Part shown: one piece after another, positions 1 through 64,000 of the stretch | Layout of the letters: each line of letters starts with the position of its first letter | How positions within the stretch are numbered: position 1 is the first letter of the stretch | Assembly (NCBI RefSeq): GCF_005871185.1 | Contig: NZ_SWKN01000007.1 | Span: 186,001-250,000, forward strand | Direction: 5' to 3' | Origin: Limnobacter alexandrii | Lineage (GTDB): Bacteria > Pseudomonadota > Gammaproteobacteria > Burkholderiales > Burkholderiaceae_B | Length of the DNA stretch: 64,000 bases | Program-made: the position numbers and the translations under genes | The notes under the pieces: model-generated | The model's input: the letters and a program-made list of their open reading frames with translations, nothing else | Databases searched by the model: none | Told to the model about the DNA's origin: nothing

Positions 1-298
1 TTGTGGTCTGGCTGGCTGGAAACTCAAAAATCCGGTTGGCAATTTCACCGAACAGTTCAGGAATGGCTCCGCCAATTTCCATTTCTACGGCATAACGTTG
101 CGCAGTGGCTTTAACCTTGTTCTCATCCACTGCATCGCGCAGGCGAATGTGCTCGAACCGTGCAAGCACATGCCCAATTTCGTCGGCCAGCAAAGCCTGG
201 AATTTTTTACCTTTCAGGTTTTGTAACCAAAAGGCCACCTCGGCTTCAAGCAGTTGCGAAGCCAAGTCTTTGGGCTGGTCAGCGCTGGTTTTAGCCAT
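1..298 (-). CDS. Hypothetical protein, C-terminus cut off by window edge
   Basis: The first 99 codons of a minus-strand gene are visible, starting at an ATG at 298 and running off the left edge. The protein begins MAKTSADQPKDLASQLLEAE and is predicted soluble and helical, with no signal peptide, membrane segment or motif I recognise. It is divergent from the secreted-protein gene starting at 356, so the 57 bp between them must hold both start regions. I cannot assign a function. The open frame and consistent codon use make it a real gene. Confidence 0.7.
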   Translation of the reverse strand, partial: MAKTSADQPKDLASQLLEAEVAFWLQNLKGKKFQALLADEIGHVLARFEHIRLRDAVDENKVKATAQRYAVEMEIGGAIPELFGEIANRIFEFPASQTT

Positions 299-355
299 GT
301 TCAATCCGATGTGTAGTAGTGTTGAGTGATTCTAACCTGCCGTATCGAGGTTCCT

Positions 356-1051
356 GTGTTGAAAAAACTGATTACTTTGCTGTTTGTTAGTGCAAGTGCT
401 CCAGCCCTGGCCCACCTCACCTGGATTGATGTTGGAGAACAAAGTCTTGGATTGTCTACCGGGCACAATTTTCCGGCCAAGGAAATTACGGTCAAGGGCG
501 AATATGTTCAGTCGATACGTTGCACAACCATGGCTGGCGAGTTGTTCGAGCTTGGGTTTGATGCGCAAAGCATTCGCTATGTTTACCCAAAAAAACCAGC
601 CAATTGTGTTGCCAAACTTAAAACCACTTTGATCGAACTAACACCAGCCCAGGGGGTTCAGCACTTTTCCGAAAACAAAGTGAGCAAAACACTGATCGAT
701 CAGGTACGGGCCACCCAAAAGTTTGAGGAAGAGTATTTCAAACTTGCACAAATCAGGCCAGTACTGGTTGGCGATCCGCTGTACAACGAGGACATTGCAC
801 AGTTTGTGAGCAAGCCCGACGATCCAAAAACGATTTATGTGTACAAAAATGGTGAACCTGTACCCAACCTGCCGGTGGGCCTTGAGTACCCGGAAACCCC
901 GATTACCCTGTGGAGCAATACCGACGCTGAGGGCAAAGTCAAATTGATCTTGCAACCTACATCAAAAGCGCTATTAAGAGCACTGATCACGGAACAAAAA
1001 GGCTCAGGCTACAAAAGCCAGTTTCTCTCTGTCATTCTGGAGCCCCGATGA
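356..1051 (+). CDS. Secreted DUF4198-like periplasmic protein
   Basis: I place the start at GTG 356 because a GAGG ribosome site ends 5 nt before it and because it opens directly onto a signal peptide (VLKKLITLLFVSASAPALA, cleavage after ALA-H). The frame is open further upstream to 326 but has no ribosome site there. The mature protein starts HLTWIDVG, the N-terminal His pattern seen in DUF4198/NikM-like periplasmic proteins tied to metal uptake, and the C-terminal half looks like a small beta-sandwich. It is convergent with the TonB-dependent receptor gene, 21 bp apart. A role in binding or delivering a metal ligand is an inference from the family resemblance and the neighbour. Confidence 0.6.
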   Translation: MLKKLITLLFVSASAPALAHLTWIDVGEQSLGLSTGHNFPAKEITVKGEYVQSIRCTTMAGELFELGFDAQSIRYVYPKKPANCVAKLKTTLIELTPAQGVQHFSENKVSKTLIDQVRATQKFEEEYFKLAQIRPVLVGDPLYNEDIAQFVSKPDDPKTIYVYKNGEPVPNLPVGLEYPETPITLWSNTDAEGKVKLILQPTSKALLRALITEQKGSGYKSQFLSVILEPR

Positions 1052-1072
1052 GCACGTTGCCAGGCAACCTCT

Positions 1073-3154
1073 CTAGAATTGCAAACTCGCCGTCAGGCGA
1101 ATATGTCTTGGTAATGCGGGGTGGAATGTTTTTCCAAACGCCGCATTGCCAGCCAGAAAGTAGTCCTGAGCGTACTGAATATCACTGTTTTCCCGATCAA
1201 AAAGATTAAAGATTGAAAGGTTCAGACTCAGGTCTTTGTTCAGCCTGAAGTTAGCGAACAGATCTGAATTAATGACAGAATCTGACTGAATGCTCCTGTC
1301 TTCAGTCAATGGGGCGCTACCCACATATTTGAACTTGTAACCAAGTTTCAGATCTCCCCAGGTTTGACTCAGTGACACCGCGGCGGACTCCTCTATTGCA
1401 TTCGGAATTCCGTTGTCGGCCACATTCACAAACCGGGCATCCACCAGCGTGACAAAACCATCTATTTCAAATCCCGTTTTGTTGAAGTAACTTGCAATCA
1501 ACTCCAGTCCATTTCTTTTTGTTGCACCATTGGGTTCTGTGGTGCCAGCGTCGCCCACAAATACAAGTTCTGAATCACTTTCCAGTTGAAACAAAGTTGC
1601 CGAGGCGCTCAGGTTTTTGCTGGCGTTGGTGGATTTTATTCCCAACTCAGAGCCTTTGGTTTTTACCAGATAATCAACCGGATTCGCCGTGAACAAGCCA
1701 CGGGGATCATTGCTGTGAAAACCACGGCCTGCCGCAAAAAACAACTCGGTGTTGTGTGCAAAGGGCTTCACGCTGGCTGTAAATTTTGGGCTGACTTGCG
1801 AATCGCTGCGATCGCCTGAGCGATCAAGATTGGGGGTAGAGGGATCTTCATCGTCATCAAACTGACCATTCAAGTCGACATCAAAACTGTCATAACGCAA
1901 ACCACCCGTCAGCTTTAACCATGACACAGGCAGCAACTGTTGTGAAACAAATAAACCAAGATTTCTTTGCTCAAAGGTATCTTCATTTCGAGTGGCCAAA
2001 CGTTCTCTTGCGATCGACTCGTATAAACCAGCAGGTTCAACATCATCAACCCGATAATCGATTCCCATTGCAAGTTGAGATCGCATGAAAGACAAGTTCT
2101 CGAACATGGTGTGCGTTACGCCACCACCATAGGTGGTTCGACTATCGAATTGATTGAATTGATCTGACCTGACACCTGGCCGACCAAACACTGAGTTGTC
2201 GCGAAGGCCGTAAGTGAAGTCGCTAAACAAATCGAGCTTGTAATCCGCAAGGAATACGCGAACTTGTGTGATCGACTGGTCCCAAACCGTGGTGAAGTTA
2301 CCAGAAACCGCATGCCTTTGGGTAAATCCACCGGCTGTCGGATCAAGACTACCAAAGCGATTGACCAAGCCTCGCTCCACTGCCTCGACTGGAATGTGAT
2401 CTGTCGATGTCCATTGCGATTCATATCCAGAGTATTGCACTTCGAATTTCTTGCTAGCGTCAATTCGATGACTCAACTTGAGCAGCATATTGTATTTGTA
2501 CTGGTTTTCAGCTACTTCCCAAGGACCGTCATTCTCAGTCACCTCAAAGGCATACAGAAGCTTGGTTTGTTCATCATTCAATACAGTTGAATTGGCCAGC
2601 AAACCACGGCGGTATCCAAATTCCCCGACCGAAAAAGATGCAAGCCCTCTTTTCAACTCATTCACATAATCAATATTCAATGAACCCGCAGAACTGAAAT
2701 CGCCATCTTGGGCAAAATAGGGTCCTTTGCGATATTCGATCCTCGACAACAGTTCAGGAATGATCATATTGGAATCAGCATAACCTTGACCATGTGCGTG
2801 GCCGGGCAAATTCAATGGTGCGCCCAAAAAATTAATTGATAAATCTGTACCGTGATCAAGACTAAAACCACGAAGAAAATACTGATTTGCCTTGCCTCCA
2901 CCGGAATGTTGCGTGATGTTCAATCCGGGCACTGCTTCCAATACATCAGAGGATCTTGCTGGGTTTTGATTGGCCAAGCGTTGCTGCCCCAAAACGCCCT
3001 GGGAACTTGTAATGCCGCCCAAGGTGTGAATGGCTTCAATGTTCTCAGTCACTGAAATTTCATCCAACTCCTGACCATCGAAGTGAATGCCGTGGGCCCA
3101 TGCTCCACCAACGCTTGGTAAAAGAATAAGAATGGAAGAAATTTTTAATTTCAT
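1073..3154 (-). CDS. TonB-dependent outer-membrane receptor
   Basis: This 693-residue protein has a signal peptide (MKLKISSILILLPSVGGAWA), a plug domain at about residues 55-165 (DVLEAVPGLNITQHSGGG, YFLRGFSLDHGTDL) and a beta-barrel of alternating aromatic strands ending in a terminal phenylalanine (HIRLTASLQF), the usual Bam signal. Such receptors import siderophores, vitamins, metals or sugars with TonB-ExbBD energy. The substrate cannot be read here. The mature N-terminus is His/Asp rich (AHGIHFDGQELDE), which would fit metal binding. An AAAGGAAA ribosome site precedes the ATG. It is the last gene of the minus-strand set with the DUF4331 protein and the small lipoprotein. Confidence 0.92.
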   Translation of the reverse strand: MKLKISSILILLPSVGGAWAHGIHFDGQELDEISVTENIEAIHTLGGITSSQGVLGQQRLANQNPARSSDVLEAVPGLNITQHSGGGKANQYFLRGFSLDHGTDLSINFLGAPLNLPGHAHGQGYADSNMIIPELLSRIEYRKGPYFAQDGDFSSAGSLNIDYVNELKRGLASFSVGEFGYRRGLLANSTVLNDEQTKLLYAFEVTENDGPWEVAENQYKYNMLLKLSHRIDASKKFEVQYSGYESQWTSTDHIPVEAVERGLVNRFGSLDPTAGGFTQRHAVSGNFTTVWDQSITQVRVFLADYKLDLFSDFTYGLRDNSVFGRPGVRSDQFNQFDSRTTYGGGVTHTMFENLSFMRSQLAMGIDYRVDDVEPAGLYESIARERLATRNEDTFEQRNLGLFVSQQLLPVSWLKLTGGLRYDSFDVDLNGQFDDDEDPSTPNLDRSGDRSDSQVSPKFTASVKPFAHNTELFFAAGRGFHSNDPRGLFTANPVDYLVKTKGSELGIKSTNASKNLSASATLFQLESDSELVFVGDAGTTEPNGATKRNGLELIASYFNKTGFEIDGFVTLVDARFVNVADNGIPNAIEESAAVSLSQTWGDLKLGYKFKYVGSAPLTEDRSIQSDSVINSDLFANFRLNKDLSLNLSIFNLFDRENSDIQYAQDYFLAGNAAFGKTFHPALPRHIRLTASLQF

Positions 3155-3254
3155 TCAAGTTTCCTTTGCAACAGATGGAGCGCTTCAAGCAGACAAAAAA
3201 ATCCCGTGACCCTTCCGAGCCACAGGACCTTCAACACATTACATGACTTTTGAA

Positions 3255-3494
3255 TCAATCAGGAAGATCAAAGGGTTCTGCTGTTTCAGAAGTTGCAAGC
3301 ATAATTCCACTTACATCTTCTGGCTCACCAGTCTCCGAAGTATCGCGCAACAAAGCACTCGCCTCGGATGCGTTGATATTTCCGTCACCTGCCGCACTTC
3401 CCAGGTTAAACGGAGAGCCGTCACCTCCGCAGGCAGCCAAGGTGAGCAGCAAAGCTGCGCCTCCCACCAGTCCAAGTTTGCTTGTCAGTTTCAT
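3255..3494 (-). CDS. Small lipoprotein
   Basis: This 79-residue protein starts at ATG 3494, just after an AAGGAGAGG ribosome site. It carries a lipoprotein signal (KLGLVGGAALLLTLAACGGDG) with lipobox LAAC. The remainder is acidic and low in complexity (SEASALLRDTSETGEPEDV), with no recognised domain. The gene lies 10 bp after the DUF4331 gene and 100 bp before the TonB receptor gene, all on one strand, so it is probably cotranscribed. The acidic tail could bind a cation or a partner, but that is speculation. Confidence 0.7.
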   Translation of the reverse strand: MKLTSKLGLVGGAALLLTLAACGGDGSPFNLGSAAGDGNINASEASALLRDTSETGEPEDVSGIMLATSETAEPFDLPD

Positions 3495-3504
3495 GATCCT
3501 CTCC

Positions 3505-5127
3505 TTACGGTGCCGAAGCAGTTTGAGTTGGCGCAGGCGCACCTGAACCCGGCGTTGGCGTACTCAAGAAAGGAAAACGATTCATGAATGGCACGCGTGC
3601 CTGATCGACCGCATCGTGGATACTCAGGGAAGTGTCACCCAATGGCACACTGCCTGAACTGCAGTCCGAACTCAGGTTGGTACCTGGAACGGTGTTTAAG
3701 CCCAACATATTGCCACTGCCATTGGCCACACACAATCCACCCATGACTGCAACCAGCGAGATATCGACCACATCATCAATTGGGCGACGCCCGTTGGGAA
3801 ACCCGGCCGGATCACCAAAGGCCAAACCAAGCTTATTCTGGGAACCAATCGGCGTGGGCATCTCTTCCGTATTCAAACGCAGCATTTCTGACAACACCAA
3901 ATTGGCAGGGCGATTTACACCTTCGATGCCTGCGAGGAACACATTCAACAAATCCGTACGCGGAAAGTTGGTGGGTGCAGCACCTGCATTGCCAGTCTGT
4001 ACCAAACTGATTAACTGCGGCAGCGTTGGATTAGACACATAAGTCAGAAATTGACCATCGCCACTGGGCTTGGATGCATTGAAGCGGTCTTTGTCTTTCA
4101 AACCAATTACTACCTCATTCACCAATGGCATACCGAGGCGTGAAACTTGAACCCATGCGCCGCCCACTTTCTCAGCGGTTTGGTGGCCCTGGGCCGGCAC
4201 GCCATCACCAATTTGAACTTGACGAACACTGGCAGTTGTCCAACCACCTATTACGTTTTCAGAACCAGGGGTTAAACAATCCTTGTGAATTTCAAGCGCA
4301 ATACTGGTGACGTTTTTGTCTTGAATGGAATTTTCGAAAGCTGCATTTTCAAAGGCGCGATCAGAAATCACATTAAACGGTGCATTCACCAAGTCAAAAA
4401 TAGTGCCAAGGTTCACTGCAAAGCCTTCCTGGCGCTGCCCCACAAACACCCGTGCCTGGTTGGTTCCGCTGGAACAACCGGGAATGGTCACATTGTGAAT
4501 GTGTGCGTCTGCATAAGCCTGATAAGCCGCTGCATTGCCCAAGGTTTTTTCGCCAATGTAATCCACTGGTTTTTCCAAGGTGGTGCTGCCTCCACTGGTT
4601 TTAGCTGCCAGCGTGCGGTTGCCGTTCCGCCGCCCGTCTCGAACCACGGTCATGGTGTAGGTTTCATTCAGGTTCAGGTTGGCATCGCCCACCGTGGACA
4701 CCCTGTCTTGCTGAATAATCGGGATGCTGACCGATTCCCCGCCAATCGTCTGCTTCAAATCGCGCAAATTGTTACGGAAATTAAATTGGAAGGTGATTTC
4801 CTCTTGCGCATCACCATCGTTGTCGATGTGGATCTCATAAAGTGCGTTTGGATCCATCGAGAAGTAATTTGGGCCACCATACCCGTCCTGCAGGGGCTGA
4901 TAATTCGCGATTAGAGTGATGAAATCTGACCGGTTGGTCTCGTAACTGCGGAACATATAGAAATCTGTTCCATCAGCTTTGGGCGTGGTGGTAATTGAAG
5001 GTGCTTCGCGATGACTAGATGCCATGGCTGCCGCACTTACCAGAGCCAAAAGGCCTGTTGCCAAAAAATGTTTTTTCAGTTTTATATTGTTGTTCTTGCT
5101 TGTTCCTTCCTTCCTCTGTGCTTTCAT
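3505..5127 (-). CDS. DUF4331 family exported protein
   Basis: This 540-residue protein has an exported N-terminus (LKKHFLATGLLALVSAAAMA) followed directly by SSHREAPSI, the hallmark start of DUF4331 proteins, then DGTDFYMFRSYE, also typical. The family has no established function. Members are exported, often repeated, and often found near envelope or metal-related genes. The ATG at 5127 has a GGGAG ribosome site 5 nt upstream. It is first in a probable operon with the small lipoprotein and the TonB receptor, suggesting these proteins work on one substrate at the outer membrane. That is inference from order only. Confidence 0.85.
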   Translation of the reverse strand: MKAQRKEGTSKNNNIKLKKHFLATGLLALVSAAAMASSHREAPSITTTPKADGTDFYMFRSYETNRSDFITLIANYQPLQDGYGGPNYFSMDPNALYEIHIDNDGDAQEEITFQFNFRNNLRDLKQTIGGESVSIPIIQQDRVSTVGDANLNLNETYTMTVVRDGRRNGNRTLAAKTSGGSTTLEKPVDYIGEKTLGNAAAYQAYADAHIHNVTIPGCSSGTNQARVFVGQRQEGFAVNLGTIFDLVNAPFNVISDRAFENAAFENSIQDKNVTSIALEIHKDCLTPGSENVIGGWTTASVRQVQIGDGVPAQGHQTAEKVGGAWVQVSRLGMPLVNEVVIGLKDKDRFNASKPSGDGQFLTYVSNPTLPQLISLVQTGNAGAAPTNFPRTDLLNVFLAGIEGVNRPANLVLSEMLRLNTEEMPTPIGSQNKLGLAFGDPAGFPNGRRPIDDVVDISLVAVMGGLCVANGSGNMLGLNTVPGTNLSSDCSSGSVPLGDTSLSIHDAVDQARVPFMNRFPFLSTPTPGSGAPAPTQTASAP

Positions 5128-5288
5128 GATTACTCCCTTGCTTCCAATTGGTACTTCTAAAAACTACACTTGCCGAATTACATTTTGAGTATAGGTTTCA
5201 ATATTCATTATCACAATGACAATTTACGCAATAATTACTATCTTATTAACCTATATACAAGTTTACTAACCGAACAATTGGGTTCTGG
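5128..5288. other. AT-rich divergent intergenic region
   Basis: This 161-bp AT-rich gap separates the DUF4331 gene (minus) from yhhQ (plus) and must hold both promoters. I see no clear palindrome or riboswitch. A preQ1 aptamer was considered because yhhQ imports queuosine precursors, but no matching stem-loop was found. Confidence 0.4.
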
Positions 5289-5981
5289 ATGCGCCAATAT
5301 AAATATTACGAATTCGTCTTGGTCGCTTTTGTGGCCGTGTTGCTGTGTTCAAACTTGATCGGGCCGGCAAAAATTGCCGAATTGAACTTGCCCTTGTTTG
5401 GCACAGTTACCTTCGCTGCGGGAGTTTTGTTTTTTCCCATTTCTTACATATTCAGCGACATTCTGACCGAGGTGTATGGTTATGGCCGCGACCGCAGGGC
5501 TGTGTGGGCCGGCTTTGGTGCCTTGGCATTTGCTTCATTCATGGCATTTACTGTGGTGAACCTGCCACCCGCGCCTTTCTGGGCAGACAAACAGCTTGCG
5601 ATAGAAAGTGTGTTTGGCAACACCTGGCGCATTGTGCTGGCTTCTTTGATTGCATTTTGGAGCGGCAGTTTCATCAACAGCTTTGTGCTGGCCAAAATGA
5701 AAATATGGACTCAGGGCAAATGGCTGTGGACACGAACCATTGGCTCGACAGTGGTGGGTGAATTTATTGATTCAAGCTTGTTTTACACCATCGCATTCTG
5801 GGGAATCATGACCACGGATCAAATCATTACAGTGGCGTTAACCCAATATGTGTTGAAAACAAGTTGGGAAATACTCGCCACCCCGCTAACCTACTGGATT
5901 GTTGCGCGCTTGAAACGTGCGGAAAACGAAGATTACTACGACACTAACACCAACTTCACACCCTTCAGTTTGAAGGTGTAA
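5289..5981 (+). CDS. yhhQ: Queuosine precursor transporter, YhhQ/VUT family
   Basis: This 230-residue protein has six or so hydrophobic segments and the family signatures: an N-terminal LVAFVAVLLCSNLIGPAKI segment, FPISYIFSDILTEVYGYGR, and a C-terminal LTQYVLKTSWEILATPLTYWIV segment. YhhQ imports queuine-pathway precursors (preQ0/preQ1) across the inner membrane for tRNA modification. The length matches the family. The ATG at 5289 has only a poor ribosome site. Its 3' end overlaps that of the convergent NlpC/P60 gene by 17 bp. No queuosine genes are adjacent. Confidence 0.9.
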   Translation: MRQYKYYEFVLVAFVAVLLCSNLIGPAKIAELNLPLFGTVTFAAGVLFFPISYIFSDILTEVYGYGRDRRAVWAGFGALAFASFMAFTVVNLPPAPFWADKQLAIESVFGNTWRIVLASLIAFWSGSFINSFVLAKMKIWTQGKWLWTRTIGSTVVGEFIDSSLFYTIAFWGIMTTDQIITVALTQYVLKTSWEILATPLTYWIVARLKRAENEDYYDTNTNFTPFSLKV

Positions 5982-6495
5982 AACCGTTCAGCCCTATACG
6001 GCGCGCAGTAATAAAATGGCGTTGCCAATAGGGGCTGACAAGCTTGGCAATTTCAACACCCGCACGTGTGGACACATGCATGAATTGATTGTCACCCATG
6101 TAAACACCCACATGTCGACGTGTAGGGCCAGTGCGAAAAAACAGAAGATCGCCGGAGCGTAACTCGGCGATGTCTACTCGCTCGCCTAGGGTCATTTGCT
6201 CACGCGAACTGCGAGGCAATTGGTACTGAAATTTATCCTTGAACAAGGTTTGAATAAAACTGGAGCAATCGACACCGTTTGCGCCAGTTCCACCAAGTTT
6301 GTGGCGTGTACCCGCCCAATTTGAATAATGGGCCAACAGCGCATTTTGAATTTCATTGCTATACGAATGCTGTACTTCAGGCTGATTCAACAAGGAATCC
6401 GGGGAGGAATTACTGAATGACAAACCAGGCCAAAACAACAAACCCAACACCAGAAAACTGCTTTTCAATTTGTTGAAGCGTGAAACACCGGCCAT
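5965..6495 (-). CDS. Exported NlpC/P60 (C40) cell-wall peptidase
   Basis: This 176-residue protein has a signal peptide (SFLVLGLLFWPGLSFS) and a C-terminal NlpC/P60 domain. The catalytic triad is visible: Cys77 in NGVDCSSF, His128 in RRHVGVYMG and His140 in FMHVSTRAG. These enzymes cut gamma-D-glutamyl-diaminopimelate or nearby bonds in peptidoglycan, as Spr/MepS and NlpC do. It is small and single-domain, closest in layout to Spr/NlpC. It stands alone, convergent with yhhQ. Confidence 0.9.
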   Translation of the reverse strand: MAGVSRFNKLKSSFLVLGLLFWPGLSFSNSSPDSLLNQPEVQHSYSNEIQNALLAHYSNWAGTRHKLGGTGANGVDCSSFIQTLFKDKFQYQLPRSSREQMTLGERVDIAELRSGDLLFFRTGPTRRHVGVYMGDNQFMHVSTRAGVEIAKLVSPYWQRHFITARRIGLNGFTPSN

Positions 6496-6571
6496 GCTTA
6501 TATTCCCAAATCAAGTCTGTGCGGCAAACCGCTGAGATTGCGGCTTGCCGGTTTGAACAAAAGCCAGAAAA

Positions 6572-7915
6572 TTATTTATTGGCAAAATACTCGTTCGTAA
6601 GTTTCACGATGACGGGTGACAACAACAGCAGAGAAATCAGGTTGGGCAGTGCCATGAACGCATTCAGCGTATCGGCCACCAGCCACACAAAATCAAGCTG
6701 AGTCACCGCACCCACCATCACAAAGCCTGTCCACAACACGCGGTAAGGCAATGTGATTGCCGTTCCGGCAATGAACTCCCAGCATTTTTCACCAAAATAC
6801 GACCAGCCGATGATGGTCGAGAAAGCAAAAAACGCGAGTGAGATTGCAAGTACATACTCACCAACACCAGGCAAGCCAGCGGCATAGGCGCTGGAGCTGA
6901 GCGCTGCACCGTTCACACCGCTGCTCCACACACCAGTCACGATAATCACGAGGCCTGTCATGGTACAGACAATAATGGTGTCGATGAATGTACCCATCAT
7001 GCCAACCAAACCAGACTCGACCGGGTTTTTGCTTTTTCCGGCTGCCTGAGCAATACCCGCTGTTCCCAAACCAGCTTCATTTGAAAAAATGCCACGTGCC
7101 ACGCCGTAACGAATGGCCAACATAATGGCGGCGCCTGCAAAACCACCTGTGGCAGCAACAGGACTGAATGCGCTTTCAATGATCAGGGCGAAAGCGGCGG
7201 GAATTTCCTGAATGTAAATGCCAAGTACGATCAGCGAGGTAATGATGTAAGCAATGCACATGAAAGGCACAATTTTCTGGGCCACCGCACCAATTCGCTT
7301 CACGCCACCGATCAATACAAAACCCACCAACACGGTCATCACAATTCCGGACAGCCATTTGTCGATGCCAAATGTCACATTCAGCACATCGGCCACACTG
7401 TTGGACTGCACCATGTTGCCGATACCAAAACCAGCCAGGCCACCAAACAGCGCAAAGGCCATACCCAGCCATTTCCAGTTTTTGCCCAAGCCATTCTTGA
7501 TGGCATACATGGGACCACCCACTTGTTGTCCACGGGCATCCGTTTCACGATAATGCACGGCCAGCAACACCTCGGCATACTTGGTGGCCATGCCGACCAG
7601 GGCGGTCATCCACATCCAGAACAAAGCACCTGGCCCACCCAGCGCAATCGCTGTGGCTACGCCCGCAATATTACCGGTACCCACAGTGGCAGCCAATGCA
7701 GTCATCAGGGCAGCGTAAGGCGTGATGTCGCCTTTGGCGCCCTCATCAGGCGTGCGGCTTTTCCAAACCCAGCGAAATCCCATGGCTATCTTGAATATGG
7801 GCATGAATTTCAGGCGCAACTGCAAAAACAGACCGGTTCCCAAGATTGCGACAAGCATGGGAGGACCCCAAACGATGCCGTTGATTGCATTGACAAACTG
7901 CGTGAGTGCTTCCAT
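6572..7915 (-). CDS. Alanine/glycine:sodium symporter, AGCS family
   Basis: I place the start at ATG 7915, with an AAGGAGAA ribosome site 6 nt upstream, giving 447 residues, the normal AGCS length. The frame is open upstream to 8158, but that stretch crosses a terminator and another gene. Signatures include GTGNIAGVATAIALGGPGALFWMWMTA, the N-terminal NAINGIVWGPPMLV and NEAGLGTAGIAQAA. The protein imports alanine or glycine with sodium through about 10-11 membrane helices. It appears to be a single-gene unit. No glycine riboswitch pattern is seen upstream. Confidence 0.93.
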   Translation of the reverse strand: MEALTQFVNAINGIVWGPPMLVAILGTGLFLQLRLKFMPIFKIAMGFRWVWKSRTPDEGAKGDITPYAALMTALAATVGTGNIAGVATAIALGGPGALFWMWMTALVGMATKYAEVLLAVHYRETDARGQQVGGPMYAIKNGLGKNWKWLGMAFALFGGLAGFGIGNMVQSNSVADVLNVTFGIDKWLSGIVMTVLVGFVLIGGVKRIGAVAQKIVPFMCIAYIITSLIVLGIYIQEIPAAFALIIESAFSPVAATGGFAGAAIMLAIRYGVARGIFSNEAGLGTAGIAQAAGKSKNPVESGLVGMMGTFIDTIIVCTMTGLVIIVTGVWSSGVNGAALSSSAYAAGLPGVGEYVLAISLAFFAFSTIIGWSYFGEKCWEFIAGTAITLPYRVLWTGFVMVGAVTQLDFVWLVADTLNAFMALPNLISLLLLSPVIVKLTNEYFANK

Positions 7916-8042
7916 GCATTGTTCTCCTTGTTGTAAAAAGCGATGCGCCGAATTGGTGCTGCAGTGGCGAATTTTCAGTTTAGTACGCAAGCAATATGCC
8001 TGCGACACCTTGTTTAACAAATCGCGCAAATTATTGACATAA

Positions 8043-8070
8043 AAAAACCCCGGACCGTGCCGGGGTTTTT
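8043..8070 (-). terminator. Bidirectional-looking intrinsic terminator
   Basis: An 11-bp perfect stem (AAAAACCCCGG / CCGGGGTTTTT) with a 6-nt loop is flanked by A and T runs. It lies 18 bp beyond the stop of the 42-residue cysteine protein gene, whose transcript it probably ends, and shields the symporter gene downstream. Confidence 0.9.
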
Positions 8071-8088
8071 CAGAAAAAGTATCGCAAC

Positions 8089-8217
8089 TTACTGTTTCTT
8101 TTCGGGCTGCTTTTCGCCGGCCTTGGGCTGATCGCCCAGAATCGACTTGGCAGGACAAATTTTAAATGCAGGACATTTTTGACAACCAACAGCAATCGCA
8201 ATCGGGCAAACAGTCAT
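8089..8217 (-). CDS. 42-residue cysteine-rich small protein
   Basis: A short gene starts at ATG 8217 with a GAGGA ribosome site 6 nt upstream and ends at TAA 8089, followed closely by a strong terminator. The protein begins MTVCPIAIAVGC and carries four cysteines (4, 12, 15, 21) spaced CX7CX2CX5C, three of them followed by proline, then a charged Lys/Pro/Gln tail. This could bind zinc or an iron-sulfur cluster. I recall similar tiny hypothetical proteins in Burkholderiales but know no function. The independent ribosome site and dedicated terminator argue that it is expressed. Confidence 0.75.
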   Translation of the reverse strand: MTVCPIAIAVGCQKCPAFKICPAKSILGDQPKAGEKQPEKKQ

Positions 8218-8268
8218 GGCGGTCCTCGTTTTTGGTTATGGGAAAACTCCCACGTTCAGTATTGCAGA

Positions 8269-9165
8269 TTAGTGCAATGTTCCGCTAGGGGATTTATTCA
8301 GTTGGTGATTGACAAAATTCTGCGCAGCCTTGCGCGCAAAATTTTCTTCTTCGGTGGACACGTCATCGAGCAGCAATTGCAGTTGATCAGGCAGGTCGGT
8401 TTCAGGAAAAAGTACCTGGTAAATATAAAGCCAACTTAATGCCACGCCGCGATCCTTCTGCACTTCAACACCGTCGAGATACAGCAAAGACAAACTCAGC
8501 ATGGACAAAGGCGAGCCAAGCTTGGCGGCCTCAGTTAGATAAGCCAAAGCAAGGTTGACGTTCTTTGGAACACCCTTGCCATGCAGATAATAAACACCCA
8601 CGTTGTGCATGGCTTGCGACAAGCCGCCTTGTGCAGCTTTGTCGAAATATTTGAAGGCTTGAATGAAGTCGGGTGTTGTCGAGCGCTCCAGTTCAAGTGC
8701 CAATTGATAGGCCGAATTCGGGTCACCCAAATCGGCAGCCTGCTGCAGGCGTTGTTGGGTCAATTGCGCATCGGCTTCCAAATGCCCCTCAACGCCACCC
8801 TTGTAAATTTGTATCAAGGTCAGTACGGCCATCAACACATTGGCCTGTGCAGCCTCCTCAAGCAAGGTCAGGCCACGCGAAAAGTCCTGCACGCCCAATT
8901 CGCCAGACACCAGCAAACGGCCAAGAATCACCTTGGCATCCACCTCATTGGCTGCCACACCTTTCTCCAGCCACTGCAGGGCCTGCTCGCAATCATCGGT
9001 GCTGCGGTTCTCCGCATACAGGTAAGTGAATGCAATCAGGTTACAGTGCCCGTCCCAATGCTCGCCCAGAGTTTCCAGCAAACGCTGGCGGGCCTGAAGT
9101 AATTTTTTCTCGACGAAAAGGGATTTGATTTCGTCGGTGAATTCGACTGGGGGCTGGGATTGCAT
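8269..9165 (-). CDS. Sel1-repeat (TPR-like) protein
   Basis: This 298-residue soluble protein has no signal peptide. Residues ~60-260 contain Sel1-like helical repeats, seen as A-x2-YL-LG-type units such as QALQWLEKGVAANEVDAKVI, SAYQLALELE, AMHNVGVYYLHGKGVPKN and LAYLTEAAKLGSP. Sel1 repeats are scaffolds for protein-protein contacts. The partner is unknown. It has no clear ribosome site. It is divergent from the hypothetical gene at 9213, with 47 bp between. Confidence 0.8.
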   Translation of the reverse strand: MQSQPPVEFTDEIKSLFVEKKLLQARQRLLETLGEHWDGHCNLIAFTYLYAENRSTDDCEQALQWLEKGVAANEVDAKVILGRLLVSGELGVQDFSRGLTLLEEAAQANVLMAVLTLIQIYKGGVEGHLEADAQLTQQRLQQAADLGDPNSAYQLALELERSTTPDFIQAFKYFDKAAQGGLSQAMHNVGVYYLHGKGVPKNVNLALAYLTEAAKLGSPLSMLSLSLLYLDGVEVQKDRGVALSWLYIYQVLFPETDLPDQLQLLLDDVSTEEENFARKAAQNFVNHQLNKSPSGTLH

Positions 9166-9212
9166 GGTGTGTTAAACGTAAACTGAGTGAATCGAGATCT
9201 TACTGAATAAAC

Positions 9213-9896
9213 ATGAACACACCCTATATTGCCGTTCAAATCAAGGAAGATGTTTACACCCAGATGAAGGCGCTGCACGAGCGCGCCTCCAAACCCATCA
9301 GCGATGAAGACAAAGCACTGGGGGCCGACCTGCTGGCGCAAACCTATGTGCAGCTGCTGGACACCTGTTTTACCCACCTGCTCGACGAGCTGAACAAAAC
9401 CCAGCCCGACAAAATGCTGCAAGACGCATCGAAGGTGATTCACAAGGTACAAAGCGAGGCACAGCATTACATTGGCTGGCTGATCAAATTTATTGCCAAC
9501 AAACGCGTGCCGCCTGTGATTCACCATTTTCACGACATGGTGCACCTGCTCAAGCTCAATGGCCAGGAACATCCCTACATCGTAATTCCGGTCACTACAA
9601 CTTACGCAGAAAGTGCCAGCGATGTCATGAATGCGCTGGCCATGAAAGACGATACGCGCATTCAAGAAGGTGTTGAGCTGTTGATTGAGGCGATTGAAAC
9701 TGCACTGGTGCCGCTGGTGTACACACCCAACGACCTGATGGGTTTTAATTTTGTAATCAGCAAAACCATCAACGGCGTGATCAATGTGCTGCACACCTTG
9801 TTCAAACACACCTTGCGCAAACTACCGCCGCACATTGAAATAGAAAGCTACCCGGCCATTGCGGCTCACTTCGAAACATTTCTGATTAGAAAGTAA
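9213..9896 (+). CDS. Hypothetical cytoplasmic protein
   Basis: This 227-residue protein begins MNTPYIAVQIKEDVYTQMKA. It is predicted helical and soluble, without a signal peptide, and has several histidines in the middle (VIHHFHDMVHLLKLNG). I recognise no family. It is divergent from the Sel1-repeat gene, and its 3' end is 3 bp from the convergent hydrolase gene. Confidence 0.7.
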   Translation: MNTPYIAVQIKEDVYTQMKALHERASKPISDEDKALGADLLAQTYVQLLDTCFTHLLDELNKTQPDKMLQDASKVIHKVQSEAQHYIGWLIKFIANKRVPPVIHHFHDMVHLLKLNGQEHPYIVIPVTTTYAESASDVMNALAMKDDTRIQEGVELLIEAIETALVPLVYTPNDLMGFNFVISKTINGVINVLHTLFKHTLRKLPPHIEIESYPAIAAHFETFLIRK

Positions 9897-9899
9897 GGT

Positions 9900-10757
9900 T
9901 CAGGTGCTTTGAATGAATTGGCGGAGCAGCGGAAATACTTCGCTTTTCGCAGCTTCGCCGCGAATCATCTGGCTGTGGGAGAAGTCTTTGCTAAACCCTT
10001 GTTGCACTGCGCATTCATGCCAGGTTTTCGGACCGCCCAAAGCGTCGTAAATTCGTCTGCAACCCTTGATTGGTGCTACTTCATCACGACCACCTGCAAT
10101 CACCAATGACGGCACATTGACCTGCTGAAGCGCCTGCAAATAATCAAAACCATCGGCTCCTTTCCAACTGCCACTCAAATTCCACTTGCACCACTGCACC
10201 AGCAGCAATGTAGGCTCACCCTCAGGCCCAATGGGTACCAATTTTCGGGGTGTTCGGCCAAACAATCGGGTTAAGGTGCCCAAGGCAGCAACCCGCATTT
10301 TTTCTTTCAGGTTGGGCGCTGCGTCTGTCACTTGTGCGCCAATCAGGCTCAGGCTTTTGATCTGTGAAAGCCTTTCAGGTTGCCGGGCCAGCAGCATCAA
10401 GGCCAGCAACCCGCCACCGCTGTGTGAAGTCCAATGCAGCTGTGGGTGCCCAGTGTGTTGAATCATGAAATCGATCGCAGCGGGCAAATCATTGAAAGCC
10501 GGGTATTCAAAGTTTTGCTTGCGATGCGCGGGCTTGGCCTGCCCATGCCCACCCCATTCCAATAGCCAGGTATCGAATCCTTGCTCTGCAAGAAAAGCAC
10601 CCAAATGTTCTACCGCAAACAGGTTGGACAAGGTGCCATGCGCCACCACCACAGGCAAACCCACGGGGTTTGCTGGCGTGTAGCGATGCAAGGCCACATG
10701 GCCCCCCCCCTGCATGGGAACGAGGTGGGTTTCCTGTTTCAACTGCGAACCTGCCAT
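9900..10757 (-). CDS. Alpha/beta-fold hydrolase
   Basis: I take ATG 10757 as start, 5 nt after the stop of the upstream SDR gene. The frame is open to 10808 but that would overlap the SDR. The 285-residue protein has an alpha/beta-hydrolase core: VVAHGTLSN (oxyanion region), the nucleophile elbow TSHSGGGLLAL, an acid in GGRDEVAP and a late His in FSHSQM. The elbow is SHSGG, so the usual first Gly of GxSxG is Ser. Substrate is unknown. It closes a three-gene minus-strand operon (esterase, SDR, this hydrolase), which suggests a pathway that makes or cleaves an ester of an alcohol or ketone. Confidence 0.82.
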   Translation of the reverse strand: MAGSQLKQETHLVPMQGGGHVALHRYTPANPVGLPVVVAHGTLSNLFAVEHLGAFLAEQGFDTWLLEWGGHGQAKPAHRKQNFEYPAFNDLPAAIDFMIQHTGHPQLHWTSHSGGGLLALMLLARQPERLSQIKSLSLIGAQVTDAAPNLKEKMRVAALGTLTRLFGRTPRKLVPIGPEGEPTLLLVQWCKWNLSGSWKGADGFDYLQALQQVNVPSLVIAGGRDEVAPIKGCRRIYDALGGPKTWHECAVQQGFSKDFSHSQMIRGEAAKSEVFPLLRQFIQST

Positions 10758-10762
10758 GTTAT

Positions 10763-11542
10763 TCAAGCAACAGGCTTGGAAATAAATTTCACCACCTTGG
10801 TGGCCCAACTGCGTGGCGTAAAGCGAATGCTTTGAGCCATGGTCCAGTTCAGGGCACCGTGAATGTAAACACGCTGGTTTCGCTTCATTGCGGCATAGCC
10901 TTTCACGGCAACATCCTCAGAACTCGGCATGCGTTTTCCTTGCACCAAAGCCGACTTCTGCATATTGGCTTCGGCCTGGAAACCCGATGCAGTTGGGCCG
11001 GGGCACAAGGTGCACACGGCAACGCCGCTGTCTGCCAACTCTTCGGCCAACGCCTCGCTGAAGCTGAGCACATAGGCCTTGGTGGCGTAATACGCAGCCA
11101 TGTAAGGGCCTGGCTGAAACGCGGCAGTTGAGGCCACATTCAAAATTTTTCCGCGGGTATTGAGCAAATCGGGCATGAAACCACTGCACAGCACCGTGAG
11201 TGCTTCCATGTTCAGGCGCAACATGCTGGTGGTGTCGTCCACTGGCGTGTCTTTGAACAAACCATAGGTGCCCACGCCTGCGTTGTTCACGAGGTAACTG
11301 AGTTCAATGTTGTGGGCTTTTACCTTGGCGATTAATTCGGTGGCGGCATTGGGCTTGGACAAGTCTGATCCAATCACAAGCACGTCAACTTTGTACTTGC
11401 CCATGTAGTCAGCAGCCAATTCCGCCAGCTTGGCCTCGTTGCGGGCACTCAGCACCAGCGAAATTCCGTCTTTTGCAAAACACTCCGCCAAATGCAAACC
11501 AATACCCGAGGATGCGCCTGTCACCAATGCCCATTGCTTCAT
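10763..11542 (-). CDS. Short-chain dehydrogenase/reductase
   Basis: This 259-residue classical SDR has the NAD(P)-binding TGASSGIG motif at residues ~8-15, NNAG at ~90, and the catalytic YYATK. Members oxidise or reduce alcohols, ketones or acyl groups with NAD(P)H. Substrate cannot be read. Its ATG overlaps the stop of the upstream esterase gene as TAATG, so the two are translationally coupled. The alpha/beta hydrolase follows 5 nt downstream. Confidence 0.92.
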   Translation of the reverse strand: MKQWALVTGASSGIGLHLAECFAKDGISLVLSARNEAKLAELAADYMGKYKVDVLVIGSDLSKPNAATELIAKVKAHNIELSYLVNNAGVGTYGLFKDTPVDDTTSMLRLNMEALTVLCSGFMPDLLNTRGKILNVASTAAFQPGPYMAAYYATKAYVLSFSEALAEELADSGVAVCTLCPGPTASGFQAEANMQKSALVQGKRMPSSEDVAVKGYAAMKRNQRVYIHGALNWTMAQSIRFTPRSWATKVVKFISKPVA

Positions 11543-12450
11543 TACTCTTCCCCTCTTCTTACAAAATCAGCGATTGCCCACAAGGCTTTGTCGGCCTTTT
11601 CCACAAAAGCATTGAACATTTGAAAGTTGTGCCACATGCCTTCATACACTGTGCAGCTTACTGGTACACCAGCGGCTTTGGCACGCTTCTCCAGCAATAA
11701 AGCGTCATCGAGCAAAATTTCATCACTGCCCACCTGAATGAACATTGGCGGCAAATCATCAAGTTCTGCAAACACGGGTGACACACTTGGGTCGGCTGGC
11801 AGTGTTTCGCCGCAATACGCGCTTACCCCACGCTGCAAAGGCACCACGCTCAGCATGGGGTCGGCCTTGGCTCTGCTTTGAATGGAGGCCGAAGTCAATG
11901 TCATGTCAACAAAGGGAGAAATCATCACCAGCCCGGCAGGCAAAGGTATGCCTTCGTTGCGCGCATAAATGGCCATGGACAAAATGTGCGCCGCGCCTGC
12001 AGAGTCACCGACCAAAGTAATATTTTGGGGATTTACATCGAGGTCCAGCAGGGCCTGGTACGCCGCCAGTCCATCTTCAAGGGCTGCGGGGTATGGGTCT
12101 TGGGGCGCAAGCCTGTAATCAACCAAGAACACCCGCGCGTTGCAGCGCACAGCAAGTTCGCTGGCCAAGGGCAAATGGGTTTCAAGCGAGCCTGCAAAAA
12201 ATGCGCCGCCGTGCATGTGCAGTAAAACTTGATCAGTGTGCGCATTCGCTGGTCGAACCAATGCGCACATGCAGGTGCCCAGTTCCAGATATTCAACGCG
12301 CGCATCGGGCCGAACTTTGAACAAGGGTGCACCAGCATTCATGGTGGCTGCAAGCCAACTGAGCGGAATTGGAAGCTTACCGGGCGCCTTGAAAGTGCTG
12401 CGCAAGGTTGCACGAACAGCCTTCTCGGCCACAAACTGAATCGGGTTCAT
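11542..12450 (-). CDS. Esterase/lipase of the hormone-sensitive lipase family
   Basis: I choose ATG 12450, preceded by GGAG about 11 nt upstream, giving 302 residues. The HSL-family signatures are clear: the oxyanion motif HGGAFF and the nucleophile elbow GDSAGA, with acid in GSDEILLDDA and His in MWHNFQ. These enzymes hydrolyse short- to medium-chain esters in the cytoplasm. It is the first gene of the minus-strand operon esterase-SDR-hydrolase, with a 1-nt TAATG overlap to the SDR. The divergent PaaX-type gene is a likely regulator. Confidence 0.9.
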   Translation of the reverse strand: MNPIQFVAEKAVRATLRSTFKAPGKLPIPLSWLAATMNAGAPLFKVRPDARVEYLELGTCMCALVRPANAHTDQVLLHMHGGAFFAGSLETHLPLASELAVRCNARVFLVDYRLAPQDPYPAALEDGLAAYQALLDLDVNPQNITLVGDSAGAAHILSMAIYARNEGIPLPAGLVMISPFVDMTLTSASIQSRAKADPMLSVVPLQRGVSAYCGETLPADPSVSPVFAELDDLPPMFIQVGSDEILLDDALLLEKRAKAAGVPVSCTVYEGMWHNFQMFNAFVEKADKALWAIADFVRRGEE

Positions 12451-12472
12451 GGGTGCAGGGTCTCCGAATGTT

Positions 12473-12496
12473 ACAGCGCAATGCAATTTACGCTGT
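12473..12496. promoter_or_regulatory. Inverted repeat between esterase operon and PaaX-type gene
   Basis: The arms ACAGCG (12473-12478) and CGCTGT (12491-12496) form a 6-12-6 inverted repeat in the 154-bp divergent region. It lies 22 bp upstream of the esterase start and could be a repressor operator. A weaker pair GTTAT/ATAAC lies just beyond. No experimental consensus is matched. Confidence 0.35.
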
Positions 12497-12604
12497 TTTT
12501 GTTATTTTCTTCAATATAACGAATTTGTAGCTGGCCGCAGGCTGCCCCCTCCACCCTGCCCGGCAACAAGTTAGACTATTACCTCCAATTCAATAAAAAA
12601 TTCC

Positions 12605-13414
12605 GTGAAAACAAACGCTTCCCCAAAACAATTAATTCTTGGCTTGATGTTGGCTGGCAAGGGTCGACAAGTGAAGGCGGCACACATTGTGCTGGCTTGC
12701 GGCCTGTTTGGTGTTTCTGAGAACAGCGCACGCGTGGCCATGGCGCGCCTGGTTGCAGAAGGTCAGTTGAAATCGGCTGGGAGGGGTGTTTACACCTTGG
12801 GCAAACAGGCTGCATTCACCGGCCAGGACATTCAGGCCTGGAGCAGCAGGCTTACCGCCACCTGCACCTGGAATGGCAATTTTTACGCGGTGTTCACCGC
12901 ACACCTTGGTCGCAGCAATCGCAAGCAGTTGCAACTGCGCGAAAAAGCCCTGGCCCTATTGGGTTTTCGTGAATTTGAGCAAGGCCTGTTTGTACGCCCG
13001 GCCAATTTGAATCTGGGTTTGTCGGGCATTCATGAAAAACTGCTTGCACAAGGGGTTGAAAAGGAAGTGCTTGCCTTTGAATTGACACCTGCCAACCCGG
13101 CACAAATCAGGCTGATTCAAAAACTCTGGGACATCCGAAAACTTGAAAAGCTTTACACCAGCCACACGAAAAAGCTGAACGACTGGATGCAAGGCTACTC
13201 ACGCATGAAACTCGAAAAAGCGGCTCGGGATGCATACCTGGTAGGCAGCCAGGCCATTTATGAAGTACGTCGAGATCCCCTGCTTCCTGCTGAATGGGTC
13301 GATGCTGCTGCACGGCAGCAATTCTTTGAAAGCGTGCTGCGCTTTGATGAAACAGGCACCAGGGTGTGGCGCGAGTTGCAACTGCGCATATTGAAAGACG
13401 AAGAAGTGATCTAG
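12605..13414 (+). CDS. PaaX-family transcriptional repressor
   Basis: This 269-residue protein starts at GTG 12605. The N-terminal ~70 residues form a winged helix (VSENSARVAMARLVAEGQLK), followed by the PaaX central and C-terminal domains (WDIRKLEKLY, LRFDETGTRVWRELQLRIL). PaaX proteins are repressors that usually sense CoA thioesters, classically phenylacetyl-CoA. No phenylacetate genes are in the window. It is divergent from the esterase-SDR-hydrolase operon, which is its most likely target. Confidence 0.82.
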   Translation: MKTNASPKQLILGLMLAGKGRQVKAAHIVLACGLFGVSENSARVAMARLVAEGQLKSAGRGVYTLGKQAAFTGQDIQAWSSRLTATCTWNGNFYAVFTAHLGRSNRKQLQLREKALALLGFREFEQGLFVRPANLNLGLSGIHEKLLAQGVEKEVLAFELTPANPAQIRLIQKLWDIRKLEKLYTSHTKKLNDWMQGYSRMKLEKAARDAYLVGSQAIYEVRRDPLLPAEWVDAAARQQFFESVLRFDETGTRVWRELQLRILKDEEVI

Positions 13415-13455
13415 AAAAGCATTTCATTACATCGCTTTACTTTTAATTCCACATC

Positions 13456-13467
13456 TGTAATATTACA
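13456..13467. promoter_or_regulatory. Perfect 12-bp palindrome upstream of the PF10118 gene
   Basis: The sequence TGTAATATTACA is a perfect palindrome, 57 bp upstream of the start at 13525. Its size and place suit a dimeric repressor such as a TetR-family protein. It may overlap the promoter, which I cannot define well. Confidence 0.4.
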
Positions 13468-13524
13468 TCCACAACTGTCAACGTCATTGATGGTAATGAT
13501 GTACAAGGCTCTGTGGAGGCTGTC

Positions 13525-14355
13525 ATGCGCACACCGGTTTCTATTCACCAGAAAGGTTCGAGCTTTCCGGTTCGTCGAATGGATTTTGATTTCACCAACA
13601 TCAATCGCCATTTTGTCAACAATGACCCTGCCAGCAGCCACCTGTGGACTGCCTTTCAAGCCTACTTTCCTGAAGGTGAACAGTTTTTCGTAGATGCTGT
13701 TCGAGACGCCAAAAAGTGGGTGAAAGATGAGGCGTTACTGAGGGAAATCAGTGCATTTATCGGACAGGAGGCTATGCATGGCAAGGAACATTTGCAAGCC
13801 AATGCCGAACTTAAACACCAAGGAATCAATGTAAATGGCTGGGATGCGCGTACACGCTGGGCACGCAAAAGGCTCAACAAATTACTGTCGGTAAAAGCCC
13901 GCCTGGCAGGCACCGCAGCAGTTGAGCATTACACCGCGGTGATTGCCGAACACATCATGAAAAGTGAAGAATTCCACACCATGATTGTCGACCCCACCAT
14001 CAAGAATTTGATTTACTGGCATGCCATGGAAGAAAGCGAGCACCGCGCTGTTGCCTTCGATACTCACAAAGCGGTGGGAGGCACTTATGCCCAGCGCGCC
14101 ATTGCCATGAGCATCGTGTCGATCATCATTGGCCCGGTGGTATTTGCCGCCATGGTGAGCTGCATGAAACAAGACGGGGAGCTGTACAACGCAAAATCAT
14201 GGTTGAAATGCGCCGACCTGTATTTGGGGCGCACAGGTCTTTTCCGTAAAATGATTCCTGATCTGCTTTGCTTCTACAAACCTGGCTTTCATCCCATGCA
14301 GACCAATATGGATGCCCCCATGAAGTTGTGGAAAGAACGACTGTCGCTGGTTTAA
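13525..14355 (+). CDS. PF10118-type putative metal-dependent hydrolase
   Basis: The start ATG 13525 follows GGAGG by 5 nt. The frame extends 4 codons upstream but the ribosome site would then lie inside it. The 276-residue protein resembles PF10118, annotated as predicted metal-dependent hydrolases with a ferritin-like helical layout. Candidate ligands are in FIGQEAMHGKEH, AAVEHYTAVIAEH and HAMEESEHRAVAFD. The family's reaction is not established, and it often sits by lipid-related genes. Here it precedes a FadL porin by 204 bp on the same strand. Confidence 0.8.
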   Translation: MRTPVSIHQKGSSFPVRRMDFDFTNINRHFVNNDPASSHLWTAFQAYFPEGEQFFVDAVRDAKKWVKDEALLREISAFIGQEAMHGKEHLQANAELKHQGINVNGWDARTRWARKRLNKLLSVKARLAGTAAVEHYTAVIAEHIMKSEEFHTMIVDPTIKNLIYWHAMEESEHRAVAFDTHKAVGGTYAQRAIAMSIVSIIIGPVVFAAMVSCMKQDGELYNAKSWLKCADLYLGRTGLFRKMIPDLLCFYKPGFHPMQTNMDAPMKLWKERLSLV

Positions 14356-14559
14356 ATAAAAAAAAATTTGAACGATTGATTGAATCTGAGTTACATTTCC
14401 ATCAGTATCAATGTTAATCGTTGTAAACATAGGGTCTTTACTCAAGCATTATTCATTGAGAAGACCCAGTAAAAATTTTAAAAACAACCAGCAAAAAACT
14501 CACGACACTCGAAGCCGGGCGCACAGCGACCCAGCACGTCGGAGCCAGGAGACAGACCA

Positions 14560-16041
14560 ATGGTGTTTTTGCAGCAAAGCTCCCTTCGGAGAGCCTGTGC
14601 CGTGGCCTTTTCAATCACGGCGTTTTCGCTCAGCCAGCAGGCGTATGCCGGCGGTACAGCCAACGACAATCAAAGCACGATGGGCATTGCCACGGCGGGT
14701 GCCGGTCAGGCCGCTGAAGCATCGGATGCGTCGGTAATCTTCTTTAACCCCGCTGCTTTGACCCGCTTCAAACGCATTGAGGTGTTGAATGTGGCCAGTA
14801 TTGCCACCTTCGACAACGATTACACCTCAACTCAAGACAACGATGGTCCCCCAACCGACGATGGGCGCCAGGGCTCCAACGGTGAGTTTTTCTCCAGAAA
14901 AGACGGTTACGATTCTGCGCTGTTTATTCCAGGCCTCTTCGTGGCCATTCCAGTCAGCCCCAAGTTGGTCGTGGGTTTCAGTGCCTCAGGCTCACACGGT
15001 TTGTTGACACGTTACCGTGAAGATTACCCTGGCCGGGGATCTGGCCGCGAGAGTGATTTGAAAGTGACCAGGGTGAACTTGGGCTTCGGCTACAAACTGA
15101 CCCCCACCCTTTCAATTGGTGCCAACGGATCGTATGAACGTTATTTCCAGTCGATCAAACTGCGTGTGAACTTCCGTGACGCGGTGAGCAAACTGGGGCC
15201 ACCCGGAACCGAAGCGCTGCTGGATGGCTTGAACGCCTTGGGTCAAGCGCCTCCCATTCCCGGAGAAACCGATGGCAAGCTGCGTATTTTTGGCTGGGCT
15301 TTGAATGCGCAGGCAGGCTTGCTCTGGGAGCCCACTGAGCGTACCCGCATTGGTGCCTCCTATCGCCCAAAAACCCGATTCAATGGCAATCAAGGCGAGC
15401 TGACCATCAACGAAAATGCGGACACAGCCGCTTTCCGAGACTTTTTGGCAACAAGCCCGTTGATTGGTGTGGGTGGTCCGATTTTGGGCGTGAACGGTCC
15501 GCAAGCGGCTGGCGACTTGCTGCCGCAGCAGCAGGCACGCCAAAGCGTAATTTTCCCGGACGAGTTCCGTATTTCACTGTTTCACCACTACAGCCCGAAG
15601 CTAGACCTGATGGCCACTTACACCTATCAGGACTACACGGAAACATTCCTGCGTTATGAACGTGTAGCGACCGGCCGTGTGATTGAAGACGTGCCACAAA
15701 ACTTTAAAGTGGCGCACGCCTATCGTGTTGGCTTGAACTACAAAGCCTACAAGCGGCTCACCTTGCACGCTGGTTACGGCATGGAAAACGGCGTGGTTGG
15801 CGACGACTTGCGCATTCCAATTTTGCCTGACAACGATCGCCGCTTCTACGGCATCGGCGCAAGCTTCACCCCAAGCCGCGACACCACTGTTTCAGTGGCC
15901 TACGGCATTATCGACGTAGACGCCAGTGTGGTCGGCAACAACGATCAAGTGACGCCACGTGAAGTGTCTGGCGGCGAGTTCAAAGGCATTGCTGACCTCG
16001 ACGCCGATTTTGTGTCATTCAGCTTGATTCAAAAGTTTTAA
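14560..16041 (+). CDS. FadL/TodX-type outer-membrane hydrophobe channel
   Basis: This 493-residue protein has a signal sequence ending QQAYA, then the FadL-type mature start GGTANDNQSTMGIATAGAGQAA and the conserved ASVIFFNPAALTRF. The rest alternates in beta-barrel style and ends in phenylalanine (FSLIQKF). FadL channels let long-chain fatty acids or aromatic hydrocarbons cross the outer membrane. The substrate here is unknown. A strong terminator follows, and the 204-bp gap upstream contains its own AT-rich promoter region. Confidence 0.92.
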   Translation: MVFLQQSSLRRACAVAFSITAFSLSQQAYAGGTANDNQSTMGIATAGAGQAAEASDASVIFFNPAALTRFKRIEVLNVASIATFDNDYTSTQDNDGPPTDDGRQGSNGEFFSRKDGYDSALFIPGLFVAIPVSPKLVVGFSASGSHGLLTRYREDYPGRGSGRESDLKVTRVNLGFGYKLTPTLSIGANGSYERYFQSIKLRVNFRDAVSKLGPPGTEALLDGLNALGQAPPIPGETDGKLRIFGWALNAQAGLLWEPTERTRIGASYRPKTRFNGNQGELTINENADTAAFRDFLATSPLIGVGGPILGVNGPQAAGDLLPQQQARQSVIFPDEFRISLFHHYSPKLDLMATYTYQDYTETFLRYERVATGRVIEDVPQNFKVAHAYRVGLNYKAYKRLTLHAGYGMENGVVGDDLRIPILPDNDRRFYGIGASFTPSRDTTVSVAYGIIDVDASVVGNNDQVTPREVSGGEFKGIADLDADFVSFSLIQKF

Positions 16042-16076
16042 GTGTTGATAAAAACACCCTTGAGGCAGTAACTTGG

Positions 16077-16104
16077 AACGGTCGCTTTATGCGACCGTTT
16101 TTTT
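16077..16104 (+). terminator. Intrinsic terminator after fadL-type gene
   Basis: A 9-bp stem AACGGTCGC / GCGACCGTT with a TTTAT loop is followed by a run of seven T. It overlaps the last codons of the convergent DUF533 gene. Confidence 0.9.
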
Positions 16105-16770
16105 CGCCTGCTCCACCTGTGCACGCAACTCCACTTCCAGCGCAGGGTCTAATCTCAATTGCTTGGCCAGTTCTTGCAGATAGCTGCGTTCCATAAAACT
16201 TTCCTCGTCCACCACCAACACACTGGCCAGAAACATTTCCGCGGCCAATTCAGGTGTAGTGGCATAACTTGCAATTTCCAGCGGATCCAGTGGCTTGTTC
16301 ATTTCTTGATCAAACCAGCGTTGCAGCTGAGGGTCACTGGTTATTTTTGCAATTTCTCCATCAATCAGCTGGCGCTCTTTGGCATCAATATGGCCATCAG
16401 CTTTCGCGGCACCGATTAGGGCGCGCAAAATCGCCTGGCTGTGCTGCTCCACCTGTGGTTCCGGCAAACGGTCTACTGTTTGCGGCTCGTGCGTGGCAGC
16501 AATATTGCCCTGCTGCTGTTGCCAATTGCCATAGGCCTTGTAGGCCAGCACGCCCAATGCCGCCAAACCACCATACGTAACCACCTTGCCTGCCATTTTT
16601 TTGTGGCGCTTGTTGCCCAACAGCATGCCCAAGGCTGCCGTAGCTGCGGCACCGCCGCCAGCACCCACCAACACGTCTTTCATTTGCATGTTACTGGTGG
16701 CCTTGCCACCGCTTTGCAGCATGCCGGTACCGGCTTTCAACAGTTGATCAATCAGACTTTTCGAGTTCAC
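16087..16770 (-). CDS. DUF533 (YebE-like) membrane protein
   Basis: I take GTG 16770 as start because GGAG lies 6 nt before it, giving 227 residues. Early residues (SLIDQLLKAGTGML) lead to a glycine/alanine-rich membrane segment (VLVGAGGGAAATAALGMLL) and a C-terminal TerB-like helical domain (ILRALIGAAKADGHIDAKERQLI). That arrangement defines DUF533, whose E. coli member is YebE. Function is unknown. YebE is known to respond to envelope stress. It is on the same strand as the FGE/sulfatase pair, 63 bp downstream. Confidence 0.85.
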   Translation of the reverse strand: MNSKSLIDQLLKAGTGMLQSGGKATSNMQMKDVLVGAGGGAAATAALGMLLGNKRHKKMAGKVVTYGGLAALGVLAYKAYGNWQQQQGNIAATHEPQTVDRLPEPQVEQHSQAILRALIGAAKADGHIDAKERQLIDGEIAKITSDPQLQRWFDQEMNKPLDPLEIASYATTPELAAEMFLASVLVVDEESFMERSYLQELAKQLRLDPALEVELRAQVEQAKKTVA

Positions 16771-16833
16771 GCACAGCTCCAGTTTTTTGTTATTGAACTG
16801 AATGGACTGCCGCAATTGAAAAAGATTCCCCGC

Positions 16834-17658
16834 TTACTTGGGCGAGGTGTCGTAGGCGCAGCGAAAACCGATGTGGGAGGTACTGCTGGCCCCGGCAACA
16901 CCAATTCGGGCAGCGGGCCGGTATCGCAGGCAATATTCGGCTGCGCACAGGTGTGAACCGCCTTTCAGGGTGAACAGGGTGTTGGCATCTTGCTGGGGGC
17001 TGCACGAACAGCAAGTTGCAGGCTGGCTGAATGACGACTGAGTCCATTCCCACACATTGCCAATCATGTCGTACAAGCCATGACCATTGGGCGGAAATTG
17101 ACCCACAGCCACAGAACCCGGGCTTCCACCTGGCGCATAAAACCAGGGAAATGAACCTTGCCAAACCTGCGCCATGCGTTGGCCGTTGGGCGCAAATTCA
17201 TCGCCCCAAGCAAATTGGGAGTTGAGCAAACCACCGCGTGCAGCAAATTCCCATTCGGGCTCTGAAGGCAATCGCCCCCCGGCCCAGTTGGCATAGGCCT
17301 TTGCATCTTCAAGGGCCACGTGCACCACCGGGTGTTGATCGAAATCGCCGGGCAATTCATTGCCAGGGTGTGGGTTGTGCCAACACGCACCCGGCACTGC
17401 TTTCCACCACAGGTCGGGATTGTTCAAAGGCACTGGGCCTGGGGTCATTTGAAACACATGGGAATACCCCTGGCGCTCAGCCACAGTGACATGCTGTGTG
17501 GCCTCAACGAATTCTGCAAAGTCTGAATTGCGCACAGGAAAAACATCGATGGCAAACTCGGCCACGCTTACGGTGCGCTCGGGACGCTCTTCGGGATAGT
17601 GGCGATTCGAACCCATTCGAAACTCGCCACCCGAGAGCATTTTGCAGTTTCTAGACAT
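16834..17658 (-). CDS. Formylglycine-generating enzyme (sulfatase-activating)
   Basis: This 274-residue cytoplasmic protein of the SUMF1/FGE family oxidises a sulfatase active-site cysteine to formylglycine with O2 and copper. Visible features are the opening LSGGEFRMGS, GRLPSEPEWEFAARGG, GNVWEW, and the copper-binding cysteine pair Cys238 and Cys243 in GGSHLCAAEYCLRYR, so it is a true FGE and not just a lectin-like relative. Its start overlaps the sulfatase stop by 8 nt, so the two are translationally coupled. It has no signal peptide and would act on the sulfatase before export. Confidence 0.94.
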   Translation of the reverse strand: MSRNCKMLSGGEFRMGSNRHYPEERPERTVSVAEFAIDVFPVRNSDFAEFVEATQHVTVAERQGYSHVFQMTPGPVPLNNPDLWWKAVPGACWHNPHPGNELPGDFDQHPVVHVALEDAKAYANWAGGRLPSEPEWEFAARGGLLNSQFAWGDEFAPNGQRMAQVWQGSFPWFYAPGGSPGSVAVGQFPPNGHGLYDMIGNVWEWTQSSFSQPATCCSCSPQQDANTLFTLKGGSHLCAAEYCLRYRPAARIGVAGASSTSHIGFRCAYDTSPK

Positions 17659-20080
17659 TCAATCCCATTTGGCTCAAAAAGCGCAGCATTTCAACCGGAT
17701 TGACTTTACTGGTGTCCACATCAATTGTCACCTTGCCCAACTTGCCCTGAAAAGGATTGGGGCCGCTGTACCGGGTCGACACCTGGTTTCCAAGGTCGGA
17801 ACCCACAGTAAAACCATCATAACTGGTTGAGAACAGCACGCGCTTGAAGGTGTGTTTGGCCACTTGCTGGCCATTCACAAACAAGGCGCCCTCGCCGTCG
17901 AATGGTCGGCCAGTCATGCGCTGCTGGTATTTGATTTTCAGTTTCCCTTCCGGCAATACGGCATTCGATTCCATTCGCTCAACATAGGGCACCAGGCTTT
18001 GCTCGTAACACAGCTTGCCGTTTTGAATGTACAAAACCCAGCCTGCGTACTTCGCCCCCTGAGCCAGCAGCACGCCATCGCCCGCCGCATTGTTGCGCTC
18101 ACATTCCAGCTCGATGGTGTGAGACAAACCACACACAATCGGCGCCACGTCGCGGGCCAAACGCTCCACGGGTGGGTAAAAATCCCAACGTGCACGAAGC
18201 CCTTTCTCTTGCCTGTCTTGCACCAGGCGCAGCACCAGGTTTCGGTCGTCCAGTGGCAATACATTGTGCTGTTGCGCGGCCTGCAACCATTTGTCCTTCA
18301 AGCGTGCAACCACTTCCGGAAACTGGCTTGAAAGGTCTGTGCCCTCGGCTGGGTCCTTGCTTAAATCGTAGAGTTCCCAAACATCATCTTCAAAAGGTTT
18401 GCCTCGGGTGTGACGCGCCACTGCACGCCAATTGTTTTCCATGTAGGCACGGTGACCACCCAACTCAAAATACTGTTCAGTGCGGGTTGGGCTGTCGGGT
18501 TTCGCAAAAGTGGGCAGTACACTTTGGCCCTCGATTGGTTTTTGAGGCTGCCCTTTGTACACCGAGGGGCGCTCTACACCCGTGGCTTCAAGCAAGGTGG
18601 GGAACAAATCAACCACATGCACGAAGTTCTCGCGCAATTCGCCTTGCGCGGAAATACCCTTGGGCCAACTTACAATCAGCGGATCAGCCACACCGCCCAA
18701 GTGTGCATACTGCTTGTACATTTTGAATGGCGTGTTCGATGCACTGGCCCAACCCATGGGGTAATGGGGAAAGGTTCCTTCCTCGCCAAGCACGTCATAC
18801 AGTTGCGCAGCTTCCTCAACAGGAATCGGTCGACCAAATGCAGGTGCAAACACATTGGGTGTGCCCGTGGGCGTGCCTTCAGGCGAACCACCATTGTCAG
18901 AGAACAACACCACAATCGTATTCTCGCGCACGCCCAGTTCATCCAGGCTTTGCATCAGACGCTCAATGTTCGAATCCATATTGCTCATCAAGCCTGCATA
19001 CACTTCCATGTAGCGTGCTGTAATTTTTTTATGCGCTTCCGGTAGCTTGTCCCAACTGTCTGAACCAAATGAAAGCGGTGGCAATTCAACTGTGTCCGGC
19101 ATGATGCCAAGCGCCTTTTGCCGCGCAAGGCGCTCGGTGCGCACGGCATCCCAACCTTTGTCGTATTGGCCCTTGTACGCATCACGCTCACTGGCACGGG
19201 CTTGCAAAGGCGAATGTGGCCCTGGGAAAGCAAGGTGCAGGTAGAACGGTCGCCCCGGCTCCAATGCCTGCTGAGTGCGAATGTAGGTAATGGCGCGATC
19301 GGTCAGGTCATCGCACACAAAATAATCGGGGGTGTCTGGTGGCTCGACTGGTGCAATGCCATCGAACAATTCCGAAGGTTTGAAGTAATCTGTTGAATGC
19401 CCTTGAAACCAGTACGCACGGTCAAAACCGCGTTGTGTGGGCCAGTTGTCGTAAGGACCATTGGCACCAGTGGTGTGTGCATTGTTGACGTGCCATTTGC
19501 CACTGAGAAAAGTTGACCACCCTGCCCCTTGCAACACCTCGGCCAGGGTGGCGGCTTCATGGGTTAAATCACCACGGTAACCTGGATAGCCAGCATCAAT
19601 GTCGGCCAGCCAGCCCATGCCCGCAGAATGATGATTCAAACCCGTCAAAAAGGAGGCGCGAGTGGGAGAACACATGGAACAGGTGCGAAAGTTGGTGTAC
19701 TGCAAACCTGTTTTTGCGAGCGTATCAATTGCAGGCGTTTTGATCTCACTGCCATAACAACCCAAATCGGAAAAACCACAATCGTCCAGCAAAATGACAA
19801 CCACATTCGGTGCGCCCTCTTTCGCCTTGGCTTTGCTGGCGGTTGCCGGGCGAGAATCCTGAAACGACAAGGCAACCTGCGCAGCCTCGCCTTCCGGCAG
19901 GGCTTTGGGCGTCATCAATGCACGCGCCTTTGTGTTGGCCACATGCGCACCGGTGGCAGCAACGCCCACCGTGGCTGCACCCACAGCAAGGCCAGACAGG
20001 AATGCACGTCGTTTCAAGCGTTTGGGAGACAAGTCTTCGGAATTGTTGTCCTCGTTTTGATCATCACTGTGCTGCGCCAT
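17651..20080 (-). CDS. Tat-exported arylsulfatase
   Basis: This 809-residue alkaline-phosphatase-superfamily sulfatase hydrolyses sulfate esters. The formylglycine site is Cys137 in CSPTRASFLTG, with metal ligands in ILLDDCGFSD (Asp99/Asp100) and FSDNGG. The N-terminus has a twin-arginine export signal (RLKRRAFLSGLAVGAA), so it folds and is activated by the overlapping FGE in the cytoplasm, then leaves through Tat. The C-terminal ~230 residues form an extra domain beyond the usual sulfatase core. It starts at ATG 20080 after GAGGGG. Substrate is unknown (aryl, alkyl or sugar sulfate). Confidence 0.95.
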   Translation of the reverse strand: MAQHSDDQNEDNNSEDLSPKRLKRRAFLSGLAVGAATVGVAATGAHVANTKARALMTPKALPEGEAAQVALSFQDSRPATASKAKAKEGAPNVVVILLDDCGFSDLGCYGSEIKTPAIDTLAKTGLQYTNFRTCSMCSPTRASFLTGLNHHSAGMGWLADIDAGYPGYRGDLTHEAATLAEVLQGAGWSTFLSGKWHVNNAHTTGANGPYDNWPTQRGFDRAYWFQGHSTDYFKPSELFDGIAPVEPPDTPDYFVCDDLTDRAITYIRTQQALEPGRPFYLHLAFPGPHSPLQARASERDAYKGQYDKGWDAVRTERLARQKALGIMPDTVELPPLSFGSDSWDKLPEAHKKITARYMEVYAGLMSNMDSNIERLMQSLDELGVRENTIVVLFSDNGGSPEGTPTGTPNVFAPAFGRPIPVEEAAQLYDVLGEEGTFPHYPMGWASASNTPFKMYKQYAHLGGVADPLIVSWPKGISAQGELRENFVHVVDLFPTLLEATGVERPSVYKGQPQKPIEGQSVLPTFAKPDSPTRTEQYFELGGHRAYMENNWRAVARHTRGKPFEDDVWELYDLSKDPAEGTDLSSQFPEVVARLKDKWLQAAQQHNVLPLDDRNLVLRLVQDRQEKGLRARWDFYPPVERLARDVAPIVCGLSHTIELECERNNAAGDGVLLAQGAKYAGWVLYIQNGKLCYEQSLVPYVERMESNAVLPEGKLKIKYQQRMTGRPFDGEGALFVNGQQVAKHTFKRVLFSTSYDGFTVGSDLGNQVSTRYSGPNPFQGKLGKVTIDVDTSKVNPVEMLRFLSQMGLNV

Positions 20081-20128
20081 GCTTGTCCCCTCTGTTGAAT
20101 TGGTGTGTCAGTTTTCTTATTGCTTAAC

Positions 20129-20151
20129 TAGTGACACTATTTGTGTCACTA
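20129..20151. promoter_or_regulatory. 23-bp palindromic operator
   Basis: TAGTGACAC and GTGTCACTA are perfect 9-bp arms around a TATTT spacer. It sits between the divergent sulfatase (start 20080) and GST-like gene (start 20189), close to both starts. The size and symmetry suit a TetR-family dimer, most simply the TetR encoded after the GST-like gene. Confidence 0.7.
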
Positions 20152-20188
20152 TATACAAAAGAAATTCGAATCTCAAGGAGTCAAACAC

Positions 20189-21277
20189 ATGGCAATGCCA
20201 AAAGTTTTGAAGGTGCATGGTCTGGATCTTTCTTACTTCACCGGAAAGCTTGAAGCCTACTTGCGTGGCAAGCAAATTCCTTATGAACTGATAGAAATGG
20301 ACACCAGCGACTTTAAACGCTGCGGCAAGGCAACTGGTGTGGCACAAATGCCCCAAGTGGAGTGGCTCGATGGGCAATGGCTGAGCGACACCACCTTGAT
20401 CATCGAATTTCTGGAAAAGTTGAAACCGGAAACGTCCATCATGCCTGAACACCCCACGCTTCGATTTCTCGCGCAACTGCTGGAAGACTTTGGCGATGAA
20501 TGGCTGTGGAGGCCAGCGCTTTACTATCGCTGGGCCCATGCGCAAGACGCAAGGCTGATGAGCCACCGCCTGGCCGACGGCATGATGCGAGATGTACCGT
20601 TGCCTTTCTTCATGCGGCGCTGGGTGATTCTAAACCGACAACAACTGCACTTTTTATGGCTTGACGGTGTACGAAAGCGCACGGCCAGACGGGTTGAGGC
20701 GCACTATCTGGAAACGCTGGATGCACTTGAATCAGTTTTGAACAATCAACCCTTCATTCTTGGCCAACGCCCAACACTGGCCGACTATGGTCTGTATGGC
20801 AGCATGTTCAGGCATTTTTTTTGCGACCCCACACCGGCAAGAATAATGCGCACTCGCGCCCCGGCCGTGCATGAATGGGTTGCTCGCCTGTGGAACACAA
20901 CATTGGCCGACTACAACAACACGCCTATACCAACAGAAACGCCCAGTGATTTAAAGCCACTGCTAAACATTGTGTGCAATGAATTCTTGCCCTATATGCA
21001 GGCCAATGAGGACGCGATTGAACGCGGTGTAAGGAAATTTGAATTCAATAGCCAGTCAGTCCAATTCAAACTGCCCACACAACGTTATCGTGCCTGGCGC
21101 TACCAACGCTTGCGAATGCGCTACCAGTCACTGGATCGCCCGAGCCAACAAGAATTGAACGCGTGTTTTCCCGAACTGGGCACAGCACTGGCCAAACCTG
21201 TAACATGCCCAATCGAGGCAAGAATCAAGGGATTGCCCATTACCACACCCACAACAATGACAAGCAGAACATGGTGA
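20189..21277 (+). CDS. Long GST-like protein (paralogue 1)
   Basis: The start ATG 20189 has an AAGGAG ribosome site. The 362-residue protein has an N-terminal thioredoxin-like GST domain (LKVHGLDLSYFTGKLEAYLRGKQIPYE, then AQMPQVEW and DTTLIIEFLE) and a helical GST domain (QPFILGQRPTLADYGLYGSMF). It is about 140 residues longer than classic GSTs, with a basic C-terminal extension. LSYFTGK is the likely active-site loop. Function is unknown. It overlaps the downstream TetR gene by 7 nt. It is a clear paralogue of the protein starting at 22551. Confidence 0.8.
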   Translation: MAMPKVLKVHGLDLSYFTGKLEAYLRGKQIPYELIEMDTSDFKRCGKATGVAQMPQVEWLDGQWLSDTTLIIEFLEKLKPETSIMPEHPTLRFLAQLLEDFGDEWLWRPALYYRWAHAQDARLMSHRLADGMMRDVPLPFFMRRWVILNRQQLHFLWLDGVRKRTARRVEAHYLETLDALESVLNNQPFILGQRPTLADYGLYGSMFRHFFCDPTPARIMRTRAPAVHEWVARLWNTTLADYNNTPIPTETPSDLKPLLNIVCNEFLPYMQANEDAIERGVRKFEFNSQSVQFKLPTQRYRAWRYQRLRMRYQSLDRPSQQELNACFPELGTALAKPVTCPIEARIKGLPITTPTTMTSRTW

Positions 21278-21837
21278 AAGTAGACGGTCGTACCACGCGC
21301 GGACAAGCCAATAAAAAGCAAATTGTTCAGGCACTGATTGAACTGATTCGAGAAGGCTACCCAGCGCCCACGGCAGAAATGGTTTCTGCACGCGCCGGGG
21401 TTGGCCTGCGCACTGTATTCAGGCATTTCAAAGACATGGAAACGCTTTACCGGGAAATGACAAGCGAGGTGGATGCGATTGTGGCACCTGTCCTGGCCAC
21501 CCCGGTTTTGGGCAATAACCTTCAAGAAAAACTGATGCATGCGATTGAGCGCCGCGCCGACATGTTTGAAAAGCTGGCCCCGCTTCAGGCTGCAAGCCTG
21601 GTGCACTTGCACGAGTCGCAATACCTGAGGGACAGGCAAGCCAGCACGGTTGAATTGCAGCGTCACTTGCTCAAGGCTTTTTTACCCAGCGAAATTGTCA
21701 AAGACAAAGCCTTGTTTGAGGCGTTAGATTTGGTGCTCAGTATTGAAACCTGGCTAAGGCTTCGCAGGGAACAAAAGCTCAGCGTGAAAGCCGCCAAAAA
21801 AGTGCTTCAGCGCAGCGTGGAACAATTGCTGAAGTGA
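21271..21837 (+). CDS. TetR-family repressor, coupled to GST-like gene
   Basis: I place the start at ATG 21271, inside the last codons of the GST-like gene (ATGGTGA overlap, 7 nt). The resulting 188-residue protein starts MVKVDGRTTRGQANKK, the normal distance from a TetR helix-turn-helix (VSARAGVGLRTVFRHFKDMETLYREM). Upstream starts would add 36 residues with no ribosome site. The C-terminal ligand domain is unspecific. It probably represses its own operon through the palindrome at 20129-20151. Confidence 0.85.
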   Translation: MVKVDGRTTRGQANKKQIVQALIELIREGYPAPTAEMVSARAGVGLRTVFRHFKDMETLYREMTSEVDAIVAPVLATPVLGNNLQEKLMHAIERRADMFEKLAPLQAASLVHLHESQYLRDRQASTVELQRHLLKAFLPSEIVKDKALFEALDLVLSIETWLRLRREQKLSVKAAKKVLQRSVEQLLK

Positions 21838-21841
21838 ATGG

Positions 21842-22435
21842 CTAGATAAGACTGTGCAGCAAGGCATCAAATTGTTCGATGCCTTGTTCGCGAGTTAGCA
21901 CGCCATCGCGAATCAACTGGCGAATTCCCCAAAACGACAGAATAACCATCCAAGCAAGACCGGTGGCAGCTGCTTGATCCAGGTCTTTCGCTTTTCGAAT
22001 CGCGGGCACCCAAAGCTTCAAAATCACATCGCGAATACCCAATCGAATGGTCTCAAGCTCGGGCGAATTCAAACCCGAACCAGCAATCAATTGCCACAAC
22101 GCATCACCCTTGCCCACTGGCATGTCCAAAGAAACCAATACCGCCGCACGTATCGCCTGTTTGATGTCATGGGGATTGCTGGTAATGGCCAGGGCTGTAC
22201 CTTGCATGGTGTCGGTGAAAATGGCCCAGGCAGTGGCACCCAGCAAACTTTCAAGGTTTGGAAAGTGCTGGTACACCAACTGGCGGCTGACACCAGCCCT
22301 GTCGGCCAAAGCACTCATGTTCAACACGCCCCAGCCCGCTTCTTCGACCAGATCTGCGGCCGCGTTCAGCAGCGATTTTCTGCGATCGTCCTTGCCAAGG
22401 TAAGGCCTTTTTTCCTGTGTTGCGCGTGCGTTCAT
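21842..22435 (-). CDS. TetR-family repressor, divergent
   Basis: This 197-residue protein has an N-terminal DNA-binding domain (LLNAAADLVEEAGWGVLNMSALADRAGVSRQLVYQHFPNLESLL, in TetR layout). The rest is the usual ligand and dimer domain. It starts at ATG 22435, without a strong ribosome site. It is divergent from the second GST-like gene, and the intervening palindromes at 22462-22479 are its likely operator, which would let it control both itself and the GST-SDR operon. It is convergent with the other TetR gene, 4 bp apart. Confidence 0.87.
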   Translation of the reverse strand: MNARATQEKRPYLGKDDRRKSLLNAAADLVEEAGWGVLNMSALADRAGVSRQLVYQHFPNLESLLGATAWAIFTDTMQGTALAITSNPHDIKQAIRAAVLVSLDMPVGKGDALWQLIAGSGLNSPELETIRLGIRDVILKLWVPAIRKAKDLDQAAATGLAWMVILSFWGIRQLIRDGVLTREQGIEQFDALLHSLI

Positions 22436-22461
22436 TCAAATGAGCTGAGAGGTTGAAGCTG

Positions 22462-22479
22462 GTCACAGTGTGACACACT
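22462..22479. promoter_or_regulatory. Two interlocked palindromes, candidate TetR operator
   Basis: GTCACA-G-TGTGAC (22462-22474) and AGTGTG-A-CACACT (22467-22479) are both perfect 13-bp palindromes that share eight bases. They lie 27 bp from the TetR start and 10 bp upstream of the -35 box of the GST-like gene. Confidence 0.65.
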
Positions 22480-22489
22480 TCCAAAGAAA

Positions 22490-22519
22490 TTGACATGGTG
22501 TAAATATTAATGTTTTAAT
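22490..22519 (+). promoter_or_regulatory. Sigma-70 promoter for GST-SDR operon
   Basis: A perfect -35 TTGACA (22490-22495) and -10 TTTAAT (22514-22519, 5/6) are 18 bp apart. Transcription would start near 22526, which excludes a start codon at 22518 and supports ATG 22551. Confidence 0.65.
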
Positions 22520-22550
22520 GAATTATTCGAAACCCGCAAACAAGGGTCAC

Positions 22551-23681
22551 ATGAGACAAACCTACACTTTGTATGGCTGGCATCTTTCCTATTTCACAGG
22601 CAAGGCGCTTTGCTATTTGCGTTACAAACAAGTAGACCACGTGCTCAAGGCAGTGAATCTGTTTACGTTGACCCGAACCATCAAGAGAAAAACCGGTGCG
22701 GCAGTCATGCCGGTGCTGAAAACACCCTCGGGTGAATGGATACAAGACACCAGCGAGATCATTGACTACATTGAGTCGCTGCACCACAAGAACCCGGTAA
22801 CACCCAATACCCCGGTCCAGGAATTTGCTTCCATGCTGTTGGAGGCCTGGGGCGATGAATGGTGGGTGCCAATTGCCATGCACACGCGCTGGAATTACCC
22901 GGAAAACTTTGCCTTGTTTGAACATGACGCCGGGAAAGCCTTGCTGCCGTGGGCACCACGATTTTTACAGAACAAGGCAGCGCAGCGCCCTGCAAAAATG
23001 CTGCGAGGCATGCTGCCCTTTGTGGGCATAGTGCCCGAGCAATACAGCACCATGAATGAATGGACTGTGCACATGCTGGATGCTTTGAACCGGCACTTTG
23101 AACAGTTTCCGTTTCTACTTGGTGCACGGCCCAGCCTTGGCGACTTTGGCCTTGTTGGCACCATGTATGGTCACCTTGGTCGCGACCCCTGGCCCAAACG
23201 GGAATTGATCGAACCGAGAGCTCATTTGAATGCATGGCTGGAACGCATGAAGAACCCGGCTGTGCATGCAGACCAGGCGCTGTTGGGCAACGATGAAATT
23301 CCTGCGACCTTAAACCCGGTTTTCAACTCCATATTCGAGGAATTCATACCGATGGTGGCACAGGTTGGCGAGTTGGCTACGCGGTACGCACAGCAAAATG
23401 GCTTGAATCAGCGTCTTCCCCGACGCATCGGCGAAGTAACAACCACCATGGGCGGAAAACCCTTCAAGCGAGGTGCCCTGCCCTACATGATCTGGATGAT
23501 GCAACGCGCACTCGACAGCTACCAGCAAATGGCCGATAGCGACAAACACGATGTTCGCACCTGGCTTAAGCAACACAACGCAGAACAAATATTGAACCTG
23601 AACCTGCCCCGCGTAGAGCGCCGGGCATTGACCGTGGCAGTAACCGCAATGCCAAAACAAAGCATGGAGAATGCAGCTTGA
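22551..23681 (+). CDS. Long GST-like protein (paralogue 2)
   Basis: The start ATG 22551 has AAGGG 5 nt upstream and matches the N-terminus of paralogue 1. An ATG at 22518 is in frame but lies in the promoter. The 376-residue protein has the same layout as its paralogue: thioredoxin-like domain with HLSYFTGKALCYLRYKQ, then AVMPVLKT and DTSEIIDYIE, GDEWW in the interdomain region, FLLGARPSLGDFGLVGTMY in the helical domain, and a C-terminal extension with a tryptophan-rich patch (YMIWMMQRALDSYQQMAD). Substrate is unknown. Its stop overlaps the TTG start of the SDR gene (TTGA). Confidence 0.8.
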   Translation: MRQTYTLYGWHLSYFTGKALCYLRYKQVDHVLKAVNLFTLTRTIKRKTGAAVMPVLKTPSGEWIQDTSEIIDYIESLHHKNPVTPNTPVQEFASMLLEAWGDEWWVPIAMHTRWNYPENFALFEHDAGKALLPWAPRFLQNKAAQRPAKMLRGMLPFVGIVPEQYSTMNEWTVHMLDALNRHFEQFPFLLGARPSLGDFGLVGTMYGHLGRDPWPKRELIEPRAHLNAWLERMKNPAVHADQALLGNDEIPATLNPVFNSIFEEFIPMVAQVGELATRYAQQNGLNQRLPRRIGEVTTTMGGKPFKRGALPYMIWMMQRALDSYQQMADSDKHDVRTWLKQHNAEQILNLNLPRVERRALTVAVTAMPKQSMENAA

Positions 23682-24427
23682 GCAAAACAGTTGTTATTAC
23701 AGGGGCCTCATCGGGCATTGGAAAAGCATTGGCACTTGAATTTGCACAGCGCGGTTACAACCTTGGCCTGGCTGCACGCAGGCTGGACAAACTTGAAGCA
23801 CTACGTGCCGAGATCGCTTTGATGCCTGGTTGCCAGAATCTGCAAGTCGAAATCATTGAACTTGATGTTAACAACACCAGTGCCGTTGGGCCAACTTTGC
23901 ACACAGTATTCAGCCATTTGAACCAGGTTGATGTGGTCATTGTGAACGCGGGAGTGAATAAACTCACGGGCGTGGGCAAAGGACAACTGAACGATGAACT
24001 GGGCTTGATGCAAACCAACCTGATGGGTGCAATCGCCACCGTGAATGCTGCAGTGGAATGGTTTAAAAAGGCCGGTGGTGGCCATGTGGTGGGAATTTCA
24101 TCGCTGGCTTCGCTTGCCCCCATCCCGAAGCAAGCAGCCTATTGTGCAACCAAGGCCGGCTTCTCCATGTACCTGGATGCCGCTGCCATTGAATTGAAAA
24201 AATACAAAATTGATTTCACCAAAATTCTTCCCGGCTTTGTCAAAACTGACATTGTTGATGACATGGACAAGTTTCCGTTTTTGGTTTCGGCAGAACAAGC
24301 TGCCCGGGAAATGGCCAAGCACATTGAAAAACGCCGCAGCGTGGGTGTGGTACCAAGCTACCCCTGGAAACTGTTAAAGCCCTTGCTGGCCAATATGCCC
24401 ACAGGTGTTTGGCGCTACATGAAATGA
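23678..24427 (+). CDS. Short-chain dehydrogenase/reductase
   Basis: This 249-residue SDR starts at TTG 23678 in a 4-nt TTGA overlap with the GST-like gene. It shows TGASSGIG at residues 8-15, NAG near 90 and the catalytic YCATK. The late segment KILPGFVKTDIVDDM is typical of SDRs near DltE/YqjQ-type enzymes. It likely works on the same substrate as the GST-like protein, perhaps reducing a carbonyl or hydroxyl intermediate. That is an inference from coupling alone. Confidence 0.9.
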   Translation: MSKTVVITGASSGIGKALALEFAQRGYNLGLAARRLDKLEALRAEIALMPGCQNLQVEIIELDVNNTSAVGPTLHTVFSHLNQVDVVIVNAGVNKLTGVGKGQLNDELGLMQTNLMGAIATVNAAVEWFKKAGGGHVVGISSLASLAPIPKQAAYCATKAGFSMYLDAAAIELKKYKIDFTKILPGFVKTDIVDDMDKFPFLVSAEQAAREMAKHIEKRRSVGVVPSYPWKLLKPLLANMPTGVWRYMK

Positions 24428-24434
24428 ACAAACC

Positions 24435-25238
24435 ATGAAGCCCTCCTATTCCGTTCTTGGATTCATTGCAGTGGCTGCACTGATCGGTGTGCTCGAATGG
24501 CGCAGCAGCGAGCAGGCCGCCAGCAATGAACTGGTGGTGACTGAGGCACAGCGTGCCTTCGTGCGCGAACAAGTGCTGCAAGCGGGCGAACAATCCGTAA
24601 GCTCCGCAAGCTACGAGCAAGCAATGGCCACTTACATTGATGAGGAAATTCTGTACCGGGAAGGTTTGAAGCTGGGTTTGGAAAAAGACGACTTGATCGT
24701 AAAGCGGCGCGTGGTGCAGAAAATGCGCTTTGTGCTGGAAGACATGACCCCAATTGCATCGCCCACGCAGGCGCAACTTCAAACCTGGCTGGATCAAAAC
24801 ACGCAGCGCTATCAAACCGAGCAAACGATTATTTTTGATCACCATTTCTTCAGCCGTGGCAAACGCGGCGATGAGGCCATTTATCAGGCTGGCCTTGCTC
24901 GCAATAGTTTGCTTGCAGGTCAGGAAGTGGCTGGCGACCCGTTTCCCCTGCACACAGGTTCTGAACTACTGAGCCGGGAAAGAATTACCAAAGAATTTGG
25001 TGTGCCCACCAGCAAAACCATTTTTGACTTGCCCCTTGGTGAGTGGTCGCAGCCCGTGCAATCACCACTGGGTGTGCACCTGTTTAAGGTGACCCAGAAA
25101 AATGCCGGCCGTACCATGACACTTGAAGAGGCAGGCAGTCAACTTCGATCCGACTTGATTGCAGCCCAGCGAGAGGCCGTCAACGACGCCGGCCTGGCTG
25201 CCCTGCGTGCCACCTACTCCATCAAGGAAGTCCCGTGA
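24435..25238 (+). CDS. Membrane-anchored parvulin-type peptidyl-prolyl isomerase
   Basis: This 267-residue protein has one N-terminal hydrophobic segment (YSVLGFIAVAALIGVLEW), a SurA-like helical region (YIDEEILYREGLKLGLEKDDLIVKRR) and a C-terminal parvulin-like part (IFDLPLGEWSQPVQSPLGVHLFKVTQ). The catalytic half lacks a clearly complete parvulin active site, so it may act mainly as a chaperone. Its GTGA end overlaps the HupE start by 4 nt, tying it to the HupE-DUF3604 cassette. It probably helps fold an exported partner. Confidence 0.82.
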   Translation: MKPSYSVLGFIAVAALIGVLEWRSSEQAASNELVVTEAQRAFVREQVLQAGEQSVSSASYEQAMATYIDEEILYREGLKLGLEKDDLIVKRRVVQKMRFVLEDMTPIASPTQAQLQTWLDQNTQRYQTEQTIIFDHHFFSRGKRGDEAIYQAGLARNSLLAGQEVAGDPFPLHTGSELLSRERITKEFGVPTSKTIFDLPLGEWSQPVQSPLGVHLFKVTQKNAGRTMTLEEAGSQLRSDLIAAQREAVNDAGLAALRATYSIKEVP

Positions 25239-26239
25239 ACCGGCTGGCTTTCGCTTTTGTGCTTTGCATGGGTTTGCATGGCGCACCTGGAACAGGCCAT
25301 GCCCACGAGATGGGTACTTCTGCATTGATTGTTCATGAAAGTACTCAAGGCACGGGGCAGTTTGTATTCAAACGCACTGTGGGCTCGGACGACAAAATAC
25401 CTCCGGTTGATTTTCAGTTTTCGCCAGCCTGCGAATTGCGCGATGTCAGCACGGAGTGGGAAGGCAACACGGAATTGATTCAACGCGGCAATTTTTTCTG
25501 CAGCAAAACACTGGCTGAACATGACATTGACGCAAACGGATTCACCCGCCTTGCACCCGACTTGATTGTTCTTGCAACCCCACTGCAAGGTGACCGAATT
25601 CACGCGGTACTTACACCAAAGCAGGCCAGCCTTTCACTGGGCGATGAAATCCACCAAACACCACCTCTGGAGTACCTGAGTATCGGGATTGAACACATTG
25701 TGTTCGGTCTGGACCATGTACTGTTTGTCACCGGGCTTTATTTGCTGTGGAAAAAACGCGAGCAAAATTTGAAGCAATTGATTGGGCAATTCACACTGTT
25801 CACTGTGGGTCACAGCCTGACCCTGGCTTTGCTGGTGCTGGGCTGGATTGCAGTACCCACCCGCGCCATTGAGGCGTGGATTGCGCTGAGTGTGTTGTGG
25901 CTGGCCTGGGAATTGGTGCGCAAAGAACCTGCCCGGCAATCGAATTGGTCCCACCTCTTATTGATTGCAGCTTTTGGTTTGTTACATGGCTCAGGCTTTG
26001 CCTTGTCGATGGAAGAACGAGGATTTCCAGAAGACGCCCTTTTGAGCACCTTGCTGCTGTTTAACATTGGCATAGAAATCGGCCAGCTGTGGATTGTCAC
26101 GGTGCTGGCCACTGCGTTCGCACTGCTCGAGAAAACCCACCTGCCCAATAGCACACGCCTTGCCCAACACGCGCTAACCCTTTGCATTGGCGGCGCTGCC
26201 CTGTACTGGACGATTGAAAGGATTCACAGCTATGTTTGA
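25235..26239 (+). CDS. HupE/UreJ-family membrane protein
   Basis: This 334-residue protein starts at GTG 25235, in a 4-nt overlap with the PPIase gene. It has a signal peptide (cleavage near GHA-HE), a periplasmic domain of ~120 residues, then six membrane helices with HupE/UreJ motifs: His154-X5-Asp160-His161 in EHIVFGLDHVLF, GHSLTLAL and LLHGSGFA. HupE and UreJ move nickel or cobalt, and this long form with a periplasmic domain is less studied. Its stop overlaps the DUF3604 start by 8 nt. It may supply a metal to the exported DUF3604 protein. Confidence 0.86.
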   Translation: MNRLAFAFVLCMGLHGAPGTGHAHEMGTSALIVHESTQGTGQFVFKRTVGSDDKIPPVDFQFSPACELRDVSTEWEGNTELIQRGNFFCSKTLAEHDIDANGFTRLAPDLIVLATPLQGDRIHAVLTPKQASLSLGDEIHQTPPLEYLSIGIEHIVFGLDHVLFVTGLYLLWKKREQNLKQLIGQFTLFTVGHSLTLALLVLGWIAVPTRAIEAWIALSVLWLAWELVRKEPARQSNWSHLLLIAAFGLLHGSGFALSMEERGFPEDALLSTLLLFNIGIEIGQLWIVTVLATAFALLEKTHLPNSTRLAQHALTLCIGGAALYWTIERIHSYV

Positions 26240-28556
26240 AACCCGTAGTGCGGTGCTTAAATTGTTGCCAGTGCGCCTATTCATTCCGACCCTTTTTGTG
26301 CTCAGCCTTTCAGCTTGCCTGAATTCAAACGACACACCCGTGGCCCAAGGCGATACACCCACGGTAGTCGCGCCAGCAGAGCGACCAGACGATGTTGAAT
26401 GCTTGGGCAGCAGCGTGCGCAAGCAGGCTTTTTTTGGTGACTTGCACATTCACACCAAACTTTCATTCGATGCCTATTTTTTCAATTCCATCAACGGCCC
26501 GCGCGAGGCTTATCAATTCGCCAAAGGCGAGAACGCATTTTTGCCGTCTGGAGAAGATCCAGATGCGCCCATGCGGCAAATCAACATTGGTCGTCCGCTT
26601 GATTTCGCAGCGGTAACAGAGCACGCGGAACAACTGGGGACCTTCTCCAACATTTGCGAACTGCAGGGTAATATTCCGGCTGGCACCAATCCGGCCTGCG
26701 GTGTTTTGGGGCAAGTGATTCGTGACAATGTGTCGGTGTTCATCACAGGCAATGTGCCCTTGTATTTGCAATTGGTCACCAGCGCTGGCAGCCGAATTCC
26801 CAGCACACGAACCTGGGAGGAAATTCAGGCTGTGGCCAATGCCGAAAATCAACCCTGCAAATTCACCACCTTCAATGGTTATGAATTCTCATCCAACAAA
26901 GGCGGCCAGGTACTTCACCGAAACGTGATTTTCGAAGGCACAAAAGTGCCGGGCGACGTGATTAGTTCGATTCCACCGATTCCGACTACCGACAACACCA
27001 ACGACGAGTGGGGCTTGTTTGATCGCCTGAAAACGGAATGCCTTGATGTGGAAGGCTGCGATGTGGTGACCATACCCCACAGCACCAACCAAAGCGACGG
27101 ACGATTCGCCCGGGCCCGTCAAGCCGATACCGGACTGCCACTGGCGCGAAACAACGTCACATTGACCGCAGCCGATGCCACCTTGCGCAACACCTTTGAC
27201 CGTTTGTTCGAAATTGTTCAACACAAAGGCGCCAGTGAATGCATCACTGGCTTTAACAAAGGGCTGACCGGCGGTGAAGAATCTGGCTGCGGATTTGAGG
27301 AATGGAAAACCCTGTGCAAAGGCAATTCAGATGATCCCGCAGAATGCGCCAAAGTGTGCAAGGGCAAGCCCACCGACCCGCTATTTTGCCAGGTCAACCG
27401 CTTGCAAGGCACGGGAAAAAGCATACACGCGGCCAGTGAGTGCACAGGCAGCGATATCGGTGGATCTGCACCCGCCGATTGTACTGCCCCACTGGATTAC
27501 GCCCGCAACGTGTTACCCGAAGGTGCTGCCATTCAACGCAAACTGGGTGTGAACCCTTACCAGTATGGATTCATCGGTTCAAGCGACACGCACAACGGCA
27601 TCGCTGGCAACACCGACAAAACGAAATTCTCGAAAAACTCAGGCCATGGCGGCGTGCTCGACGACGAACCCCATGAAGCCTTGGGCAATTGGGAATGCAA
27701 GCAGCGACCATTGCCAACCGACTCCATCACAGGCTTCAAGCTGCCATTCAGCACAGAATCGGCTGCCGACCCCAACAACTGCGAAGAACGCGTGTTTAAC
27801 CCCGTGGCATCCAACTTCACGCCGGGCGGACTGGCAGGTGTTTGGGCCCGTGAAAACACACGCAAGGAAATTTTTGCGGCCTTGAAACGTCGCGAAACTT
27901 TTGCCACTTCGGGCTCTCGCATGCGCATTCGCACCCTGGCATCGAGCAAGCCCTTCCCCGGCAATATTTGCGAACAATTGGCTGCAGGGGCCAGCCCGAT
28001 CGAAGAAGGTTTGGTAGACGGTGTGCCCATGGGCGGTACGCTGGAAGTCAAAAACACCGGGCCGTACATTGTGGCTTATGCGATTCAAGACCCGGGTGGC
28101 GAAGAAGCTGGCGTGCCTTTACAGCGACTTGAACTGATTAAAACATGGGCCGATGCAAAGGGCGATTTGAAACAACAAGTTTTAAAGCTGGCTGAAAATG
28201 CCAACGCCCCTCAGCCGAATTCAGACTGCAGCATTCAGCAACAAGGCCCCGAGCAAATGTGCGCGGTGTTTCACGACACACAATACCAGGCCAATACGGG
28301 TGCCAGTTATTACGCCCGCGCACTTGAAAACAACTCATGCCGCTGGACCACAAAAATGTGCACCGCCAAAGGTGTGCAATGCGAAGCACTGCAACCAGGT
28401 AATGGCTTGTTTTCTGCTCAAAGTGGTTTCGCAGGCTTTGAAGGCTGCTGCCGCATTGAAGGCGAACCAGGTAACTTCCGCGGAGACTTCCGCTTCATCA
28501 CCCAACAGGAACGTGCCTGGAGTTCTCCAATTTGGGTGGAAAGTCCAAAACAATAA
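26232..28556 (+). CDS. DUF3604 lipoprotein, PHP-like putative metallohydrolase
   Basis: I choose ATG 26232, which overlaps the HupE stop by 8 nt and opens onto a lipoprotein signal (LFVLSLSACLN, lipid Cys29). The 774-residue protein belongs to DUF3604 and carries PHP-superfamily metal motifs: FGDLHIHTKLSFDA (His72, His74), VTEHAEQLG, TIPHSTNQSDG and SSDTHNGIAG. PHP proteins are di- or trinuclear phosphoesterases or amidohydrolase-like enzymes. It has many cysteines, including a dense C-terminal set, suggesting extracytoplasmic disulfides. The reaction is unknown. Coupling to a PPIase and HupE suggests assisted folding and metal loading. Confidence 0.87.
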   Translation: MFETRSAVLKLLPVRLFIPTLFVLSLSACLNSNDTPVAQGDTPTVVAPAERPDDVECLGSSVRKQAFFGDLHIHTKLSFDAYFFNSINGPREAYQFAKGENAFLPSGEDPDAPMRQINIGRPLDFAAVTEHAEQLGTFSNICELQGNIPAGTNPACGVLGQVIRDNVSVFITGNVPLYLQLVTSAGSRIPSTRTWEEIQAVANAENQPCKFTTFNGYEFSSNKGGQVLHRNVIFEGTKVPGDVISSIPPIPTTDNTNDEWGLFDRLKTECLDVEGCDVVTIPHSTNQSDGRFARARQADTGLPLARNNVTLTAADATLRNTFDRLFEIVQHKGASECITGFNKGLTGGEESGCGFEEWKTLCKGNSDDPAECAKVCKGKPTDPLFCQVNRLQGTGKSIHAASECTGSDIGGSAPADCTAPLDYARNVLPEGAAIQRKLGVNPYQYGFIGSSDTHNGIAGNTDKTKFSKNSGHGGVLDDEPHEALGNWECKQRPLPTDSITGFKLPFSTESAADPNNCEERVFNPVASNFTPGGLAGVWARENTRKEIFAALKRRETFATSGSRMRIRTLASSKPFPGNICEQLAAGASPIEEGLVDGVPMGGTLEVKNTGPYIVAYAIQDPGGEEAGVPLQRLELIKTWADAKGDLKQQVLKLAENANAPQPNSDCSIQQQGPEQMCAVFHDTQYQANTGASYYARALENNSCRWTTKMCTAKGVQCEALQPGNGLFSAQSGFAGFEGCCRIEGEPGNFRGDFRFITQQERAWSSPIWVESPKQ

Positions 28557-28568
28557 ACAGGAAAAATC

Positions 28569-29636
28569 ATGGTCAAAAAACTGTTGATTGGCGCTGTCGC
28601 TTTGATCGCTGCAGGTGCCGCAGTGGCCTACTTTCAACGCCATGAAATTACCTTGGCCATGGTCGAGAAAGTGGCCAGCAAACGCATGCAAGACCCACTT
28701 GCTGCGCTCAGCGATGGCCTGCACATTGGGCTTTGCGGCACAGGCTCACCTTTCCCCGACCCGGATCGTGCAGCGCCCTGCACTTTGGTCATTGCAGGCA
28801 AGAATATGTTTTTATTCGATGCCGGCAGCGCGGCCGCCAAGCAAATTGCGACTATGGGATTCTCCACAGGTCAACTCAAAGGCGTGTTCATCACCCACTT
28901 TCACTCGGACCACATTGATGGGCTTGGCGAGGTACTCATGACACGCTGGGCGCAACACACCGAAGGGCAAAAGCTGACCGTGCATGGCCCCAGCGGAATT
29001 GCGCAGGTCATGAACGGGTTCGAGACCGCTTACACACAAGACACCGGCTACCGCACAGCCCACCATGGCGCCGCCACAATGCCGCCTGAACTGGCGGGTG
29101 CCGACGTGAATGAATTTACAGTGCAAAAAGGCAGCTACACCGCAGTGCTGCAACAACCCGACCTGCTGATCGAGGCCTTTGCGGTGAATCACCAGCCCAT
29201 CAACCCGGCAGTGGGTTATCGAATTTCCTACAAAGGCCGAACTGTGGTGCTGAGTGGCGACACCACCAGCGATGCACAAGTGAAAGACGCAGCCCGCAAT
29301 GCCGACTTGTTGGTGCACGAGGCCCTGAGCCCGGAATTGGTGGCCCGCCTGCAAGACACGGCCATTAACAACAATCGCAGCAAACTGGCCAAAATTTTCT
29401 CGGACATTCCCAACTACCACGCAACGCCCTTGGACGTGGCTGTGTTGGCACAAGAAGCTGAAGTGGGCCATGTGGTGCTTAGCCACATTGTGCCGCCCTT
29501 GCCCCTGCCCCCATTGCGGGAAATATTTCTGGGCAAGGCCCCCGATGTGTTCAAAGGCCCCTTCCGCATTGGGGAAGACGGCGATTTCATCAGCCTGCCC
29601 ACAGGCAGCAAAGAGGTAATTTACGACCGTCGATAA
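28569..29636 (+). CDS. Metallo-beta-lactamase-fold hydrolase
   Basis: This 355-residue protein has an N-terminal membrane anchor (LLIGAVALIAAGAAVAYF) and an MBL domain with the zinc motif THFHSDHIDG (His110, His112, Asp114, His115), GDTTSD and the late LSHIVPP. Gene order and motif style resemble RNase Z/arylsulfatase-like MBL enzymes. The substrate is unknown. An AGGA ribosome site precedes ATG 28569, 12 bp after the DUF3604 stop, so it is probably in the same transcript. Confidence 0.87.
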   Translation: MVKKLLIGAVALIAAGAAVAYFQRHEITLAMVEKVASKRMQDPLAALSDGLHIGLCGTGSPFPDPDRAAPCTLVIAGKNMFLFDAGSAAAKQIATMGFSTGQLKGVFITHFHSDHIDGLGEVLMTRWAQHTEGQKLTVHGPSGIAQVMNGFETAYTQDTGYRTAHHGAATMPPELAGADVNEFTVQKGSYTAVLQQPDLLIEAFAVNHQPINPAVGYRISYKGRTVVLSGDTTSDAQVKDAARNADLLVHEALSPELVARLQDTAINNNRSKLAKIFSDIPNYHATPLDVAVLAQEAEVGHVVLSHIVPPLPLPPLREIFLGKAPDVFKGPFRIGEDGDFISLPTGSKEVIYDRR

Positions 29637-29653
29637 AAGTTTTTTCCAATTCG

Positions 29654-29667
29654 ACAAGATTTCTTGT
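29654..29667. promoter_or_regulatory. Inverted repeat before the amidohydrolase gene
   Basis: ACAAGA and TCTTGT flank a TT spacer, giving a 6-2-6 palindrome 34 bp before ATG 29701. It may be an operator for the 29701-32548 gene set. It lacks a T run and does not look like a terminator. Confidence 0.4.
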
Positions 29668-29700
29668 TACATTTGAAAAAAATGAGAATTGGAGACAAAC

Positions 29701-31449
29701 ATGGCAGATTCGACATTCGACGTGGTCATCACGGGTGGACGATACTTCGACGGCACAGGCGGCCCATCGGCACTGCGCCACATTGGTATTAAAAACGGCC
29801 GAATTGCTGCGGTCAGCGAAACCCCGCTGCAATACCAGGGCACGCCCAAAATTATTGATGCCTACGGCCACTGGATTACCCCCGGATTTCTGGACACACA
29901 CACCCACTACGATGCGGAAATGATTGTGGCGCCCAGCCTGTCGGAATCGGTTCGCCATGGCGTGACCACCGTGTTGGTGGGCAGTTGTTCGCTCAGCATG
30001 ATTTGCAGCGAGGCCGAGGATGCTTCAGACATATTCACACGTGTAGAAACCGTGCCCCGTGAAAAAGTACTGCCCATTCTTCAAGAGAAAAAAACCTGGA
30101 ATACACCCAAACAATGGGTTGAGTTTGTGAAGCAACAACCCTTGGGACCCAACCTGATTTCATTTTTGGGTCACAGCGATTTGCGCGTTGGCACCATGGG
30201 CCTGCTGGACTCCACTGACCGGAAAGTAAAACCGACCGAGTCGCAAATGCAGCAAATGGAAGCCACGTTGACCGAAGCCATGGAGGAAGGTTTCCTTGGT
30301 CTTTCCACCATGTGTCTGAAATGGGACAAAATTGACGGTGACCGTGCCTGGTCAAAAAGCCTGCCCAGCACCTATGCCCGCTGGAGCGAGCTTCGCCGCC
30401 TGAACAAGATTTTGCGCAAGTACCGCCGCGTGCATCAGGGTGCACCCAATGCGGCCAACCCGCTGCAAATTTTTGAGTACCTGATTGAAACGCTGGGCTG
30501 GATTCGCAAGCCACTCAAAACCACACTCATTGCACTCATCGATTTAAAAGGCAACAAAACCGTTCGCCCCATGGCGCAAATTTCAAGCCGTGTGGTGAAC
30601 TGGCTGGGTGGCGCATTCCGCTGGCAATTGCTACCCACGCCATTCACGGTGTACGCCGATGGCATTGATGTGGTGTTTTTCGAAGAGTTTGGTGCGGGCG
30701 AAATGGCGCTTGATCTGCGCACACAAGTTGAACGCAACAGCCTGCTTCAAAACGAAGACTACCGCCGCCAATTCCGCAAGTTTTACGGGCAAAAGCTCAG
30801 CCCCCGCGTGTGGCAGCGCGATTTCGGCGATGCGATTATTCTGGAGTGCCCAGACACGAATTTGGTGGGCAAAAACTTTGATGAGGTAGCCCGTGCCCGC
30901 AAAGTGCACGTAGTGGATTTGTTTCTGGATTTGGTGGTGCAGTTTGGTCGCCAGTTGCGCTGGTATACCACGGTGGGCAACCACAAGCGCGAAGTAATCC
31001 GCGAACTGGTGCAAGACAAAAACACCCTGATCACCTTCAGCGATGCGGGCGCGCACATTCGCAACATGGCGTTTTACAACCTGCCCTTGCGTTTCCTGAA
31101 ACTGGTCAAGGAAACCGTCGAGGAAGGCAAGCCCATCATGAGCATGGAGCATGCCGTGTGGCGTTTAACCGGCGAGCAGGCCGATTGGCTGGGCATTGAG
31201 GCAGGGAAAATTCGGGTAGGTGACCGTGCCGATTTGGTGGTACTTGACCCGGAAGCCTTGAACCAGAACCTGGAACAAGTGAGCTGGGGTGACATGGAAA
31301 ACTTTGGCTTGCAACGTTTGGTGAACCGCAACCCAGGTGTTGTGAAACACGTGCTGATTAATGGCAAGATAGCAGTCGAGAATGAGGCCGTAGTGCCCGA
31401 GCTCGGCAAAGAAATGGGCTTCGGGCAATTTCTGCCTGCAAGAACCTGA
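29701..31449 (+). CDS. Amidohydrolase, N-acyl-D-amino-acid deacylase type
   Basis: I place the start at ATG 29701 after GGAGA, giving 582 residues. Features of the D-aminoacylase branch of amidohydrolases are: N-terminal beta-sandwich FDVVITGGRYFDGTGG, the metal motif GFLDTHTHYDAE, GVTTVLVGSCS and the late SDAGAHIRNM followed by GRVGDRADLVVLDPEAL-like text (here GKIRVGDRADLVVLDP). The family cleaves N-acyl amino acids or related amides. Substrate is unknown. It begins a plus-strand group with a VOC protein and an acetoacetate-decarboxylase-like protein. Confidence 0.88.
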   Translation: MADSTFDVVITGGRYFDGTGGPSALRHIGIKNGRIAAVSETPLQYQGTPKIIDAYGHWITPGFLDTHTHYDAEMIVAPSLSESVRHGVTTVLVGSCSLSMICSEAEDASDIFTRVETVPREKVLPILQEKKTWNTPKQWVEFVKQQPLGPNLISFLGHSDLRVGTMGLLDSTDRKVKPTESQMQQMEATLTEAMEEGFLGLSTMCLKWDKIDGDRAWSKSLPSTYARWSELRRLNKILRKYRRVHQGAPNAANPLQIFEYLIETLGWIRKPLKTTLIALIDLKGNKTVRPMAQISSRVVNWLGGAFRWQLLPTPFTVYADGIDVVFFEEFGAGEMALDLRTQVERNSLLQNEDYRRQFRKFYGQKLSPRVWQRDFGDAIILECPDTNLVGKNFDEVARARKVHVVDLFLDLVVQFGRQLRWYTTVGNHKREVIRELVQDKNTLITFSDAGAHIRNMAFYNLPLRFLKLVKETVEEGKPIMSMEHAVWRLTGEQADWLGIEAGKIRVGDRADLVVLDPEALNQNLEQVSWGDMENFGLQRLVNRNPGVVKHVLINGKIAVENEAVVPELGKEMGFGQFLPART

Positions 31450-31476
31450 AATTGAGAAAATCCACGGAGAAGCACG

Positions 31477-31845
31477 ATGATTGGATATGTAACACTGGGT
31501 ACAAACGACCTGCCCAAAAGCGGTGAATATTTTGACAAGTTGTTCGCACCGCTTGGTGCGAAACGAATTCTGGAACTGCCACACGGCATTTTCTGGGGCA
31601 CCAGCATGACCAACCCGTTCATTGGATTGATGAAGCCCGCCAACGGCCAGGCCGCCAGTGTGGGCAACGGCACCATGGTGGCGCTTACCGCCAAAGACAG
31701 AACACAGGTCGATGAATTCTATGCACACGCCAAAACACTGGGCTGTACTTGCGAGGGTGCACCTGGTGAACGCATGCCTGGTTTTTATGCGGCCTACTTC
31801 CGTACGCCCGATGGGCACAAAATGAATATTTTTAAAATGGGATGA
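31477..31845 (+). CDS. VOC-superfamily (glyoxalase-like) protein
   Basis: This 122-residue single-domain protein begins MIGYVTLGTNDLPKSGEYFDKLFAPLGAK and ends FRTPDGHKMNIFKMG, the pattern of vicinal-oxygen-chelate proteins. Such proteins are metal-dependent isomerases, lyases or dioxygenases, or bind drugs. Nothing shows which. It lies 27 bp after the amidohydrolase and 4 bp before the next gene, probably one operon. Confidence 0.85.
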   Translation: MIGYVTLGTNDLPKSGEYFDKLFAPLGAKRILELPHGIFWGTSMTNPFIGLMKPANGQAASVGNGTMVALTAKDRTQVDEFYAHAKTLGCTCEGAPGERMPGFYAAYFRTPDGHKMNIFKMG

Positions 31846-31849
31846 ACGA

Positions 31850-32548
31850 GTGAACCCGATTGATTCAACTCTGGACGAGTTTGCAGGTCTTGAAGAAGTG
31901 CCTGCCCCCTGGACACTGACCGGCAAAGGTCTGATTGTTGTGATGCGCAGCAAAGCCGAAAGGCTGATGGCGGATACGCGTATTCCATTGGACATTCGCG
32001 ACACATTGAAAACGCCGTTGAGTGTTTTGATGTACGTGGACTACACCCATTCCAACGCAGGACCCTACAAGGAATTGCTTTATATTCCAGGTACGGCACA
32101 GTTCAGCGAGAAACTCGGTGGCAAACGCTTGCCCACCATCAGCAACATTGTGGTGAGCAGCGCAAGCAGCGTGAAAAATGGTCGAATCAATTGGGGCATT
32201 CCGAAAAACCTGTGCAGCTTCGATGTTGCGCAGGGCCCCGAAAATATTCAGGAAATCAGCCTGCATCAAAACGGTGTGCCACAGTTTGAACTGGCTTTTC
32301 GTGGCAAGGGTTTTTCCTTTCCAATCAACACCGGCCTGGTGCCAACTTTCATGAAAACCTTGGGCCAACACTGGCAAGGCAAAGAATTTTTGTACAGTCC
32401 CAGCGCGAAAGGCAAAGCCCGTTTTGCCAGCGTACACGTGCTGCAAAACCTGGGCGATGCCTTTCCGGATATCGACATCAACGATGTGGTGACCGCACTG
32501 GAAATCACCCAATTTCAGATGACGTTCCCAGTGGCCCACATCGCTTGA
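31850..32548 (+). CDS. Acetoacetate decarboxylase-like protein
   Basis: This 232-residue protein starts at GTG 31850, 4 nt after the VOC gene. It has the acetoacetate-decarboxylase-like beta-barrel style (APWTLTGKGLIVVMR, YKELLYIPG, INWGIPKNLCSFD). The catalytic lysine of true ADC is not evident to me, though WGIPKNL resembles the substrate-binding loop. It may be an ADC-fold hydrolase or aldolase of unknown substrate. Confidence 0.7.
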   Translation: MNPIDSTLDEFAGLEEVPAPWTLTGKGLIVVMRSKAERLMADTRIPLDIRDTLKTPLSVLMYVDYTHSNAGPYKELLYIPGTAQFSEKLGGKRLPTISNIVVSSASSVKNGRINWGIPKNLCSFDVAQGPENIQEISLHQNGVPQFELAFRGKGFSFPINTGLVPTFMKTLGQHWQGKEFLYSPSAKGKARFASVHVLQNLGDAFPDIDINDVVTALEITQFQMTFPVAHIA

Positions 32549-32563
32549 ACAGATTTGACCAGC

Positions 32564-33610
32564 TTAGCGGTCAAACAAGGGCTGCAAGTCAGCCTTTTTA
32601 GTGATGCCCGACTGCATGGCCAACATCAACAAAATTCGGGCTTTCTGGGGTGACAAATCGTCGGCCATGATTGCGCCAGCATCAAACGTGGTTTTACCAC
32701 CGCCCACAAAACCATAGTTGGCCATGACGCGGCCTTGGTGCACGCGGGTTGAAATTACCACCGGTACATTTTTTGACAAGGCGTATTGCACCGCTTCGAA
32801 CATGGGCACATTCATATTGCCCATGCCCAAGGCCTGAACCACAATGCCCTTCACACCACGATCAACTGCATTGCGCAAGGCTGCACCAGTTGCCCCACCA
32901 TACATGGCGACAATTTCAACTTCCGGCATGGGGCCATCCACCAACTGAAAGGTTTGGCGACGCAGCGGCGTAGTGGCGTACATGACTCGGTCTGGATACA
33001 CCTCGCCAATCAGGCCAAACGCACCGCTTTGGAAGGTTTCAACATTCTGGGTGTGGGTTTTGGTCACATAACGCGCAGCATTGATCTGGTTGTTCATGGC
33101 CAGCATGACACCCTTGTTTTTGGACTGCGCATCCACCGCGATACGCACTGCATTCAGCAGGTTGCGAGGGCCATCAAAATCTGAAGAAGATGCATTGCGC
33201 TGCGCGCCGATCAACACCACAGGCTTCTCGGAACGCACGGTCAGGTCCAACCAGAATGCTGTTTCTTCCAGGGTATCTGTGCCATGAGAAACGATCACAC
33301 CGGCCACTTCCGGGCGAGCCAAAGCGGCATTCACTTCTTTGGTCAACTGCACCCAGCGGGGTGGATCCATGTAGTCTGAAGGCACATTCGACAGGCTCTT
33401 GACCTGAATGTTGGCGTACTTGCCCACATCGGGTACCGTGGCCAACAGGTCTTCACCTGAAATGGCAGGCACCGGGGCGTTTTTCACCGGGTCAATTTTC
33501 ATGGCGATGGTGCCGCCAGTTGCGATGAACTGCACCACAGGTTTGTCTTGTGCATGTACAGCAAAGGTAGTGGTCAGCAAGGCTGACGCAAGCAAGGCTT
33601 TCAATTTCAT
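32564..33610 (-). CDS. Periplasmic type II L-asparaginase
   Basis: This 348-residue enzyme hydrolyses L-asparagine to aspartate and ammonia. It has a signal peptide (MKLKALLASALLTTTFAVHA), the N-terminal nucleophile motif TGGTIAMK (Thr31/Thr34) and HGTDTLEET with the second threonine. Family length is normal. The ribosome site CAGGAGA precedes ATG 33610, and a stable hairpin lies just upstream of it in the leader. It would release ammonia in the periplasm and stands alone on the minus strand. Confidence 0.94.
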   Translation of the reverse strand: MKLKALLASALLTTTFAVHAQDKPVVQFIATGGTIAMKIDPVKNAPVPAISGEDLLATVPDVGKYANIQVKSLSNVPSDYMDPPRWVQLTKEVNAALARPEVAGVIVSHGTDTLEETAFWLDLTVRSEKPVVLIGAQRNASSSDFDGPRNLLNAVRIAVDAQSKNKGVMLAMNNQINAARYVTKTHTQNVETFQSGAFGLIGEVYPDRVMYATTPLRRQTFQLVDGPMPEVEIVAMYGGATGAALRNAVDRGVKGIVVQALGMGNMNVPMFEAVQYALSKNVPVVISTRVHQGRVMANYGFVGGGKTTFDAGAIMADDLSPQKARILLMLAMQSGITKKADLQPLFDR

Positions 33611-33636
33611 CCCATTCTCCTGTTTTTATGAAATTT

Positions 33637-33661
33637 GCCTCGACACTTGGATTGTCGAGGC
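33637..33661 (-). promoter_or_regulatory. Leader hairpin of the asparaginase gene
   Basis: GCCTCGACA and TGTCGAGGC pair perfectly over 9 bp around a 7-nt loop, 26 bp upstream of the asparaginase start. There is no T run after it in the minus direction, so it is more likely a leader structure or operator than a terminator. Confidence 0.45.
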
Positions 33662-33832
33662 GGGTTAACTCTAACAGGGTAAGTAAATTACCCATGGGTC
33701 ACTTAGTCGGAGTAGCCACAGGACTTGCCACACTTGTTAACAATCGCAGAATTTGCTAAGCATCGCGATGTAACCTTTCCACGAAGCCCGGCGAATACCC
33801 TCCTGAACACAACGCAGCAGGTAGAGGGCGGT

Positions 33833-34642
33833 ATGACAAAAGGCGTGAACTTGACAGCTGGCACAGGTGCCCTGGCGCTTATTGGCCTGAGCAGTGGCAA
33901 CGCCTTTGCACAACAAGGCACCTGCAATTGGACGAGCCCGGCCGAGCGCATGATTGTCGCCGAGCTATACACCTCCGAAGGCTGTAGCAGCTGCCCACCC
34001 GCGGATCGCTGGCTAAGCAGCCAGTTAACTACACCTGAACGATCGAGCAGCATTCTGGCCCTTTCATTTCATGTGGATTACTGGAACTACATTGGCTGGG
34101 AAGACCCCTACTCCAAAAGGCAATTCACTGAACGGCAGTACGCCCACAAACGGGCTGGCAATGTAAGTCAAATTTACACACCGCAATACGTGTTTTCAAA
34201 TCGCGAGGTTCGCCGCTGGGGCCAGGCCGGTGTTGTCCCTCAGCGATTAACGGCCATGCAACAAGACAAGGCACCCGTGGGCTTGCAAGTTTCACTTGAA
34301 CGAAAGTCGGCAAACCAGGTCGAAGTCAAGGTGAAAACACAATGGCTTGATGAACGTTATTCAAGCGGGCGCGTGTTTGTAGCCTTCTACGAGGACAATT
34401 TAAGCCAACAGGTGAAAGCCGGAGAAAACCGGGGAGAATTGTTGAAACACGACCGGGTGGTTCGGCACTTGAGCGAAGCGAAGAAAGTGTCACCAGCCAC
34501 GCAGGTGCAAGTGTTCAACTACACCCTGCCCGCGGACTGGAACCAAAGTAATGTAGGACTGGGTGTTATTGTCGAGAACAATGAATCCAATACCGTTCTT
34601 CAAGCATTGAATGCACCAAGGGCCTTGGGCCAGTGCAGCTAA
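33833..34642 (+). CDS. DUF1223 thioredoxin-like exported protein
   Basis: I start at ATG 33833, after GAGGG, giving 269 residues. The frame extends upstream without a ribosome site. The signal peptide is VNLTAGTGALALIGLSSGNAFA. The mature protein is DUF1223, whose CXXC motif Cys51-Ser-Ser-Cys54 in TSEGCSSCPPAD marks a thioredoxin-like fold, and FHVDYWNYIGWEDPYS is conserved in the family. Function is unestablished. It lies 39 bp before exported MsrB, so it could pass electrons to the methionine sulfoxide reductases. Confidence 0.85.
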   Translation: MTKGVNLTAGTGALALIGLSSGNAFAQQGTCNWTSPAERMIVAELYTSEGCSSCPPADRWLSSQLTTPERSSSILALSFHVDYWNYIGWEDPYSKRQFTERQYAHKRAGNVSQIYTPQYVFSNREVRRWGQAGVVPQRLTAMQQDKAPVGLQVSLERKSANQVEVKVKTQWLDERYSSGRVFVAFYEDNLSQQVKAGENRGELLKHDRVVRHLSEAKKVSPATQVQVFNYTLPADWNQSNVGLGVIVENNESNTVLQALNAPRALGQCS

Positions 34643-34681
34643 TCAACATTGATTGAGTTATTGAAACAAGGAAATACCACC

Positions 34682-35185
34682 ATGCAACGTCGTACAGTCA
34701 TCGCAGGTTTGGCCGCAATTGGCGCAGGCCTGTTTTTCACAAAACCCATGAGCTCGATTGCCAGCATGAACAAACTGAATAAAACAGAGGCCGAGTGGCT
34801 GAAAATCATCAAAAAAGACCAGTACAACGTTTTGTTCAAAGAGGCCACCGAGCGCCCATTTTCCAGCCCTTTGAATGATGAAAAACGCAAAGGAACCTAT
34901 GTGTGCGCCGCCTGTAACTTGCCACTGTTTCCTTCCCAATACAAATATGACAGTGGCACGGGTTGGCCCAGTTTTTTTGATGCCAACAAAGGCAGCTTGG
35001 GCACCAAAACTGATTACAAACTGATTTTGCCGCGCACGGAATACCACTGCAGCAATTGTGGCGGCCACCAGGGCCATGTTTTCGACGACGGCCCTGCCCC
35101 AACCGGCAAGCGTTATTGCAACAATGGCCTTGCATTGGCATTCGTACCGGAAGGTCAAACCTTACCCGCAGTGCGCAAGGCTTAA
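34682..35185 (+). CDS. msrB: Exported peptide methionine-(R)-S-oxide reductase
   Basis: The start ATG 34682 follows AAGGAA. The 167-residue protein begins with an export-type segment (QRRTVIAGLAAIGAGLFF, with a twin-arginine-like pair). The MsrB domain is complete: zinc cysteines Cys75/Cys78 (CAAC) and Cys123/Cys126 (CSNC), substrate-site GTGWPSF and the catalytic Cys146 in RYCNNG. It reduces the R epimer of methionine sulfoxide in proteins, presumably in the periplasm. MsrA follows 3 bp later. Confidence 0.92.
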   Translation: MQRRTVIAGLAAIGAGLFFTKPMSSIASMNKLNKTEAEWLKIIKKDQYNVLFKEATERPFSSPLNDEKRKGTYVCAACNLPLFPSQYKYDSGTGWPSFFDANKGSLGTKTDYKLILPRTEYHCSNCGGHQGHVFDDGPAPTGKRYCNNGLALAFVPEGQTLPAVRKA

Positions 35186-35188
35186 AAC

Positions 35189-35791
35189 ATGAAACACATG
35201 AAACTGCAAACCACACTGGCCATTGCTTTGGACCTGCTTGCGGCAACGGGCGTGCAGGCTGAAACAAAAACCGCCGTGTTTGGTGGCGGCTGCTTTTGGT
35301 GCACGGAGGCCGACTTCGACAAAGTACCTGGCGTTTTGAAAACGATTTCAGGCTATGCGGGCGGGCAATACAAAGACCCGGATTACAAGGTGGTGAGTGC
35401 GGGCCGCACAGACCACACCGAAGTAGTTGAAGTGACTTACGACGACACAAAGGTTACATACAGCCAATTGGTCGAGTACTTCTGGAAAACCATTGACCCC
35501 ACCGTGAAAAATCGCCAGTTTTGCGATGCCGGTACGCAATACCGCAGCGGGTTTTATTACCTGAATGAGGAACAGAAAAAAGTTGCGGAAACCAGCAAAG
35601 CCAAACTGCAGGCCAGTGGCAAATTTAAAACCATTCACACCGAAGTAGCACCGGTGATCAAGTTTTATCCCGCCGAGGAATATCACCAGGACTACTACAT
35701 CAAAAACCCGATTCGCTACGGCTATTACCGCAACGGTTGTGGTCGGGACAAGCGCCTGGAAGAACTGTGGGGCGCCAAGGCGTCTCGTTGA
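35189..35791 (+). CDS. msrA: Exported peptide methionine-(S)-S-oxide reductase
   Basis: This 200-residue protein has a short signal-like N-terminus (LQTTLAIALDLLAATGVQA, with an Asp in its core) and an MsrA domain: the catalytic Cys35 in FGGGCFWC, HTEVVEV, and resolving Cys184 near the C-terminus. It reduces the S epimer, complementing MsrB. The initiation could be at M1 or M4. No gene other than DUF1223 nearby could supply electrons. Confidence 0.92.
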   Translation: MKHMKLQTTLAIALDLLAATGVQAETKTAVFGGGCFWCTEADFDKVPGVLKTISGYAGGQYKDPDYKVVSAGRTDHTEVVEVTYDDTKVTYSQLVEYFWKTIDPTVKNRQFCDAGTQYRSGFYYLNEEQKKVAETSKAKLQASGKFKTIHTEVAPVIKFYPAEEYHQDYYIKNPIRYGYYRNGCGRDKRLEELWGAKASR

Positions 35792-35813
35792 GCCGCCCTG
35801 GATTTCACTAAAC

Positions 35814-37454
35814 TCAGGAGAACTTCAAACCTTTGAACTTCTCCCGCAGTTCAGACTTTTGCACCTTGCCTGTGGCGCCAATCGGCATGGCGTCCACAAA
35901 CTCAACGTCATCTGGAATGTGCATTTTGGTGATGCGTCCCGCGTAGAAATTCAGAATGTCTTGTTTGCTGACTTCTGCACCAGGGCGCTTCACCACGATC
36001 AACAAGGGCCGCTCATTCCACTTTTCATGGGGAATGGCGATCACGGCGGACTGCAACACGGCCGGGTGCGACATGGCAATGTTTTCCAGGTCGATTGAAC
36101 TGATCCATTCCCCGCCCGACTTGATCACATCTTTGGTGCGATCGGTAATTTGCATCAAGCCGTCTGGCGCCATGCGGGCCACATCGCCCGTGGCGAACCA
36201 CCGTTTACCTGTCGCGTCGTGGCTGAATGCTTTGGCACCATCGCCCCCGTAATACTCGTGCAACACCCAGTGCCCACGCACATGCAACTCGCCACTTTGC
36301 TCAAAGTCCCACGGCAACTCTGTGCCGTCTTCGGCCAGCAATTTCATATCAACGCCAAAAATGGTGCGCCCTTGCTTGGCTACAATTTCGTATTGTTCTT
36401 GTTTCGGCAAATCGCGCTCATTGCCGCTGAGTTTGGACACTGTGCCCAAGGGCGACATTTCCGTGCTACCCCAACCTTGCATCAACTCCACGCCCATTTC
36501 GTCAAAAGCCTGAATCAAACTGACGGGCACAGCCGAGCCGCCCACCAGCGATCGTTTCAAGGTGCTGAACGCAAGCCTGTTTTGTTTCATGTGATTGATC
36601 AAACCCAACCAAATGGTAGGCACACCGGCAGCCACAGTCACTTGCTCATTCTCAAGCAGCTCGTAGATCGATGGACCATCCAGTTGCGGGCCGGGCATCA
36701 CCAATTTGCACCCCGTCATCAAGGCCGCATAAGGCAAGCCCCAGGCATTCACATGGAACATGGGCACCACGGGCAATACGGTGTCTTTGCGGGTGAGCGC
36801 AATTGCATCGGCGCAATTCGACATCATGGCGTGCAACATGGTGGACCGGTGCGAGTACAAAATCCCTTTGGGGTTGCCGGTGGTGCCTGAGGTGTAACAC
36901 AGGGTGCAGGCAGAATTTTCATCGAACTCGGGCCACACATACGCATCGGTTTGGGCGTTCAACAGGCTTTCGTAATTCAACAGGCCAACCACAGGTGGAT
37001 CCGCTGGCATCTTGTCTTCGTCAATCAATAAAATCCAGTTCTTGACACTGGGGCAGTGCGGCGCAATGGCCTTGATGAGCGGAGCAAAAGTAAGGTCGAA
37101 GAAAATGGTGGTGTCTTGCGCGTGGTTGATGATGTAGATCAACTGCTGGGGGGTATATCGAGGGTTCAAAGTGTGGGTAACGGCACCCATACCCGCCACC
37201 GCGTAATAAATTTCAATGTGGCGATGACTGTTCCAGGCAATGGTGCCAATGTTCTCGCCCTGCTGAATATTCAAGCCATGCAAGGCATTGGCAAGTTGCC
37301 TGGCCCGAGCAGCCATGGCCTGGAAGGTAATTCGATGCAAGTCTCCTTCTACCCTTCGACTCACCACTTCTTGCCAGCCGTAAAAACGCTCGGCATGCAC
37401 CAAAATTGAAGAAAGCAGCATTTCCTGCTTCATCATCAGACCTGGCTTCAACAT
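35814..37454 (-). CDS. Long/medium-chain acyl-CoA synthetase (AMP-forming)
   Basis: This 546-residue ANL enzyme activates fatty or other carboxylic acids to acyl-CoA. The AMP-binding motif YTSGTTGNPKG, GWGSTEMSP, the hinge TDRTKDVIKSGGEWIS and the catalytic lysine region GATGKVQKSELR are present. It resembles the AlkK-type medium-chain branch. ATG 37454 has GGAGA upstream. It is minus-strand, following the fimbrial operon in the same direction, but 63 bp after the DoxX-like gene, so it is probably a separate unit. Confidence 0.92.
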   Translation of the reverse strand: MLKPGLMMKQEMLLSSILVHAERFYGWQEVVSRRVEGDLHRITFQAMAARARQLANALHGLNIQQGENIGTIAWNSHRHIEIYYAVAGMGAVTHTLNPRYTPQQLIYIINHAQDTTIFFDLTFAPLIKAIAPHCPSVKNWILLIDEDKMPADPPVVGLLNYESLLNAQTDAYVWPEFDENSACTLCYTSGTTGNPKGILYSHRSTMLHAMMSNCADAIALTRKDTVLPVVPMFHVNAWGLPYAALMTGCKLVMPGPQLDGPSIYELLENEQVTVAAGVPTIWLGLINHMKQNRLAFSTLKRSLVGGSAVPVSLIQAFDEMGVELMQGWGSTEMSPLGTVSKLSGNERDLPKQEQYEIVAKQGRTIFGVDMKLLAEDGTELPWDFEQSGELHVRGHWVLHEYYGGDGAKAFSHDATGKRWFATGDVARMAPDGLMQITDRTKDVIKSGGEWISSIDLENIAMSHPAVLQSAVIAIPHEKWNERPLLIVVKRPGAEVSKQDILNFYAGRITKMHIPDDVEFVDAMPIGATGKVQKSELREKFKGLKFS

Positions 37455-37517
37455 CTTGTTCGTCTCCTCTGCATTGTATTTTTTTAAAGTGTACCGCAGA
37501 GGATCGTAACGGTGATT

Positions 37518-37889
37518 CTATTTTTGAGGGTTCCGACTTTGACCAGCTTTCCAGATCACCCAGATCACCAAGGCTTGTAGCGGCAAGCGCAGGTACAACA
37601 AAACCACGGGAATATCGGCAAACTGATCCGGGTTCATCGCCATGTGAACATTGGCAGGTAACACCGCCACACAAAGCGCAATCAGGCCATATGCTGCCCA
37701 TTTTCGGGTGCGTTGAACAAGAACACCAACACCACCCAGAATTTCGAAGACACCGCTGATTTTGACCAGTGCTTCCGGGTTGTTGAAATACGGCGGGACG
37801 ATGCTGGAGAAAAAATCCAGCAGTACAAAATGAAGAAGGCCTGCACCGATGAAAAATACGGCGACGATTAATACAGAGACTGGAAACAT
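37518..37889 (-). CDS. DoxX-like membrane protein
   Basis: I start at ATG 37889, which overlaps the stop of the upstream secreted protein gene as TAATG, giving 123 residues. The frame extends 14 codons further but would overlap that gene more. It has four membrane helices (VLIVAVFFIGAGLLHFVLLDFF, GVFEILGGVGVLV, YGLIALCVAVLPANVHMAM, ALVIWVIWKAG) and the DoxX style. DoxX proteins are membrane partners in sulfur or redox reactions. Its link to fimbriae is by translational coupling only. Confidence 0.75.
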   Translation of the reverse strand: MFPVSVLIVAVFFIGAGLLHFVLLDFFSSIVPPYFNNPEALVKISGVFEILGGVGVLVQRTRKWAAYGLIALCVAVLPANVHMAMNPDQFADIPVVLLYLRLPLQALVIWVIWKAGQSRNPQK

Positions 37890-38512
37890 TAGGGATTGAT
37901 CAGGCTGATGGTGCCCAGAATGATAGGCCATGTTCCAGTGTAGGTTCCATCTTCGGGTCGGGTTTTGAGGTCGAGTTGATACACAATTCTAAATTCACGG
38001 GTCAGCAACTGATCAACATCATCCAGACTGAATGTAATCACCCCTGCACCACCTGGCGCAAGGCTGACTGACTTTCCAATTTGTGTGCTGTCTTGAAACA
38101 AACTGACCGAGATACTGTTGACTTGATCATCCAGATAATGAATTTTGTTTCCCTTCAACATGCTAAGCCTGTTGTTTACGAAATTCAGTGGAACGGAAAC
38201 AATCGGTGTGGTGTTGGTTCGAATGGAAAAACAGCCCTCGGATGTCGCACCCTGACAACCGCCAACAATCGTAGAGGTGTAATTGACGGATGGCCCGCGT
38301 CCATTGCCATTGTTTCCATTCGAATTGCCAGGCGCAGCTGACGATTTCACGATCGTGACTATTGCCGGCTGTGTCACCGCAGAGGCAGTGGTGGTTGCAC
38401 CTATTTCCACGGAAACACGGGGATTGGCAATCGCAGTTGCTGCAATCGCATGCATGCTTGGCATTGCAAACAGTAAAACTGCCACAGATGATGCTTTATA
38501 GATTAAGCGCAT
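37889..38512 (-). CDS. Secreted protein of the spore-coat-U fimbrial operon
   Basis: I choose ATG 38512, with GGAG 7 nt upstream (207 residues). It has a signal peptide (SSVAVLLFAMPSMHAIAA) and a mature protein with a glycine/asparagine-rich stretch (APGNSNGNNGNGRGPSVNY) and beta-strand text. It has two cysteines in GCQGATSEGCF. I recognise no family, but it sits at the end of a chaperone-usher operon, 20 bp after a subunit gene, so it may be a tip or minor subunit. Confidence 0.65.
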   Translation of the reverse strand: MRLIYKASSVAVLLFAMPSMHAIAATAIANPRVSVEIGATTTASAVTQPAIVTIVKSSAAPGNSNGNNGNGRGPSVNYTSTIVGGCQGATSEGCFSIRTNTTPIVSVPLNFVNNRLSMLKGNKIHYLDDQVNSISVSLFQDSTQIGKSVSLAPGGAGVITFSLDDVDQLLTREFRIVYQLDLKTRPEDGTYTGTWPIILGTISLINP

Positions 38513-38531
38513 ATTTTTCTCCGCACCCATG

Positions 38532-39065
38532 TCAGTAACTGATCGTCAAGGTCAAAGTGCCCGTGTACAAACCTGCACTTACATTCAAATTGGTACCAAC
38601 ATCCAGAATTCGACCATACAGCGTAAAAGTGGGCGGTGTTGAAAACGAAAGCGGTTTGCGTGAATTACCCAGACCAAGCGGACAATTGCCAGTGAATGAA
38701 AACACAGCAGAGCCTGCCACACTTGGGTAGACGTTGCTGTAATTGGCATCGGAATACACACCATAGGTGACTGTACTGTTCGAGCTTTGCAGCACTCGTG
38801 TTGCGTTGCTGGATGAATCTGAAAGCGTCAAGAAAGTACTGCCAGACACAGTTGTTGTGCCAAGGCCTCTGCAAGTGCAACTCATTTGCACACTGCCCAC
38901 TGTCGTGCGATTGCCGTTGGAAGGCTGATAGTTTCCGAATGCAAGGCTACCCCCGCCCAATGAACAAGAATCCACGTCACCAGCGTGGGCTTTGCCGCCC
39001 AACAATCCGAGCCCTGCAAATACCATTACCGCAGAAATAAAGGCATTCAATGAATTGTCAAGCAT
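38532..39065 (-). CDS. Spore coat U domain fimbrial subunit (minor)
   Basis: This 177-residue protein has a signal peptide (ISAVMVFAGLGLLGGKAHA) and an SCPU-type subunit body. It has four cysteines (VDSCSLG, SVQMSCTCRG and GNCPLG) and a C-terminal donor-strand pattern (YTGTLTLTISY). SCPU proteins form pili by donor-strand exchange with PapD-like chaperones and ushers. It overlaps the end of the usher gene by 19 bp. Confidence 0.85.
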   Translation of the reverse strand: MLDNSLNAFISAVMVFAGLGLLGGKAHAGDVDSCSLGGGSLAFGNYQPSNGNRTTVGSVQMSCTCRGLGTTTVSGSTFLTLSDSSSNATRVLQSSNSTVTYGVYSDANYSNVYPSVAGSAVFSFTGNCPLGLGNSRKPLSFSTPPTFTLYGRILDVGTNLNVSAGLYTGTLTLTISY

Positions 39066-41359
39066 GTCAATGTTCCCAGGTCAATTGGCGAGCTGCTTTC
39101 TCGAGTGCTCTTGTTCAAATCAAATTCAAAGTCACATTCACCGCCCTTCCATCGCGCGGTATAGGCAGCGGCATCGGGTGCATCAGCAAGATAAACCAGC
39201 CCCTCAGTGCCCACAACCAGGTTCATAGGGGTTCCATCTCGCTTGAAAATTGGCGCTCCCGAAGGCACATCGTTTCCTTCAGCATCTTTCAAAATGAATG
39301 TCACCGAGCGCACAAGGCGCACCGGAAAATCGAGCACAACACCACTTCGGTAATAAGGCACACCCACCAGTTCAGTTGCGCCAATTTCTACTTCAAAAGG
39401 AAGGTCGGCCTGTTCAATTGAAATACGGTTGTCTTCATAGGACCTTAAATTGGGCACCACCAATGCACCACTCGAATTCGTTCGCCCCACTGCCTGATTC
39501 TCGGCAAACACTGTCACACCTTCGAAACCCTTGACCCGCACCACACCAAAGCTGTCATTCAAGCGCCTGGAAAGGTAAACCCCTCCATCCATGAATACCG
39601 CACTACCCGACGCACCCACGCTTTGACTGGTTTGTCCCTGTTGGGCACTGGCAGAAGCAGTGACTGTGGAGTAATTGAAATTTCGCGCCACTTCAGCACG
39701 GTAAGTGTTATTCAGGCCCGCCTCAAGACCATAGCCCGTGCCCAAGCCAAGCGGAAGGCTTTTCCGGAACTGCGCGCTCGCAAACAGTTTGTCGCTGCCC
39801 GACTTGCTGACTTGATACGAGGTAGACCGTGTTTGATCCAAGGGCAAAAAAGCGCTGAGGAAAAAAGAACGTTGACCATCCGCCAACAAAGATTGGGTGT
39901 AGGACAAGCTCACAGATAACTTGCCAAACAATTGCAAAAAGTAGGCAGTCGAGAAAGTTTCGTTCGGAATTCCAGCAAACTCAGACGATGAATACGTAAA
40001 AGACACTGCACCATATTCGCCAAAACCATATGAAAACCGGGAATTCAATGCATGCGAAGTAGTGCGCTGGGGACCAAACTCGGAAATAACGCGAAAATTT
40101 TCAGACGCTTGCTGATATTGAATACCGACCGCCGAGGTGCGCGCCTGCCGCTCAAACCCCGCTACAGTCAAAGTACCTGAGCCTTGATCCGACTGGCTAC
40201 CAGCCAGGTCAAAGTTAACCGCCCCAAAGCCCGCCAAAGCCTGCACAATGCCACCGCCTGCCAGCCTGCTGCTTGCACTGGATTCAGCATGAAAGCCAGC
40301 GGTGAAATTATCGGAAAAACCGTACCGGTGTGTTGCGCTGATTAATGCATCCCCGTAGTCGCTGCTTTCCCGACCAAAATTGCGCCGAAGCTGACCAATT
40401 TCATAGGAAAAATCATGCTGTCCATTGCGCAACAAACCAGGGCTTTGGTAAAAAGATTGGGTCAGAATTTGCTCCCGACCCGACGCGTCTCGAATAACCA
40501 CACGCACATCGCCTACACCAGTGCTTGATGGAATGTTGTCGATATTGAACGGGCCGGGGGCGACCTGTCGGCGAGATTGCAGCACATTGTTGACAAACAC
40601 CTCGACCGTCGACGGTGCAGTAGCAATGCCAGTCGCGGCCCGCAGTGGGCTGGAGGTCAAATAAGGTTGGGTACGAAAATTGGTGGCGTATTGAATGCCG
40701 CCTATCCGGTTACTGATGCTCCAGGGAGCCGCTTTTGAAATAGAGTCGCCCAAGCGCAACGAGGCCACCGAGTCGGGCAAATCCATTTCCCAGGTCGAGT
40801 TCAACCTTACCGCTCCCGATTGGGTGGGGGATTGGGAAACAAAAAAATTGCTTGATCCGACACCGTATGGCGTGAACACCGCAGGCTCAAGAAATGCAGA
40901 CGTGAAATTTTCACTGTCAATTGACGTGCTGGACAAATCGTAATTGAAAAAAGCACCAAAACCCGAGGTTAACGTGCCTTGATTGCTGGCTGACTGGTAG
41001 CTCATGGAGCGAGCAATGAAGCGTTCTGCTGCGGCATTGAACTGAAGAAAAAGATTCTTCTCGTCAAACACATAGCTAGTGCCCTCTGCAATCGGTACCC
41101 GGTAATACACAGCACCACCATATTCAATTGTTGGCAAACCGTTGGAGTCGATTCGCCACGCAGAGAGTTCTTGTTCCTGAGCATACAAATCATTAGTGAC
41201 GCCAAACAGAACTACCGAAGGATCGGGTAGATCCGTGCCGTTAATTCGAACCTGCACGACCAACTCTTGAAACGCAGACGTATCCACCTGAACTTCCTGA
41301 CCAGCCGCTGCCTTGATTTGAAACAACAGCGCACAGAGCATAAGCAGGAAGTAAGGCAT
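39047..41359 (-). CDS. Fimbrial outer-membrane usher (FimD/PapC-type)
   Basis: This 770-residue usher exports and assembles pilus subunits. It has a signal peptide, an N-terminal domain, and a beta-barrel region with typical GAVSFTYSSSEF and SYTQSLLADGQRSFFLSAF strands. The C-terminal plug/CTD region contains GVVRVKGFEGVTVFAENQAVGRTNSSGALVVPNL. The last cysteine is in TLTCLTIH. It is slightly shorter than FimD, as usual for SCPU-type ushers. It follows the chaperone gene after 17 bp. Confidence 0.93.
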   Translation of the reverse strand: MPYFLLMLCALLFQIKAAAGQEVQVDTSAFQELVVQVRINGTDLPDPSVVLFGVTNDLYAQEQELSAWRIDSNGLPTIEYGGAVYYRVPIAEGTSYVFDEKNLFLQFNAAAERFIARSMSYQSASNQGTLTSGFGAFFNYDLSSTSIDSENFTSAFLEPAVFTPYGVGSSNFFVSQSPTQSGAVRLNSTWEMDLPDSVASLRLGDSISKAAPWSISNRIGGIQYATNFRTQPYLTSSPLRAATGIATAPSTVEVFVNNVLQSRRQVAPGPFNIDNIPSSTGVGDVRVVIRDASGREQILTQSFYQSPGLLRNGQHDFSYEIGQLRRNFGRESSDYGDALISATHRYGFSDNFTAGFHAESSASSRLAGGGIVQALAGFGAVNFDLAGSQSDQGSGTLTVAGFERQARTSAVGIQYQQASENFRVISEFGPQRTTSHALNSRFSYGFGEYGAVSFTYSSSEFAGIPNETFSTAYFLQLFGKLSVSLSYTQSLLADGQRSFFLSAFLPLDQTRSTSYQVSKSGSDKLFASAQFRKSLPLGLGTGYGLEAGLNNTYRAEVARNFNYSTVTASASAQQGQTSQSVGASGSAVFMDGGVYLSRRLNDSFGVVRVKGFEGVTVFAENQAVGRTNSSGALVVPNLRSYEDNRISIEQADLPFEVEIGATELVGVPYYRSGVVLDFPVRLVRSVTFILKDAEGNDVPSGAPIFKRDGTPMNLVVGTEGLVYLADAPDAAAYTARWKGGECDFEFDLNKSTRESSSPIDLGTLTCLTIH

Positions 41360-41376
41360 TGATCACCACTGCCAAA

Positions 41377-42105
41377 TCAATTGTCGAAGGTCACGGTTTG
41401 ATCAATCAATAGTCCCTCACCTATTGCTTGAATTTTCAGGGTTTTGCCAGGCTCGGCACCTGCACTTGCGGTGGCCAAGGGGTAAACCTTGGTAGCACCA
41501 GCCAACACCTGTATCACTGGCGGCGCTGTTTCCAGCGACAGGCCAGTGACGGTATCGATAATTTTCACCTCAACCGCTTTCACATACACATTGCCCGGAT
41601 TGTGTGCACTCAGGGCAAAACTCCCGTCCGGCAGTTTCAGGTATTTGAACTCCAGTGCTTTTCGCTCCACCTTTGCGGGCACGATGTGCACGGGAATATT
41701 CATTTGCAAAGCCACACGAACCCCGCCTTCTTCAAGCGGCTTTTCTGAAGGAATTTCTTTCACAAACAATCGATACGTTTGCTCTGTAGAAAAGTCTTGG
41801 CGATTGCGCAGTGCAATTCGCACAATTTGAGAGGCTGCAGGTGCGATATTGAACACCCGTGGGCTGATCAAAATATCCTTGCTGGCCTCATACACTTCCT
41901 GACCGTCCTTCTGCGACCATGCAAAGGTATCCAGTTGCATGGACAGTGGTTCATCAGCGGATTCATTGGTAATTGTCAGCGCGTAAGTGGGCTGACGCGA
42001 GGGCATGGAAATATTCACCGATGACACGGTGAAATTGCCTGCCTGCGCACCCAGGTTGGTCAGGGAAAGCAGAATGAATGCAGAAATTTTTGTCCAGATA
42101 TTCAT
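41377..42105 (-). CDS. Periplasmic pilus chaperone (PapD/FimC-like)
   Basis: This 242-residue protein has a signal peptide (AFILLSLTNLGAQA) and the two immunoglobulin-like domains of PapD chaperones. Characteristic strands are NISMPSRQPTYALTITNES, ISPRVFNIAPAASQIVRIALRN and YRLFVKEIP. It binds pilus subunits and delivers them to the usher. It lies 17 bp upstream of the usher gene. A terminator upstream separates it from the major subunit gene. Confidence 0.92.
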   Translation of the reverse strand: MNIWTKISAFILLSLTNLGAQAGNFTVSSVNISMPSRQPTYALTITNESADEPLSMQLDTFAWSQKDGQEVYEASKDILISPRVFNIAPAASQIVRIALRNRQDFSTEQTYRLFVKEIPSEKPLEEGGVRVALQMNIPVHIVPAKVERKALEFKYLKLPDGSFALSAHNPGNVYVKAVEVKIIDTVTGLSLETAPPVIQVLAGATKVYPLATASAGAEPGKTLKIQAIGEGLLIDQTVTFDN

Positions 42106-42128
42106 AGGCTTGTGGCAGAAAGTAATTA

Positions 42129-42160
42129 ATAAAAAACAAAACCCCGGCGCTCGGCCGGGG
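42129..42160 (-). terminator. Intrinsic terminator after the major SCPU subunit gene
   Basis: CCCCGGC and GCCGGGG pair over 7 bp around a 5-nt loop, and the minus-strand transcript then has TTTTGTTTTTT. It lies between the major subunit gene and the chaperone gene, so partial readthrough would set a high subunit-to-chaperone ratio. Confidence 0.85.
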
Positions 42161-42195
42161 CTGTGCTAAGCATCAATACAATGTGCCTGAATGAA

Positions 42196-42645
42196 TTAAT
42201 AAGTCAATGTCACAGTGGTGGTGGCTGAGTAGTTGCCAGCACGTGCATTTTCATAAGCGGCTTCCTGAATGGTCGCAGTGACGTTGTGTGACTGGGCCTT
42301 GCCAGCACCAAAACCTGCACCAGTACCACTAGGAGCAGCAATCGCCAAAGTTGAAGGAATATCAAAACCACCACCAGCCAAACCCAAAGTCAATGTTGCA
42401 GGAACACCCAAGGTGTAAGTTGTGGCGTTGGTGCAATTCACACTCACAGCACCGCTGCTTGACTTGGGGCCTGTGGTGTCACCCGCTGTAATTGGTGCAA
42501 TCACGATGTTGTTTGCGCTGACTTTACAGAACGCCAGAACAGAAGTGGACACTGTGAAGTTTGCAGTCGTGGTTGACTGGGCAAACGCAGCAGAAGAAGT
42601 TGCAAGAGCGATTGCAGCGATCAAAGAAGTTTTAACGATTTTCAT
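42196..42645 (-). CDS. Spore coat U domain fimbrial subunit (major)
   Basis: This 149-residue protein has a classic signal peptide (TSLIAAIALATSSAAFAQ) and an SCPU body with two cysteines (FCKVSANN, SVNCTNATTY), low in large residues, ending NYSATTTVTLTY. It is likely the main pilin of the fimbrial operon, being first and followed by a terminator. ATG 42645 follows AAGG by 6 nt. Confidence 0.87.
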   Translation of the reverse strand: MKIVKTSLIAAIALATSSAAFAQSTTTANFTVSTSVLAFCKVSANNIVIAPITAGDTTGPKSSSGAVSVNCTNATTYTLGVPATLTLGLAGGGFDIPSTLAIAAPSGTGAGFGAGKAQSHNVTATIQEAAYENARAGNYSATTTVTLTY

Positions 42646-42765
42646 GATTTACCTTGTTTGCCTAAGTTGAATGGAAACTGTTGGAGCACCTACGTTGTTC
42701 TGTAGTTTTATGTAGGGGATTCTCAACACACGCTGTTCCGTGAACCACTACAAACTCGCAAACGG

Positions 42766-42795
42766 ATACTGTCATCTGACAACAATCATGGTCAA
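42766..42795 (-). promoter_or_regulatory. Candidate pilin-operon promoter with shared motif
   Basis: On the minus strand a -35 TTGACC (42790-42795) and a poor -10 CAGTAT are 18 bp apart. Overlapping the -35 and spacer is the motif CTGACAACAATCAT (plus-strand reading), also found at 49864-49884 in front of the BVMO gene. Confidence 0.4.
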
Positions 42796-42980
42796 CGTAA
42801 ATTTTTGATTTCACAGCGTTTTTAAACATTGTTAACAAATCGTCAACTTCGATTTAATACAAGTTAAAGCTCTTTAGGCAAAAGTCGCAATCCATATGAC
42901 AAATACGCAGTGCGGTCACACCGCATTTTTGAACGTATTTTTGGAGAATTAAAAAGGTAAATTTCGGGAAATTTAAACAA

Positions 42981-43009
42981 AAAACCCTCGCCTTTTGAGC
43001 GAGGGTTTT
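42981..43009 (-). terminator. tRNA-Arg terminator
   Basis: CCCTCGC (42985-42991) and GCGAGGG (42999-43005) pair over 7 bp, extended by A and T runs. It lies a few bases past the tRNA-Arg CCA end on the minus strand. Confidence 0.88.
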
Positions 43010-43016
43010 TTTAATT

Positions 43017-43093
43017 TGGTGCGGCTGGCAGGATTCGAACCCACGACCCCTTGGTTCGTAGCCAAGTACTCTATCCAACTGAGCTACAGCCGC
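43017..43093 (-). tRNA. tRNA-Arg (ACG)
   Basis: On the minus strand the sequence folds as a cloverleaf: 7-bp acceptor stem GCGGCTG/CAGCCGC, D arm AGCTCAGTTGGATAGAGT, anticodon stem CTTGG/CCAAG with loop CTACGAA (anticodon ACG), T arm GTGGGTTCGAATCC, and an encoded CCA end. ACG reads CGU/CGC/CGA after A34 is edited to inosine. Confidence 0.97.
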
Positions 43094-43165
43094 TGTGAAG
43101 AAGCGAGATTATGCCCCAAACAATAATGTTGTGCAAGGGTAAGCCTGCGCTTTTTACAAAAAACT

Positions 43166-44677
43166 TTAACAATCAGCTTGCAGGCTGTACTGGGCCACCA
43201 ATTTGCGGAATTCCGCCTCCTGGCGATCCAGTTCTTCATCGCTGTAACGCAGCTCGTTTTGCAGCACAAATCGAACCTCATTCATGCAGGCCAGGGCAGC
43301 ATTGCTGTCCAGAAAAAGCGCCCTGCTTCGACGCGCCAGCACATCTTCAATGGTTACCGCCATTTCTTCCAGCACAGCCTGTGCAATTTCAGCTTCATTC
43401 AAATCAAGATTCTCGTGAATGGCCGAACCGGGTTTGCGCAGGGGCAAATCATCCTCTAGCCGCATGTGGCGGGTTCGGGTTGGCTTGTTGGCCCAACCAT
43501 GTTGCTCGCACACCAAATCAACCACTTCCTCAGCCATGCTGCGGTAAGTGGTCCACTTGCCGCCAGTAATGGTCACCAATCCGCTGGGCGCGGTAATTAC
43601 TGTGTGTTCGCGAGAAATACTCTTGGTGTTCTGCTTTTCGCCACCCGCGCTGACCAAAGGCCGCAAGCCCACGAATACACTTCGCACGTCGGCGCGCGTA
43701 GGCGCATTGGCCAGATACTGGCCAGCAGTTTGCAAAATAAAATCCACTTCTTCGGGCAATGCGTCAGGCTCCCAAGGGGAGTCTTCGCGGGGCGTGTCAG
43801 TGGTACCAATCAGTGTTTTGCCCAACCAGGGCACCACAAACAACACACGACCATCACTGGTTTTAGGCACCAGCAATGCTTCCTTGGCCGGGTAAAAATG
43901 CTGATCAACCACCACATGCACGCCTTGGCTTGGGCTGAGCATGGGCTTCGAATCAGCTGCATCAAGTTTGCGAATGTCGTCGACCCACACACCGGTGGCG
44001 TTAATCACGGCCTTGGCCTTGAAAGTCAGCGTCTCGCCACTGAATTCATCGCGGGCTTGCACGCCACTGATTTTCTCTGCGCTTTTTACAAAGCCGGTCA
44101 CGGGCATGTAGTTCATCGCCATGCCACCCAGTTTGTGTAAAGTTTTCATCAGGGCGATGGCCAGCCGTGCATCGTCGAACTGTGCATCAAAGTAGCGCAC
44201 ACCACCATGCAATTTGTGCTGAGAAATGGTGGGCACCGCGCGCAGCACCTCATTTTTCTTCATCATGCTGGTGGGGCCTACACCCAACTTGCCTGCCAGC
44301 ATGTCGTACATTTTCAGGCCGATCCAGTAAAACAGTTTCTGGAACACATTTCGCACCGGAATGACAAACGCCAAAGGCTTGACCAAGTTCGGCGCATTCA
44401 CCAACATGCGCCCGCGTTCCTCTAACGCTTCTTTCACCAGGCTGAAATTGCCCTGTGCCAAATAACGCACACCACCATGGGCCAGCTTGGTGGCGCGTGA
44501 ACTGGTGCCTTTGGCGAAGTCGTGCCCTTCCAGCAGCAGCACCTTCAGGCCACGGCTTGCAGCATCCACTGCACTGCCCAGGCCGGTGGCACCACCGCCA
44601 ATCACGATCACGTCCCATTCATATTGCGCTTGTGCCTTGAGTGTCAATTCATCAAGGTGCTTTTTACGACTAAGCAT
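43166..44677 (-). CDS. glpD: Aerobic glycerol-3-phosphate dehydrogenase
   Basis: This 503-residue flavoprotein oxidises glycerol-3-phosphate to dihydroxyacetone phosphate, passing electrons to quinone at the inner membrane. The FAD-binding motif [22 protein letters not shown] starts near residue 24, and [17 protein letters not shown] and [16 protein letters not shown] are conserved GlpD features. Its start overlaps the glycerol kinase stop by 8 nt. It completes glycerol use with GlpK. Confidence 0.95.
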
Positions 44678-46160
44678 CTGCCCATCCTTTGGAACGTTCT
44701 ACTGCGCGGTGCCAGCGATCAAGCAATGCACCGCGTTCATCAATACTCATTTTGGGATCGAACCGCGCATCCACCTGCCAGTTGGCCAGCAGGCTTTCCT
44801 CGGTGTCAAACACACCCACTGCCAGGCCTGCAAGGTATGCAGCGCCCAATGCAGTGGTTTCAGTCACGGTAGGGCGCACCACGGGTACACCCAATAAATC
44901 AGCCTGAATCTGCATCAACAAATCATTGTTGGATGCGCCGCCATCTACCCTTAATTCACTCAGCGGCTTGGCACCATCCCGCTGCATGGCCTGCACCAAA
45001 TCGACTGTTTGCAGTGCGATGCTTTCCAACGCTGCACGTGCAATGTGAGCCTTGCTGCTGCCCCGCGTCATGCCCACCAAAGTGCCCCTTGCATAGGGGT
45101 CCCAATGTGGTGCACCCAGGCCCGCAAATGCTGGCACCAAACACACACCATCGGTGCTTGGCACGCTGGCCGCCAATGCCTGTACATCGGCAGACTTTTC
45201 AATAATGCCCAAACCATCGCGCAACCACTGCACCACTGCCCCGCCCATGAATACACTGCCCTCCAGCATGTAACTGGTTTTGCCCTTGACTTGCCAACCC
45301 ACGGTGGTCAATAAACGGTTGTGGCTTTCAACCACTTCACGGCCTGTATTCATCAACATGAAGCAACCAGTGCCGTAAGTGTTTTTTGCTTCACCAGGTT
45401 TGAACGCAGTTTGCCCAAAGGTTGCTGCCTGCTGATCACCGGCAACACCCGCAATCGGAATGGCTGCGCCCAGCACCGCTGGATCACACTGCGCAATTTC
45501 GCCGCTTGATTCGCACACCTGCGGCAACATGCTGGGTGGAACATCAAACAACTGGAGTAATTCGGAATCCCACTTCAGTGATTCGATGTTCAGCAACATG
45601 CTGCGCGATGCATTGCTGACATCGCTTGCATGCACTGCACCACCAGTCAGGTTCCAGATCAACCAACTGTCGACTGTGCCAAAAGCAAGTTCACCTGCTT
45701 CAGCTTGGGCACGTGCACCTTCCACATTGTTCAAGACCCAGTTCACTTTCGTGGCTGAAAAATAGGAATCCAGTTCAAGCCCCGTGCTGCGGCGAATCAA
45801 GGCAGCTTTGCCCTGTTCACGCAACTTGTCGCAATACGCAGCCGTGCGGCGGTCTTGCCAAACTATGGCGTTGTACACGGGTTTTCCGGTTTTTCGATTC
45901 CACACCACTGTGGTTTCACGTTGATTCGTTATACCAATACCAGAAATATCTGAAGGCTTTAAGCCCGCTTTTTTAATCGCGCTGCGCGCACAAGTCAGCT
46001 GTGTGTTCCAAATATCTTCAGGCCTGTGCTCGACCCAACCCGCCTTAGGAAAAATTTGCTCGAACTCTTGCTGAGAACTGGCAACCACTTGCGCCTGCGC
46101 ATTGAATACAATGGCGCGCGAGCTGGTGGTGCCTTGGTCCAGTGCCAAGATAAAACCCAT
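44670..46160 (-). CDS. glpK: Glycerol kinase
   Basis: I choose ATG 46160 ([16 protein letters not shown]), after AAGGAGACGACCGC, giving 496 residues, the normal length. The frame is open to 46220. It phosphorylates glycerol with ATP. The ATPase motifs [23 protein letters not shown] and the later [10 protein letters not shown]-like [10 protein letters not shown] are present. It is first in a two-gene glpK-glpD operon. No glpF or glpR is beside it, so glycerol entry may use another transporter or diffusion. Confidence 0.95.
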
Positions 46161-46182
46161 GCGGTCGTCTCCTTTCTTGTTG

Positions 46183-46632
46183 TTACTTTCTTTGCCCAGT
46201 GCTGTTCCAGTTGCCCACATGTTTGTTCAAAAAGGCCTGCATTCCTTCGGCCTCAAAACGGCTTACACTCCACAACTCATCGGTCAACACGTCGCTGTTC
46301 AACCAAATGTAGGTCTCGGCGTTCAAGGTTTCACCACTGGTATTCAGCAGCACTTCAATTTCACGACGTTCGTATTCAGGCCCCTCGAATGCGTCCAGTT
46401 TCTTTACATCGTCCGGCAGCACATTCAGCCACACCAGGCCCTGCACTTGCGCAGTAGGGTTTGCCACCATGGCCGGGTAGGTTTCGCCGGGCACCGCATG
46501 GCGTTGATAACCCTTGGCAATTGCATTTAGGCACGGGTAAACACCCTTCACCACCTGCCCCCACACTGGCAAATACATGAGTGATCCGTACACAAAAACA
46601 TGTTTACCGTCTTGCTCAAATTTCGAGCCCAT
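46183..46632 (-). CDS. Gamma-glutamylcyclotransferase-like (AIG2/GGCT) protein
   Basis: This 149-residue protein shows [13 protein letters not shown] near the N-terminus, the substrate loop of GGCT-fold proteins, and [15 protein letters not shown] with the catalytic-type glutamate. Family members form 5-oxoproline from gamma-glutamyl amines or amino acids, though many have other unknown roles. It lies 22 bp upstream of glpK on the same strand, perhaps in the same transcript. Confidence 0.82.
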
Positions 46633-46687
46633 GCGATGTTACCTTCTCAGATGAAAAACAATTAGAAAATGCCTGCAAGGAGACGAT

Positions 46688-47461
46688 ATGAAAACAACAA
46701 CTGATTTGTTCAATTTACAAGATAAGGTAGCTTTGGTCACGGGTGCAACCCGCGGAATTGGCTTGGCATGCGCGGAATTGCTGGCCAGCAAAGGGGCCAC
46801 TGTGATTATTTCAAGCAGAAAACAAGAGGCATGTGAGCAAATTGCTGCGCAATTTCAAGCAGATGGCCTTAAAGCAGTGCCCATGGCCTGCCATTTGGGC
46901 GAGATGGAACAAATTGAGGCGCTGTACCAACAAATTGAAGCCAAGTTCGGAAAGCTGGATATTCTGGTGAACAACGGCGCAACCAACCCACACTTTGGGC
47001 CAATCTACGACACCGATTTGGCTGCCTTTCAAAAAACCTGCGATGTGAACATTCGTGGCTACTTTTACATGAGCAGCCATGGCTGTAAATTGATGGCCAA
47101 GAACGGCGGCGGCAGCATTATCAATGTGGCCTCAGTCAATGGCGTGATCCCCGGCTTGTACCAAGGTATTTATTCAATTACCAAGGCCGCTGTTATTTCC
47201 ATGACCAAAGCCTTTGCCAAAGAATGCGCGCCGATGAAGGTGCGTGTGAATGCACTGCTGCCCGGTGCAACCGACACCAAATTTGCTTCAGCACTGGTGC
47301 ACAACGATGCGATTCGCAGTGCCTTGCTGCAGCATGTGCCCATGAACCGCGTTGCGCAACCCAGTGAAATGGCGGGCACAGTGCTTTATTTGGCTTCCGA
47401 GGCTTCCAGCTACACCACCGGCGCATGCATCAATGTGGATGGTGGCTACCTGGTGGTGTAA
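46688..47461 (+). CDS. Short-chain dehydrogenase/reductase
   Basis: This 257-residue SDR starts at ATG 46688, with an AAGGAG ribosome site. It has TGATRGIG, NNGA, the catalytic YSITK, and a C-terminal IN VDGGY-type end (TGACINVDGGYLVV), typical of classical SDRs acting on alcohols or 3-oxoacyl compounds. Substrate is unknown. It is divergent from the GGCT-like gene and convergent with the next SDR. Confidence 0.92.
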   Translation: MKTTTDLFNLQDKVALVTGATRGIGLACAELLASKGATVIISSRKQEACEQIAAQFQADGLKAVPMACHLGEMEQIEALYQQIEAKFGKLDILVNNGATNPHFGPIYDTDLAAFQKTCDVNIRGYFYMSSHGCKLMAKNGGGSIINVASVNGVIPGLYQGIYSITKAAVISMTKAFAKECAPMKVRVNALLPGATDTKFASALVHNDAIRSALLQHVPMNRVAQPSEMAGTVLYLASEASSYTTGACINVDGGYLVV

Positions 47462-47473
47462 ATATGACAGGGT

Positions 47474-48298
47474 TTACTTGATTTGTATGCCCTTGTAATC
47501 TTCAGCATTCAGCGTGCGCCCCATTTGTTGCCAAAGAATGTGGCGCATGCGCTTGAATGGCACCAGGCGTGAACCCAACCACACGCGCGCGGCATTGTTG
47601 CCGTACACAATGCGTGGTTCGTTTTTCTTGATGCACTTCAACACGTACTCGCAAATTTCGTCGGGCGGCGTGGTCAGGAATTTCTTGGCAAACTTTTCAT
47701 GCTCAGGCTTGCTGGCAATGTTGGTATTGATACCACCAGGGTGTACCAAATGCACTTGCACTTTGCTGTTGGAAAGCTCCACCATCAGCGACTCAGTAAA
47801 GCCGCGCACTGCAAACTTGCTGGCGCAGTAATCTGAATTGCTGGGCGTGCCCACCAAACCAAAAATACTCGACACATTGACCACGGCGCCTTCACCGTTG
47901 GCCAGCAGTTGCGGCAAGAATGCACGGGTGCCATGCACCACACCCCAGAAATTAATACCCATGACGCGCTCATAACTGTCATCGCTCAAGGCCCAGACTG
48001 GTCGCCCTTCTCCACTGACACCGGCATTGTTAATAATCACATGCGCATTGCCCAAAGCGGCTTTCACTGCCTGGGCAAAAGCGTACACCCCTGCCTTGTC
48101 GGACACATCCAGTTTCTCGGCATACACCTGCACACTGGCGGCTTGCATCACCAGTTTCTCGGTTTCTTTCAAACCTTTTTCGTCGTAGTCGCACAAAGCC
48201 ACTTTGCTGCCAAGTTTGGCAAACATCAGTGCGTAGGAGCGCCCCATGCCTGACCCAGCACCGGTGATCACCACGACTTTGTCTTTGAAATTTTTCAT
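47474..48298 (-). CDS. Short-chain dehydrogenase/reductase coupled to the monooxygenase
   Basis: This 274-residue SDR has TGAGSGMG, NNAG and the catalytic YCASK, with an extended C-terminus beyond the classical core. Its ATG overlaps the monooxygenase stop by 4 nt (ATGA), so the two are translationally coupled. A natural pathway is alcohol to ketone by this SDR, then ketone to ester by the BVMO. This is inferred from family and order. Confidence 0.92.
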   Translation of the reverse strand: MKNFKDKVVVITGAGSGMGRSYALMFAKLGSKVALCDYDEKGLKETEKLVMQAASVQVYAEKLDVSDKAGVYAFAQAVKAALGNAHVIINNAGVSGEGRPVWALSDDSYERVMGINFWGVVHGTRAFLPQLLANGEGAVVNVSSIFGLVGTPSNSDYCASKFAVRGFTESLMVELSNSKVQVHLVHPGGINTNIASKPEHEKFAKKFLTTPPDEICEYVLKCIKKNEPRIVYGNNAARVWLGSRLVPFKRMRHILWQQMGRTLNAEDYKGIQIK

Positions 48299-49821
48299 GC
48301 GGCTGCCCCTTCTGTGAGCAATTCAGATTCATCGGATTGTGCAGGCTTGTGTTGCGCCAATGGTGCTTGCAACACATGGTCGTTCATCTTGAAATTCCTG
48401 GCCATGCGCAGGTAGGTGTAACTAAAGCCAGGAAACATGGCCACCACATGGCCGCTTTTGCTTTTGTACCAGCTGGTGCAACCACCGCGTTTCCACACGG
48501 TTTTTTCCATTTCGCTGTGAATGTGGGTGGTGTAGCGTTCTTCGGCTTGGGGCTTCACTTCAATTGCAGCAGCTTTTTTCGCTTTCACTTCAGCAATTGC
48601 ACGCATGATGTAGTGCATCTGCGCTTCAATCACGAAAATCGCAGAGGTGTGCCCAATACCCGTGTTGGGACCAGTCACGATAAACAGGTTGGGAAACCGG
48701 GGCACAGTGGTACCCAGGTAAGCGCGCGGAAATTCATTCCACACATCAGCCAGTTTGGTGCCGTTTGTTCCAACAACGGGATAAGAGATCACACCATCCG
48801 TGGCGTCATAGCCTGTGGAATACACAATGCAATCCAGATCAATCTGCTCACCGCTTTGCGTCTTGATGCCTGTTTCATTAATCTCGGCGATGCCGTCGGT
48901 TCTGTCGTGCAGGCTCACATTGGGGCGGCAATACGCAGGGTAAAGCGTGTTGCTCAAAATAATACGCTTGCAACCAATCGTGAAATCGGGCGTTACCTTC
49001 TTGCGCAGCTCAGGGTCTTTGATCTGCTTTTTGATGTGATGCAAAGCCTCGCGCTGGGCAATGTTCTTCAATGCAAAGTCAGAATACTTGAATGCAATCA
49101 CCCGGCTTTCCAGTCCCCAATAGATGGCAGCTCGGGCCAGTTTGCGAATGGGCTCCACTTTCAGCAAGGCACGTTGCCAAGGCTTGAACACCCGGTCTGG
49201 GCGCGGCAGCACCCAGTGGGGCGAACGCTGAAATACATGCAAATGCCCTACTTCAGGCGCAATGGCGGGGATCACCTGTGCTGCGCTAGCTCCGCTGCCG
49301 ATAATGGCTACACGCTTGCCTGTGTGGTCGTATTGCTGGTCCCAGGCATTGGTATGAAAGGTTTTTCCCTTGAAGGTGTCGCGTCCTTTGAAGTTTGGAA
49401 TCACCGGCGTACTCAAAGGGCCAGAGGCATTGATCACAAACTGCGCCTTGATCACATCGCCTGTTTGCAAATGCACATGCCAGCGTTGTTCATTCTCGTG
49501 CCATTCGGTGCGCTGCACATTGCTGTTGGTGCGGGTTTTCTCGCGCAGGCCGTGCTTGGTGATCACATGCTCGGTGTACTGCTGAAGCTCGGCACCCTCG
49601 GCAAACATTTGACTCCAGTCGTAAGGTTCACTCTCGATGGAATACAACAGCGATTGAACATCCACAGCAGCGCCGGGATAAGAGTTCTGACACCAGGTGC
49701 CGCCCATGAAATCGCGGCGCTCCAGCATGATGAAATCTTCAATGCCACGCTTTTTCAAATTGATGGCTGCGCACTGGCCACCAAAGCCACTGCCAATAAT
49801 TACAACTGTGTATTCACTCAT
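48295..49821 (-). CDS. Baeyer-Villiger-type flavin monooxygenase
   Basis: I start at ATG 49821 (MSEYTVVIIGSGFGG), about 7 nt after AAGG, giving 508 residues. The frame is open to 49884, but that lies upstream of the likely promoter. It has an FAD-binding GSGFGG motif, the BVMO fingerprint FKGKTFHTNAWD (FxGxxxHxxxW[PD]) and an NADPH-binding GSGASAAQVIP motif. BVMOs insert one oxygen into a ketone to give an ester or lactone. Substrate is unknown. Confidence 0.92.
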   Translation of the reverse strand: MSEYTVVIIGSGFGGQCAAINLKKRGIEDFIMLERRDFMGGTWCQNSYPGAAVDVQSLLYSIESEPYDWSQMFAEGAELQQYTEHVITKHGLREKTRTNSNVQRTEWHENEQRWHVHLQTGDVIKAQFVINASGPLSTPVIPNFKGRDTFKGKTFHTNAWDQQYDHTGKRVAIIGSGASAAQVIPAIAPEVGHLHVFQRSPHWVLPRPDRVFKPWQRALLKVEPIRKLARAAIYWGLESRVIAFKYSDFALKNIAQREALHHIKKQIKDPELRKKVTPDFTIGCKRIILSNTLYPAYCRPNVSLHDRTDGIAEINETGIKTQSGEQIDLDCIVYSTGYDATDGVISYPVVGTNGTKLADVWNEFPRAYLGTTVPRFPNLFIVTGPNTGIGHTSAIFVIEAQMHYIMRAIAEVKAKKAAAIEVKPQAEERYTTHIHSEMEKTVWKRGGCTSWYKSKSGHVVAMFPGFSYTYLRMARNFKMNDHVLQAPLAQHKPAQSDESELLTEGAAA

Positions 49822-49855
49822 GCCAAAGCCTTTTCGGAAAGTTTTTGCTTCCGTG

Positions 49856-49884
49856 AATGTATATCTGACAACAATCATTGTCAA
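49856..49884 (-). promoter_or_regulatory. Promoter of the BVMO-SDR operon with shared motif
   Basis: On the minus strand a consensus -35 TTGACA (49879-49884) and -10 TACATT (49856-49861) are 17 bp apart, putting the start near 49849 and a leader of about 28 nt. The -35 and spacer carry the inverted repeat TGACAA...TTGTCA and the motif CTGACAACAATCAT shared with the pilin promoter. Confidence 0.65.
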
Positions 49885-50000
49885 TTATAAATTCACCAAT
49901 AGAGGGTAGAACCCTCCCCCTAATTGGAGGATTAAAAAACTGGCGCACTTGCAAAATTGATGGGTATTAAATACCAATCAAACAATTTAGGAGCAAATCC

Positions 50001-51311
50001 ATGGCCGCACCCCAAGCATTAATCAAAGACCTCGAAGGCGAGGTTAACGTGAGCCGCAACGGTGAAGTGGTGGCCGTGAAAGCTGGCGACTTTCTCCTGC
50101 CCGGTGACGAGGTAGTGACCGGTGCCAACGGACGCCTGGCACTCGAATTTCCAGGAACTGACGGACAAATTCCGGCAGCGGGCGTGATGACGGCCAACGG
50201 CAAACTCACCTTGGGCGAACAACCCGGTGCCAACGGTCAGCAGCAAATTGTGGTACTTGAAGACGGTGAATGTTTTGAGTTCACCACCGAACTTGCCGAG
50301 AACTCAGCCGCCGCCGAGGGTGGCGCAGTGGCTGGTTTGTTTGGCGCTGGCCTGCTGGGTGCAGGCAGTGGCGGCCTGGCCGGCGCGGGTGCTGTGGCGG
50401 CAGGCGCATTTCTGGCGGGTGGTTCAGGCGACTCGGGCGGCAGCGATACTTCCAGCGGCGGCAGCAACATTAATAATGCCGGTGTGGGTGCTGGCGAATT
50501 TTCTTCTCAAGACAGCCCACAAAGCCTTGAAGAATTTGCCTCTGAAAACCTGACACAAGAAAACCTGCAAGACAGTATTCTTCAGCCAATTCAAGATGCT
50601 GTACAAAACAGCCAGAACAACCCTGAATCCACACCAGACAACATTGCTGTTGCGGTAGAACAAACTGGCCTAGGCGTGCTCGAGAACGTGCACGACGCTT
50701 TGGTAGCCACCACAGGTGAAGGCACACCACAGGCTGACCTCGTACAACAATTGGTCGATGGGGTGAATGAAACACCACTGGGCGAACCACTCAGCCCGAT
50801 CACCACGCCACTGAGCGAGGCAGTCAACACCGACCTTGGACTGGATACCTTAATTTCTGCCTTGCCCAATGTAGACCCAACAGATGGTGGCTTGGTGACC
50901 AGCGTGGTTGATTTGGCTGATGGCATTACCCAACCCATTAGCGAACAGGTGGAACCTTATGACCAACTGCTTCAAGGCTTGCGGGACGTGGCTGTAGAAA
51001 TTGACAATGTGCTGGATGGAGTATTGAGCCAGGTAACTACCGAGGTTCCAAACCTGGAAGGCTTGGGCGATGGCACACCAGCCCTGCCCGCGGAAGTGGA
51101 AGGTGGCCTGGCCGATTTGGTCGACGGTATTCTGGGGGGTGCAGACACCTTGCAGTCTGCGCTTGAAGGCGCGGGTGGCTCTGGTTTACCGGAAATTCCC
51201 GAAGGCGATTTACTGGGCACACTCAGCAGTGGCATTTCTTCCGGTGCAGATGCACTGGGTGGCGAACTGGGCGGCTTGCCTGGCTTGCCAACCGATGGCT
51301 TGCCCAGCTAA
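50001..51311 (+). CDS. Retention-module-like acidic, Ala/Gly-rich protein
   Basis: This 436-residue protein starts at ATG 50001, after AGGAG. Residues 1-100 (ALIKDLEGEVNVSRNGEVV, AGDFLLPGDEVVTGANGRLAL) resemble the N-terminal retention module of type I-secreted giant adhesins. A Gly/Ala-rich hydrophobic stretch (~110-145) then precedes a long acidic helical region with repeated LVDGI/LADGI-like pieces. No RTX nonapeptides or C-terminal secretion signal are visible. The function is unknown. A terminator hairpin follows. Confidence 0.7.
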   Translation: MAAPQALIKDLEGEVNVSRNGEVVAVKAGDFLLPGDEVVTGANGRLALEFPGTDGQIPAAGVMTANGKLTLGEQPGANGQQQIVVLEDGECFEFTTELAENSAAAEGGAVAGLFGAGLLGAGSGGLAGAGAVAAGAFLAGGSGDSGGSDTSSGGSNINNAGVGAGEFSSQDSPQSLEEFASENLTQENLQDSILQPIQDAVQNSQNNPESTPDNIAVAVEQTGLGVLENVHDALVATTGEGTPQADLVQQLVDGVNETPLGEPLSPITTPLSEAVNTDLGLDTLISALPNVDPTDGGLVTSVVDLADGITQPISEQVEPYDQLLQGLRDVAVEIDNVLDGVLSQVTTEVPNLEGLGDGTPALPAEVEGGLADLVDGILGGADTLQSALEGAGGSGLPEIPEGDLLGTLSSGISSGADALGGELGGLPGLPTDGLPS

Positions 51312-51356
51312 TACGCATCACACTTTATATTTGTCATCAAGATTTCATCTTTGAAC

Positions 51357-51395
51357 AATAGGCTCGATCGTTTTACAGCGATACGAGCCTATTTT
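51357..51395 (+). terminator. Hairpin abutting the next start codon
   Basis: AATAGGCTCG (51357-51366) and CGAGCCTATT (51384-51393) form a 10-bp stem, with an inner ATCG/CGAT pair, followed by T residues. It ends 3 nt before the ATG at 51397, so it can end the upstream transcript but also covers the place where a ribosome site should be. No Shine-Dalgarno sequence is seen there. Confidence 0.6.
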
Positions 51396-51396
51396 C

Positions 51397-53286
51397 ATGA
51401 ACAAGACCAAAATTCAACTGTTCGCACTCAGTGCGATTGCAGCAGCTACATTGGCTGCATGTGGTGGCGACAACAACACAACGCCCGCCGTCAGTGCCAG
51501 CGAAACCACCAGCATAGCCAGACTGAGCACCTACAACTCCGGGGTGTATGACGCATCTGCCGCTGAGATTCCCGCCTATGACCCAATCAGCCAACGTTTG
51601 TTCGTGGTGAACGCCCAAGCTGGCGCAATCGATGTGCTCGATTTGAGTGACCCGGAAAACCCCGTACTTGAACAAACGCTGACCACAAATGCCTTGCGTG
51701 CCGGTTCTGTTGTCAACAGCGTTGCGGTTGCCAATGGCATTCTTGCCGTGGCGGTTGAGGACGCAACAAAAACCAACCCAGGCTTGGCAGCTTTCTACAG
51801 CACCGAAACCCTGGCCTTGCTTGGCTCCGTTGCGGTTGGCGCACAGCCAGACATGATTGTGTTTACACCCGATGGCACCAAGGCCTTGACTGCCAATGAA
51901 GGCGAACCCAGTGACAACTATCAAATTGACCCCGATGGCAGCGTAAGCATCATCGACTTGAGTACACCATCGATGCCAGTGGCCACAACGGCCAGTTTTG
52001 CAGGCTTTGACGCAGCTACATTGCGTGCCGCTGGCGTCAGGATTTACGGCCCGACAAACACTGCTGGCGGCAGTGTTCTCGAGGGAGCAAGTGCAGCCCA
52101 AGACATCGAGCCAGAGTACATCACCATTTCTCAGGACAACACCACCGCCTTTGTGACCCTTCAGGAAAACAATGCCATTGCAAAAATTGACATTGCCTCT
52201 GCCACGGTTACCGACATTCTGCCCTTGGGCGAAAAAGACCACGGCATCGCAGGCAATGAATTTGATGCCTCGGATGAGGAAGACGGCGCAATCAATATTC
52301 GCACCTGGCCCGGCGTGCGTGGCTTGTACCTGCCTGATGCAATCGCCAGTTACACGGTAGGCGGCAATACCTTTTTGGTAACCGCCAATGAAGGCGATGC
52401 CCGCGCTTGGGGCGAGGACAATGACGCCTATTTTGCCGGTGATTCAACCCTGGGCTTTGTTGAAGAATTCAGAGTGAAGCACTTGGTCAATGCCAATGGC
52501 TGGGCTGGTCGATTGAATGATGATCTGCCACCCCAACTCAATTCACTGGCGCAAGGTGGTTTGCTCAATCCATTGGTGTTTGGCTATTGTGGTGCCACTG
52601 CAAGCAGCCCGGGCGCATGCCGCGCTGATGACATGTTGGGCCGATTGAACATCACATGGACCATGGGTTATCAAAAAGACGTCAACGGCAATCCTGTCCT
52701 CTACGACGCAGCCACTGGCTTGGTCTCGCCCACAGGCACACGGATCATGTACGACAAGCTGTATTCCTACGGCGGCCGCTCCTTCTCCATTTTTGATTCA
52801 AACGGTGCCTTGGTATTCGATTCAGGCTCAGAGTTTGAAAGGTTCTTTGCCAGCGACGATTGCATGGTGGGAAGTGCCCGCAACATTCCATGCAAAGACT
52901 TCTTCAATTCCGGCCACGATGAAGGCAACGCCTTGGACAGCCGCAGTGATGCGAAAGGCCCCGAGCCGGAGGGCATTGCAGTAGGCACGGTGGGCACCAA
53001 AACCTACGCCTTTATTGGTCTGGAACGTTTTGGTGGTGTGTTGATTTATGACATTACCAACCCCAATTCTCCGTTTCGCGTGGATTATCTGAATACTCGT
53101 GAAATTTGGGACATGGAACCCGAAGATGCCACCACGCCAGCCGAACTCGCTGCATTCGGCGATCTGGGCCCGGAAGGCCTGGTGTTTATAGCGGCGACCG
53201 ATTCCCCAACAGGTGAAGATCTTTTGGTGGTGAGCAGTGAAGTGAGTGGAACAACTACCACCTATTCGCTGAACTTGCCTCGTTAA
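51397..53286 (+). CDS. Choice-of-anchor I lipoprotein (beta-propeller-like)
   Basis: This 629-residue lipoprotein has signal QLFALSAIAAATLAACGG (lipid Cys22). Its long beta-repeat body contains PENPVLEQTLTTNAL, IVFTPDGTKALTANEGEPSDNY and GPEPEGIAVGTVGTKTYAFIGLERFGGVLIYDI, which match the choice-of-anchor I/alkaline-phosphatase-like esterase family of surface or exported proteins. Enzyme activity is not clear. A stop lies just upstream in frame (51352), so ATG 51397 is the only good start, and it directly follows a hairpin. Confidence 0.85.
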   Translation: MNKTKIQLFALSAIAAATLAACGGDNNTTPAVSASETTSIARLSTYNSGVYDASAAEIPAYDPISQRLFVVNAQAGAIDVLDLSDPENPVLEQTLTTNALRAGSVVNSVAVANGILAVAVEDATKTNPGLAAFYSTETLALLGSVAVGAQPDMIVFTPDGTKALTANEGEPSDNYQIDPDGSVSIIDLSTPSMPVATTASFAGFDAATLRAAGVRIYGPTNTAGGSVLEGASAAQDIEPEYITISQDNTTAFVTLQENNAIAKIDIASATVTDILPLGEKDHGIAGNEFDASDEEDGAINIRTWPGVRGLYLPDAIASYTVGGNTFLVTANEGDARAWGEDNDAYFAGDSTLGFVEEFRVKHLVNANGWAGRLNDDLPPQLNSLAQGGLLNPLVFGYCGATASSPGACRADDMLGRLNITWTMGYQKDVNGNPVLYDAATGLVSPTGTRIMYDKLYSYGGRSFSIFDSNGALVFDSGSEFERFFASDDCMVGSARNIPCKDFFNSGHDEGNALDSRSDAKGPEPEGIAVGTVGTKTYAFIGLERFGGVLIYDITNPNSPFRVDYLNTREIWDMEPEDATTPAELAAFGDLGPEGLVFIAATDSPTGEDLLVVSSEVSGTTTTYSLNLPR

Positions 53287-53312
53287 AACAAATAATCGAT
53301 TGACCCATGCAT

Positions 53313-53345
53313 AAAAAAATCCCGGTATCGACTACCGGGATTTTT
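53313..53345. terminator. Bidirectional intrinsic terminator
   Basis: ATCCCGGTA and TACCGGGAT pair around a 5-nt TCGAC loop, with A and T runs on both sides. It separates two convergent lipoprotein genes and can serve both. Confidence 0.92.
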
Positions 53346-53372
53346 ACGTCACACGCAAGAAATTAAAGCGTG

Positions 53373-54857
53373 TTATTGAGCACTACTTATTTGCTCAGAC
53401 TGTTCGAAATCACCCACACGTTCGCTCAGCGAAAGCACACGATAAATGTCAACAATCTCACCACCAAGGTCAAGCGTGCGCATTGTGTCGTTTCTCGCGG
53501 CCTCTCCAATCTCCAGCTGAGGACCTGTTTCAAACTCGGGTACGTCAGGATTTTTGCTGACACTGTCCAACTGAATTGCATCGAAGGAAAGCGTGGTACC
53601 AGAGACGCTGTAGTCCACAACCACGATTCCGTTTTGCTCATCATCATCGCCACTTGCAGCCAGGTCAGTGGTGACAATCATCAAACGGCTATTGCTCAGA
53701 AAATAATAAAATATCGAAGCCACATTCTCGCCAAATTGAACGCTGCCGTTGGCTGCCGGTTCTCCCACAGTGGGCTGAACACTGGTGCTGATTCCCGAAC
53801 CATCATCAGAATCTGGCGGTAAAATTTCATACCAGCTACCAATCAGCGAATCTTTTTGATTATTGAATCGCTGGAAGGTCGCCACAATTTGTGTGCCCTC
53901 ATCATCAATATTCAGCACCAGTTGGGCACCACTTAATTCAATCGTGGTTCCAAACAATGCACCATCAGGATCGGTAGATGAATCGTTGGGGCCATCACTT
54001 CGCAACCTGCGCGGCAAGCTGGTCAGTTCAAACGAATCGGAGTTGGCGTCAAAGTTCAGAGTACCCACACCCACCGTTGAAAAAGAATCACCGAGGTCAT
54101 ATTCAGCAAACACAAAAGAATTGATGGGTCCCGAGCCAGTCGCTGATGAATTGCCAGCATCAAAACTGATTAACACATCAAAACTGCCGGAAGGATTGAT
54201 CGTGGTACCCTCTTCCTGAACACTCACCAGGCGCCAATTGCCTTGAAGTTCATTGCGATAAAAACGCAATTGCGCTTCTGTTTCATTCACCGGGTCGGGA
54301 TTGTCCATACCTTCATCTCGCACACCCTCGCTTGAATCCAGCGCGGTTTGGAACTCGGTTTGGAACATGGCAGGCTCGGCGTTCAAATTGGCAGCAAGCG
54401 CCTCTACGTTACCCAGGGTTGCGCCTTCCCGAATCTCAATTGCACCGTTCTCAGTATCGCCATCATTGTCGAGTGTTTGAAAAAATGTGGTCAGGTTAAG
54501 CAATACGTTTTGGCGCGCTTGTACCGCGTTCATTGCATCAGCAGGAACCAGTGCTTCAGCAATAACCTGCGGTGTAACCCGGGCACCGGCGGGAACATCG
54601 ATTTCCAGACCTGCAATGTTGAATGTGATGGTGTCGCCCTCTGTAAATTCATACAGACCACCGTTCATAGTGGTGCCCGCAAGCCCGCTTGGGGCCCCGG
54701 TATATGAAACACCATCAATGGGAGAGTTGGAAAGTTGCCCCGTTCCTGTCGGTGCAGTGGATGATCCAGCCGGGCTTCCGTCTCCACCGCCACCGCCGCA
54801 ACCCACAATCAAAGCAGCGCTACATGTAGTTAATAAAAATAACTTTTTAATTCCCAT
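53373..54857 (-). CDS. Hypothetical lipoprotein
   Basis: I start at ATG 54857, with AGGAGG 5 nt upstream, giving 494 residues. The signal MGIKKLFLLTTCSAALIVGCGGGGG has a lipobox IVGC (lipid Cys20), a poly-Gly linker and a serine/threonine-rich stretch. The rest is acidic with beta-strand text (IELSGAQLVLNIDDEGTQIVATFQRF). I recognise no domain with confidence. It is a single gene on the minus strand. Confidence 0.72.
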   Translation of the reverse strand: MGIKKLFLLTTCSAALIVGCGGGGGDGSPAGSSTAPTGTGQLSNSPIDGVSYTGAPSGLAGTTMNGGLYEFTEGDTITFNIAGLEIDVPAGARVTPQVIAEALVPADAMNAVQARQNVLLNLTTFFQTLDNDGDTENGAIEIREGATLGNVEALAANLNAEPAMFQTEFQTALDSSEGVRDEGMDNPDPVNETEAQLRFYRNELQGNWRLVSVQEEGTTINPSGSFDVLISFDAGNSSATGSGPINSFVFAEYDLGDSFSTVGVGTLNFDANSDSFELTSLPRRLRSDGPNDSSTDPDGALFGTTIELSGAQLVLNIDDEGTQIVATFQRFNNQKDSLIGSWYEILPPDSDDGSGISTSVQPTVGEPAANGSVQFGENVASIFYYFLSNSRLMIVTTDLAASGDDDEQNGIVVVDYSVSGTTLSFDAIQLDSVSKNPDVPEFETGPQLEIGEAARNDTMRTLDLGGEIVDIYRVLSLSERVGDFEQSEQISSAQ

Positions 54858-55000
54858 GAATCCTCCTAGATACTCGTAATTATTCAAACTGACTTTTAAG
54901 TGCATTATTTTTAATTTAATTATTGAATTAATATACTACGAAAGAATCATTAGCGGAGAGATATATTTGAACGCATCAGGCGCTTCGCAATACCGCAGTG

Positions 55001-55031
55001 CAAAAACAAAAAGCCCCTTACGGGGCTTTTT
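55001..55031 (-). terminator. tRNA-Ser(CGA) terminator
   Basis: AAAAAGCCCC (55008-55017) and GGGGCTTTTT (55022-55031) pair over 10 bp around TTAC. In the minus direction T residues follow. It sits 6 bp past the tRNA CCA. Confidence 0.9.
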
Positions 55032-55037
55032 GTTTTT

Positions 55038-55127
55038 TGGCGGAGAAGGAGGGATTCGAACCCTCGAAGAGGTTGCCCCCTTACCTGATTTCGAGTCAGG
55101 CCGATTCAGCCGCTCTCGCACTTCTCC
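55038..55127 (-). tRNA. tRNA-Ser (CGA)
   Basis: The minus-strand sequence forms a class II tRNA: acceptor GGAGAAG/CTTCTCC, anticodon stem CCTGA/TCAGG with loop CTCGAAA (anticodon CGA), a long variable arm, T arm GAGGGTTCGAATCCCTC and an encoded CCA. It reads UCG. Confidence 0.97.
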
Positions 55128-55195
55128 ATGGGGCGCAAGTATATAGCATTCATGCAGAACACAAAAACACTCAGAACAACAAACGGAGACAACTT

Positions 55196-55609
55196 TTGAA
55201 CAGCACAGCAAACAATCGGCTTATTTTCCTGGGCTTTATCGCCGCCGGCTTTACCAACCTTTTCGGCATGCTAGCGGCCAGCGAATTCTTCAGTAACTCG
55301 GCTTTTCATGAATTATCGCCCGAAGTCTTTTCTCCCTTTGGCACTTTCATGGTCATGGTTTGGGGCTTGGCTTATCTGGCTGTGGCCAAACAAGCGCATC
55401 AACTGCCCGCAATCTGTTTTGTATTCGCCTTTGAAAAAGCAATCTATGTGTATACCTGGGTGATCTGGATCAGCAGTAAATCCGACATGCTGCCCATCAT
55501 TCAAGAAGAAACTCCCCTGCTCGCCTTGTTTTACTCAAGCTACGGCCTTATCGATTTGGCCTATGCGCTCTTTTTTGCATGGGTAGGAATTCGCGCACTT
55601 CAAAAATAA
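55196..55609 (+). CDS. Hypothetical four-helix membrane protein
   Basis: I start at TTG 55196, with GGAG 7 nt upstream, giving 137 residues. The frame runs on upstream to 54998, but only through the antisense of tRNA-Ser. It has four hydrophobic segments (LIFLGFIAAGFTNLFGML, FGTFMVMVWGLAYLAVA, AICFVFAFEKAIYVYTWVIW, LIDLAYALFFAWVGI). I recognise no family. It is a single gene before the nitrate-transport regulatory region. Confidence 0.65.
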   Translation: MNSTANNRLIFLGFIAAGFTNLFGMLAASEFFSNSAFHELSPEVFSPFGTFMVMVWGLAYLAVAKQAHQLPAICFVFAFEKAIYVYTWVIWISSKSDMLPIIQEETPLLALFYSSYGLIDLAYALFFAWVGIRALQK

Positions 55610-55631
55610 GTCCCAGCAAGGCACATCAAAC

Positions 55632-55736
55632 TGGTGCATGCACCACATCCATCAAAACCGGCGCACTGATTTATTTGGTGCGCCGCACCAAACTCGCTTC
55701 ATGCACCAAAATTAGCGCGAAATCTCGCACTGATTT
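55632..55736 (+). promoter_or_regulatory. Enhancer region with GGTGC/GCACC palindromes
   Basis: Perfect palindromes occur at 55632-55645 (TGGTGC-AT-GCACCA) and 55674-55692 (TTTGGTGCG-C-CGCACCAAA), with a TGCACCAAAAT half-site at 55702-55712. CGCACTGATTT occurs twice (55662-55672 and 55726-55736). The core is like an NtrC half-site (GCACC/GGTGC), but arms point outward rather than inward, so the identity of the protein is open. They lie about 70-135 bp before the sigma-54 promoter, where enhancer sites belong. Confidence 0.65.
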
Positions 55737-55771
55737 CAACCAATTTCACATCTGCGCACTTCTTTTTTGCA

Positions 55772-55788
55772 TGGCACACATTCTGCTA
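55772..55788 (+). promoter_or_regulatory. Sigma-54 promoter of the nitrate ABC operon
   Basis: TGGCAC-ACATTC-TGCTA matches the TGGCAC-N5-TTGC consensus, with GG (55773-55774) and GC (55785-55786) separated by exactly 10 nt. The start of transcription should be near 55798, leaving a leader of about 147 nt. Confidence 0.75.
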
Positions 55789-55800
55789 AGTGTGTAGTAA

Positions 55801-55917
55801 GACCTATGCCAACGAGGGACTGGGTCAGATGATTTTATGCAATGAAGTAAAGAAGTACCGGACAACGGCGTCCATCCCAATCTTGCTGGGCAGGTTTGGT
55901 GGTGTGCGCCGTTTTTT
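55801..55917 (+). promoter_or_regulatory. ANTAR-type antitermination leader of the nitrate operon
   Basis: Hairpin P1 (55801-55826) has a GACCTA/TGGGTC stem, an internal mismatch, CC/GG and hexaloop AACGAG. P2 (55860-55873) has GGAC/GTCC with hexaloop AACGGC. Both loops have A at position 1 and G at position 4, the known ANTAR target rule. The terminator (AACGGCG 55864-55870 with CGCCGTT 55907-55913, then a T run) uses the P2 loop and 3' arm, so P2 and terminator exclude each other. Confidence 0.7.
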
Positions 55918-55944
55918 CTTGGTTTGATTTTTTCAAGGACGCAC

Positions 55945-57267
55945 ATGATGAGCAACAAACCTACTGACAAAAAAACTGAACTGTCGGAAACACGCCGTAC
56001 TTTTATCAAGCAGTCAGCCGCAGTGTGGGGCTCTACCCTGCTGGCCGGTTTCGGCGCCCCATCCATCGTAATGGCCCAGTCCTCCAAAATTGAAACCACC
56101 AAAGCCAAACTGGGTTTCATCGCATTGACTGATGCGGCACCTTTGTTTGTCGGTATTGAAAAGGGCTTCTTCAAAAAGCACGGCATGCCCGATGTCGAAG
56201 TGCTCAAACAATCATCCTGGGGCACCACACGAGACAACCTGGTACTCGGCTCTGCAAATGGGGGTATCGACGGAGCGCACATCCTGACCCCCATGCCCTA
56301 CCTGATCAGCACTGGCGCAATGACTGCCAACAACATTCCCACCCCGATGTACATTCTTGCCCGTTTGAACCTGGGCGGCCAGTGTATTTCCGTCGGCGAG
56401 GAATACAAGGCCTTGAAAGTAGGCACTGACACACGGGAGTTCAAGAAAGCCCTGATGGCCAAGAAAGGGGGCGGCAAAGCAGTGAGCGCGGCCATGACCT
56501 TCCCTGGTGGAACGCACGACTTGTGGATTCGTTACTGGATGGCAGCGGGCGGTATCGACCCGAACAACGATCTGTCTACCATTGTGGTGCCACCTGCACA
56601 AATGGTGGCCAACATGAAAGTGGGCAGCATGGACACCTTCTGCGTGTGTGAGCCCTGGAACAAGCAATTAATCAGCCAGAAGATTGGCTACACCGCGCTG
56701 ACTACAAGTGAGTTGTGGCAAAACCATCCAGAGAAGGCCTTGGGCATGCGCAAAGACTGGGTGGATGCAAACCCCAACGCAGCCAAAGCCTTGGTGATGG
56801 CCGTGATGGAAGCACAAATGTTCTGCGAAGACCCGGCCAATCGCGAAGAAGTGGCACGCATCTGTTCACAGCGCCGCTGGATCAACGCCCCCATGACCGA
56901 CATTGTGGATCGCATGAAAGGCGACTTCGATTACGGCACAGGCCGCGTCGTCACCAACAGCCCACAGCAAATGCGTTACTGGAAAGACCAGGCATCGTAT
57001 CCCTTCCAAAGCCACGACCTGTGGTTCCTTACCGAAAACCAGCGTTGGGGCTATCTGCCTACAAAGCTGGACACCAACAGTCTGATCAAGCAGGTGAACC
57101 GCGAAGACATTTGGCGCCAGGCCGCAGCCACTTTGAAAATCGACAAGTCTGCCATTCCTGCTGGCACATCGCGTGGTGTAGAGAAAATGTTTGACGGCAA
57201 AGTGTTCGATCCAAAGAACCCGAAAGCCTACCTCGACAGCTTGACCATTAAGGCGATGAAATCATGA
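55945..57267 (+). CDS. nrtA: Nitrate ABC transporter substrate-binding protein
   Basis: I start at ATG 55945 with AGGA 5 nt before it, giving 440 residues. The Tat-type signal TRRTFIKQSAAVWGSTLLAGFG leads into the NrtA/CmpA fold (KLGFIALTDAAPLFVGIEKGFFKKHG, SANGGIDGAHILTPMPYL, SMDTFCVCEPWN). It binds nitrate (or nitrite/cyanate/bicarbonate in relatives) in the periplasm and hands it to NrtB-NrtD. It ends with ATGA overlapping nrtB. The regulatory leader supports nitrate or nitrogen control. Confidence 0.88.
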   Translation: MMSNKPTDKKTELSETRRTFIKQSAAVWGSTLLAGFGAPSIVMAQSSKIETTKAKLGFIALTDAAPLFVGIEKGFFKKHGMPDVEVLKQSSWGTTRDNLVLGSANGGIDGAHILTPMPYLISTGAMTANNIPTPMYILARLNLGGQCISVGEEYKALKVGTDTREFKKALMAKKGGGKAVSAAMTFPGGTHDLWIRYWMAAGGIDPNNDLSTIVVPPAQMVANMKVGSMDTFCVCEPWNKQLISQKIGYTALTTSELWQNHPEKALGMRKDWVDANPNAAKALVMAVMEAQMFCEDPANREEVARICSQRRWINAPMTDIVDRMKGDFDYGTGRVVTNSPQQMRYWKDQASYPFQSHDLWFLTENQRWGYLPTKLDTNSLIKQVNREDIWRQAAATLKIDKSAIPAGTSRGVEKMFDGKVFDPKNPKAYLDSLTIKAMKS

Positions 57268-58130
57268 TGACCACTGACTCTCTTGAACGTTTGCAAACCA
57301 CGCGCAAGGTGAAAAGCAAGCCCTTCATTGAAACAGCCGCTTTCAAACAAATCAAAGAAAGCTTGGGCAAGCTGGTTCCGCCTGTCGTGGTCATAACCAT
57401 CTTGTTGCTGATTTGGGAAATCCTTTGCAGCACTGAAGGTGCCCGTCTGCCTGCGCCCAGCAAGGTGATCACCGACACGTGGGAATTGATCATCAACCCG
57501 TTGTACGACAATGGTGGCAATGATGTGGGCATGGCCTGGCAAATTCTGGCCAGCCTTGAACGTGTGGCCATCGGCTACAGCCTTGCCGTGATTGTGGGTG
57601 TTGCGCTGGGTGTGTTGGTGGGCCAATCCACCTGGGCCTTGCGCGGCCTTGATCCACTGTTTCAAGTGTTGCGCACCGTACCGCCGCTGGCTTGGTTGCC
57701 TTTGTCACTGGCGGGCTTTCAGGATGGGAATCCATCCGCAATCTTCGTGATTTTCATCACAGCCATCTGGCCCATCATCATCAACACCTCGGTTGGTATC
57801 CGCAACATTCCCGAAGACTACCGCAACGTGTCGCGTGTTATTCAACACAACGGCATTGAGTACTTCTGGAAAATCATGTTACCCGCCGCTGCCCCCTACA
57901 TTTTCTCAGGGCTTCGCATTGGTGTGGGTCTGAGCTGGCTGGCCATTGTTGCGGCGGAAATGTTGATTGGTGGAGTGGGCATCGGCTTCTTTATCTGGGA
58001 CGCCTGGAACAGCTCGCTCATCAGCGACATTGTTCTTGCGCTGGTCTATGTCGGCATTGTCGGTTTCATTCTTGACCGCTGCGTGGCCTGGGTGGGCAAC
58101 AAAATTACACGCGGTACTTCCGCAGGCTAA
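57264..58130 (+). CDS. nrtB: Nitrate ABC transporter permease
   Basis: This 288-residue permease begins at ATG 57264, in a 4-nt ATGA overlap with nrtA. It has six membrane helices and the EAA-type loop GIRNIPEDYRNVSRVIQHNG, and matches the NrtB/SsuC/TauC branch (PPLAWLPLSLAGFQDGNPSAIFVIFI). It forms the channel for NrtA cargo. Confidence 0.9.
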   Translation: MMTTDSLERLQTTRKVKSKPFIETAAFKQIKESLGKLVPPVVVITILLLIWEILCSTEGARLPAPSKVITDTWELIINPLYDNGGNDVGMAWQILASLERVAIGYSLAVIVGVALGVLVGQSTWALRGLDPLFQVLRTVPPLAWLPLSLAGFQDGNPSAIFVIFITAIWPIIINTSVGIRNIPEDYRNVSRVIQHNGIEYFWKIMLPAAAPYIFSGLRIGVGLSWLAIVAAEMLIGGVGIGFFIWDAWNSSLISDIVLALVYVGIVGFILDRCVAWVGNKITRGTSAG

Positions 58131-58153
58131 TCAGGAACACAAGGAGTAACAAA

Positions 58154-59005
58154 ATGAGCGATCGTTTCTTAAGCATTTCTCAAGTTCAAATGAAGTTTGA
58201 ACGCAATGGCATCGTGAACCCTGTGTTGAAAGACATCAACCTGGAAGTGAACCGGGGTGAATATATTTCACTGATTGGTCACTCGGGTTGTGGAAAGTCG
58301 ACAGTGCTGAACATCATTGCTGGTTTGTTGACCGCCAGTGAAGGCGTAGTGATTGTCGACAACAAGGAAGTGAATGCTCCGGGTCCTGACCGCGCGCTGG
58401 TGTTTCAAAACCACTCCCTCCTGCCTTGGTTGACTGTTTACCAGAACGTTGAAATTGCCGTTGAAAAAATATTCAAAGGCAAAAAAAGCAAGGCCGAGCA
58501 GCGCGAATGGATTTTGCACAACCTCGACATGGTGAACATGAGCCATGCGCTTGATCGCTTGCCCTCGGAAATATCAGGCGGCATGAAACAACGCGTGGGC
58601 ATTGCCCGTGCACTGGCCATGGAACCCAAGGTGTTGTTGCTCGATGAACCCTTCGGTGCTCTGGATGCACTCACACGTGCCCACCTGCAAGACGAGGTCA
58701 TGCGTATTCAAACCGAGTTGAAGAATACCGTGGTGATGATCACCCACGATGTAGACGAAGCCGTGTTGTTGTCCGATCGCATCGTCATGATGACCAACGG
58801 CCCATCTGCCACCATTGGTCAAATTCTCGACATCGACCTGCCCCGCCCTCGCGACCGTTTGGCCCTGGCTGACGACCCCACTTACAACCACTATCGTCAC
58901 GAAGTACTCAGTTTCCTGCATGAGAAACAGCGAAAGGTTGAGGCAATCGACAAACATCGGCAGATCAAAACAAAAACTGAATCAAAGGTCAGCGCAAACG
59001 CCTGA
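58154..59005 (+). CDS. nrtD: Nitrate ABC transporter ATP-binding protein
   Basis: This 283-residue ATPase has Walker A GHSGCGKST, Walker B VLLLDEPFG, signature LPSEISGGMKQRVGIARA and H-loop MITHDVDEA. It starts at ATG 58154 after AAGGAG and lies 23 bp after the permease gene. It is the single-domain NrtD form, without the NrtC substrate-binding extension. A terminator follows at 59024, so the operon ends here. No nitrate reductase is in the window. Confidence 0.9.
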   Translation: MSDRFLSISQVQMKFERNGIVNPVLKDINLEVNRGEYISLIGHSGCGKSTVLNIIAGLLTASEGVVIVDNKEVNAPGPDRALVFQNHSLLPWLTVYQNVEIAVEKIFKGKKSKAEQREWILHNLDMVNMSHALDRLPSEISGGMKQRVGIARALAMEPKVLLLDEPFGALDALTRAHLQDEVMRIQTELKNTVVMITHDVDEAVLLSDRIVMMTNGPSATIGQILDIDLPRPRDRLALADDPTYNHYRHEVLSFLHEKQRKVEAIDKHRQIKTKTESKVSANA

Positions 59006-59023
59006 TCTGAAATTCAACCCATC

Positions 59024-59058
59024 AAAAACCGCCACAAACCATAGTGGCGGTTTTTTTT
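59024..59058 (+). terminator. Intrinsic terminator of the nitrate operon
   Basis: CCGCCAC (59029-59035) and GTGGCGG (59044-59050) pair, extended by A and T runs, followed by eight T. It ends the nrtABD transcript. Confidence 0.92.
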
Positions 59059-59190
59059 CGTCCCTAGGGAAAGTACCGATGGGTAAGGGTTTGCTCCTAT
59101 TTAGTTCGATTTGGTACGCCATCACAATGCAGGTTCGAAAAGTAAAACCAAAAACAACGGTCGAAAGCTAAATCAATTTAAGGAGGCAAA

Positions 59191-60312
59191 ATGACTGACT
59201 CAGTGAACAACCAAAAGCGCCGCGATTTTATCAAAGGCACATCAGTGGCTGCAGTAGGTGCAGGCGCCATGGCGTTCCCCATGATCTCCACTGCTCAAAC
59301 AGTGAACATGCGCTTCCAGAGCACATGGCCCCAGAAAGACATTTTCCACGAGTATGCAGTTGACTTTGCCGACAAGGTCAACAGCATGACTGGTGGTCGC
59401 CTGAAAATTGAAGTGCTGCCAGCTGGTTCAGTGGTAAAAGCTTTCGACTTGCTGGATGCTGTAAGCAAGGGCACGTTGGACGGTGGCCACGGCGTTATTG
59501 CCTACTGGTACGGTAAAAATGCGGCGGTTGCACTTTGGGGTTCAGGCCCATCTTTCGGCATGGACGCAAACATGCTGCTGGCCTGGCACAAGTACGGTGG
59601 CGGCAAGGAATTGCTGGACGAAATTTACGGCGACCTGAAAATGGACGTGGTTTCTTTCATGTCTGGCCCAATGCCAACTCAGCCTTTGGGCTGGTTCAAG
59701 AAGCCAGTGACAAAAGCCGAAGACCTGAAAGGCCTGAAGTTCCGTACCGTTGGCTTGTCTGTAGACATGTTCACGAAGATGGGTGTTGCTGTTAACGCGC
59801 TGCCCGGTGGCGAAATCGTTCCTGCGATGGACCGTGGCCTGCTGGACGCCGCTGAATTCAACAACGCATCTTCAGACCGCCTGTTGGGCTTCCCAGACGT
59901 GTCCAAGGTGTGCATGTTGCAATCGTTCCACCAGTCTTCTGAACAGTTTGAAATCATGTTCAACAAGACCAAGTACAACAAGCTGCCAGCCGAAATCAAA
60001 GCCATTATCGCAAACGCTGCCGAGGCTGCATCTGCTGACATGAGCTGGAAAGCAGTGGATCGCTACTCCAAAGACTACATGGAAATGCAGAGCAAAGATG
60101 GCGTCAAGTTCTTCAAGACACCAGACAGCATCTTGAAGGCACAGTTGAAAGCATGGGATGAAGTGACCAAAGAAAAGTCTGCTGCAAACCCCATGTTCAA
60201 GAAAGTGTTTGAATCGCAGCGTGCATTTGCTGCACGTGCAGCCAAGTGGCAAGCCGACACATCCGTCGACTTCAAAATGGCCCAAGCGTTTTACGCACAA
60301 CAAAAGAAGTAA
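59191..60312 (+). CDS. TRAP transporter substrate-binding protein (DctP type)
   Basis: This 373-residue periplasmic protein starts at ATG 59191 after AAGGAGG. It has a Tat-type signal (KRRDFIKGTSVAAVGAGAMA) and the DctP fold (MRFQSTWPQKDIFHEYAVDFADKVNSMTGGRLKIEVLPAGSVV, GLKFRTVGLSVDMFTKMG). It resembles TakP-type alpha-keto-acid binders of Burkholderiales, but I do not claim that. It hands its ligand to the DctQ-DctM permease. Confidence 0.92.
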   Translation: MTDSVNNQKRRDFIKGTSVAAVGAGAMAFPMISTAQTVNMRFQSTWPQKDIFHEYAVDFADKVNSMTGGRLKIEVLPAGSVVKAFDLLDAVSKGTLDGGHGVIAYWYGKNAAVALWGSGPSFGMDANMLLAWHKYGGGKELLDEIYGDLKMDVVSFMSGPMPTQPLGWFKKPVTKAEDLKGLKFRTVGLSVDMFTKMGVAVNALPGGEIVPAMDRGLLDAAEFNNASSDRLLGFPDVSKVCMLQSFHQSSEQFEIMFNKTKYNKLPAEIKAIIANAAEAASADMSWKAVDRYSKDYMEMQSKDGVKFFKTPDSILKAQLKAWDEVTKEKSAANPMFKKVFESQRAFAARAAKWQADTSVDFKMAQAFYAQQKK

Positions 60313-60326
60313 TTTAGTCCACAGCG

Positions 60327-60365
60327 AAAAGCCAGCACCTGCACAACGGGTGTTGGCTTTTTTTT
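60327..60365 (+). terminator. Intrinsic terminator between dctP and dctQM
   Basis: GCCAGCACC (60331-60339) and GGTGTTGGC (60349-60357) pair over 9 bp with one G-U pair, then eight T follow. It would make the binding protein more abundant than the permease. Confidence 0.87.
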
Positions 60366-60387
60366 AACCGAACCCGAGGTTCACCCC

Positions 60388-60957
60388 ATGTTAGCTTTCC
60401 TTCATTTGGTCGACAAAATTTCCACCAAGGTTGGGCATCTCTTTGCCTGGACTATCGTACTGTTGACTGGAATTATCGTGTTCGAAGTATTCACGCGATA
60501 CGCCCTGAACAGCCCCAATCCTTGGGTGTTCGATGCGTCTTACATTCTTTACGGCATCCTGTTCATGATGGCAGGTGCTTACACGCTGGCCACCAACGGC
60601 CATGTACGTGGCGACATTCTCTATGGCTTTCTTGAGCCCAGAACACAAGCCATTCTTGACCTGATTCTGTATTTCGTTTTCTTCTTCCCCGGCATCATCG
60701 CATTGACCTACGCAGGGTACACATTCGCTGACGAGGCCTGGGCGATCAAGGAAATGTCGTCCATCACCGCAGATGGTCCCCCAATTTACCCATTCAAGGC
60801 ATTCATTCCGCTGGCAGCTGTTTTCTTGCTGCTTCAGGGCGTAGTCGAAGTGATTCGCTGCGTCATGTGCATCAAGGATGGAGCATGGCCCAAGCGTGAG
60901 GACGATGTGCAAGAAGTCGATGTAGAGAAGCTCAAAGCAACTCTAAGCAAGAAATAA
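60388..60957 (+). CDS. TRAP transporter small permease (DctQ)
   Basis: This 189-residue protein has four membrane segments (LFAWTIVLLTGIIVFEVFTRY, WVFDASYILYGILFMMAGAYTLA, LYFVFFFPGIIALTYAGYTF, FIPLAAVFLLLQGVVEVIR), the DctQ layout. ATG 60388 follows GAGG. It is 11 bp before dctM, and acts with it to move substrate with sodium or proton. Confidence 0.92.
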   Translation: MLAFLHLVDKISTKVGHLFAWTIVLLTGIIVFEVFTRYALNSPNPWVFDASYILYGILFMMAGAYTLATNGHVRGDILYGFLEPRTQAILDLILYFVFFFPGIIALTYAGYTFADEAWAIKEMSSITADGPPIYPFKAFIPLAAVFLLLQGVVEVIRCVMCIKDGAWPKREDDVQEVDVEKLKATLSKK

Positions 60958-60968
60958 CAGGATCAATC

Positions 60969-62840
60969 ATGAAAAAAGAACTATATTTTGGTGTCGCCAT
61001 TATGGCAATGATCCTGATCGGGGTTGCCATTTCCATGCCCGCGCCATCGGAAATGACCAATGGCCATTTGGGCTTGCTGATGCTGTCCCTTATCGTTGTG
61101 GCCATTATGCTCGGCTTCCCAACAGCCTTTACCTTGATGGGCATGGGCGTAATATTCACATATTTTGCCTATGATCAAGACATACAGAAAACGCTCGACT
61201 TGATGGTGCAGTCGACCTACAAGGTGATGACCAACGATGTGCTCATCTCAGTTCCCTTGTTTGTGTTCATGGGCTACCTGGTTGAACGTGCAAACCTGAT
61301 CGAGAAACTTTTTAAATCCCTCCACTTGGCCATGGCTCGCCTTCCCGGCGCCTTGGGCGTTGCAACACTGGTCACTTGCGCAATCTTCGCAACGGCGACA
61401 GGTATTGTGGGTGCGGTGGTTACGCTGATGGGCTTGCTGGCCATGCCCAGCATGTTGAAAGCGGGCTACGACACCAAAATGGCCGCCGGTGCCATCACCG
61501 CCGGTGGTTGCCTGGGTATTTTGATTCCACCTTCAGTGCTGTTGATCGTCTACGGTGCCACAGCCGGTGTTTCAGTAGTACAGTTGTACGCAGGCGCATT
61601 TTTCCCCGGCATTATGTTGGCAAGCTTGTATGTTGCCTACATCATCATTCGTGCAAAACTGAACCCGAAAAGTGCACCTCCCTTGTCTGAAGAAGACCGC
61701 AAAGTGCCGCTTAGCCCTGTTCTGGATTCGCTCAAGCGTACCTATGGCAGCAGCCGCGCAGTATCGGCCTTGGTCAACGGTATGAAAGGCCGTCGTGAAG
61801 GCAACCTGACCACTGGGCAAGTAGCCAATCAGTTCTTCGTGGCCATGTTGCCCGCAATTTTCGCAGCGTTCATTCTAGGTTTGGTGTATTCCTCCCTGAC
61901 GGCACCCAAGGAAGCTGCATTTGACACATCTGGCCTGGTCAGTTTTGGGTCTGAGTATCAGGGATCCAGCAGCAGTAATTATGACTTCGGCTTCGATGAA
62001 CCTGCTGGCGCTGAAACCACGGAAGCAGCCCCCGCGTTGGAAGAACCCACGGAACCCGCCGCCGCTGCAGAAGAACCCGAGTCCACTCCTGCACCCCTGA
62101 ACTTCTGGATTTCTCTGTTAGTGGTGGTTGGAGTACTTTTGTATTACTACTCCCGCCTCAGCTTCGAACGCCTTGAAGTATTCAAGATGTTGCTGACCTC
62201 CTTCTTCCCGCTTGCAATTCTGATTTTGGCGGTGTTGGGCAGTATCGTATTTGGCTTTGCAACGCCGTCCGAGGCCGCCGCTGTTGGTGCATTCGGTGGT
62301 TTGTTACTGGCGGCCGGGTATCGTCAACTCAGCTTCCCGGTGTTGCGTGAATCTGCCTTCCTTACCTCCAAAACAACCGCCATGGTGTGTTGGTTGTTTG
62401 TGGGCTCATCCATTTTTTCAGCGGCATTTGCGCTGCTGGGTGGTCAGGAATTGGTTGAAAACTGGGTGTTGTCTTTGGGCCTCACGCCAATCCAGTTTTT
62501 GCTGTTGTCCCAAGTCATCATTTTCCTGCTGGGCTGGCCTCTGGAATGGACAGAAATCATCGTGATTTTCATGCCGATTTTCATTCCACTGCTGCCCTAC
62601 TTTGACATTGACCCATTGTTTTTTGGCTTGCTGGTCGCCATGAACCTGCAAACGGCTTTCCTGTCACCCCCGGTGGCCATGGCAGCGTTCTACCTGAAAG
62701 GCGTATCGCCACCCGGAGTCACGCTGAACCAGATCTTCTTGGGCATGATTCCCTTCATGTTCATTCAGATCTTCGCGATGTTCGTGCTGTATGTGTTCCC
62801 ACAAATCGGTATGTGGTTGCCTGGCGTGCTTTACAGATAA
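60969..62840 (+). CDS. TRAP transporter large permease (DctM), with insert
   Basis: This 623-residue protein is about 190 longer than a typical DctM. The normal core is present (ATGIVGAVVTLMGLLAMPSMLKAGYDTKMAAGAITAGGCLGILIPPSVLLIVYG and ATPSEAAAVGAFGGLLLAAG, and GWPLEWTEIIVIFMPIFIPLLP). Between them, residues ~312-377 form an acidic, Pro/Ala/Glu-rich low-complexity segment with extra hydrophobic stretches on each side (LPAIFAAFILGLVYS and WISLLVVVGVLLYYYS). The insert may face the periplasm. Confidence 0.92.
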   Translation: MKKELYFGVAIMAMILIGVAISMPAPSEMTNGHLGLLMLSLIVVAIMLGFPTAFTLMGMGVIFTYFAYDQDIQKTLDLMVQSTYKVMTNDVLISVPLFVFMGYLVERANLIEKLFKSLHLAMARLPGALGVATLVTCAIFATATGIVGAVVTLMGLLAMPSMLKAGYDTKMAAGAITAGGCLGILIPPSVLLIVYGATAGVSVVQLYAGAFFPGIMLASLYVAYIIIRAKLNPKSAPPLSEEDRKVPLSPVLDSLKRTYGSSRAVSALVNGMKGRREGNLTTGQVANQFFVAMLPAIFAAFILGLVYSSLTAPKEAAFDTSGLVSFGSEYQGSSSSNYDFGFDEPAGAETTEAAPALEEPTEPAAAAEEPESTPAPLNFWISLLVVVGVLLYYYSRLSFERLEVFKMLLTSFFPLAILILAVLGSIVFGFATPSEAAAVGAFGGLLLAAGYRQLSFPVLRESAFLTSKTTAMVCWLFVGSSIFSAAFALLGGQELVENWVLSLGLTPIQFLLLSQVIIFLLGWPLEWTEIIVIFMPIFIPLLPYFDIDPLFFGLLVAMNLQTAFLSPPVAMAAFYLKGVSPPGVTLNQIFLGMIPFMFIQIFAMFVLYVFPQIGMWLPGVLYR

Positions 62841-62868
62841 GCAATGCGTTGTTGACTCGTCTGAATGC

Positions 62869-62896
62869 AAAAAACCGCCCACGAGGCGGTTTTTTG
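62869..62896 (+). terminator. Intrinsic terminator of the TRAP operon
   Basis: AAAAAACCGCC and GGCGGTTTTTT pair around CACGA, followed by more T. It lies 29 bp after the dctM stop. Confidence 0.92.
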
Positions 62897-62907
62897 TTTT
62901 CATCATT

Positions 62908-62995
62908 CGTTCGTTCGAATCTACTCACAGGTCGCAAAAACAAAAAACCCGCCACAAGGGCGGGTTTTGATGTTTTTGGCGGAAGCTGTGAGATT
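62908..62995. repeat. 88-bp direct repeat, copy 1 (with tRNA-Ser 3' scrap)
   Basis: This copy is identical to 63069-63156, with a 161-bp period. It contains the hairpin AACCCGCC/GGCGGGTT-type terminator and ends in 17 bases that are the 3' end of the tRNA-Ser(TGA) gene. The rest of the tRNA is missing, so it is a scrap, not a gene. Confidence 0.9.
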
Positions 62996-63068
62996 GTTAT
63001 CGCACCTTGCGGTGCTCCCTCGTTTCGTTCCCATTCGGGAACTCCACCGAACTATTATTTTTACGATC

Positions 63069-63156
63069 CGTTCGTTCGAATCTACTCACAGGTCGCAAAA
63101 ACAAAAAACCCGCCACAAGGGCGGGTTTTGATGTTTTTGGCGGAAGCTGTGAGATT
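63069..63156. repeat. 88-bp direct repeat, copy 2 (runs into tRNA-Ser)
   Basis: This copy lies directly downstream of, and includes 19 bases of, the complete tRNA-Ser(TGA) gene. The hairpin CCCGCC/GGCGGG in it is that tRNA's terminator. The 73 bp between the copies contain GTTCCC/GGGAAC but no gene. Confidence 0.9.
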
Positions 63157-63227
63157 CGAACTCACGGAGGGCTCGCACCCTCGCCGGTTTTCAAGACCGG
63201 TGCATTCAACCGCTCTGCCAAGCTTCC
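63138..63227 (-). tRNA. tRNA-Ser (TGA)
   Basis: The minus-strand sequence forms a class II tRNA: acceptor GGAAGCT/AGCTTCC, anticodon stem CCGGT/ACCGG with loop CTTGAAA (anticodon TGA), long variable arm, T arm GTGAGTTCGAATCTCAC and an encoded CCA. It reads UCA and other UCN codons. Confidence 0.97.
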
Positions 63228-63296
63228 GAGCCCACAATTATAACCACAAACCCTTTGGTTTGGAAACCTTTCGGATCAATATTTCCCTAATATTCC

Positions 63297-64000
63297 TCAG
63301 CCTTTCAAGCCCATGCGCTTTTTCATGGCCTGCATGCTGACATAAGCCAGCACCGCAATCGTGGGTATGGCCACAGCAATGGCCAAATCGGGAGAAACTG
63401 GCACACCCATGGTCTTTAAACCCTTGGCCAAATAACCCACCAGGCTCGCACCATAGTAGGAAATCGCGACAATCGACAGGCCTTCCACAGTTTCCTGCAA
63501 ACGCAACTGCACCTTGGCACGCTTGTCCATGCTGGTCAGCAACCGCTGGTTCTGGCTTTCCCGCTCAATCTCCACGCGCGTACGCAGCAGCTGGGTCACA
63601 CGTGAAATACGGGCCGCCAACTCATCTTGCCTGCGGGCAGTCCAGGTGCAGGTTTTCATGGCAGGGCCCAAACGGCGATCCATGAATTCACCAAAAGTTT
63701 GCATGCCCACCATGGGAATTTCTTTCAACTCGGCAATCCGCTTTTTCACCAAATCGGTGTACGCCTCAGCCGCGGTAAACCGCACCCGGTTTTCAGCGCT
63801 CAACTGCTCCACACGTGCCGCCAAATCAGTCAACTGGCTCAACAACTTTCTGTCCAGCTCAACATCTTCTGAGGTTACTTCGGCCAGGTCTTCGGTTTTG
63901 CTGGTTTCAGCCATTTCCGTGGCCAGCTTCACCAAGCGATCCTCATAGGAGGACAGCTTCGGCAATGTGGCGCGCGCCACTGGAAAACTCAGCAACGCCA
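63297..64000 (-). CDS. DUF3422 family protein, N-terminus cut off by window edge
   Basis: The C-terminal ~235 residues are visible, and the frame stays open to the right edge, so the start lies beyond 64000. It has a coiled-coil-like helical part (LLSQLTDLAARVEQLSAENRVRF) and the family's C-terminal signature LRLQETVEGLSIVAISYYGASLVGYLAKGL with two membrane helices (the second TVAIPTIAVLAYVSMQA-like). Function is unknown. Family members are about 420-450 residues. Confidence 0.82.
   Translation of the reverse strand, partial: ALLSFPVARATLPKLSSYEDRLVKLATEMAETSKTEDLAEVTSEDVELDRKLLSQLTDLAARVEQLSAENRVRFTAAEAYTDLVKKRIAELKEIPMVGMQTFGEFMDRRLGPAMKTCTWTARRQDELAARISRVTQLLRTRVEIERESQNQRLLTSMDKRAKVQLRLQETVEGLSIVAISYYGASLVGYLAKGLKTMGVPVSPDLAIAVAIPTIAVLAYVSMQAMKKRMGLKG

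Follow-up and report, generated by a model that had tools for sequence, protein, structure and literature searches.

The intergenic stretch ahead of the nitrate transporter operon nrtABD raises the question of whether the transcription of this operon is controlled by an RNA switch of the kind recognized by ANTAR-domain proteins and, if so, by which regulator. The stretch lies between an open reading frame ending at 55609 and nrtABD (55945-59005) in the window, i.e. the whole 64-kb piece of DNA that was analysed. The evidence makes it very probable that it encodes a NasT-type ANTAR antitermination leader of nrtABD. The operon consists of three genes:

55945..57267, plus strand: nrtA, nitrate-type binding protein (PF13379 NMT1_2, 348 bits)
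57264..58130, plus strand: nrtB, permease (TIGR01183, 318 bits, above cut-off)
58154..59005, plus strand: nrtD/nrtC-type ATP-binding protein (TIGR01184, 345 bits, above cut-off)

The start codon of nrtA is the ATG at 55945 or that at 55948. NrtA carries a TAT-like signal, as judged by eye, and no named NCBIfam model matched it above its cut-off. Immediately downstream of nrtD, on its strand, is a set of TRAP transporter genes for DctP-, DctQ- and DctM-type proteins (59191-62840 of the window). A second and more distant NrtA-like protein with 34% identity is encoded in the same genome (L033, G000:C1:1139947-1141065); a clear dual hexaloop leader was not found in the scanned stretch upstream of its gene.

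Switches of this kind are known from nitrate assimilation and eut operons. The NasS-NasT complex dissociates in the presence of nitrate, and the nasA leader is a binding target of NasT (PMC3795266). The target RNA follows a two-hairpin rule, in which the second hairpin, P2, overlaps a terminator (PMC3369931, PMC7496416). Antitermination by NasS/NasT, NasR and EutV is also treated in PMC5424462, PMC8934654, PMC8164766 and PMC6759348, and Azotobacter vinelandii and Pseudomonas putida are named as NasS/NasT systems (PMC5424462).

The leader in the window is built from four elements:

55801..55826, plus strand: P1 hairpin, GACCTATGCC-AACGAG-GGACTGGGTC, loop at 55811-55816
55827..55859, plus strand: linker of 33 nt between P1 and P2
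55860..55873, plus strand: P2 hairpin, the antiterminator, GGAC-AACGGC-GTCC
55864..55917, plus strand: intrinsic terminator, AACGGCG...CGCCGTT plus a T run, which takes up the P2 loop and 3' arm

The two hairpins with the hexaloops AACGAG and AACGGC, each with A at position 1 and G at position 4, had been described in the sequence-only reading and their sequence and positions are as given there. Both stems contain at least three pairs and have a C:G top pair, as ANTAR targets do. In P1, a helix of 2 bp under the hexaloop, by itself below three pairs, is followed past a 2x2 internal loop by 6 bp, and the hairpin has a folding energy of -9.2 kcal/mol. P2 has 4 bp and only -4.0 kcal/mol, far less than the -28.3 kcal/mol of the terminator (55864-55917). 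Since the terminator re-uses the loop and 3' arm of P2, the two folds are mutually exclusive, as the same reading had proposed, and the energies indicate that the terminator should form unless P2 is held closed. The folding energy of the whole leader is modestly beyond that of shuffled sequences (z -2.12; 5 of 200 shuffles were equally good). When the intergenic region 55612-55944 was dinucleotide-shuffled 5000 times, the layout of P1, P2 and terminator appeared once; this is a rough test because its rules were fixed after the sequence had been seen. A scan of both strands of the 64 kb found a single further match to this layout, at 11642-11698 on the minus strand, within a long open reading frame. 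The comparative data described below are stronger evidence for the leader than these shuffle controls.

A promoter element and a dyad are located upstream of P1:

55772..55787, plus strand: sigma54-type -24/-12 promoter element TGGCACacattcTGCT, assigned by its fit to the consensus
55676..55689, no strand assigned: dyad TGGTGCGCCGCACC, a candidate enhancer, assigned by its rarity and its recurrence in the genus

We take TGGCACacattcTGCT at 55772-55787 to fit the sigma54 -24/-12 consensus; 0.62 elements of this type are expected by chance per 64 kb. Of 66 distinct related leaders, 62 have a sigma54-like element ahead of P1, 59 of these at a distance of 19-28 nt from the P1 loop. Transcription is expected to start near 55798, just ahead of P1, which would place P1 nearly at the 5' end of the RNA. 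The dyad, surrounded by similar GGTGC/GCACC repeats, is expected 0.11 times in the window when one mismatch is allowed, and TGGTGCGNNGCACC occurs at no other place in the genome. Thirteen Limnobacter nrtA loci were inspected, with the stretch for L012 taken from the wrong place, and 8 of them contain the pattern TGGTGCGC[CT]GCACC. Upstream of nirB there is a dyad, TGGTGCGCTGCAC, related to that of the window. These dyads are possible enhancer sites, perhaps for NtrC.

The leader is conserved in the genus. The set comprised 16 Limnobacter genomes, the genome of the window (G000) and G001-G015; 13 of them have nrtA of this type and 14 have an ANTAR protein, the two genomes without one being 85% and 65% complete. 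The leader precedes 12 of the 13 nrtA loci, the exception being L014 (G015). A1 and G4 are kept in both loops of all 12 leaders, and they are also invariant in both hexaloops of 35 aligned leaders, which were drawn from the 66 distinct ones and are mostly betaproteobacterial. In the 12 genus leaders, 90% of the pairs are kept compared with 23-48% when the pairing is slid, and P1 has compensatory changes of A-U to G-C in 2 of the 12 rows and of C-G to U-A also in 2. The covariation score of P1 and P2 over the 35 leaders is 0.312; shuffles reach 0.136 and slid pairings 0.035-0.093. Covariation of both hairpins in relatives had been put forward as a check of the switch; it is seen in P1, but P2 hardly varies, being invariant in the 12 Limnobacter leaders and changing one pair from G-C to A-U in 3 of the 35 rows. 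The internal loop of P1, which had been thought unusual, is common to all 12 Limnobacter nrtA leaders. The terminator is paired in 93% of cells in these 12 leaders, compared with 35-52% when slid; its covariation in the same set is no better than in shuffles, and L010 has one broken pair in a terminator arm. The genome G004 has no nrtA of this type. It carries a dual-hexaloop leader with P2 re-paired as GAGC/GCTC before another NMT1_2-type gene, which is located right behind nasTS.

The regulator that would act on such a leader had been predicted to be NasT-like, with no gene for it in the window. A scan of the assembly, which is 98.8% complete, found one ANTAR protein. It has 207 aa with REC and ANTAR domains, and its gene overlaps that of a 328-aa NMT1_2-type protein, the expected sensor, at about C9:264600-266209, on a different contig from nrtABD. 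We call the two proteins NasT-like and NasS-like on the basis of their domains, size and neighbourhood; the best 25 of 48 matches listed for the ANTAR protein include no NCBIfam model called NasT. The pair corresponds to the NasS/NasT type, in which a REC-ANTAR protein is encoded beside its partner and the target leaders precede nitrate assimilation genes, here nrtABD and nirB-nirD-nasA.

The leader and the ANTAR protein tend to occur together. Among 31 genomes with this nrtA, that of the window included, the leader is present in 26 of the 27 that encode an ANTAR protein and in 1 of the 4 that do not (Fisher p 0.0035, with kinship ignored and the genomes not independent). In the three ANTAR-less genomes G031, G033 and G035, the sigma54 element at nrtA is retained and no such leader follows it. 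The fourth, G027, has the leader and no ANTAR match, and is 97% complete in 120 contigs. The converse exception is G015, which has an ANTAR protein and a nirB leader, yet its nrtA (L014) has a sigma54-like element and no attenuator.

A second leader of the same build is present in the genome, before nirB-nirD-nasA:

L151:15696-15787, minus strand: nirB leader with P1, linker hairpin, P2 and terminator

The nirB gene (924 bits, above cut-off) is on the nasST contig, about 9 kb from the pair. It is overlapped by a nirD-like open reading frame of 123 aa, recognized by eye, and a nearby 945-aa molybdopterin protein matched NasA/NasC models below their cut-offs. Its parts are a sigma54-like element, TGGCACGACCCTTGCA, the hairpins P1 (GGTCGTC-AACGGC-GGCGATC) and P2 (GGAC-AACGGC-GTCC), separated by a linker of 47 nt that contains a strong hairpin, and a terminator. 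It was the second-best match in the genome (24.4 bits, E 6e-4) of a covariance model built from nrtA leaders, in which it was itself absent. The layout was absent in the eight weaker matches (18.2 bits or less) that were checked (L154-L161). The layout scan likewise fails to pick up the nirB leader L153, probably owing to a shorter terminator arm. All 13 Limnobacter nirB loci with upstream sequence have a leader of this type; a 14th locus is cut by the end of its contig. The 13 leaders agree at every position of a 21-nt block, CAGGTGGATTGACAGGTCTCC, located between P1 and the linker hairpin, and the adjoining hairpin varies. In the linker stem, 90% of cells are kept and two pairs are changed on both sides; RNAalifold favours a different fold. 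A search for the block GGTGGATTGACAGGT in 399 genomes of the order found it three times, twice in Limnobacter nirB leaders and once in what by eye is apparently coding sequence. The presence of one ANTAR protein and of a second leader at nirB indicates that a single NasT probably serves both the nrtABD and the nirB-nirD-nasA operons.

By analogy with the literature on NasT, NasR and EutV, nitrate would release NasT, which would bind the leader RNA and cause antitermination. The sigma54 RNA polymerase, presumably activated by nitrogen limitation, would start at about 55798, and P1 would be made at once. When nitrate is lacking, NasS would hold NasT, and the nascent RNA would go past the weak P2 into the terminator and stop at about 55917. 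When nitrate is available, NasS would let go of NasT, which would then bind the A1/G4 hexaloops of P1 and P2 and keep P2 closed, so that no terminator forms and nrtABD is transcribed. The nirB-nirD-nasA leader would be served by the same NasT. Sensor, regulator and two operons with their leaders are thus joined into one predicted Limnobacter nitrate regulon, which natural leader-loss variants could test.

Other explanations were weighed. The operon could be under promoter control alone, with an ordinary terminator and incidental structure in front of it, as might be suggested by the sigma54-like promoter of nrtABD and by those relatives, including L014, in which nrtA stands behind a sigma54-like element without a leader. 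Incidental structure would hardly account for the loop letters A1/G4 being kept in 12 Limnobacter nrtA leaders, the covariation of P1, the second copy in the genome and the absence of the leader from three genomes that lack an ANTAR protein, and we consider this explanation very improbable. Still more remote is the action of a one-component NIT-ANTAR regulator in place of NasS/NasT. NasR, the model for it, works on the same type of two-hairpin RNA (PMC7496416), but the one ANTAR protein that the scan found carries a REC and not a NIT domain and is encoded next to a NasS-like gene. A NasR-type regulator would require a second ANTAR gene in the part that the 98.8% complete assembly lacks, and is otherwise excluded.

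The remaining alternative concerns the identity of the hairpin that partners P2, which could be an inner hexaloop of the linker, AATGAA (55841-55846, 23 nt from the P2 loop), rather than the outer P1. Three A1/G4 hexaloop hairpins are found upstream of nrtA in L017, L021 and L032, where the middle one is 23-25 nt from P2, and the linkers of L003 and L004 also have an inner A1/G4 loop at 23-24 nt, which shuffles produce in 4-5% of cases. Against this, inner A1/G4 loops occur in 3 of 60 linkers of at least 17 nt, where 1.1 are expected, the linker stem of the window shows no covariation in the genus, L012, L013 and L015 show no inner loop, and it is the outer P1 that is the conserved hairpin. 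The inner hexaloop was rejected as the main site on the counts and the missing genus covariation, and such a role for it is unlikely, if less so than promoter control alone. The preferred reading remains that of a NasT-type leader with P1 and P2 as the paired sites.

Compared with known systems, the leader is a new example of the mechanism of NasS/NasT, NasR and EutV. It resembles the NasS/NasT nas leaders, such as that of nasA in Paracoccus denitrificans, in having a NasT-NasS pair and in the hairpins and terminator before nitrate assimilation genes (PMC3795266, PMC5424462). The likeness concerns these parts; the difference is that in Limnobacter the transporter operon nrtABD, on a different contig from nasST, is also a predicted target. 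The Klebsiella oxytoca nasF leader shares the two hexaloop hairpins (PMC7496416) and the antitermination under nitrogen limitation with nitrate that is proposed here (PMC5424462), but NasR is a NIT-ANTAR protein, whereas the Limnobacter regulator is a REC-ANTAR protein with a separate NasS-like sensor. The eut leaders of Enterococcus faecalis, the targets of EutV, share the A1/G4 hexaloops and the terminator overlapped by P2 (PMC3369931). The mildly new features are the range of spacing and the likeness to two Rfam families. The consensus structures of RF00625 (P11, a Pseudomonas sRNA) and RF03032 (narK RNA) contain a sigma54-like element and hexaloop hairpins and, in P11, a hairpin overlapping P2. 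At the gathering score, Rfam found only tRNAs in the window and no leader matches in 18 related loci. P11 scored 13.8 and 24.1 against a gathering score of 70, and narK 14.8 and 19.8 against 43.2; the matches in the window are at chance level (E 0.59 and 1.4), and the best for the nirB leader has E 0.0014. All these scores are below gathering, so that by Rfam's rule the leaders do not belong to either family. The two consensus structures carry the same parts, so that both families look like the same RNA class; P11 and narK RNA may be of one class with these leaders, maybe NasT leaders, and part of both models may represent promoter DNA and not RNA. Among the open-licence papers listed, none was found that links P11 or narK RNA to ANTAR proteins or that deals with a Limnobacter leader.

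The 33-nt linker had been called unusual. This holds with respect to EutV, whose spacing rule it breaks: eut linkers have 5-12 nt, induction is drastically lower with 14 nt (PMC3369931), and antitermination is absent once 20 nt are added (PMC8934654). The linker is also outside the 2-25 nt allowed in an actinobacterial screen (PMC8164766). Among related leaders it is not unusual, since its loop-to-loop distance of 53 nt is within their range of 21-71 nt (linkers of 2-55 nt). In the motif definition of Ramesh et al. (PMC3369931), the length of the linker is variable. Their definition and the linkers of the relatives indicate that short linkers are required by EutV and by one screen rather than by the class; the spacing of P1 and P2 is looser in the NasT-type leader class than in EutV. 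The wide range challenges a rule derived from a single protein, and leaders of this kind would escape searches that, like the actinobacterial screen, accept only linkers of 2-25 nt.

The linker in the window can form no more than a weak hairpin rich in A and U (MFE -1.0 kcal/mol, z about -0.1), and a conserved hairpin there was rejected because its folding is at the level of shuffles and the genus comparison shows no covariation. Linkers of at least 20 nt, in 21 clusters, fold better than shuffles (mean z -1.48, with p of 0.05 or less in 8 of the 21), and those of 12-19 nt, in 14 clusters, show no clear excess (3 of 14, combined p 0.16). The idea that linker hairpins give a fixed effective length was rejected (folded median 10, shuffled 11.3). 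A joint reading of these data is possible rather than probable. NasT would be free of the fixed spacing of EutV, with loops 21-71 nt apart, and oligomeric once freed; many long-linker lineages, e.g. Limnobacter nirB, would have a separate hairpin of variable sequence between P1 and P2; the leader in the window would be a long example with little folding, which suggests that NasT binds P1 and P2 sequentially or across a flexible tether; and the orphan P11 and narK RNAs would belong to the same RNA class. The nirB linkers apparently fall within the cluster represented by L024 (p 0.146), and L024 itself has a shorter form of the CAGGTGGATTGACAGGTCTCC block.
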